DNA from: an uncultured Porphyromonadaceae bacterium
GTDB lineage: Bacteria > Bacteroidota > Bacteroidia > Bacteroidales > Muribaculaceae
Assembly: GCA_947649495.1 (NCBI GenBank)
Contig: CANSRU010000019.1
Location: 1 to 33,977, forward strand
DNA: 33,977 nucleotides
Reading direction: 5' to 3'
The position numbers were made by a program, and so were the translations under genes. The first letter of the stretch is position 1, and each line of letters begins with the position of its first letter. Shown here one piece after another: positions 1-33,977 of this stretch. Under the pieces are notes generated by a model, which was given only the letters and a program-made list of their open reading frames with translations, was not told the DNA's origin and did no database searches.

Positions 1-52
1 CACTTCCTTGGTAAGGAAGAGGTCGCGGGTTCAAATCCCGCCATCGGCTCCA
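1..52 (+). tRNA. tRNA-Thr (GGT), 3' part only
   Basis: This is the 3' two thirds of a tRNA. The anticodon arm is CTTCC / TTGGTAA / GGAAG, giving anticodon GGT (threonine). It is followed by a T arm with the GGTTCAAATCC signature and an encoded CCA at 50-52. The D arm and the 5' acceptor strand lie before the window. It sits 98 bp upstream of tuf with no visible promoter between, so tuf may be read from a tRNA operon promoter outside the window. Confidence 0.9.
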
Positions 53-64
53 GAACAATGTAAT

Positions 65-107
65 GTGATAGCCCCGATAGTGCCTTGTCCTATCGTGGCA
101 TTATCAC
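65..107 (+). terminator. Hairpin between tRNA-Thr and tuf
   Basis: GTGATA...CCGATAG (65-80) pairs with CTATCG...TATCAC (90-107) around a short loop, with a two-base bulge. An AT-rich stretch follows, but there is no clear T run. It could be a partial terminator, a processing site that frees the tRNA 3' end, or a structured tuf leader. The sequence does not decide between these. Confidence 0.4.
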
Positions 108-150
108 TAAAAATCGAAAACATTCTAACAAACAATAATAGCAAAAAGTT

Positions 151-1335
151 ATGGCTAAAGAGAAATTCGAAAGAACCAAACCGCATGTTAACATCGGTAC
201 TATCGGTCACGTTGACCACGGTAAAACCACTTTGACCGCCGCTATCACCACAGTGCTTGCAAAGGCAGGTCTCTCGGAACTCCGTTCGTTTGACTCAATC
301 GACAACGCTCCCGAGGAAAAAGAACGTGGTATCACCATCAACACCGCACACGTAGAATACGAAACAGCCAACCGCCACTACGCACACGTAGACTGCCCCG
401 GACACGCTGACTACGTTAAGAACATGGTTACCGGTGCTGCCCAGATGGACGGTGCAATCATCGTGGTTGCCGCTACTGACGGTCCCATGCCCCAGACCCG
501 CGAGCACATCCTTCTCGCCCGTCAGGTGAACGTGCCCCGTATCGTTGTGTTCCTCAACAAGTGCGACATGGTTGACGATGAAGAAATGCTCGAACTCGTC
601 GAAATGGAAATGCGCGAACTTCTCTCTGCCTACGAATACGATGGCGACGAAACTCCCATCATCCGCGGTTCCGCTCTCGGTGCTCTCAACGGCGAGCCTG
701 AATGGGAAGCCAAAGTTATGGAGCTCATGGATGCTGTTGACAGCTGGATTCCCCTGCCTCCCCGCGACGTTGACAAACCCTTCCTGATGCCCGTCGAAGA
801 CGTGTTCTCGATTACCGGCCGTGGCACTGTTGCAACAGGCCGTATCGAAACCGGTGTCGTTAAGGTTGGCGACGAAGTACAGATTATGGGTCTCGGCGCA
901 GACATGAAGAGCACCGTTACCGGTGTTGAAATGTTCCGCAAACTCCTCGATCAGGGTGAAGCCGGCGACAACGTAGGTCTGCTCCTCCGCGGTATCGACA
1001 AAAAGGACATCAAGCGCGGTATGGTAATCTGCCACCCCGGTGTTGTTAAGCCCCACAGCAAGTTCAAAGCTTCTGTATATATCCTCAAGAAAGAGGAAGG
1101 TGGCCGTCACACTCCGTTCCACAACCACTATCGTCCCCAGTTCTACATCCGTACGCTTGACGTAACCGGCGAAATCACTCTTCCCGAAGGTGTAGAAATG
1201 GTAATGCCCGGTGACAACGTGGAAATCACAGTTGAGCTCATCAACCCCGTAGCATGCGACCAGGGTCTCCGTTTCGCTATCCGTGAAGGTGGCCGCACCG
1301 TAGGTTCGGGTCAGATCACTGAGATCCTCGACTAA
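151..1335 (+). CDS. tuf: Elongation factor Tu
   Basis: EF-Tu is the cytosolic GTPase that delivers aminoacyl-tRNA to the ribosomal A site. The 394-aa product has the usual full length. The G1 loop ([11 protein letters not shown]) lies near residue 19, the DCPGHADY G3 motif near 81 and NKCD (G4) near 136. Domains 2 and 3 follow to the C-terminal end at [10 protein letters not shown]. The ATG at 151 follows an A-rich leader without a Shine-Dalgarno sequence, as is usual in Bacteroidota. It lies between tRNA-Thr and tRNA-Trp and opens the secE-nusG-ribosomal protein-rpoBC series. Codon use is strongly biased, as expected for a highly expressed gene. Confidence 0.98.
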
Positions 1336-1384
1336 TCAACGGTCAATTCAAAATCCCGCAACAGGGATTGCGATATAAACCTCA

Positions 1385-1430
1385 TAAAGCAACCGGCCGG
1401 GAGCCGGAAGGTGACAGACCGGTTGCTTTA
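1385..1430 (+). terminator. Hairpin after tuf, before tRNA-Trp
   Basis: A perfect 12-bp stem, TAAAGCAACCGG (1385-1396) with CCGGTTGCTTTA (1419-1430), encloses a smaller CCGG/CCGG hairpin. It ends 8 bp before tRNA-Trp. The downstream side is A-rich rather than T-rich, so it may act as a terminator or as a processing stem that separates tuf mRNA from tRNA-Trp. Confidence 0.5.
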
Positions 1431-1438
1431 TAAAACAT

Positions 1439-1514
1439 ACAGGACTAGCTCAGTCGGTAGAGCACCGGTCTCCAAAACCGGGTGTCGGGAGTTCGAGCCT
1501 CTCGTCCTGTGCCA
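1439..1514 (+). tRNA. tRNA-Trp (CCA)
   Basis: Complete cloverleaf. The acceptor stem is ACAGGAC with GTCCTGT, the D arm is TAGCTCAGTCGGTAGAGC, the anticodon loop CTCCAAA carries anticodon CCA (tryptophan), and the T arm contains GTTCGAGCC. The 3' CCA is encoded at 1512-1514. It lies 11 bp before secE, a common arrangement in Bacteroidales. Confidence 0.97.
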
Positions 1515-1525
1515 AGAAATAAGAA

Positions 1526-1726
1526 ATGAAAAAACTGAAAATACTTACGGATATTGAGGAGTCTTATACCGAGTTGCGGTACAAGACTTCTTGGCCAACC
1601 AAGGACCAACTGATAAAAAGCGCGATTATCGTAATGATTGCTTCCATTATTATCGCTTTGATAATCCTGTGCATGGATCAGGTGGTTGAGAGAATAATGA
1701 AGTTGATCTACAGCTTGGGTCGGTAA
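1526..1726 (+). CDS. secE: Preprotein translocase subunit SecE
   Basis: SecE is the small essential membrane subunit of the SecYEG channel. The 66-aa product is the short one-helix form. An N-terminal amphipathic part contains the conserved TSWPTKDQL segment (about 21-29), and a single hydrophobic helix runs from about 32 to 50. The position between tRNA-Trp and nusG is the classical secE-nusG context and supports the call despite the small size. The start ATG lies 11 bp after the tRNA. Confidence 0.93.
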   Translation: MKKLKILTDIEESYTELRYKTSWPTKDQLIKSAIIVMIASIIIALIILCMDQVVERIMKLIYSLGR

Positions 1727-1751
1727 TCTACATTTTTAACTGCTGAAATCA

Positions 1752-2303
1752 ATGGCTGAAGAAAAGAAAGCATGGTACGTGCTGCGTGCCATTTCAGGTA
1801 AGGAAGCTAAGGTAAAGGAAGTGCTGGATGCTCAAATCCGCAACACCGACCTCGGCAAATACGTTTTCCAAGTATTGATTCCCACAGAGAAAGTGCTTAC
1901 CGTGCGTAGCGGCAAAAAGGTGATTAAGGAAAAGAACCTTTACAGTGGCTACGTGTTTATCGAAGCTATTCTTCATGGCGAGGTGATGTACGAACTCCGT
2001 AACACCACCAATGTGATAGACTTCCTTCGTGGCAAGGGCAAGGGCGCACAGCCCGAGGCACTTCGTCCGAGCGAAGTTCAGCGCATGCTCGGCATGGCCG
2101 ACGAGATGGCCGATGTCACTGTGGACTCCATCAACGATTACATCGTGGGTGAGTCTGTCAAAGTGATTGTCGGACCCTTCAACGGCTTTACCGGAGAGAT
2201 TGAAGAAGTGGATCGCGAGAAGAAAAAACTCAAAGTCATGGTCAAAATATTTGGCCGCAAGACACCTTTGGAACTGGAAAATTCGCAAGTAGAGCGAGTG
2301 TAA
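1752..2303 (+). CDS. nusG: Transcription termination/antitermination factor NusG
   Basis: NusG binds the clamp of RNA polymerase and couples transcription to Rho or to the ribosome. The 183-aa product has an NGN domain (KKAWYVLRAISGKE at the N-terminus; LYSGYVFIE in the middle) and a C-terminal KOW domain (VGPFNGFTGEIEEVD, about 138-152). It follows secE by 25 bp and is followed by a hairpin with a T run before rplK. The ATG at 1752 gives the usual family start. Confidence 0.96.
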   Translation: MAEEKKAWYVLRAISGKEAKVKEVLDAQIRNTDLGKYVFQVLIPTEKVLTVRSGKKVIKEKNLYSGYVFIEAILHGEVMYELRNTTNVIDFLRGKGKGAQPEALRPSEVQRMLGMADEMADVTVDSINDYIVGESVKVIVGPFNGFTGEIEEVDREKKKLKVMVKIFGRKTPLELENSQVERV

Positions 2304-2318
2304 TGAAATGAAGGATGA

Positions 2319-2349
2319 CGCCGTTGGTTACGCAATGGCGGCATTTTTT
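2319..2349 (+). terminator. Intrinsic terminator or attenuator between nusG and rplK
   Basis: CGCCGTTG (2319-2326) pairs with CAATGGCG (2333-2340) around a six-base loop. Three bases later comes a run of six T (2344-2349). This is an intrinsic-terminator layout inside an operon, so partial read-through control of the L11-L1 genes is plausible. An L1-binding autoregulatory site in the same 96-bp leader is possible but was not identified. Confidence 0.55.
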
Positions 2350-2399
2350 GGGTTATTACTCCCGCACATTGAACACCAATATCTAAAATTAAGATTAAA

Positions 2400-2843
2400 A
2401 TGGCTAAAGAAATTGCTGGACAAATCAAATTGCAGATTAAGGGTGGAGCAGCAAATCCATCACCGCCAGTAGGCCCCGCTTTGGGTTCTAAGGGCATCAA
2501 CATCATGGAATTTTGCAAGCAATTCAATGCCCGCACTCAGGACAAGGCAGGCAAAGTATTGCCGGTAGTAATCACTTACTATTCCGACAAGAGCTTTGAC
2601 TTCGTTGTCAAGACCCCTCCGGTGGCCATACAGCTTCTTGAAGCTACCAAGCTCAAGAGCGGTTCGGCTCAGCCTAACCGTAACAAGGTAGGCGAAGTGA
2701 CCTGGGATCAGGTGAAGGCTATTGCTGAAGACAAAATGCCCGATTTGAACTGCTTTACCATAGAATCGGCAATGCGCATGGTTGCTGGTACAGCCAGAAG
2801 TATGGGTATCACCGTAAAAGGAACATTCCCTGAAAATAACTAA
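2400..2843 (+). CDS. rplK: 50S ribosomal protein L11
   Basis: L11 binds the GTPase-associated centre of 23S rRNA. The 147-aa product starts with [20 protein letters not shown] and has the conserved [19 protein letters not shown] block near residues 22-40. The C-terminal RNA-binding domain ends in the [13 protein letters not shown] region. It is followed after 17 bp by rplA, the standard L11-L1 pair. The ATG at 2400 follows an A/T-rich leader. Confidence 0.98.
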
Positions 2844-2860
2844 TAAACTTCAATTGACAA

Positions 2861-3553
2861 ATGAAACTGACTAAAAACCAAAAGTTGGCGCTTGAGAAGA
2901 TTGAAGCTGGGAAGACCTACACTCTCGCTGAAGCAGCCGAAAAGGTAAAGGAAATCACCTTTACCAAATTTGACGCTTCACTCGACATTGATGTGCGTCT
3001 TGGCGTTGACCCTCGTAAAGCCAACCAGATGGTGCGTGGCGTGGTGACACTCCCCCACGGCACCGGCAAGCAAGTAAAAGTACTCGTTCTCTGCAACCCC
3101 GATGCTGAAGCTGCCGCTAAGGCTGCCGGCGCCGACTATGTCGGTCTCGATGAATATATCGAGAAAATCAAGGGTGGCTGGACCGATATCGATGTTATCA
3201 TCACTCAACCCGCCATCATGGGTAAGATCGGTGCTCTGGGCCGTGTGCTCGGTCCCCGTGGCCTTATGCCTAACCCCAAAAGCGGCACCGTGACCAACGA
3301 TGTTGCCAAGGCAGTGGAAGAAGTGAAGAAAGGTAAGATCGACTTCAAGGTTGACAAGAACGGTATCGTTCACTCTTCTATCGGCAAGGTGAGCTTCACT
3401 CCCCAGCAGATGAAAGAGAACGCACGCGAGTTCATCAACACTTTGATCAAGCTCAAACCCGCCACAGCCAAGGGAACCTATATCAAGAGTATTTATCTTT
3501 CATCAACGATGAGCCCCGGCGTGAAAGTTGACGCCAAGACCATCGACGATTAA
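2861..3553 (+). CDS. rplA: 50S ribosomal protein L1
   Basis: L1 forms the mobile L1 stalk near the E site and, in many bacteria, represses its own operon. The 230-aa product has the family length. Diagnostic stretches are [20 protein letters not shown] (about 49-68) and [18 protein letters not shown] (about 127-144). The C-terminal part carries the [18 protein letters not shown] motif. It follows rplK and precedes rplJ by 19 bp. Confidence 0.98.
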
Positions 3554-3572
3554 TCGCAAAAAACTTACGACA

Positions 3573-4097
3573 ATGAGAAAGGAAGATAAATCAATAGCTA
3601 TAGAGAAGATTGCCAAGGCCCTCAAGGAGTATCCCAACTTCTACCTCGTGGAAACAGCCGGTCTCAACGCAGAAAAGACAAGCGCCCTGCGCCGTGCCTG
3701 CGCCAAAGCCGATGTCAAGCTCATGGTGGTTAAGAACACACTCCTCCACAAGGCTCTCGAGCAAATCGACGGCGACTACGCCGAACTGTATCCCGCACTT
3801 GCAGGTCCTACCTCGATAATGTTTACCAACGTGGCCAATGCGCCTGCAAAACTTATCAAGGACTTTGTAAAGAAAGACGATACACTCCCCGCTCTCAAGG
3901 CAGCTTACGTTGAAGAAACCATCTATTTCGGCGCCGACCAGCTCGACACCCTTGCTACAATCAAGAGCAAGAACGAACTTATCGCCGACGTTGTGGCTCT
4001 TCTCCAGTCGCCCGCCAAGAACGTTATTTCCGCCCTTACTTCTGGCGGCAATAAGCTCCACGGCATTCTTGAGACTTTATCAAAAAAAGAAGCATAA
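3573..4097 (+). CDS. rplJ: 50S ribosomal protein L10
   Basis: L10 is the stalk base that carries the L7/L12 dimers. I place the start at the ATG at 3573 (MRKEDKSIAIEKI), giving 174 aa. An in-frame upstream ATG at 3528 would overlap the end of rplA and add 15 residues without family resemblance. Conserved features are the LVETAGLNAEKTSALRR region near 25 and the VVKNTLLHKAL stretch near 54. The C-terminal helix that binds L7/L12 is present. rplL follows after 35 bp. Confidence 0.96.
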   Translation: MRKEDKSIAIEKIAKALKEYPNFYLVETAGLNAEKTSALRRACAKADVKLMVVKNTLLHKALEQIDGDYAELYPALAGPTSIMFTNVANAPAKLIKDFVKKDDTLPALKAAYVEETIYFGADQLDTLATIKSKNELIADVVALLQSPAKNVISALTSGGNKLHGILETLSKKEA

Positions 4098-4132
4098 TTA
4101 ACAAGTAAATAATCAAATAAAACTATACTAAA

Positions 4133-4507
4133 ATGGCAGATTTAAAAGCTTTTGCAGAACAATTAGTTAACCTCTCAGTAAAGGAAGTAAACGAACTTGC
4201 TCAGATCCTCAAGGAAGAATATGGCATTGAACCCGCCGCTGCTGCTGTAGCAGTTGCAGCTGGTCCCGCAGCCGGTGCTCCCGCAGCCGAAGAAAAGACT
4301 TCGTTCGACGTAGTCCTCAAGTCTGCAGGCGCTAAGAAACTTGACGTTGTCAAGGTTGTTAAGGCTCAGACCGGTCTTGGCTTGAAAGAAGCTAAAGAAA
4401 TGGTAGACGGTGCACCCGCCGTTGTTAAGGAAGGTCTCCCCAAAGCTGATGCCGAAGGCCTCAAGAAAGAACTCGAAGCAGCCGGCGCTGAAGTTGAACT
4501 TAAATAA
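4133..4507 (+). CDS. rplL: 50S ribosomal protein L7/L12
   Basis: L7/L12 is the multicopy stalk protein that recruits translation GTPases. The 124-aa product has the N-terminal dimerisation domain ([20 protein letters not shown]), an Ala/Pro-rich hinge (about 35-55) and the C-terminal globular domain with [20 protein letters not shown] and the [16 protein letters not shown] factor-binding surface. An attenuator-like hairpin follows before rpoB. Confidence 0.98.
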
Positions 4508-4530
4508 TAACGCCTGTTAATCAGGTACAT

Positions 4531-4570
4531 AGGTTAAGTATCGCCAATTGGGCGGATACTTAACCTTTTT
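4531..4570 (+). terminator. Attenuator/terminator between rplL and rpoB
   Basis: AGGTTAAGTATCGCC (4531-4545) pairs with GGCGGATACTTAACCT (4551-4566) with one bulged base, a short AATTG loop and a closing run of T (4565-4570). This is a full intrinsic-terminator layout. Partial termination between rplL and rpoB is known in E. coli and lowers RNA polymerase subunit synthesis relative to L7/L12. The same role is inferred here. Confidence 0.8.
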
Positions 4571-4614
4571 GTGTTAATATTTAATTTGAGTTCTATAACC
4601 TTAGTTATTTTTAG

Positions 4615-7600
4615 ATGTCAGTTACATTAGATAAACCCCGTGTTAATTTTGCGTCGGTTAAGAATCCTCTGCCTTATCCCGACTTCCTCGAGGTGCAGCT
4701 GAAGTCGTTCAAAGACTTCCTACAGCTTGACACTCCCCCGGAAAAAAGAAACAACGAGGGCCTATATAAAGTATTTGCCGAGAATTTCCCCATTGCCGAC
4801 ACGCGCAACAATTTCGTGCTCGAATTTCTCGACTACTATATCGATCCGCCCCGTTACACAATAGAAGAATGTCTTGAACGCGGTCTTACCTACAGCGTGC
4901 CGCTCAAGGCCAAATTAAAACTTTACTGTACCGACCCTGACCACGAGGATTTTGCAACGGTAATTCAAGACGTATATCTCGGCCTGATTCCTTACATGAC
5001 CGAGAAAGGAACCTTTGTGATCAACGGTGCCGAACGCGTCGTTGTGTCGCAGTTGCACCGTTCGCCCGGCGTGTTCTTCGGACAAAGCACCCACGCCAAC
5101 GGCACAAAGCTATATTCGGCACGTATCATCCCCTTCCGCGGAAGCTGGATTGAATTTGCCACCGACATCAACAATGTGATGTACGCTTACATCGACCGTA
5201 AGAAAAAATTGCCCGTAACCACTCTGTTGCGTGCCATCGGTCTGGAAAGCGATAAGGACATCATCGAAATATTCGGACTGGCTGAAGAACTCAAAGTCAA
5301 CAAAACAAACCTCAAGAAAGCCGTAGGCCGCAAACTCGCCGCACGTCTGCTCAAAACATGGGTGGAAGACTTCGTCGACGAAGATACCGGCGAAGTAGTG
5401 TCGATAGACCGCAACGAAGTGCTCATCGACCGCGAGACGGTGATTGAGGAGAAACACATCCAGGAGATTCTCGACTCCGGCGTACAGACAATCCTCGTAC
5501 ACAAAGAGGACGCCAACGCCAGCGACTACTCCATCATATTCAATACACTCCAGAAAGATAGCTCCAACTCTGAGAAAGAAGCTATCCAATACATATACCG
5601 GCAGCTGCGTAACGCTGAGCCGCCGGACGATGCAAGTGCGCGCGAGGTCATCACCAATCTCTTCTTCTCGGAGAAGCGCTACGACCTCGGCGAAGTAGGC
5701 CGCTACCGTATCAACAAGAAACTCGGCCTCACCACGTCGATGGATGTGAAAGTTCTCACCAAAGAGGATATCATAGCCATTATAAAATACCTCATAGAAC
5801 TGATCAACTCCAAGACCGATGTTGACGACATCGACCACTTGAGCAACCGTCGCGTACGCACCGTAGGCGAACAGCTCTACAATCAGTTCGGCGTAGGTCT
5901 CGCACGTATGTCGCGTACCATCCGCGAACGCATGAACGTGCGCGACAACGAGGTGTTCACCCCCATCGACCTTATCAACGCCAAAACCGTATCGTCGGTT
6001 ATCAACACATTCTTCGGCACCAACGCGCTGTCGCAGTTCATGGACCAGACCAACCCTCTGGCCGAGATGACTCACAAGCGCCGTATGTCGGCACTCGGCC
6101 CCGGCGGTCTGTCGCGTGAACGCGCAGGCTTCGAGGTGCGCGACGTGCACTATACTCACTACGGCCGTCTCTGCCCTATCGAGACTCCTGAAGGTCCTAA
6201 CATCGGTCTTATATCATCGCTTTGCGTCTATGCCAAGATCAACGACCTCGGATTCATCGAGACTCCCTACCGAAAGGTGGAGAACAGCAAGGTGAACCTC
6301 AACAACGATGAAGTTACCTACCTCACCGCTGAAATCGAGGAGGGCAAAGTGATAGCCCAGGGCAACGCACCGCTCAACGACGACGGCTCGTTTATCCGCG
6401 ACCGCGTGAAAGCGCGTCTCGACGCTGACTTCCCCATCGTGCCCCCGGCCGAGGTGGAACTCATGGACGTATCGCCCACTCAGATTGCCTCAATTGCGGC
6501 ATCGCTCATCCCCTTCCTCGAGCACGACGACGCTAACCGCGCGCTCATGGGCTCGAACATGATGCGCCAGGCCGTACCGTTGATGCGCAGCGAATCGCCC
6601 ATCGTAGGCACCGGTCTGGAAGGACAGCTCATCCGCGACAGCCGCACACAGGTAACCGCTGAAGGTGACGGCGTGGTGGAATATGTAGACGCAACCGTGA
6701 TACGTGTCCGCTACGACCGCACCGAAGACGAAGAATTCGTTGCCTTTGAAGACGCTGTCAAGGAATACCATATACCTAAATTCCGCAAGACCAACCAAAG
6801 CACCACCATTGACCTCCGCCCGATATGCGAGAAAGGTCAGCGCGTTACTGCCGGAACAATCCTTACCGAAGGTTACTCAACCGAAAACGGTGAGCTCGCG
6901 CTCGGACGCAACCTCAAAGTGGCGTTCATGCCTTGGAAAGGTTACAACTACGAGGACGCCATCGTGCTCAACGAGCGTGTGGTTCGTGAAGACATCCTCA
7001 CCTCAGTGCATGTCGACGAATATTCGCTCGAAGTGCGCGAGACCAAGCGAGGCATGGAAGAACTCACCTCCGACATCCCCAACGTAAGCGAGGACGCCAC
7101 CAAGGACCTCGACGAACGTGGTATTATCCGCGTAGGTGCACATGTTGTTCCCGGCGACATAATGATTGGTAAGATCACTCCTAAAGGCGAGAGCGATCCC
7201 ACTCCTGAAGAGAAACTACTCCGTGCCATCTTCGGCGACAAGGCCGGCGATGTCAAGGACGCGTCACTCAAAGCATCTCCGTCGCTCAAAGGCGTGGTGA
7301 TAGGCACCAACCTCTTCTCACGCGCCGCCAAGAAGCGCAGCAACAAGAGCGCCAATGCCCTTCTGCCCAAGCTCGACGAGGAATACGAGGAAAAACTCGA
7401 AGCCCTCAAGGACGTGCTCATAAACAAGCTTATGACACTCACCGCCGGAAAGACATCGCAAGGTGTGAAAGACTTCCTCGGCACCGACATCATAGCCAAA
7501 GGCAATAAATTCACTGCCGGAGCCCTCCGCGAGATTGACTACGACACTATCAACCTGAGCAAATGGACTGCCGATGCCCATAAGAACGACCTGATACGCG

Positions 7601-8427
7601 CCACCATCATAAACTATCTGCGCAAACGCAAGGAAATCGACGCCGAACTCCGTCGTAAGAAAAACGACATATCAATTGGCGACGAACTTCCCTCGGGCAT
7701 AATGCAGATGGCCAAAGTCTACGTGGCTAAGAAACGTAAGATCAGCGTGGGCGACAAGATGGCAGGCCGCCACGGTAACAAAGGTATCGTGAGCCGCATC
7801 GTGCGTCAGGAAGACATGCCCTTCCTCGCCGACGGTACTCCGGTCGACATCGTGCTCAACCCCCTCGGTGTGCCCTCGCGTATGAACCTCGGACAGATTT
7901 TCGAGACAGTGCTCGGATGGGCCGGCCGCGAGCTCGGAGAGAAATTCGCCACCCCGATTTTCGATGGTGCCACTCTCGACGACCTCAACGCATGGACCGA
8001 CAAAGCAGGTCTCCCGCGCTACGGCAAGACCTATCTCTACGACGGCGGAACAGGCGAACGTTTCGACCAGCCTGCCACCGTGGGTGTGATTTACATGCTC
8101 AAGCTCGGCCACATGGTTGAAGACAAGATGCATGCCCGCTCCATCGGTCCGTACTCACTCATCACCCAGCAGCCCCTCGGCGGTAAAGCACAGTTCGGTG
8201 GACAGCGCTTCGGTGAGATGGAAGTTTGGGCGCTCGAAGCATTCGGCGCATCCCACATCCTCCAGGAGATTCTCACCATCAAGAGTGACGACGTCACCGG
8301 CCGCAGCAAAGCCTACGAAGCGATTGTCAAGGGCGACCCCATGCCTCAGGCTGGAATCCCCGAATCGCTCAATGTGCTTCTCCACGAGTTGCGCGGCTTA
8401 GGTCTGAGCATCAATCTCGAGCAATAA
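4615..8427 (+). CDS. rpoB: DNA-directed RNA polymerase subunit beta
   Basis: The beta subunit forms one pincer of RNA polymerase and, with beta', the catalytic centre. The 1270-aa product is full length for Bacteroidota. The rifampicin-binding cluster reads [19 protein letters not shown] with S473, D477, H487 and S492 (matching E. coli S509, D516, H526 and S531), so no classical resistance substitution is visible. The [12 protein letters not shown] block follows. C-terminal signatures are [10 protein letters not shown] and [20 protein letters not shown]. The ATG at 4615 follows a 107-bp leader containing the attenuator. rpoC starts 41 bp after the stop. Confidence 0.99.
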
Positions 8428-8468
8428 TGTTATCTCTCACTACATTCCAATAGTCAACATCTAAGTAT

Positions 8469-12746
<4,278 letters not shown>

Positions 12747-12777
12747 TTGAATCCGATTCAAAAATAAACTCCGTATA

Positions 12778-12814
12778 GCAGGGGCGGCGCCTGATGGTGC
12801 CGCCCCTGCATTTT
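12778..12814 (+). terminator. Intrinsic terminator after rpoC
   Basis: GCAGGGGCGGCGCC (12778-12791) pairs with GGTGCCGCCCCTGC (12796-12809) around a four-base TGAT loop, followed by ATTTTA. It is a very stable GC-rich stem with a short T tract and marks the end of the rpoBC transcript. Confidence 0.85.
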
Positions 12815-12869
12815 ATCCATTCGACAAAATTTACATCTGCGCCAACCAAAATATCACCGGCGATTGTTG

Positions 12870-12877
12870 TAACTTTG
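12870..12877 (+). promoter_or_regulatory. Possible -7 promoter box for the RNA helicase gene
   Basis: TAACTTTG matches the Bacteroidota -7 consensus TAnnTTTG and lies 24 bp before the helicase ATG, downstream of the rpoC terminator. No TTG is present at the expected 19-21 bp upstream, so only half of the promoter signature is seen. Confidence 0.4.
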
Positions 12878-12901
12878 TCAAAACAACAAAATTCAAGTAT
12901 A

Positions 12902-14686
12902 ATGACATTCGAAGAATTAGGCGTAAGGGACGACCTGCGCAAAGCCATAGAAGAACTCGGGTTCGAAAACCCCATGCCCGTACAAGAAAAAGTGATTCCT
13001 CACCTGCTGCACAACGACAGCGATGTGGTGGCGCTTGCCCAGACCGGCACCGGCAAGACCGCGGCATTCGGCCTGCCGCTGCTCCAGCGCATCGACCCCT
13101 CACTCCATAAACCACAAGCACTCATCCTCTCCCCCACCCGCGAGCTTTGCCTCCAGATTGGAAGCGACCTCGCCGACTTTTCCAAATACATGCCCGAGGT
13201 TAAAGTTCTCCCGGTCTACGGCGGCTCGAGCATCGAAAGCCAGATCCGCTCCCTCAAGCAGGGGGTACAGATTATCGTAGCCACCCCCGGGCGTCTCATT
13301 GACCTTATAAAACGTGGTGTTGTAAAGCTCGACAACGTGCATACCGTGGTGCTTGACGAAGCCGACGAAATGCTCAACATGGGATTCCTCGAATCCATCG
13401 ACGAAATCCTTGCATCAGTCCCCGACCAACGGAAAATGCTCATGTTCTCGGCCACTATGCCCAAAGAGATTGCGAAAATAGCGAAGAAATACATGCATGC
13501 ACCTGAGGAATTTGTAATAGGTAACCGCAACGAGGGAGCGGCCAACGTACGCCACATCTACTACATGGTCAACGCCCGCGACAAATACCTCGCCCTCAAG
13601 CGTATCGCCGACGACAACCCCAACATCTACGGAATCGTATTCTGCCGCACCCGACGCGACACCCAGGAGATTGCCGACAAACTGATTGCCGACGGATACA
13701 ACGCCGAAGCCCTGCATGGCGATCTCTCGCAGCAGCAGCGCGACATTGTGATGCGGAAATTCCGCGACCGTGTAATCTCACTTCTTGTAGCCACCGACGT
13801 TGCCGCCCGAGGTCTTGATGTCGACGACCTGACACACGTAATCAACTACGGTCTACCCGACGACTCCGCTGTCTACACCCACCGCTCGGGCCGAACAGGC
13901 CGCGCCGGTAAAACCGGTGTATCCATTGCCATTATCCACTCCCGCGAGAAAGGCAAGCTCCGTGAGATTGAGAAAAAAATCGGCAAGACATTCGAGCGCA
14001 AGGAAGTACCCACTCCCCAACACATCATTGAAAAGCAGCTCTATAACCTCGCCGACCGGATTGAAAAAGTAAAAGTCGACGAAGAGGAGATTGCCAAATA
14101 CCTCCCCGGTGTGAGCCGGAAACTCGGATGGCTGACAGGCGAAGACCTCCTGAAGAGAGTCGTATCGCTCGAATTCAACCGGCTTCTCGATTACTACCGC
14201 GACGCCCCCTCAATAGATTTCATAGACGAAAAACCACGAAAGGACAAAAAGGACCGCAAGGACTCCAAACCTCGCGATAACAAAGAGAAAGACCGCCGCA
14301 CTGCCGAAAAGGGCATGGAACGTCTGTACATCAATCTTGGCAAAAACGATGGTTTTTATGCCGGTAATCTCATTGACATGCTCAACCACACGGTAGAGGG
14401 AAAGCGCGTCGATGTCGGCCGCATCGACCTCATGCCCGGTTATTCACTGTTTGATGTGGCCAAAGCCGACGGACGCAGAGTGGTGGAATCACTGCGCGGA
14501 GCACAATGGATGGACAAACGGGTTTACAGCGAGATAGCCGATGCTGATAAGAACTATGCCCGCGCTGCCACACGCAAATCGCGCAAAGCAGCTGCCGGAC
14601 AGGAAGAGGAAAGCACATTCGAATATTTCCTCAAAAAGAACCGTGGTGGAACTAAAAAGAGCACTAAAAAAACAAAAAAACGCTAA
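12902..14686 (+). CDS. DEAD-box ATP-dependent RNA helicase, CsdA/DeaD type
   Basis: It unwinds RNA duplexes with ATP, and family members act in ribosome assembly, cold adaptation and mRNA decay. I start it at the ATG at 12902 (MTFEELGVRDDLR), giving 594 aa; an upstream in-frame extension runs into the rpoC terminator. Motifs: Q motif near 22-28, AQTGTGKT (46-53), PTREL (78-82), DEAD (152-155), SAT (183-185), HRSGRTGR (327-334). A charged linker (about 445-470, rich in K, D and R) leads to a DbpA/CsdA-type RNA-binding domain (about 472-545) and a Lys-rich tail. The helicase core plus this C-terminal domain fits CsdA/DeaD better than RhlE, which lacks it. Confidence 0.93.
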   Translation: MTFEELGVRDDLRKAIEELGFENPMPVQEKVIPHLLHNDSDVVALAQTGTGKTAAFGLPLLQRIDPSLHKPQALILSPTRELCLQIGSDLADFSKYMPEVKVLPVYGGSSIESQIRSLKQGVQIIVATPGRLIDLIKRGVVKLDNVHTVVLDEADEMLNMGFLESIDEILASVPDQRKMLMFSATMPKEIAKIAKKYMHAPEEFVIGNRNEGAANVRHIYYMVNARDKYLALKRIADDNPNIYGIVFCRTRRDTQEIADKLIADGYNAEALHGDLSQQQRDIVMRKFRDRVISLLVATDVAARGLDVDDLTHVINYGLPDDSAVYTHRSGRTGRAGKTGVSIAIIHSREKGKLREIEKKIGKTFERKEVPTPQHIIEKQLYNLADRIEKVKVDEEEIAKYLPGVSRKLGWLTGEDLLKRVVSLEFNRLLDYYRDAPSIDFIDEKPRKDKKDRKDSKPRDNKEKDRRTAEKGMERLYINLGKNDGFYAGNLIDMLNHTVEGKRVDVGRIDLMPGYSLFDVAKADGRRVVESLRGAQWMDKRVYSEIADADKNYARAATRKSRKAAAGQEEESTFEYFLKKNRGGTKKSTKKTKKR

Positions 14687-14691
14687 CTTTG
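14684..14691 (+). promoter_or_regulatory. Putative -7 promoter box overlapping the helicase stop codon
   Basis: TAACTTTG, followed by C, matches the Bacteroidota -7 consensus. Its first three bases are the TAA stop codon of the helicase gene. The upstream region is A-rich with no clear TTG at -33. It would drive the DUF3256-like gene, xseA and xseB, with a start predicted near 14698. Confidence 0.45.
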
Positions 14692-14698
14692 CATCATT

Positions 14699-14724
14699 GT
14701 GCCGCAGTACTACAACTGCGGCAC
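14699..14724 (+). other. Perfect 10-bp hairpin at the predicted mRNA 5' end
   Basis: GTGCCGCAGT (14699-14708) and ACTGCGGCAC (14715-14724) form a perfect stem around ACTACA. It starts about 7 bp after the TAACTTTG box, where transcription would begin, so the mRNA may start with this stem. No T run follows, which weakens the alternative of a terminator for the helicase gene. Confidence 0.55.
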
Positions 14725-14758
14725 ATCCCCAACCTCTCATTTCAAAGCCATAGAATCC

Positions 14759-15397
14759 ATGACTTTACGCATAGCCATATCGACTCTTCTGGCCGCAGTT
14801 TCGGCTGTGGCCGGACTGTCGGCTCAGACCACAGCCGCCAAAGCATTCTCCTCGGCACCCCGTCAGGTAATGCCGATGCTCGACACCAACACCCGCCTTG
14901 ACATGATAGACTACTTCAATAGCGGAATGTCGACTCCATCGGCCAATAACCTCAACGGCTCATCGGTAATCACCGCACTGTCACCCGAATCGGTATCCAT
15001 AAAGCTCACCGATGCATCCAGATGCCAGATAGCCATACTCCCGGCAGCCGGCGATTCCGTAATTGCGGTGATAACCACTGTGGCCACTCCGGCTCCCGAC
15101 AGCAAAATGACTTTATACACCGGTGACTGGAGCAAAAACATCACGGCAAAATCCTTCAGCAAGCCTGTGCTGAAAGATTGGCTCACACCTGAGGGACGCA
15201 AGAATATCGACGAGGTTGAATCGCTGGTACCGTTTCTTCTGATAAGCTATGAGTACAACCCTGACAACCGCACGCTGACACTGACCAACAACACCGCGCA
15301 ATTTCTATCTGACGACATCTACACCATCGTGTCGCCATTCCTGCTTCCGGCCATCACCTATCGGTGGGACGGCAAAAAATTTGTTCAGCAGAAATAA
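14759..15397 (+). CDS. Secreted DUF3256-like protein of unknown function
   Basis: The 212-aa product begins with a clear signal peptide (MTLRIAISTLLAAVSAVAGLSAQ), so it is exported across the inner membrane. The mature part starts with a segment containing PRQVMPMLDTNTRLDMIDYF and is otherwise a beta-rich small protein without recognisable catalytic residues. It resembles DUF3256 proteins of Bacteroidales by length, start and position before xseA; I recognise this from memory and have not aligned it. Its stop overlaps the xseA start (TAATG), so translation of the two is probably coupled. I start it at the ATG at 14759 because an upstream in-frame start would overlap the hairpin and lack a signal peptide. 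Confidence 0.65.
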   Translation: MTLRIAISTLLAAVSAVAGLSAQTTAAKAFSSAPRQVMPMLDTNTRLDMIDYFNSGMSTPSANNLNGSSVITALSPESVSIKLTDASRCQIAILPAAGDSVIAVITTVATPAPDSKMTLYTGDWSKNITAKSFSKPVLKDWLTPEGRKNIDEVESLVPFLLISYEYNPDNRTLTLTNNTAQFLSDDIYTIVSPFLLPAITYRWDGKKFVQQK

Positions 15398-16728
15398 TGG
15401 GCATTTTGGAAGAAACACCACAGCCTGTCACACTTCAGGCATTGGCCCGGCGTGTGTCGGCGGCACTGGCCGACACATCCCTGTTCAATGTTTGGGTTGT
15501 GGCCGAACTTTCCGACCTCCGTGTCAACCACGGCCACTGCTACCTCGAGCTGATGGAGAAACATCCATCCACCGGAGCCATACTCGCCCGCATGCGGGCC
15601 GTGATATGGGCCAACGTTTTTCCACGCATAAATGCCGATTTCCTATCCACAACCGGCCAGAGACTCGCAAGCGGCATAAAAGTGATGGTGTGTGGAACAG
15701 TCAATTATCATCCGGCCTTCGGAATGTCATTCGTTATTTCCGCCATAGACCCCGCCTTCACTATGGGCGAGGCCGAACGCCGTCGCCGAGAGATTCTCAG
15801 GAAACTCCAGATTGAAGGTGTGCTCGAACTGAACAGAAGCATCGAATGGCCCGATGTACCTAACCGCATAGCGATAATCTCAGCACCGGGAGCCGCCGGT
15901 TACGGCGATTTCATACACCAGCTTTACACCAATCCCTCCGGATTGAGGTTTCACACACAGCTCTTTCCCGCTGTGATGCAGGGTGAACGCACGTCACCCT
16001 CCGTCATCGCCGCCCTCGACTCCATAGCTGCCGGGATGGACGAATTCGATTGCGTGGTGATAATACGCGGTGGTGGTGCCACCAGCGACCTCCTTGCCTT
16101 CGACGATTACGAGCTTGCCGCCAACATCGCCCAGTTTCCCCTGCCTGTAGTGATAGGCATCGGTCACGAACGCGACACCACAGTGCTCGATTATGTTGCC
16201 AACATGCGCGTCAAGACCCCAACTGCCGCAGCCGAATGGCTGATAGCCCGAGGCGAAAATGCTCTTGCAGCGTTGCGGCGCATAGGAGCCGAGATTCTGC
16301 AATGTGCCACCGACAAGATTGCGGCCGCCAACACACAGCTCGCCTATCTCGACAGCACTCTCGCCATGGCTCCGGCAGCAGCCTTGCAGCGGGCTTCAAG
16401 CCGCATTCACAACGCCACAGTAAGTCTGGCCGGAAGCAGCGCACGCCTCATCGCGCCGCAACTTGCACGCCTTGAAGCCACAGCAACTTCAATAGCTACT
16501 GCCGCACACACAGCCACCCGCCGCGCACTCGACCGCCTCGAGGCACGCACCTCACTGCTTCAGGCACTCTCGCCGGAGGCCACACTCCGCCGTGGTTACA
16601 CCATCACCACCTGCAATGGCCGTGCTGTGACATCTATCAGCCAGCTGAGTCCCGACGCAGAAATAACCACACACCTTGCCGACGGCACAGTAACCTCAAC
16701 CATAACATCCACCCAACACCATAATTAG
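15397..16728 (+). CDS. xseA: Exodeoxyribonuclease VII large subunit
   Basis: XseA is the catalytic subunit of exonuclease VII, which degrades single-stranded DNA in both directions. The 443-aa product has an N-terminal OB-fold (about 10-110, NVWVVAELSDLRVNHGHCYLEL) and the family core with RGGGATSDL (224-232) and GIGHERD (254-260). A coiled, Ala-rich helical region (about 285-395) binds the small subunits, and the GYTI strand lies near the C-terminus. The chosen ATG at 15397 overlaps the upstream stop by one base; an earlier in-frame ATG lies inside the upstream gene and adds non-family sequence. xseB follows after 4 bp. Confidence 0.95.
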   Translation: MGILEETPQPVTLQALARRVSAALADTSLFNVWVVAELSDLRVNHGHCYLELMEKHPSTGAILARMRAVIWANVFPRINADFLSTTGQRLASGIKVMVCGTVNYHPAFGMSFVISAIDPAFTMGEAERRRREILRKLQIEGVLELNRSIEWPDVPNRIAIISAPGAAGYGDFIHQLYTNPSGLRFHTQLFPAVMQGERTSPSVIAALDSIAAGMDEFDCVVIIRGGGATSDLLAFDDYELAANIAQFPLPVVIGIGHERDTTVLDYVANMRVKTPTAAAEWLIARGENALAALRRIGAEILQCATDKIAAANTQLAYLDSTLAMAPAAALQRASSRIHNATVSLAGSSARLIAPQLARLEATATSIATAAHTATRRALDRLEARTSLLQALSPEATLRRGYTITTCNGRAVTSISQLSPDAEITTHLADGTVTSTITSTQHHN

Positions 16729-16732
16729 CCAC

Positions 16733-16957
16733 ATGGAACCCACCAATCCTCAATTCACCCCACTACAGCAACTCTCATACAATCAAGCCGTCAGCGAGCT
16801 TGACGCCATTCTCCGCAACATGCAGGGCGACAACTGCGACATTGACCGTCTGACCATATACACACGCAGGGCCACAGAACTCATAGCCGAATGCCGACGC
16901 CGACTCACCGCCACCGACGAGGAGTTGCGCGCCATACTGGCCGACCTTGAGAAATAA
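16733..16957 (+). CDS. xseB: Exodeoxyribonuclease VII small subunit
   Basis: XseB is the small helical subunit that binds the XseA coiled-coil arm. The 74-aa product has the typical two-helix pattern: SYNQAVSELDAILRNMQ near 15-31, then DIDRLTIYTRRATELIAECRRRL to about residue 60. Size, helical pattern and position 4 bp after xseA make the call secure. Confidence 0.93.
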   Translation: MEPTNPQFTPLQQLSYNQAVSELDAILRNMQGDNCDIDRLTIYTRRATELIAECRRRLTATDEELRAILADLEK

Positions 16958-16962
16958 AATAT

Positions 16963-16982
16963 ATTGCATCTGCTGCAATTTT
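16963..16982 (+). terminator. Small terminator-like hairpin after xseB
   Basis: ATTGCA (16963-16968) pairs with TGCAAT (16974-16979) around TCTGC and runs into TTTT. The stem is short and AT-rich, so it is a modest candidate for the end of the xseAB transcript. Confidence 0.45.
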
Positions 16983-17036
16983 CGCGGGACAACATGCGTC
17001 TAATGTAATAACCGAAACGCATACACCATCCCTGCC

Positions 17037-18380
17037 ATGTCCCGTTTTTTCATCTTTCTCATCTCCGTATTTACATCGGCACTATGCATAGCATCCTCAT
17101 CCATAGATGGATGGTGGAAAGGCCGGGTGGCACTTATGCCTATAGTGTTCCATATCGAGGAGCACGGCGACACACTGAGCGGACAGCTATACAGCCCTAC
17201 CCAGACCGCCGAACCAATACCCCTCTCCCATATCTCCATTGCCGGCGACACATTGCTGATGCGCGTCGACATGCTCGGGGTGACCTATCGGGGTGTTGTC
17301 CACAATCAGCCGCGCAGTATAAAAGGCACATTCACCCAGGGACGGCAATTCGGCATGACTCTGACGCCGGCCACCGAAAGCGATGCACGGCTTTACCGGC
17401 CGCAGACACCGCAGCCACCATATTTCTATTCCATCAGCGACGTCACTTTTACCAACGACCCCCTTACTCTTGCCGCCACAGTCACCACCCCGGTTACAAC
17501 CGCCCCGGCCGGAGCCATAGTTCTGGTAAGCGGTTCCGGTTCACAGAACCGCGACGAAGAGATTCTCGGCCACAAGCCATTTGCCGTGATTGCCGACTTC
17601 CTGACACGATGCGGATGGACAGTGCTCCGTTACGACGACCGCGGTGTTGGCGGCTCATCCATAGGTTCGCACACCGACACCACATTCGACTTCGCCACCG
17701 ACGCCTTGGCCGCGACACGCTATCTCCGCCGCGATTCCGCTCTCAAAGGCAAGCCCATCGGCATCCTCGGACACAGCGAGGGTGGAACAATAGCAATGAT
17801 AAACGCGGCCGAATACCCCGACGAAATCGATTTCATAATATCGCTCGCCGGACCGGCCATAAAGGGTATCGACCTTATGGTTCGACAGAACGAGATGATA
17901 GCGGAAAACGGCGGCATACATACATCGCCAGCCCGTCGCGACAGTCTGTATGAGGCATTCTCAGGCATCGCCGACATTGCCGACACAGATAGCCTGAAGC
18001 AATTCCTTCGTCAGAAACTCGCCTCATTATCCCCCAATCCGTCAGCGCTCGAAAACACGATAAATCAGGTAACCACACCATGGTACCACACTTTCGTGGC
18101 TTTAGACCCCGCCGAATATCTCACCCGCATCAAATGCCCCATGCTTGCGCTCAACGGTCTATGGGACATACAGGTGGAAGCCGGACCAAACCTCCAAGCT
18201 ATCAGCCGGGCGGTACCGAATGCCACTGTAAAGGCCCTTCCGGGACTCAACCACATGTTTCAGGAATCAGCATCTAAAGCCGCCTCGTTCAACTACGGTT
18301 CAATTCAGCAGACCATCTCACCCACTGTGCTCGACATCATCGCTGATTTTCTCGTGGAATTATCGCGCCAACGAAAATAA
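17037..18380 (+). CDS. Secreted alpha/beta hydrolase
   Basis: This is a serine hydrolase of unknown substrate. The 447-aa product has an N-terminal signal peptide (FFIFLISVFTSALCIAS). A beta-rich N-terminal domain (about 22-120) begins with DGWWKG, as in other Bacteroidales proteins that precede a hydrolase domain, and an alpha/beta hydrolase domain spans about 155-445. The nucleophile elbow is GHSEGG with S247; the likely acid is D377 (LNGLWD) and the histidine H406 (GLNHMF). RYDDRGVGGS (198-207) is the usual segment before the elbow. It is probably a periplasmic or surface esterase/peptidase-like enzyme. Its stop ends at 18380, directly abutting the stop of the opposing gene. Confidence 0.85.
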   Translation: MSRFFIFLISVFTSALCIASSSIDGWWKGRVALMPIVFHIEEHGDTLSGQLYSPTQTAEPIPLSHISIAGDTLLMRVDMLGVTYRGVVHNQPRSIKGTFTQGRQFGMTLTPATESDARLYRPQTPQPPYFYSISDVTFTNDPLTLAATVTTPVTTAPAGAIVLVSGSGSQNRDEEILGHKPFAVIADFLTRCGWTVLRYDDRGVGGSSIGSHTDTTFDFATDALAATRYLRRDSALKGKPIGILGHSEGGTIAMINAAEYPDEIDFIISLAGPAIKGIDLMVRQNEMIAENGGIHTSPARRDSLYEAFSGIADIADTDSLKQFLRQKLASLSPNPSALENTINQVTTPWYHTFVALDPAEYLTRIKCPMLALNGLWDIQVEAGPNLQAISRAVPNATVKALPGLNHMFQESASKAASFNYGSIQQTISPTVLDIIADFLVELSRQRK

Positions 18381-19655
18381 TCATCGGGTATAAAACAATA
18401 TAAGCCGTTCGAGAGCCGACTCGCACACCTTGCAGAATGTGGGATAGGAATTGTTACGCATCCGGCATTCATAAGCCGGGCGGTACACGCCTTTTGCTGA
18501 ATATCCTCCGCCCTCGTACACCCCGACGGGATATTTACCGAAATCGGCCGGACGCGTAGGCACCGGCGTACCGGCAACGAGCATACCATGCCACTTACTG
18601 TCAAAATCCACGAGAGTCGTTATGTTAGGCTCCCACGGTTCCACATCGTGCGGATAGGAATCCTCAAGCGCATCACCCTCATAGAAATATTCATCGGCCA
18701 GCCCACCGAAACTATGGCCGAACTCATGTACCACCACCGGACGGAATCCGGAGTTGCGCGCGGCCGTAAGCAGATAGCTGTTATATATTCCACCGCCACC
18801 ATACTCAGCAGTATTTGCAAGGACTATCAGATGCTCGTATGGCACAGCCGAAGCCGCCGAATGCATGCGCCACACACCGTCGGCCGTCAGATAGCGTTCC
18901 ATACCGAATGTGGTGAAATGCGACCCGAAAGACGTGCGGCGCCATTCCCCCTCATGCGGCACACTAACCCCCTCGTCAGGCGAAGCGCTGAACACAGCCA
19001 CAAAATTGAACTTATCCTTATAACGGCAAAAAGGCTCGTAGGCCAATATCTCATCCACCGCACGCCGCGCATGTCCGTAAAAATCATCAGCTTGCCCCGC
19101 CGTGTAACCCTCGGCAAGAATAGCCACATCAATGCAATCGGCCGCATCGCCACCCTTGTGCAGATAGCGGTAGGGCAACTCCCGACGCTCAAGCTTCTCC
19201 ACAAGGACATCATCCGGACTATATGGCATGCTCAACGACACCAGCGTATCCCGGCGTCCATCTGTAAGAGTCAGCTCCACCACCGATTTACGGCGCGGAA
19301 GCGGCATTAACATGGTGTGTTCGAACGACCGCGCCTCATCGGAAACCCCATCAGTCGCAAGCCATTCATGGAAAAGCGTTGAGAACGAAGAGCGATATAT
19401 CACACTGTCGGTCGCGGCATCGCGCACGGTAAGCTGCCCGTTACCCATATATGGCAACTCATCAAGCCTTCCGCGGCGCCCGGCCCATCCGGCCATCTTA
19501 CCCACCGAGTGTACCAACGCTACCGGCCGTCCACCCCCGGCACCCAGCACATAGTCCACACGCAGCGTCGAGTCGGCAAACACCTCCCCGAAACCTGCTG
19601 CCCACAGCACATCCGCGCCCGCGCAGATCACAAATATCGCTATCAGAAACTTCAT
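18381..19655 (-). CDS. Secreted M64-type metallopeptidase (IgA peptidase M64 family)
   Basis: This is a putative zinc endopeptidase. From the chosen ATG at 19655 it is 424 aa with a signal peptide (MKFLIAIFVICAGADVLWA). An N-terminal beta domain (about 25-165) precedes a catalytic domain with DVAILAEGYT (about 176-185) and the zinc site HEFGHSFGGLADEY (310-323): H310, E311 and H314, with D321 downstream as the likely third ligand. This matches M64 peptidases, a family named for an IgA-cleaving enzyme; many Bacteroidales members have no known substrate. An alternative in-frame ATG at 19664 and a longer upstream extension exist. Cobalamin operon genes lie upstream on the same strand, separated by a hairpin. 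Confidence 0.85.
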   Translation of the reverse strand: MKFLIAIFVICAGADVLWAAGFGEVFADSTLRVDYVLGAGGGRPVALVHSVGKMAGWAGRRGRLDELPYMGNGQLTVRDAATDSVIYRSSFSTLFHEWLATDGVSDEARSFEHTMLMPLPRRKSVVELTLTDGRRDTLVSLSMPYSPDDVLVEKLERRELPYRYLHKGGDAADCIDVAILAEGYTAGQADDFYGHARRAVDEILAYEPFCRYKDKFNFVAVFSASPDEGVSVPHEGEWRRTSFGSHFTTFGMERYLTADGVWRMHSAASAVPYEHLIVLANTAEYGGGGIYNSYLLTAARNSGFRPVVVHEFGHSFGGLADEYFYEGDALEDSYPHDVEPWEPNITTLVDFDSKWHGMLVAGTPVPTRPADFGKYPVGVYEGGGYSAKGVYRPAYECRMRNNSYPTFCKVCESALERLILFYTR

Positions 19656-19663
19656 AACAGCCA

Positions 19664-19695
19664 TAAAGATACAAATAAGCCGCCACGGAACAAAA
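19664..19695 (-). promoter_or_regulatory. Putative promoter for the M64 peptidase gene
   Basis: On the minus strand, TTTTG (19695-19691) is followed 19 bp later by TATCTTTA (19671-19664), a 7/8-type match to the Bacteroidota TTTG / TAnnTTTG pair. Transcription would begin near 19657, almost at the ATG at 19655, implying a leaderless or nearly leaderless message if the promoter is real. Confidence 0.4.
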
Positions 19696-19697
19696 CT

Positions 19698-19727
19698 GCG
19701 GCGCATCTGTTCACACAGACACGCCGC
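19698..19727 (-). terminator. Hairpin downstream of the cobalamin operon
   Basis: GCGGCG and TCTGT on one side (19698-19710) pair with ACAGA and CGCCGC on the other (19715-19727), with a 2x2 internal mismatch and a TCAC loop. On the minus strand it is followed by AGTTTTG. It is the likely end of the five-gene transcript, 53 bp after the 1376-aa gene. The T tract is short. Confidence 0.6.
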
Positions 19728-19779
19728 CAATCGACAGAAAAGAGTCGGGAGTTATACGGAATTTTCTCCCTGAATCAAA

Positions 19780-22700
19780 TTATAGTTTTATCAATTTTGC
19801 AGTCCGCACCTCGCCACCGGCATCTGTACGGACAAGATATGTACCTGCGGGGAGCATGCCTATACTTACCGGCTCTCCGGGAACCACTTCACGGCACAAC
19901 ACACGGATACCGCCAATGGTAAATATCTCTATCCGGCCTGCCACAGTTACATCCACTGTCACATTATCCACAGCCGGATTGGGATATATTCCGAGACCAT
20001 CGGATATCACATCGTCAATGCCGGAGGTGCCCGAAATATTAACAGGTATCACTGTGGCAAACGTCTTTGGCAAATAAGTTTTGTTATTCGAGTGAGCTAT
20101 GGTCCGTGCCACCTTTATATCTCCGGTGGCCACGGTTCCTGCCGGAGCACCCACCTTAAGCTGATCTCCATCAAGAGTCACCGTCACATTGTCAGGCAGA
20201 CTATTGGCCACAATCTCATTAGTACATGTATAGTATCTGTTGACCGAAGCCGCACCCTGATTAACAAACACATCGGCAAGATTCACTGTATGCTCGAAAT
20301 CAGTGTCTGCCACACCGTCAACAGCATAATCCTTTATCAACGGCTTATATATACGCGGAGATATTTTATATGGAATCACATTCATTACGGATGCCCCGGC
20401 ATGGTCTATACATTCCACCGGGAGCGACACTATGGAATCTGCGTCAACAGTTCCGGTAAATTTAACATTCACACGAATATTTCCATTATCGTAGCGCTCC
20501 ACCGACTCAAGCCAGTCACCACTGCCTGATGGTATTCTGGGATATATATCGTAGGAATTCTCCTGGTCTGTACAGAAAGTCGTTTTCTGCTTCAACGATG
20601 AAGTGCGTGATGTCGCATACTCATAGACTGTGGTGGACGACATATTCTTTACCACAGGAGCCACATTATGTCCGATCTCCTCCATAATGGCCATGGTTTT
20701 CGCTCCGGCATAATCAGTTCCGGCCAAAAGTGCGGACTCCGGTTCCTCAATCCATCCACCGTCAACAGTTCCAAACCAATGTATATGGCCTGTGATGTCC
20801 AACACCCCTATCCGGCCATTCAAACCATCGTAGAAGGATATCCCCGACGATTCCGCATCCGCACCTGCAACAGTTGTGGTCTCACCTCCGTAAGCGACAG
20901 TCATCGACACATCAGTACCCGCTCCGGAAGGTATCATCAGAGAGTCGCCGGCACAATACATGCGGCCCGAAAGTCCGTCAGCGTTCACTTCCGTCTCACC
21001 TGCCAATGTCATATCTCCGTCAAGACTGATTTTCAAAACCTTATTTCCGGCCAAAACATAGGCATAAGTACCATCCGAAGCCACGGCATCCACATCACAG
21101 GCCATATCAATTGAACCGCAAGGCTCAAGGTCAGTTTTGTAATAACGGCGCAGGATGGTTCCGTCCGACACAATCAGGCGGTCGGCATAGAGAGCCATAG
21201 AATGAGTGCCGGCAGCCGAAAGCGTGGTCTCGGCCACTTTCTCACCTTTCGACACATTGTATCTCGATACATTCGCGCCCTTGGCCACCCACATATAAGC
21301 ACCCTGTGTGGCTACATCCGTGGCTTGACCGGCTGTGAGCCGCACATCGAGCGACTTCTTCTCGCCCGACTCGGTTGAAATGCTCTCTGCCCGGTCGTCG
21401 TAAACCACAATCAGACTGCGTTCCGAGCCATAATTGTCGGCATAATAATCAAATGCCGTGTCGAAATCTTTAGTAACGCCATATGCGCTTGTAGTGAATG
21501 ATGCCGGATAACGTCCGAACTCCAGACCGGAGAAATCTATACCGAGCACATTATTTTCCAGCGACAGACATCCCTGCACAGCCGGCGATGTCACTGAAAG
21601 CATGTTAACACGCGCATCATTGCCGGTAGTAAAAAGCTTGTCGTTGGTATACGATGCCTTGGCCGCATGGTACGGCACCTTTACCGGATCACTGACAAGC
21701 TGAGTGGCGGGAATCGGGAGCACTGTTACCTTTATAGTGTCGGTCAACGAAGCATCTATTCCTGAAAATACCACAAGTTCCGTCTCCCCCTCGGCAAGAG
21801 CCTTGAAAGTACCGTTGTCGATAGTGCCCACCGCAGGATTGCTGTTGATCCACGAATAGTTGTCGTAGATATATCGGTTGGACGACGTACCGTTGAGCTG
21901 CTCCTTGTTCTGTGTCAGCGATTCCACATTAATATATATTGTCTCCCCTTTTATGCACGATATCGAGTCATTGGACACGGTAGAGGCATTACCCTCGATA
22001 TCTATCATAACTCCGGTCATGGCCACCACCTCAACATCGAACTCATCGGCCGGAGCATCGGCATACTGCTGGAAGTGCACTGTAGTGGTGCCGATTGTCC
22101 TGCCGGTGAAAAGTCCGTTATCATCAATAGATCCTATTGCATCGTCGTCCACCCACCAGCGGGCTTTGCTGCCATCATTGAGCGGACGTCCGTTTTTGAA
22201 TGCCATACCCTCGTAACGGCATGTTCCACCTACCGGCACCTGAAGCTGAGTAATGGAGGCATAGTTCAGGTAATAATCCTTAGGCACATAGTCGGGGTCG
22301 GGATTCGTTATACCAACACCGGTAACTTCGGTCGACCATTCACCGAGCCATCCCGCATTTACGGAACCGGCCGTATAAATCTTCACAAAATCTATGTGGT
22401 CAAGATTAACATAATTGCCCTCCTTGTCTACAGCCCAGCTTATATCAAAACCATTGGTCGATTTGCCGTTTTCGTCATCATAATATGGATTACGTGCCAC
22501 GGTAAGGTCGGAATTATCAGGTTTGTTGTCACAATATCCGAATGCCGGACAACGGTAGAATTCTATATACGATGGGACGCGCTTATCGAGCGATGAGCGT
22601 ATAAGCGTACCGCCGAACGACAATTTTCCATCCTTTATCTTTTCGGCAGCTGCCGGATACACCGCGGGATCGGGGAAATATGGCTGTTCGTGAAACTGAT

Positions 22701-23910
22701 TGGTGAGCAGCGCGCCGGCCATACCGTTGTCGGTAGTCCATGGCACGGTATATCGCTTGTTATAGGCGGGGTCGGTATATGTCATGGTGATGTTACGATG
22801 GGAGGTACTGAACCAGTAGTCGCTGCCGGCGAGTTCGTACCATTCGTCATCAGCCAGACCGTTACCATTGTCATCGCGACTCACCATCACAGCTCCCGGC
22901 TCGGTCCACACCCCTTTGGCCGCTGCGACAAATGAATTGCCGCCTATAGAGAAGTCCACTCCGTAAGGATTCTGAGGATTGTTCATAATAGGCTGGTCAA
23001 AGCCAACTATCACGTAACCGCCAAAGCCTCCGAGCGACACAAGTCCGTCAGACTGAGGCACGCTGCTCGAACCCGAACTGCTGCCCTTGCCTATCAGACA
23101 TGAGGCATCGTTGAACGAACCGCCCGAGTTGGTGAACTGCCCCGGAGCGGGCAGGAACTCTATTATGCGCGACACGAGTGCATTCTTACGCACGAGCACC
23201 GCCACTTCAGCCTCGGCATAGTTGCCGCTGGCCAGCGTGATGCGGAAACGGAAACTGTCGCGGGTGTAGTTATCCAGACCTTCGGCGGGAGTATACACCA
23301 CGGCCTGACGGTAATACCGGGTGTTGAATCTGTCGTAATGGAGTGTATCGACAGCGAACGAGCCATGGGATGGCGCACGCACAATGGTGAGTTCAGAAAT
23401 GTTCTCGGCCGGCTCTTTTGTCACATTGTGCTGCGACCGCAGACTCGTAACAGAACCAAGCACATCAAGTTTGCAAGGTGTCCCTATGGTAGCATACACC
23501 TTCATATCTGACGCCGTCACCTCGACAATGCTGAATTTAAGCACATTGACAAAAACCTCTCCTCCATACGTCAGCTTTACCGTCACATTGGCATCTCCCA
23601 ATTGATTGGCCTTTACCGTGAGGCTTATGTTATTCTTCTTATAGCCTGACATCCAGCTGTACGATTTGAACGAAACCAGATCTTCATTATCAGAAGTCAC
23701 GTCCACCGTAACACCATGGGTATCGAGATTCTCTGTAGCAGCTATCGTATCGGGAAATTCAAATATATCGGCTATATACACCGACTTGGTAGTATTGGTT
23801 GTCGAGGCTACAGCCGTAAGCTCGTAAGGCCGCGGCACAAACTTTTCGGCCGCCACCGCTTTCAACGCGCATATCAACGCGATGACACATAACATCAGTA
23901 ACTTTCTCAT
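19780..23910 (-). CDS. Giant T9SS-exported multidomain surface protein of the cobalamin operon
   Basis: The 1376-aa protein has no known function. Order: signal peptide (1-21); Ig/PKD-like beta domains (about 25-245); a domain shared with the neighbouring 410-aa lipoprotein (about 248-535, with PAPGQF, DDNGNGLADDEWYELAGSDY and GWLGEWSTE); two bacterial Ig-like domains (about 550-735); a linker; a repeat region resembling a beta-propeller (about 830-1060, blades such as GAYMWVAKGANVSRYNV and GTYAYVLAGNKVLKISL); further beta domains (about 1090-1290); and a type A T9SS sorting domain (about 1300-1376, GIYPNPAVDNVTV and LPAGTYLVR). It is the last gene of the riboswitch-controlled operon, 15 bp after its neighbour. 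Surface capture of corrinoids or corrinoid-protein complexes is inferred from context. Confidence 0.8.
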   Translation of the reverse strand: MRKLLMLCVIALICALKAVAAEKFVPRPYELTAVASTTNTTKSVYIADIFEFPDTIAATENLDTHGVTVDVTSDNEDLVSFKSYSWMSGYKKNNISLTVKANQLGDANVTVKLTYGGEVFVNVLKFSIVEVTASDMKVYATIGTPCKLDVLGSVTSLRSQHNVTKEPAENISELTIVRAPSHGSFAVDTLHYDRFNTRYYRQAVVYTPAEGLDNYTRDSFRFRITLASGNYAEAEVAVLVRKNALVSRIIEFLPAPGQFTNSGGSFNDASCLIGKGSSSGSSSVPQSDGLVSLGGFGGYVIVGFDQPIMNNPQNPYGVDFSIGGNSFVAAAKGVWTEPGAVMVSRDDNGNGLADDEWYELAGSDYWFSTSHRNITMTYTDPAYNKRYTVPWTTDNGMAGALLTNQFHEQPYFPDPAVYPAAAEKIKDGKLSFGGTLIRSSLDKRVPSYIEFYRCPAFGYCDNKPDNSDLTVARNPYYDDENGKSTNGFDISWAVDKEGNYVNLDHIDFVKIYTAGSVNAGWLGEWSTEVTGVGITNPDPDYVPKDYYLNYASITQLQVPVGGTCRYEGMAFKNGRPLNDGSKARWWVDDDAIGSIDDNGLFTGRTIGTTTVHFQQYADAPADEFDVEVVAMTGVMIDIEGNASTVSNDSISCIKGETIYINVESLTQNKEQLNGTSSNRYIYDNYSWINSNPAVGTIDNGTFKALAEGETELVVFSGIDASLTDTIKVTVLPIPATQLVSDPVKVPYHAAKASYTNDKLFTTGNDARVNMLSVTSPAVQGCLSLENNVLGIDFSGLEFGRYPASFTTSAYGVTKDFDTAFDYYADNYGSERSLIVVYDDRAESISTESGEKKSLDVRLTAGQATDVATQGAYMWVAKGANVSRYNVSKGEKVAETTLSAAGTHSMALYADRLIVSDGTILRRYYKTDLEPCGSIDMACDVDAVASDGTYAYVLAGNKVLKISLDGDMTLAGETEVNADGLSGRMYCAGDSLMIPSGAGTDVSMTVAYGGETTTVAGADAESSGISFYDGLNGRIGVLDITGHIHWFGTVDGGWIEEPESALLAGTDYAGAKTMAIMEEIGHNVAPVVKNMSSTTVYEYATSRTSSLKQKTTFCTDQENSYDIYPRIPSGSGDWLESVERYDNGNIRVNVKFTGTVDADSIVSLPVECIDHAGASVMNVIPYKISPRIYKPLIKDYAVDGVADTDFEHTVNLADVFVNQGAASVNRYYTCTNEIVANSLPDNVTVTLDGDQLKVGAPAGTVATGDIKVARTIAHSNNKTYLPKTFATVIPVNISGTSGIDDVISDGLGIYPNPAVDNVTVDVTVAGRIEIFTIGGIRVLCREVVPGEPVSIGMLPAGTYLVRTDAGGEVRTAKLIKL

Positions 23911-23925
23911 TGCTAAAATATATGG

Positions 23926-25698
23926 TTAGTTTTTCACATAAATCTTACTTCTGACTCCGTTGGCCGACACAATGTAGATTCCATCCGGAAGCCCATGTGC
24001 CGCCTGCGAGCGATAACCGTGGTAACGGCGCACCTCACGCCCCATTGTCGTATATACTACCACATCGCCATAGCTGTTATCGGCATCCACACTCTCTATA
24101 GAAGCCACAGAACCGGTCACCGTCATGGTATGGTCCACAGTACGCCCGTTGGAGTCAAACTGCACTGTGACATCAGATGAACCGGGACGCAGGCAGCTCA
24201 GCACCAGATCACCACGCTTTATTTCAGCCGATATGCATTCGGGATTACTGTTTGACACCACCCTTTTAACTATGGACACCACCGGTGTATCGGCATCGGT
24301 TACCTTGTCACCGAGCGTTATGGTCTCGGCCACGGTTCCAAGCGACACAACCTCGGGCATATTCCTCACCACAGGAACTTCTGTATCGGGAAATATGAAC
24401 ATGGCCGGGTACCAGTAGTTGCTTATCAATTTCCATTCCGCATCGGGTTCCACCGATGTGCCGCGGTCGGAGTAACGGCGGTAAATCCAGTTCTGATTGG
24501 CGATGGAGCTTCCGTAGTAGAAATGGCAATACAGTTTATCGTCGACGGGACTCACCCTTAGCGAAGAACTATAGAACCACAGATTACCGTCAATCGAGGA
24601 ATTATATATCAGATCAGTATAATCGCGGTCAATGTCGTAACGGTACAACATGCAGTCGGAAAACCACGACATAGCTCCGGCCGAAGGGTCGGCATAAGTG
24701 AAGTACAACACATTACGCTTGGCCGATGCGGCAAGTTTGCCGGCCGTCCATGCATACCACGACTGTGGCACTCCGCCGATATGCAGCGTTACCTTTCTGG
24801 TTTCAAGTGTATAGGGGTCTATGCGCAGAAGTCCGTTGCCTTTCCATGCGCTTCCCGAGTTTCCATACGGATAGTGCGTGAGAGGCACTCCGAATTCATT
24901 GACCTCATCGGGATCAGCAAGATTCATTCCGGCCCACAGCGAACCGTCGGCGGCCTGCACCATGGTGCTGAAACAACCCTCTATCACATCCACAATCCGG
25001 TCGGTAACGGGGTCTATCACCAATATGCCCTTATCTTGCTTGATGGCAAAAACATAGTCCTGCGTACGTATCATCACACCTATCTGGTTCTGATACAGCG
25101 GTCCCTGACCATCGGCATTGTTTTCATCTCCATTCACCAGTTCGTTTTCAGAACCATCGATACATCCGGTCACCTCCATGGCCCCGGTGTCGAAAATATA
25201 AATTCCATTGGATGTGCCGAGATATACTTTCTGAGGAGTCACACCGCAGCACGCACGCCCATCGCCGAGTGCCGTACCCGACACAATGCCTCCGGCTGCA
25301 CTGCCGGAGTCGTCGGCCACTCCACGCGGATTGATAACCTCAAGCTGACACAGACACTTCATGGTCGAAGCATCAATAACGGTGAGACGGCCCCCCGACA
25401 TGGTCGCTCCTGGATCCTTGTGTTGCTTGGCCATCACATACAGACGCCCGCCGAACATCTGCCCATACTGCGCCGTGCAGCCGAGTTCAAGACCGTTGAC
25501 CGACTGGAACACACGATAGCGTACCAGATTGTAGGGATCGTCCGTATTGTCAGGATACCACATATTGATGGTGGAGTTCTGATGACCGTACCAATCCTCA
25601 TTCAGCACAAACACCCCCGACGAGAAATCATCGTCGACGAAAGCTTGCGCCGTTACCGACACCACAGCAAGTGTCATTGCAAGTAAAATTTTGTTCAT
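23926..25698 (-). CDS. T9SS-tailed beta-propeller protein (DUF5074/BtuG-like)
   Basis: The 590-aa product has a signal peptide (MNKILLAMTLAVVSVTAQA) without a lipobox cysteine. A beta-propeller-like region (about 25-440) opens with VFVLNEDWYGHQNSTINMWY, which parallels LLNEGNMGSNKASIDFVDF at the start of the BtuG-like lipoprotein in the same operon. Blade strands such as GRLTVIDASTMKCL and GILVIDPVTDRIVDVI recur. A linker domain (about 440-530) and a short T9SS-type tail follow (GREVRRY, LPDGIYIVSANGVRSKIYVKN near the end). I read it as a T9SS-exported relative of BtuG. Binding of corrinoid is inferred from homology and from the shared riboswitch. Confidence 0.8.
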   Translation of the reverse strand: MNKILLAMTLAVVSVTAQAFVDDDFSSGVFVLNEDWYGHQNSTINMWYPDNTDDPYNLVRYRVFQSVNGLELGCTAQYGQMFGGRLYVMAKQHKDPGATMSGGRLTVIDASTMKCLCQLEVINPRGVADDSGSAAGGIVSGTALGDGRACCGVTPQKVYLGTSNGIYIFDTGAMEVTGCIDGSENELVNGDENNADGQGPLYQNQIGVMIRTQDYVFAIKQDKGILVIDPVTDRIVDVIEGCFSTMVQAADGSLWAGMNLADPDEVNEFGVPLTHYPYGNSGSAWKGNGLLRIDPYTLETRKVTLHIGGVPQSWYAWTAGKLAASAKRNVLYFTYADPSAGAMSWFSDCMLYRYDIDRDYTDLIYNSSIDGNLWFYSSSLRVSPVDDKLYCHFYYGSSIANQNWIYRRYSDRGTSVEPDAEWKLISNYWYPAMFIFPDTEVPVVRNMPEVVSLGTVAETITLGDKVTDADTPVVSIVKRVVSNSNPECISAEIKRGDLVLSCLRPGSSDVTVQFDSNGRTVDHTMTVTGSVASIESVDADNSYGDVVVYTTMGREVRRYHGYRSQAAHGLPDGIYIVSANGVRSKIYVKN

Positions 25699-25742
25699 AA
25701 ACAGTATTTATATATTGAATAATTGTGTGTGATAAATCAGTA

Positions 25743-26975
25743 TCAAACATCAGGAAGCGGCACGGTACCATCGGGCACATGAAGATCCTCGGCTCTCGAA
25801 ATCTCGGTGGATGTCTCGCCGAGCCATCCGCACTGCTGGTTCACTCCGGTGTAGACCCGTATGAAATCAACGCCTTCAAGATGCACCGGCCTACCGAACG
25901 CATCGACCGCCCAGTCTATCTTGAAACAGGACAGATCGCCGGCATTATTGGGATGATTATCAACATATCCCCATGGGAAACAATAAAGCACATAATATGA
26001 ACCCTGATGGCTCTCGTCAACTCCGTTGCGCGGCAGAAGAGTACCTGAAAAACTCATCACATCGTCTGATATCCATCCGGGCCAATAGTCCTGCGAGTGA
26101 TAAACATTGCGCTCCACATAGCCCGAAACACCATCGTTGCCCTCATAACGTATGTACTCGGCATCGGTAATATTTCCATCCTTGCGCACAGGCTGATGGT
26201 CAGGCGACGGACGATGATAGGTTACGGAATAATTGTGACGTGTGGCAGGATTGGCATACTCGCTGCCCGCAAGCTCATACCATGGGTCGTCGGGAATACC
26301 GTTGCCGTTACAGTCCACCGACACCATCACTATTCCCGGTTCGGCACTTCCACCGGGATTCGTGGCGTCGGGATTCGGATTGGAAGCCGAATAGAATGAA
26401 TTGCCGTCAATACGGAAATCATATTGTCCGGGCACATTGACCACGGTGTGGTCGAAAGCGAAAGTCACATAGCCGCCGTAATTGCCGAGCGACACGAGAA
26501 TATCGTTCTTACCTCCGATACATTCAAGCACTTTGCGGCACATATCCTTCTCCGTATCCCCGGGCTCGTATTTCGGAAGCTCGTTGATGAATTGTCCGGG
26601 AGCCGGGCGATATTCAAGCACTTCGGAGATATAGCGGGAATAAGCCACATCTTCGTTCCACACTTTTATGAGCACGCTATGCTCAACAGGATCGGTAGGC
26701 GATGCTATACGCAATGTCACCTCGTAGTCGCCGGCCTTCGGAGCACAGAAATAGTAATCGCGCTGTGTGCACACCACCGAATCGCGGCCATGCGCGTCGG
26801 GCATGCTCCATACATAGCTCTCACCCGGATACTCCGGATGCAGACGCAGTGTGCGCATGCGGTAGACACTGTATACATTATCGATACCGAGGTTTACCAT
26901 CGGGACACCGTCGCTGCACCCTGCCGATGTCAGGGCTACCGATATTATTGAAATATAACTGTATATGCTTTTCAT
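25743..26975 (-). CDS. Cell-surface lipoprotein of the cobalamin operon (possible BtuH-type corrinoid binder)
   Basis: The 410-aa product has a lipoprotein signal (lipobox TSAGC, cysteine 20). An Ig/PKD-like domain (about 30-105) precedes a domain (about 113-395) homologous to residues 248-535 of the 1376-aa protein. Shared marks are EYRPAPGQF (121-129), DCNGNGIPDDPWYELAGSEY (221-240), FKIDWAVD (351-358) and GWLGETSTE (383-391). The D-x-N-G-N-G-x-x-D-D stretch resembles a calcium-binding loop. Gut Bacteroidetes cobalamin loci carry a second class of B12-binding lipoproteins called BtuH; this gene is a candidate by position, but I could not align it. It starts 6 bp after btuG. Confidence 0.7.
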   Translation of the reverse strand: MKSIYSYISIISVALTSAGCSDGVPMVNLGIDNVYSVYRMRTLRLHPEYPGESYVWSMPDAHGRDSVVCTQRDYYFCAPKAGDYEVTLRIASPTDPVEHSVLIKVWNEDVAYSRYISEVLEYRPAPGQFINELPKYEPGDTEKDMCRKVLECIGGKNDILVSLGNYGGYVTFAFDHTVVNVPGQYDFRIDGNSFYSASNPNPDATNPGGSAEPGIVMVSVDCNGNGIPDDPWYELAGSEYANPATRHNYSVTYHRPSPDHQPVRKDGNITDAEYIRYEGNDGVSGYVERNVYHSQDYWPGWISDDVMSFSGTLLPRNGVDESHQGSYYVLYCFPWGYVDNHPNNAGDLSCFKIDWAVDAFGRPVHLEGVDFIRVYTGVNQQCGWLGETSTEISRAEDLHVPDGTVPLPDV

Positions 26976-26981
26976 AATGAA

Positions 26982-28136
26982 TCACTCGTAAAGAAATACC
27001 ATGTGGGCAGGAATATCCCCCGTGCGCACGCTCCATTTACGCCGTCCATAGCGGTTATAGCAGTGGAGCTGCCCGCTCGACACATAATTTTTAGCATCGG
27101 TCACGTAGATATCTCCATTTGAAGGGTTTATGCTGATTCCATAAGGAATCTCTATGTCGGCCGCGGTACCATCTATGATGAACGACTCCGACACCTGACG
27201 GCGGGTGCGGATGTCGATTATACCATAGGTTATGTTATTGCGCTCGAGAGCATAATTCCATTCGGTAGAGTAGAAATACAGTGAGTCGCCATGTATGCAC
27301 ATCTCTGTACATGGAATGTCGAGGGTGTCAGTCACCACCATGTCCGACGACCATTTGCTCTCCTTTTCCAGAACAAACAATTTGGAATGCACTCCGTTGT
27401 AGTCTCCCCGGGATGTAACCCACAGCTTGCCGTAACGGTCGGCCCTGATACGGTGGAGATTGATGCCCACCGGTATCTTCCTCACCTGTTTCATGCCGTG
27501 ACGCTCCACAACCGACACTGTACGGTCGTAGTTTGGAGCCCGATATCCACCGGAGTTGGCCACATATATATATTCGCCCATTATCTCAAGTTCGTCGGGC
27601 TGATAACCGACGGTGCATTTGCCGGTAACCTGCAGCGATGCCGTATCAACCTGATATACTGCGCCGGCCTGGGCATTGGGATCCATCTGCACCGGTCCCA
27701 CATAGGATGTGACATAGGCATGATTGCGGCTGAACTTGATGTAACGGCAGTTAGGTATGTCAATCTGTCCGATACGGCGCAATGTGCGGGCATCCATCAC
27801 CTCGACCTTGTGGGAGCAGTTGATTACGGCATATAGACGCGAACCGTAAATCTGGATATCGTTGCCTACATCCCCCAGTTCCTTTATCACCGATGGATTA
27901 CGCTCGGCATAGAGATTGCGCGCGTAATATCCGTTGCGGAAATCCACAAAGTCTATGGATGCCTTGTTGGAACCCATGTTGCCCTCGTTGAGCAGGTACA
28001 TACCTATGGGCTGGGCGTCGGGTTGCGGACCTCCGGGAATCAGGTCGTACTCCGTAGGCACCACGAGTTCGTCCTCGCGGCACGACACCGCTGCCAGACA
28101 CATCATAGCAATTATCAGATAACGCGACGTCTTCAT
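26982..28136 (-). CDS. btuG: BtuG-like cobalamin-binding surface lipoprotein (DUF5074 beta-propeller)
   Basis: BtuG proteins are surface lipoproteins that bind cobalamin very tightly and cap the BtuB channel. The 384-aa product has a lipobox (LAAVSC, cysteine 19) followed at once by REDEL, an acidic run that fits the surface-export signal of Bacteroidota lipoproteins. The rest is a YncE/DUF5074 beta-propeller: LLNEGNMGSNKASIDFVDF (48-66), GNDIQIYGSRLYAVIN (91-106), VEVMDARTLRRIGQI and later blades ending in GDIYVTDAKNYVSSG. Its ATG overlaps the btuB TGA (ATGA), so it is translationally coupled to the transporter. The symbol rests on family, gene order and riboswitch. Confidence 0.88.
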   Translation of the reverse strand: MKTSRYLIIAMMCLAAVSCREDELVVPTEYDLIPGGPQPDAQPIGMYLLNEGNMGSNKASIDFVDFRNGYYARNLYAERNPSVIKELGDVGNDIQIYGSRLYAVINCSHKVEVMDARTLRRIGQIDIPNCRYIKFSRNHAYVTSYVGPVQMDPNAQAGAVYQVDTASLQVTGKCTVGYQPDELEIMGEYIYVANSGGYRAPNYDRTVSVVERHGMKQVRKIPVGINLHRIRADRYGKLWVTSRGDYNGVHSKLFVLEKESKWSSDMVVTDTLDIPCTEMCIHGDSLYFYSTEWNYALERNNITYGIIDIRTRRQVSESFIIDGTAADIEIPYGISINPSNGDIYVTDAKNYVSSGQLHCYNRYGRRKWSVRTGDIPAHMVFLYE

Positions 28137-30115
28137 ATCTCTATTGTAAGGCCGAAACGATAGTTGCGTTTAGGCATGGGGTAATTCAGTATAACATCAT
28201 AGTCCTGCGAGAAGAGATTGTTTATCTCAGCGGTGGCGCGCATCTTCACCTTGCCGATTTGGAATTCCTTGAGCAATGAAAGGTCGCTCGTGTACCATGG
28301 CTGTGTATAGTTGTAGCGTATGTTCTCCTGCTGATTATAGCGCTCGCCGGTGTAGATGTATGAGTAGTTGAGTGTCCATCCGCGCCATCCTGCCATGCAG
28401 ATGGCCGAGAAACTGTGCCACGGTATGTAAGGTATCTGATGACGGTAATAGTTATCGGCCGGATTGGTCACATCTATGGCTTCCTGATAAGTGTACTGGA
28501 ATTTACCGGTAAGGTCGATTTCGGCAGGCAGTCTGAAAGTGAGCTGTGTCTGCACATCGATTCCCCGTATGTGCACCTTGCCGAGATTAAGCATGGTCCA
28601 CCGGAACTGCTGCCCCTTGGGATAGGCCACAATCTTGTCGCGCACCTCATTGTAATATATATCGGTGCCGATGCTGAAAAACCGGAACGCTCCTTTGGAG
28701 CGCGATATGTCGTAGAGCAGTCCGGCATTGTACTGGATGGCTGTCTCCGGTTTCAGGTAAGCATTGCCCATGTCGGTATAATAGAGGTCATTGAATGTGG
28801 GCATGCGGTAGCTGTGCTTATAGAATGCACGCACCACGAGATTCGGACGGCGAAAAGGCTTCACCGACATGAATACACCGGGGGTGAACTTGAATTTATC
28901 GGGAGCCTCGTCGCGGTCACGCCGTTCCTCGTTAACGGCCGTGAGCAGCGCGCTCGCCTGCGCTTTGAAACAATCGCCGAGAGAGAATGCCGTGGCCGTG
29001 GAAAGCCAGTGGGTGGTACGGTGCACACTCTTATATTCACTCAGTCCGTTCCATTGGAAATCGTAGGCTGCCGACCATTCCCAATTGGGCAGGACAATCA
29101 CCTTTGCGGCACACGACAGGTAAACCTCTTTCTGTTTATAGATATTGTCGACATGTATGAGTTTGTCGTCATTGTTCACATAGCGGGTATAGTCGTAGGC
29201 ATATTTTGCATTTATCTTCATGTCCCAACGTGGAGTGACGTTATATTCCCACATCCCCTGAACAAATGTATTCCGGTCCCACAGACGTTCACCGCGGCGC
29301 CACACATTGTTGACTATCGCTCCGGGCACCCCACGCTCGGAATTATAATGATAGACGAACGCTTTCCAGCGGCCGCGGTTCAGAAAGCCATGCAGTCCGG
29401 CCTCAAAGCGCACGGCATCGATGTCGCCGTTCTGACGCACGGCGGTGGTATCGTAGGCGAGGTCTCCCGATGGGGTGACACGCCGGTAGCGGAATTTGTA
29501 TTTACCTGATGAGGTGAGCCACTCGCCGTTGAAACTGAAACTGACATTGTGACTGAGACGGTAGTCGAACGTGACCGACGCATCGAAAAGGTCGAACGAA
29601 CCGGCACGCAGCGATGCCCGCAGACGTGCTTTCTCACCTTCGGCAAACAGAGGGAACCGCGAGGTGAGATATATCGACCCGGCTGAGCCGAACTCGCGCG
29701 CCGACTGGAAAATTTCGCTTTTCTGTCCGTTGTAGAGACTCACGGACTCTATGTTTTCAAGCGAGTACTTGCCTAAGTCAACCTGACCGTTCTGGGCATT
29801 GCCAAGTTCAATACCGTTGTAATACACCCCCATGTGGTTTGTGCCCATGGAACGTATGTTGACGGTCTTTATACCGCCCACTCCACCATAATCCTTGAGC
29901 TGCACTCCCGAGAAGAAACGCAGGGCATCAGCCACACTGTGCGTCCGCAGGGCGTCAAGCTCCTTGCCTTTCAACGTCTGGGCCGGAATCACATCCTTGT
30001 ATGTCTGGGCCGTCACCGTCACCTCGTCGAGGTTGATGCTGTCGGGGGCTGTTGATGCAGCTGCCGTGCCACACAAAAATCCGGTAAGTAAAATAAAAAT
30101 TGTGTTTCGGTTCAT
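28133..30115 (-). CDS. btuB: BtuB-like TonB-dependent cobalamin receptor
   Basis: This outer-membrane receptor imports corrinoids using TonB energy. I start it at the ATG at 30115 (MNRNTIFILLTGFLCG), giving 660 aa; a GTG two codons upstream is the alternative. Order: signal peptide (1-about 21), TonB box DEVTVTA (about 30-36), plug domain (about 40-155; ADALRFFSGVQLKDYGGVGGI and NIRSMGTNHMGVYYNGIEL) and a 22-strand barrel to the C-terminus (YRFGLTIEI). It is the first gene after the cobalamin riboswitch and is directly coupled to btuG, the known BtuB-BtuG arrangement. There is no SusD-like gene, which argues against a glycan locus. Confidence 0.9.
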   Translation of the reverse strand: MNRNTIFILLTGFLCGTAAASTAPDSINLDEVTVTAQTYKDVIPAQTLKGKELDALRTHSVADALRFFSGVQLKDYGGVGGIKTVNIRSMGTNHMGVYYNGIELGNAQNGQVDLGKYSLENIESVSLYNGQKSEIFQSAREFGSAGSIYLTSRFPLFAEGEKARLRASLRAGSFDLFDASVTFDYRLSHNVSFSFNGEWLTSSGKYKFRYRRVTPSGDLAYDTTAVRQNGDIDAVRFEAGLHGFLNRGRWKAFVYHYNSERGVPGAIVNNVWRRGERLWDRNTFVQGMWEYNVTPRWDMKINAKYAYDYTRYVNNDDKLIHVDNIYKQKEVYLSCAAKVIVLPNWEWSAAYDFQWNGLSEYKSVHRTTHWLSTATAFSLGDCFKAQASALLTAVNEERRDRDEAPDKFKFTPGVFMSVKPFRRPNLVVRAFYKHSYRMPTFNDLYYTDMGNAYLKPETAIQYNAGLLYDISRSKGAFRFFSIGTDIYYNEVRDKIVAYPKGQQFRWTMLNLGKVHIRGIDVQTQLTFRLPAEIDLTGKFQYTYQEAIDVTNPADNYYRHQIPYIPWHSFSAICMAGWRGWTLNYSYIYTGERYNQQENIRYNYTQPWYTSDLSLLKEFQIGKVKMRATAEINNLFSQDYDVILNYPMPKRNYRFGLTIEI

Positions 30116-30206
30116 TATCACTGTGTCAATATCCGACTGTAGTTATCTGCATAAATCAGCTATCAGTCAACAGCAGTGAAACGAACTCTACCCCTACATA
30201 CACAAT

Positions 30207-30231
30207 GCTCTCCACGGCATAGCCGCAGAGC
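30207..30231 (-). other. Stem-loop in the btuB leader, downstream of the riboswitch
   Basis: On the minus strand GCTCT and CGGC pair with GCCG and AGAGC around TAT, giving a compact GC-rich hairpin about 90 nt before the btuB start. No T run follows, so it is not an intrinsic terminator. It may be part of the expression platform or an mRNA stability element. Confidence 0.4.
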
Positions 30232-30277
30232 TGCAACGGTATTTACGGAAGGGGAATGTACGGAAGTCCTTTCGCAG

Positions 30278-30505
30278 TGGCTCGTCCTCGCAAGCCATCA
30301 ACCGATAGCGCAGCGGCAGGTCTTCTGACTCGTTTCCACCAATCCGGTTGCCTTCCCGGGCATATCGCCCAGTGGCATGCTCCGCAGGAGCGGAGACAAC
30401 ACCTGATGGTGTTTGTTGTGAAACTCACAGCAGCGGGACTGTCCGGGATTCTCACCCGGTTCCCTTTTAAGCGCCGCCCCTGCATTACGACCGGGGACAA
30501 GCGCA
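30278..30505 (-). ncRNA. Cobalamin (adenosylcobalamin-type) riboswitch
   Basis: On the minus strand the RNA contains the class hallmarks in order. GGGAACCGGGTGAGAATCCC, then GGACAG and TCCCGCTGCTGTGAG, span 30464-30424. GCCACTGGGC is at 30376-30367 and GGGAAGGC near 30357-30350. The B12 box GAGTCAGAAGACCTGCC is at 30331-30315. A P13-like hairpin, TGGCT...AGCCA with loop TGCGAGGACG, is at 30297-30278 and would supply the kissing-loop partner. It lies between a good promoter and btuB. Ligand binding normally lowers expression, so the whole five-gene operon should be induced when cobalamin is scarce. Edges are approximate. Confidence 0.96.
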
Positions 30506-30517
30506 CCGTTGCACCGG

Positions 30518-30549
30518 CAAAGGTATATACTATTTCGCTAACTGCCAAA
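30518..30549 (-). promoter_or_regulatory. Promoter of the cobalamin operon
   Basis: On the minus strand TTTG (30549-30546) is followed by a 20-bp spacer and TACCTTTG (30525-30518), an exact TTTG / N20 / TAnnTTTG Bacteroidota promoter. Transcription would start near 30510, just before the riboswitch. The -33 box lies 5 bp before the divergent histidine kinase ATG. Confidence 0.8.
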
Positions 30550-30553
30550 CCAC

Positions 30554-31786
30554 ATGCATGCAATATATGCGGGGCATGGACGTTTAACTATTGTGAATAT
30601 CTACGACATCCGACGTTACGGCACCGTGGCCTTTCTGTTCGCCTCCATAGTAGTGGTGGCGGTGTTCCTCTATTTCTCCAACTCGCTCGTGAAAGATCTC
30701 GCGGCTCAGGAGCGGGCACGCATGCAGATATGGGCCGGAGCCACCAAGCAGATTGTCAATGCCGGCAACGGCGCTGCCGACGGCACCGACATAGATTTCC
30801 TTCTGAGCATAATCGAGGCCAACACCAGTATCCCGGTAATGCTCACCGACGACAACGGCAACATTGTGCTTCACCGCAATTTCAGGCTTCCGGCTCCGGC
30901 CGATTCCTCCAATCCGCTTGAGATAAACGAGGAGAATGCCCGGTTCCTTCTGGAGAAACTGAGCGACATGCGCCGCACAACCAATGTGATAGACATTGAG
31001 ATAGACAGCGACATAACCCAGCATCTCTACTACGAGGACTCCACCCTACTGCGCAATCTGAGCCTATACCCTTACGTGCAGCTCATAGTGATGGCTGCAT
31101 TCGTCATGGTGGTGTATTTCGCCGTTACCTCATCCAAGAAAGCTGAACAGAACAAAGTGTGGGTCGGTCTGTCGAAAGAGACGGCACACCAGCTCGGCAC
31201 CCCAATCTCGTCGCTTATGGCATGGATAGAGCTGATGCGCGATTCCGATGCCGACCCCGAGATGGTGGAGGAGATGGACAAGGATGTGAAGCGTCTGTCC
31301 ACCATAGCCTCGCGTTTCTCCAAGATTGGTTCGCAACCCAACATGGAATCCACCGACCTGAATGAGGTAGTGGGGCGCTCGGTCTCGTATATGTCCTCGC
31401 GCATATCCTCGCGCATAGACCTGTCGGTGCATCTCTCTCCCGAAGCACTTACAGTATCAATGTCGGCACCGCTCATCGAGTGGGTGATGGAAAATCTCAT
31501 AAAGAATGCCGTGGATGCCATGGAGGCCCGTGGCAGCATAACCGTAACCACCTTCGCCGACCATGGAATGGCTGTGGTGCTCGTCAAGGACACAGGCAAG
31601 GGAATGACAAGGAAAATGCGCAAGGAGGTGTTCCGCGCCGGATACACCACCAAGAAGCGCGGATGGGGACTTGGACTGACCCTCGCCCGCCGCATAGTGG
31701 AGCAATACCATGGCGGCCGGATTTTCGTGAGCGAGTCTGAACCGGGAGCGGGCACCACATTCCGAATCCAACTGCCACTTGCCTGA
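30554..31786 (+). CDS. Membrane sensor histidine kinase
   Basis: This is a two-component sensor kinase with unknown signal. From the ATG at 30554 it is 410 aa. TM1 is about 24-42, an extracytoplasmic sensor region about 43-170, TM2 about 173-192. A histidine phosphoacceptor helix follows with ETAHQLGTPISSL (H212). The ATPase domain has the N box ENLIKNAVDAM (313-323), G1 DTGKGM (346-351) and G2 GWGLGL (370-375). A GTG at 30593 is an alternative start that keeps TM1 and would clear the promoter of the divergent operon. No response regulator lies nearby, so its partner is elsewhere. The HAD gene follows after 2 bp. Confidence 0.9.
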   Translation: MHAIYAGHGRLTIVNIYDIRRYGTVAFLFASIVVVAVFLYFSNSLVKDLAAQERARMQIWAGATKQIVNAGNGAADGTDIDFLLSIIEANTSIPVMLTDDNGNIVLHRNFRLPAPADSSNPLEINEENARFLLEKLSDMRRTTNVIDIEIDSDITQHLYYEDSTLLRNLSLYPYVQLIVMAAFVMVVYFAVTSSKKAEQNKVWVGLSKETAHQLGTPISSLMAWIELMRDSDADPEMVEEMDKDVKRLSTIASRFSKIGSQPNMESTDLNEVVGRSVSYMSSRISSRIDLSVHLSPEALTVSMSAPLIEWVMENLIKNAVDAMEARGSITVTTFADHGMAVVLVKDTGKGMTRKMRKEVFRAGYTTKKRGWGLGLTLARRIVEQYHGGRIFVSESEPGAGTTFRIQLPLA

Positions 31787-31788
31787 AC

Positions 31789-32625
31789 ATGCCTATGCGT
31801 AATCTTTTCATATCCGACCTCGACGGCACGCTGCTCAACACCCGCAGTCTGGTATCAGCCGCCTCAGCCGAAATAATAACCTCGCTCTCAAAAGCGGGAG
31901 CCCTGATATCGATAGCCACGGCGCGTACTCCCGCCACTGTAGACCTCCTGCTCACTGACACATTCACCACTCCTCCCGCCATAGTGATGACAGGAGCGGC
32001 AATGTGGGACCGCCACACACGCCGCTACTGCGATGTGATAGCCATACCAGAGGCTACCGCCACGCACATCATAGGGTGCTGCACTGAGGGCGGCCTTAAT
32101 CCATTCATATATAATATAGGTGATGACGGTGTGATTGACACCCGCTTCTACGGAATTCCGTCGCAGGCCGAACGGCACTTCATAGCCGGCCGCAGCAATC
32201 TGCCTCTGAAACGGATGCACCTCATGGGCGACACACCGGCGGAGCTTCACGGCGAGCCGGTGCTCATCTTCGCCCTTGGCCCCACGGAGCGCATAGAGCG
32301 TGTGGCTTCGCAGCTTCGCCTTGCCGGACATTGCTCCGTATCGAGCTATCCCGACATCTTCGACCCCGCCACAGCTTATCTCGAAGTTTTTGCCTTTGGC
32401 GTATCGAAGGCAGCGGCTGTAAGAAAACTTAAAGAACGTCTGAATGCCGACCGACTGACCGTGTTCGGCGACAATCTCAACGACCTGCCCATGATGGCCG
32501 TGGCCGATGTGGCCGTGGCTGTGGCCAACGCCATGCCGCAGGTGCGCGAGGCAGCCGACATAGTGATTGGCGCCAACGACACCGATTCCGTGGCCCGGTA
32601 TATGCTGGAGCATGCCGGAGTTTAG
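31789..32625 (+). CDS. HAD-superfamily Cof-type phosphatase
   Basis: This is a probable sugar-phosphate or nucleotide phosphatase with a C2-type cap. The 278-aa product has motif I DLDGTLL with nucleophile D10 and acid D12, motif II near SIATART (41-47), the motif III lysine in VSKAAAV (K207) and motif IV GDNLNDLPMM (227-236, D228 and D232). The insertion between motifs II and III is the size of a Cof/YbiV-type cap. It starts 2 bp after the histidine kinase and is probably cotranscribed with it. The substrate cannot be read from sequence. Confidence 0.9.
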   Translation: MPMRNLFISDLDGTLLNTRSLVSAASAEIITSLSKAGALISIATARTPATVDLLLTDTFTTPPAIVMTGAAMWDRHTRRYCDVIAIPEATATHIIGCCTEGGLNPFIYNIGDDGVIDTRFYGIPSQAERHFIAGRSNLPLKRMHLMGDTPAELHGEPVLIFALGPTERIERVASQLRLAGHCSVSSYPDIFDPATAYLEVFAFGVSKAAAVRKLKERLNADRLTVFGDNLNDLPMMAVADVAVAVANAMPQVREAADIVIGANDTDSVARYMLEHAGV

Positions 32626-32634
32626 AGCCGGGGG

Positions 32635-33360
32635 TCAGAACAGCACCCTCAGGACATCGAGCGACTTCAGCGAGCCCAATGCGGCATAATGAAGCGAGTA
32701 ATAGGCCAATATACCGTCGAGAGTGGCATTGCGCTCGGCACGGGTCAGCCGGAACCGATGCATGTTACCATAGTTCATGCGGCTGAGCAGCGCCACCGAA
32801 CCGGCGGCATCGCCCGTAAGATAATTGCTATGCATAGGCACCGACATCCGGTAGCAGCCGTCGCGCATGTCAAACACCGCTCCCTCCCTGCATCCCGACA
32901 CATCCGGCTCAATGCCCAGAAACCGCCCCAACCCGAAAAGGAAGCATAGATGAAAATTGGCTGTCTCCCTCGGCTCGCGCCCATCGAGAGCAGCCACCGA
33001 GCCGGCTATGTAGTCAAACAGAAGTTCGTCGGGCGCACCCTCGCGCAACAGCGCGTCGAGCACCTCGGCCACAAACAGCGCCACAGCATTCTTTACCGGA
33101 TGACAGCCTATGCCGTGGAGAGCCCTTATGGCTCTCGGCTCGTGCATCAGATGCACATCCCTGCCCGGCTTCATGTCGGCCACACACTCCACCAGTCCCA
33201 GCGGCATGAGCAAAGCCCTGCGGCGCGCTGCCTCCCTGCCGGCCCCGGCGGGGATGGCAAACGCCACCCTCCCCGCCTCGCGGCTGTAGGCCGTGAGTAT
33301 TGAATGGCGGTCGCTGTGACGTATGGTGCGCAAAGCCACTATATGGAGTATCTGTTTCAT
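32635..33360 (-). CDS. recO: DNA repair protein RecO
   Basis: RecO helps load RecA onto SSB-coated single-stranded DNA in the RecFOR pathway. The 241-aa product has an N-terminal OB-fold with ILHIVALRTIRHSDRHSILTAYSREAGRVAF spread over residues 4-34, and a helical C-terminal domain (about 85-235) including AVALFVAEVLDALLREG and FHLCFLFGLGRFLGIEPD. Bacteroidota RecO lacks the full cysteine set seen in some other groups. It converges on the HAD gene with a 9-bp gap. The ATG at 33360 is the only reasonable start. Confidence 0.92.
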   Translation of the reverse strand: MKQILHIVALRTIRHSDRHSILTAYSREAGRVAFAIPAGAGREAARRRALLMPLGLVECVADMKPGRDVHLMHEPRAIRALHGIGCHPVKNAVALFVAEVLDALLREGAPDELLFDYIAGSVAALDGREPRETANFHLCFLFGLGRFLGIEPDVSGCREGAVFDMRDGCYRMSVPMHSNYLTGDAAGSVALLSRMNYGNMHRFRLTRAERNATLDGILAYYSLHYAALGSLKSLDVLRVLF

Positions 33361-33390
33361 TTTCGGCTACATATTCCAATGGTCTAACCA

Positions 33391-33398
33391 CAAAAATA
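33391..33398 (-). promoter_or_regulatory. Possible -7 promoter box for recO
   Basis: On the minus strand TATTTTTG (33398-33391) matches TAnnTTTG and lies 30 bp before the recO ATG. No TTG is found 19-21 bp upstream, so support is partial. Confidence 0.35.
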
Positions 33399-33429
33399 CA
33401 ACAATTTTCACACAATTTTATTGATTTTC

Positions 33430-33460
33430 TTGCGTAAACGAAAAAAACAGGCTATATTTG
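33430..33460 (+). promoter_or_regulatory. Promoter for tRNA-Glu and rpsT
   Basis: TTG (33430-33432), a 20-bp spacer and TATATTTG (33453-33460) followed by C fit the Bacteroidota TTG / TAnnTTTG promoter. The start would fall about 25 bp before tRNA-Glu, giving a short tRNA 5' leader. It lies between divergent recO and the tRNA. Confidence 0.75.
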
Positions 33461-33491
33461 CACTCGCTTTTGAGCGCAATATGCTCAGAAC

Positions 33492-33563
33492 GGCCCATTC
33501 GTCTATCGGTTAGGACGCAAGATTTTCATTCTTGAAAGAGGAGTTCGATTCTCCTATGGGCTA
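33492..33563 (+). tRNA. tRNA-Glu (TTC), copy 1
   Basis: Complete 72-nt cloverleaf. The acceptor GGCCCAT pairs with ATGGGCT, the anticodon loop TTTTCAT carries TTC (glutamate), and the T arm contains GTTCGATTC. The 3' CCA is not encoded, unlike tRNA-Thr and tRNA-Trp in this window. An identical copy begins at 33924 after rpsT. Confidence 0.96.
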
Positions 33564-33600
33564 CAAATTAATGAAACAATACTAAGAACATATTAAAGCA

Positions 33601-33858
33601 ATGGCAAACCATAAATCATCGCTTAAAAGAATTCGTCAGACTGCATCACGCAGACTTCGTAACCGCTACTACGCCAAAACCGCACGCAACACCGTGCGCA
33701 AATTCCGCAAACTCACCGACAAGGCTGAGGCTGAAGTGGCTTTGGTAAAGGTTACAAAAATGCTCGATCAATTGGCTGCCAAGAAGACCATCTCCAAGAA
33801 CAAGGCATCTAACTTGAAGAGCAAGCTCGCCCGCCACACCAACAAACTTGGTGCATAA
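33601..33858 (+). CDS. rpsT: 30S ribosomal protein S20
   Basis: S20 is a helical protein bound to the 5' and 3' minor domains of 16S rRNA. The 85-aa product has the family N-terminus [21 protein letters not shown] and the basic helical [10 protein letters not shown] segment. The C-terminal part ends in the [16 protein letters not shown] region. It is sandwiched between two identical tRNA-Glu genes and probably transcribed with them from the promoter before copy 1. Confidence 0.97.
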
Positions 33859-33923
33859 CACGGTCGCGAGACGCAGCGCAGCCCCATTAAAAGGCAGCGC
33901 GGCTTGACCAAGATTACTTCCGA

Positions 33924-33977
33924 GGCCCATTCGTCTATCGGTTAGGACGCAAGATTTTCATTCTTGAAAGAGGAGTT
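33924..33977 (+). tRNA. tRNA-Glu (TTC), copy 2, cut by the window end
   Basis: The 54 visible bases are identical to the first 54 bases of the tRNA-Glu at 33492. They cover the acceptor 5' strand, D arm, anticodon arm with TTC, and the start of the T arm. The rest lies beyond the window. Confidence 0.93.

Follow-up and report, generated by a model that had tools for sequence, protein, structure and literature searches.

Corrinoid competition shapes gut communities. In Bacteroides thetaiotaomicron, the BtuB-BtuG-BtuH operons comprise a cobalamin riboswitch, btuB and the lipoprotein genes btuG and btuH (PMC10404256 and PMC8941943, in the portions considered here), an arrangement closely resembled by the locus described below. 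The B12 surface capture proteins described in the BtuG, BtuH and BtuK literature, to the extent of the sections drawn on, are lipoproteins, and of two similar propellers BtuK1 binds cobalamin and BtuK2 does not (PMC12751083, in part). A haem-binding T9SS cargo, HBP35, is mentioned in a passage of the review PMC10202324. Here we compare with these systems an operon that holds the lipoprotein set together with two proteins bearing T9SS-type tails.

Five genes behind a cobalamin riboswitch

The window, i.e. the whole stretch of DNA analysed, covers positions 1 to 33,977 of contig CANSRU010000019.1 (assembly GCA_947649495.1) of an uncultured gut Porphyromonadaceae bacterium placed by GTDB in the Muribaculaceae. 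Its cobalamin riboswitch aptamer scores above the RF00174 gathering cut-off (31.5 bits) and is followed, in the 3′ direction, by btuB, genes for two lipoproteins (BtuG and one of 410 aa), a gene for a propeller protein of 590 aa and one for a 1376-aa protein, hereafter the giant (Table 1). All five open reading frames lie on the minus strand, separated by intergenic gaps of -4, 6, 44 and 15 bases, which bears out the initial annotation in placing five genes behind a single cobalamin riboswitch. BtuB scores 86.6 bits against TIGR01779, below the cut-off of 599.7 bits; its listed start is a GTG, with an ATG two codons further in. Past the last gene lies a terminator-like hairpin, a class of site found 9 times in the overall scan against 9.9 expected; the downstream M64 peptidase gene, considered as a sixth member, was dropped because this hairpin separates it from the operon. 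A B12-dependent enzyme, methylmalonyl-CoA mutase, is also encoded in the genome.

Table 1. Features of the locus (positions in the window).
Feature	Position	Strand	Evidence or remark
Cobalamin riboswitch aptamer, RF00174	30298..30525	-	cmscan 101 bits, full model 1-189
btuB, TonB-dependent outer-membrane B12 transporter	28133..30121	-	Pfam plug and barrel
btuG-like surface lipoprotein beta-propeller, 384 aa	26982..28136	-	phmmer to BtuG1 (8blw), E 1.1e-37
btuH lipoprotein, 410 aa	25743..26975	-	H domain of BtuG1 (8blw), E 3.7e-76; BtuH2 (7biz), E 7.3e-48
DUF5074 propeller protein, BtuK/BtuG-like, 590 aa	23926..25698	-	DUF5074, E 5.1e-100
Propeller of 590-aa protein, aa 28-437	24388-25617	-	
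T9SS-like tail of 590-aa protein, about aa 539-581	23956-24084	-	TIGR04183, 19.8 bits
T9SS-tailed giant, 1376 aa	19780..23910	-	domain searches, predicted models
Candidate BtuH-type B12-binding (H) domain of giant, aa 243-532	22315..23184	-	phmmer to BtuH2 (7biz), E 3.6e-31
Beta-propeller of giant, about aa 828-1082	20665..21429	-	
T9SS type A sorting domain of giant, aa 1308-1375	19786..19989	-	TIGR04183, 31.5-35 bits
Terminator-like hairpin, 13 pairs	19698..19727	-	52 bases past stop codon of giant gene

The 384-aa protein, annotated at the outset as BtuG-like, indeed matches BtuG1; it carries a lipobox-like sequence (..AAVSC|REDEL), and its family profile matches BtuG2 (8bmx) with an E-value of 4.7e-88. 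In the profile alignment W194 of BtuG2 has no clear equivalent even in this BtuG family. The 410-aa protein consists of a short PKD-like N-terminal region (21.3 bits against PKD_3, cut-off 26.3) and a C-terminal H domain (aa 113-398); in BtuH2 the H domain is preceded by PKD domains. With its lipoprotein signal, its C-terminal H domain and its gene in a btuB operon, it is identified by sequence comparison as BtuH, a published B12 binder, and the idea that it represents a new family was rejected on the match to BtuH2.

Two T9SS-tailed proteins and a predicted capture arm

The 590-aa protein is composed of a DUF5074 propeller, an Ig-like region and a T9SS-like tail, and has neither a lipobox nor a cysteine within its signal region. 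Foldseek comparison of its predicted structure (pLDDT 80.3) with the PDB returned BtuK1 (9s6c) first (TMt 0.81, rmsd 3.5) and BtuG2 at rank 5, and profile comparison of its family gave an E-value of 5.3e-18 for BtuK1 and 2.8e-4 or worse for BtuG. By model and profile, BtuK1 is thus the nearest solved propeller, followed by BtuG, and a plain copy of BtuG was rejected. Since the family profile also aligns to the one for BtuG proteins (E 2e-14, probability 98.3), the proposed partnership with BtuG holds as a relationship, BtuK1 being the closer relative. A BtuK-like fold is by analogy not proof of corrinoid binding, BtuK2 being non-binding.

The giant comprises a signal peptide (recognised by eye), an N-terminal region, the H domain, a Big_2 region, a propeller, an Ig-like module and a T9SS type A tail. 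An H domain of about 290 residues is common to it and the 410-aa BtuH (E 2e-44, with 35% of 307 aligned columns identical; 40% in the H-domain alignment), and its residues 244-530 align to 219-486 of BtuH2. The initial annotation, in which the giant contained the whole 410-aa-type domain, was therefore right as to the H domain and not as to the entire 410-aa protein. The propeller is predicted as such by fold, but its sequence relates to BtuG with a probability of only 19% and unrelated propellers outscore BtuG; the sequence comparison with BtuG was dropped as support. The C-terminal model gave low TM values, computed over the whole multi-domain model, and neither BtuG nor BtuK1 was among the best 50 Foldseek matches listed for it.

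From these sequence features we consider it probable that the locus is a B12-controlled corrinoid-uptake operon with an added T9SS-exported corrinoid-capture arm, both export and binding being predicted. It would encode two sets of surface binders, one lipid-anchored (BtuG on BtuB, and BtuH) and one T9SS-tailed (the 590-aa protein and the giant), the latter with putative signal peptides of the ordinary type and, at their C-termini, T9SS sorting domains. B12 would repress the operon and its scarcity would lead to the whole operon being made; the T9SS proteins would cross the outer membrane, shed their tails and then be fixed to surface polysaccharide or released. They may in this way capture corrinoids beyond the reach of the lipoproteins and hand them to BtuH or BtuG, and then to BtuB. 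Going further, we regard as possible but doubtful a T9SS-delivered, partly released "protein cobalophore", in which the giants would strip corrinoids from other holders and pass them to BtuG-BtuB; the giant, standing off from the cell or leaving it, would offer two candidate corrinoid sites, the H domain and the propeller. If true, this would constitute a second, vesicle-independent route for distant capture, spread through Bacteroidales.

Contact residues, recurrence and tails

The B12-contact residues of BtuH2 are Q333, N399, F401, H476, Y510, W511, W577 and L578 (PMC8941943, in the part considered). At these positions the window's giant reads Q, N, F, H, Y, (I), W and L, and the same seven of eight are identical in all 15 giants counted (the window's and 14 others). 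These giants equal BtuH2 at 36% of domain columns, and only 7 of 20,000 random draws of eight columns did as well, which argues against the T9SS paralogues having lost binding and now being structural or adhesive, co-regulated by descent while the lipoproteins do all the work. Such a loss, which we judge unlikely, would agree with position 511, where 15/15 giants have Ile or Val, BtuH2 has Trp and 74/74 shorter H proteins have Tyr, Phe or Trp. It would also agree with two giants outside the counted 15, read from the alignment, in which more contacts are gone: F401 is replaced by Met in both L042 and L046, and in addition W577-L578 by Ala-Val in L042 and Y510 by Asn in L046. BtuK2 offers a published precedent for a non-binding paralogue (PMC12751083, as far as its relevant part goes).

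Quick trees, which raised long-branch warnings, unite the H domains of the giants in one clade apart from the lipoproteins (SH-aLRT 99 and 100), suggesting that the arrangement is old, and this grouping led us to reject a recent duplication of the neighbouring btuH as the source of the giant. Short T9SS forms are placed apart from the giants in quick trees; the idea that H domains became T9SS-borne more than once was nonetheless dropped, one clade for all 21 not being rejected (p-AU 0.70).

A scan with the 590-aa family alone as query yielded 79 loci. The five-gene order, sought in related genomes as had been proposed, was recovered: all five genes occur in 16 loci, contiguously in 15, with one more case besides in G056 (the L042 locus), and the set is found in several Bacteroidales families and in other genera, with the culturable Coprobacter secundus and Paraprevotella clara among its carriers. 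A btuG and an H gene share a strand in 72/79 loci, the remaining seven lying at or near a contig end, and a riboswitch precedes btuB in the window and in all seven five-gene loci scanned among the 15 others. Giants are in the minority: of 149 family genomes, 9 carry a long relative, which in one case measures just 665 aa. These results support a recurrent pairing of lipoproteins with T9SS-tailed proteins, at the level of fold, within one riboswitch operon; of the claim that each lipoprotein has its own T9SS partner this much stands, the giant itself combining an H domain and a propeller.

The contiguity of the giant after btuB-btuG-btuH-propeller in 15/16 loci speaks against T9SS proteins that bind corrinoids for other ends, i.e. 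keeping B12 out of competitors' reach or stripping it from carrier proteins of the host or the diet, and in Pfam/TIGRFAM-type domain searches the window's giant showed no recognised domain for carrier binding or proteolysis. These other ends, for which the giant's Ig and propeller modules would be the part gripping a carrier or surface, seem to us quite improbable, although they would fit the retained B12-contact residues and the length of the giants, which are multi-domain (Big_2, Ig-like, propeller) and reach 2296 aa in relatives, more than a simple binder needs.

The capture arm we favour would depend on the tails. The sorting-domain model TIGR04183 (curated cut-off 23 bits) recognises the giant's tail, as expected, at 31.5 bits or more; this tail, a signal peptide without lipobox and a genome with T9SS core genes place the giant among predicted T9SS type A cargo. 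The 590-aa tail, annotated as T9SS-type, falls below the cut-off, and those of two of six relatives tested pass it (25.2 and 23.3 bits); the L091 tail gave no match even at E up to 10. At E up to 0.05, 92/136 second-set (T9SS-type) tails match compared with 4/131 in the lipoprotein set, and a crude lipobox rule is positive for 58/75 BtuG, 50/69 BtuH, 7/84 main propeller proteins and 1/16 giants. Non-working tails, with the proteins surfacing otherwise or remaining periplasmic, would account for the weak 590-aa score, the L091 tail and the 44/136 unmatched tails, but are very unlikely given the giant's score, the difference between the two sets and the homology of the C-terminal modules of the 590-aa protein and the giant (probability 98.6, E 6e-16). 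As to machinery, which the genome had been expected to possess, SprA (2709 bits) and PorU (873 bits) were both found, along with 12 T9SS tails. SprA is present in 22/23 genomes, the exception being a MAG with a five-gene locus and no SprA match, and in 17/17 genomes with a full-length 590-aa relative; because 233/247 genomes of the order have it, this co-occurrence is uninformative as to dependence and was dropped as support.

Comparison with described systems

The lipoprotein arm is already known, and the T9SS arm may be an apparently undescribed addition, as the initial annotation had supposed: no paper on T9SS-exported corrinoid binders was found in the literature searched, a body outside which lay most subscription papers and all preprints. 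The term "T9SS" has no occurrence in the main text of PMC10404256 and PMC12751083, nor have "T9SS" and "type IX" in that of PMC8941943 and PMC13398666. In the B. thetaiotaomicron BtuB-BtuG-BtuH work, as far as the portions considered of PMC10404256 and PMC8941943 go, the accessory proteins are lipoproteins, unlike those of the window's operon, and BtuG1 is a fusion of two modules that in the window are separate adjoining genes. BtuK1 (9s6c), the top structural match of the 590-aa propeller, is also from B. thetaiotaomicron, whose BtuK and BtuJ are predicted lipoproteins that gain distance via vesicles (PMC12751083, in part); the second set in the window carries a T9SS tail instead of a lipid anchor.

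If true, a conserved, riboswitch-led T9SS arm would represent a new class of T9SS cargo and offer a function for DUF5074 proteins and giant surface proteins that are so far uncharacterised. It also raises the question of why the same B12-binding domain would be exported by two routes from one operon. For HBP35, we know of no doubled set in a transporter operon. The second set would resemble HBP35, by description only, as T9SS cargo serving tetrapyrrole uptake (PMC10202324, in part), and differs from it in that the predicted ligand is a corrinoid rather than haem.

Operon layout in the window and B12 genes elsewhere in the genome

Behind a cobalamin riboswitch, btuB is followed by genes for a 384-aa lipoprotein (BtuG), a 410-aa lipoprotein (BtuH), a 590-aa DUF5074 propeller protein and a 1376-aa protein (the giant) with a BtuH-type B12-binding domain (H domain), a propeller and a T9SS tail; the gaps along the five genes are -4, 6, 44 and 15 bases. 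A 13-pair hairpin lies 3' of the last gene, in a scan that as a whole gave hairpins at chance level. Because of the tight same-strand gene order behind the riboswitch and the terminal hairpin, the five genes are likely to form a single transcript. By sequence, the operon thus laid out encodes two predicted surface sets with a common riboswitch, two anchoring modes and B12-binding-type domains in both sets. The listed TTG start of the M64 peptidase gene, the next gene beyond the hairpin, overlaps the hairpin, with an internal ATG, roughly 25 codons downstream, as the likelier start. For the divergent histidine kinase gene, 28 bases past the riboswitch match, no NCBIfam model scored above cut-off among 25 of 75 matches listed.

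Coordinates of features in the window and in related loci
Feature	Location	Position	Strand	Remark
RF00174 cobalamin riboswitch	window	30298-30525	minus	101 bits
btuB	window	28133-30121	minus	first gene behind riboswitch
M64 peptidase gene	window	18381-19730	minus	
Histidine kinase gene	window	30554-31786	plus	
L009, second cobalamin-riboswitch locus	own genome, contig C1:304000-322000	9795-16192	minus	riboswitch at C1:318063-318231
Short T9SS H protein, Prevotella corporis or P. brunnea	L071	8792-9943		
Short T9SS H protein, P. corporis or P. brunnea	L073	7130-8224		
665-aa H protein with T9SS-like tail	genome G043, L046	10804-12801		

In L009, the riboswitch is followed by a DUF4465 (BtuJ-type) protein, a BtuG-like protein and BtuB; directly upstream, another protein with a BtuH domain is encoded (581 aa, PKD_3, lipobox by eye). 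The genome also encodes a methylmalonyl-CoA mutase pair and a single Peripla_BP_2 protein, a candidate BtuF; the MetH activation domain had no match in it.

Recurrence of the gene set

A search of genome contigs with the 590-aa family alone as query yielded 194 relatives, the best 80 of which gave 78 loci. In these and the window (79 loci), btuG and an H gene share a strand in 72, and the remaining seven sit at the end of a contig or close to it (1.8 kb upstream in L083). All five genes, whose order the initial annotation had proposed to seek in related genomes, are present in 16 of these 79 loci, contiguous in 15, with a further example in genome G056 (locus L042). By record titles, the five-gene loci include Coprobacter secundus, Bacteroides nordii, Paraprevotella, Mariniphaga and Maribellus, together with Tannerella (giant split), Muribaculaceae and Paludibacteraceae MAGs. 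The riboswitch lies upstream of btuB in all seven five-gene loci scanned, of the 15 beside the window. More commonly, btuB-btuG-btuH is followed by one or two second-set propeller proteins, and in four loci (L079, L080, L082 and L116) a T9SS-tailed H protein replaces the lipoprotein. The order in P. corporis and P. brunnea is btuB-btuG-btuH-propeller-short T9SS H-propeller; here a near-bare H domain, ending in a short T9SS-like tail, adjoins the lipoprotein BtuH, alongside two second-set propeller proteins, the simplest form for a test of binding and export. Many of the same operons hold 1800-2154-aa proteins with a distant DUF5074-type match (L067, L076, L084, L085, L090, L105 and others).

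Within the window's family, the giant was matched at E 0.001 in 123 of 149 genomes, mostly in its H domain alone among the matches listed; among the same matches, sorted by E, at least nine of the 149 have a long relative. One of these is the 665-aa protein of L046, outside the operon and on a different contig from the btuB-btuG-btuH-propeller locus of that genome (L048). The 590-aa protein has a full-length relative (E <1e-75) in 17 of 247 genomes of the order.

B12-contact residues and history of the H domains

BtuH2 is reported to contact B12 through Q333, N399, F401, H476, Y510, W511, W577 and L578 (PMC8941943). With the offset on the 7biz chain set by W577, the other seven residue letters agree. 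Seven of the eight contacts are identical to BtuH2 in all 15 giants counted, whose H domains match it in 36% of columns overall; 7 of 20,000 random 8-column draws reached the observed 0.875. At position 511 the giants carry Ile (14) or Val (1), where 74 shorter H proteins carry Tyr (55), Phe (15) or Trp (4). As counter-evidence, read from the alignment, two giants outside the 15 have lost contacts: L042 (F401, W577, L578) and L046 (F401, Y510).

In quick trees, which carried long-branch warnings, the H domains of the giants group together and apart from the lipoproteins (SH-aLRT 99 and 100), with members in Muribaculaceae, Bacteroidaceae, Prevotellaceae, Barnesiellaceae and further families. 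The window's lipoprotein/giant pair is therefore old on tree evidence, and the giant's H domain is not a local copy of its neighbour. A single clade of T9SS-borne H domains (short forms and giants) is not rejected (p-AU 0.70), and the short forms may or may not have had a separate origin.

Tails, export and relation to known systems

The initial annotation assigned T9SS tails to both second-set proteins. Against TIGR04183 (cut-off 23 bits), this holds for the giant (31.5-35 bits), and the 590-aa tail falls short at 19.8 bits; profile comparison shows homology (probability 98.6, E 6e-16) between their C-terminal modules, each an Ig-like part plus a tail. Across the window and its related loci, at E<=0.05, TIGR04183 matches 92 of 136 second-set tails, the 136 coming from 122 propeller proteins, 12 giants and the 2 window proteins, compared with 4 of 131 BtuG and BtuH tails. 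A crude, ad hoc lipobox rule, which misses several BtuG proteins clearly carrying a cysteine behind the signal region, was positive for 58/75 BtuG, 50/69 BtuH, 7/84 main and 5/37 distant propeller proteins, 1/16 giants and 0/6 short T9SS H proteins. Part of the machinery that such export presupposes is present, the window's genome encoding SprA and PorU, along with 12 T9SS tails. Among 23 genomes carrying related loci, 22 encode SprA; it being near-universal in the order (233/247), this co-occurrence is no test of T9SS dependence.

We propose that B12 starvation would lead to T9SS export of the second set, that the H domain, and perhaps the propellers, would capture corrinoids at a distance from the membrane, and that these could be handed over to BtuG-BtuB. 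In the literature searched, with partial coverage, no description of the T9SS half was found, and the main texts of four Btu papers (PMC10404256, PMC12751083, PMC8941943, PMC13398666) do not mention T9SS. A T9SS-cargo review (PMC10202324) has a haem binder among the cargo and zero occurrences of vitamin, cobalamin or B12. The S24-7 genome paper, in the portion seen, reports for that family both T9SS and B12 transporters and draws no link between them. B12 binding by BtuK1, the best PDB match of the 590-aa protein's predicted fold, is established (PMC12751083). The lipoprotein half of the system is already known, with BtuB-BtuG complexes (PMC10404256) and B12 binding by BtuH (PMC8941943) both established.
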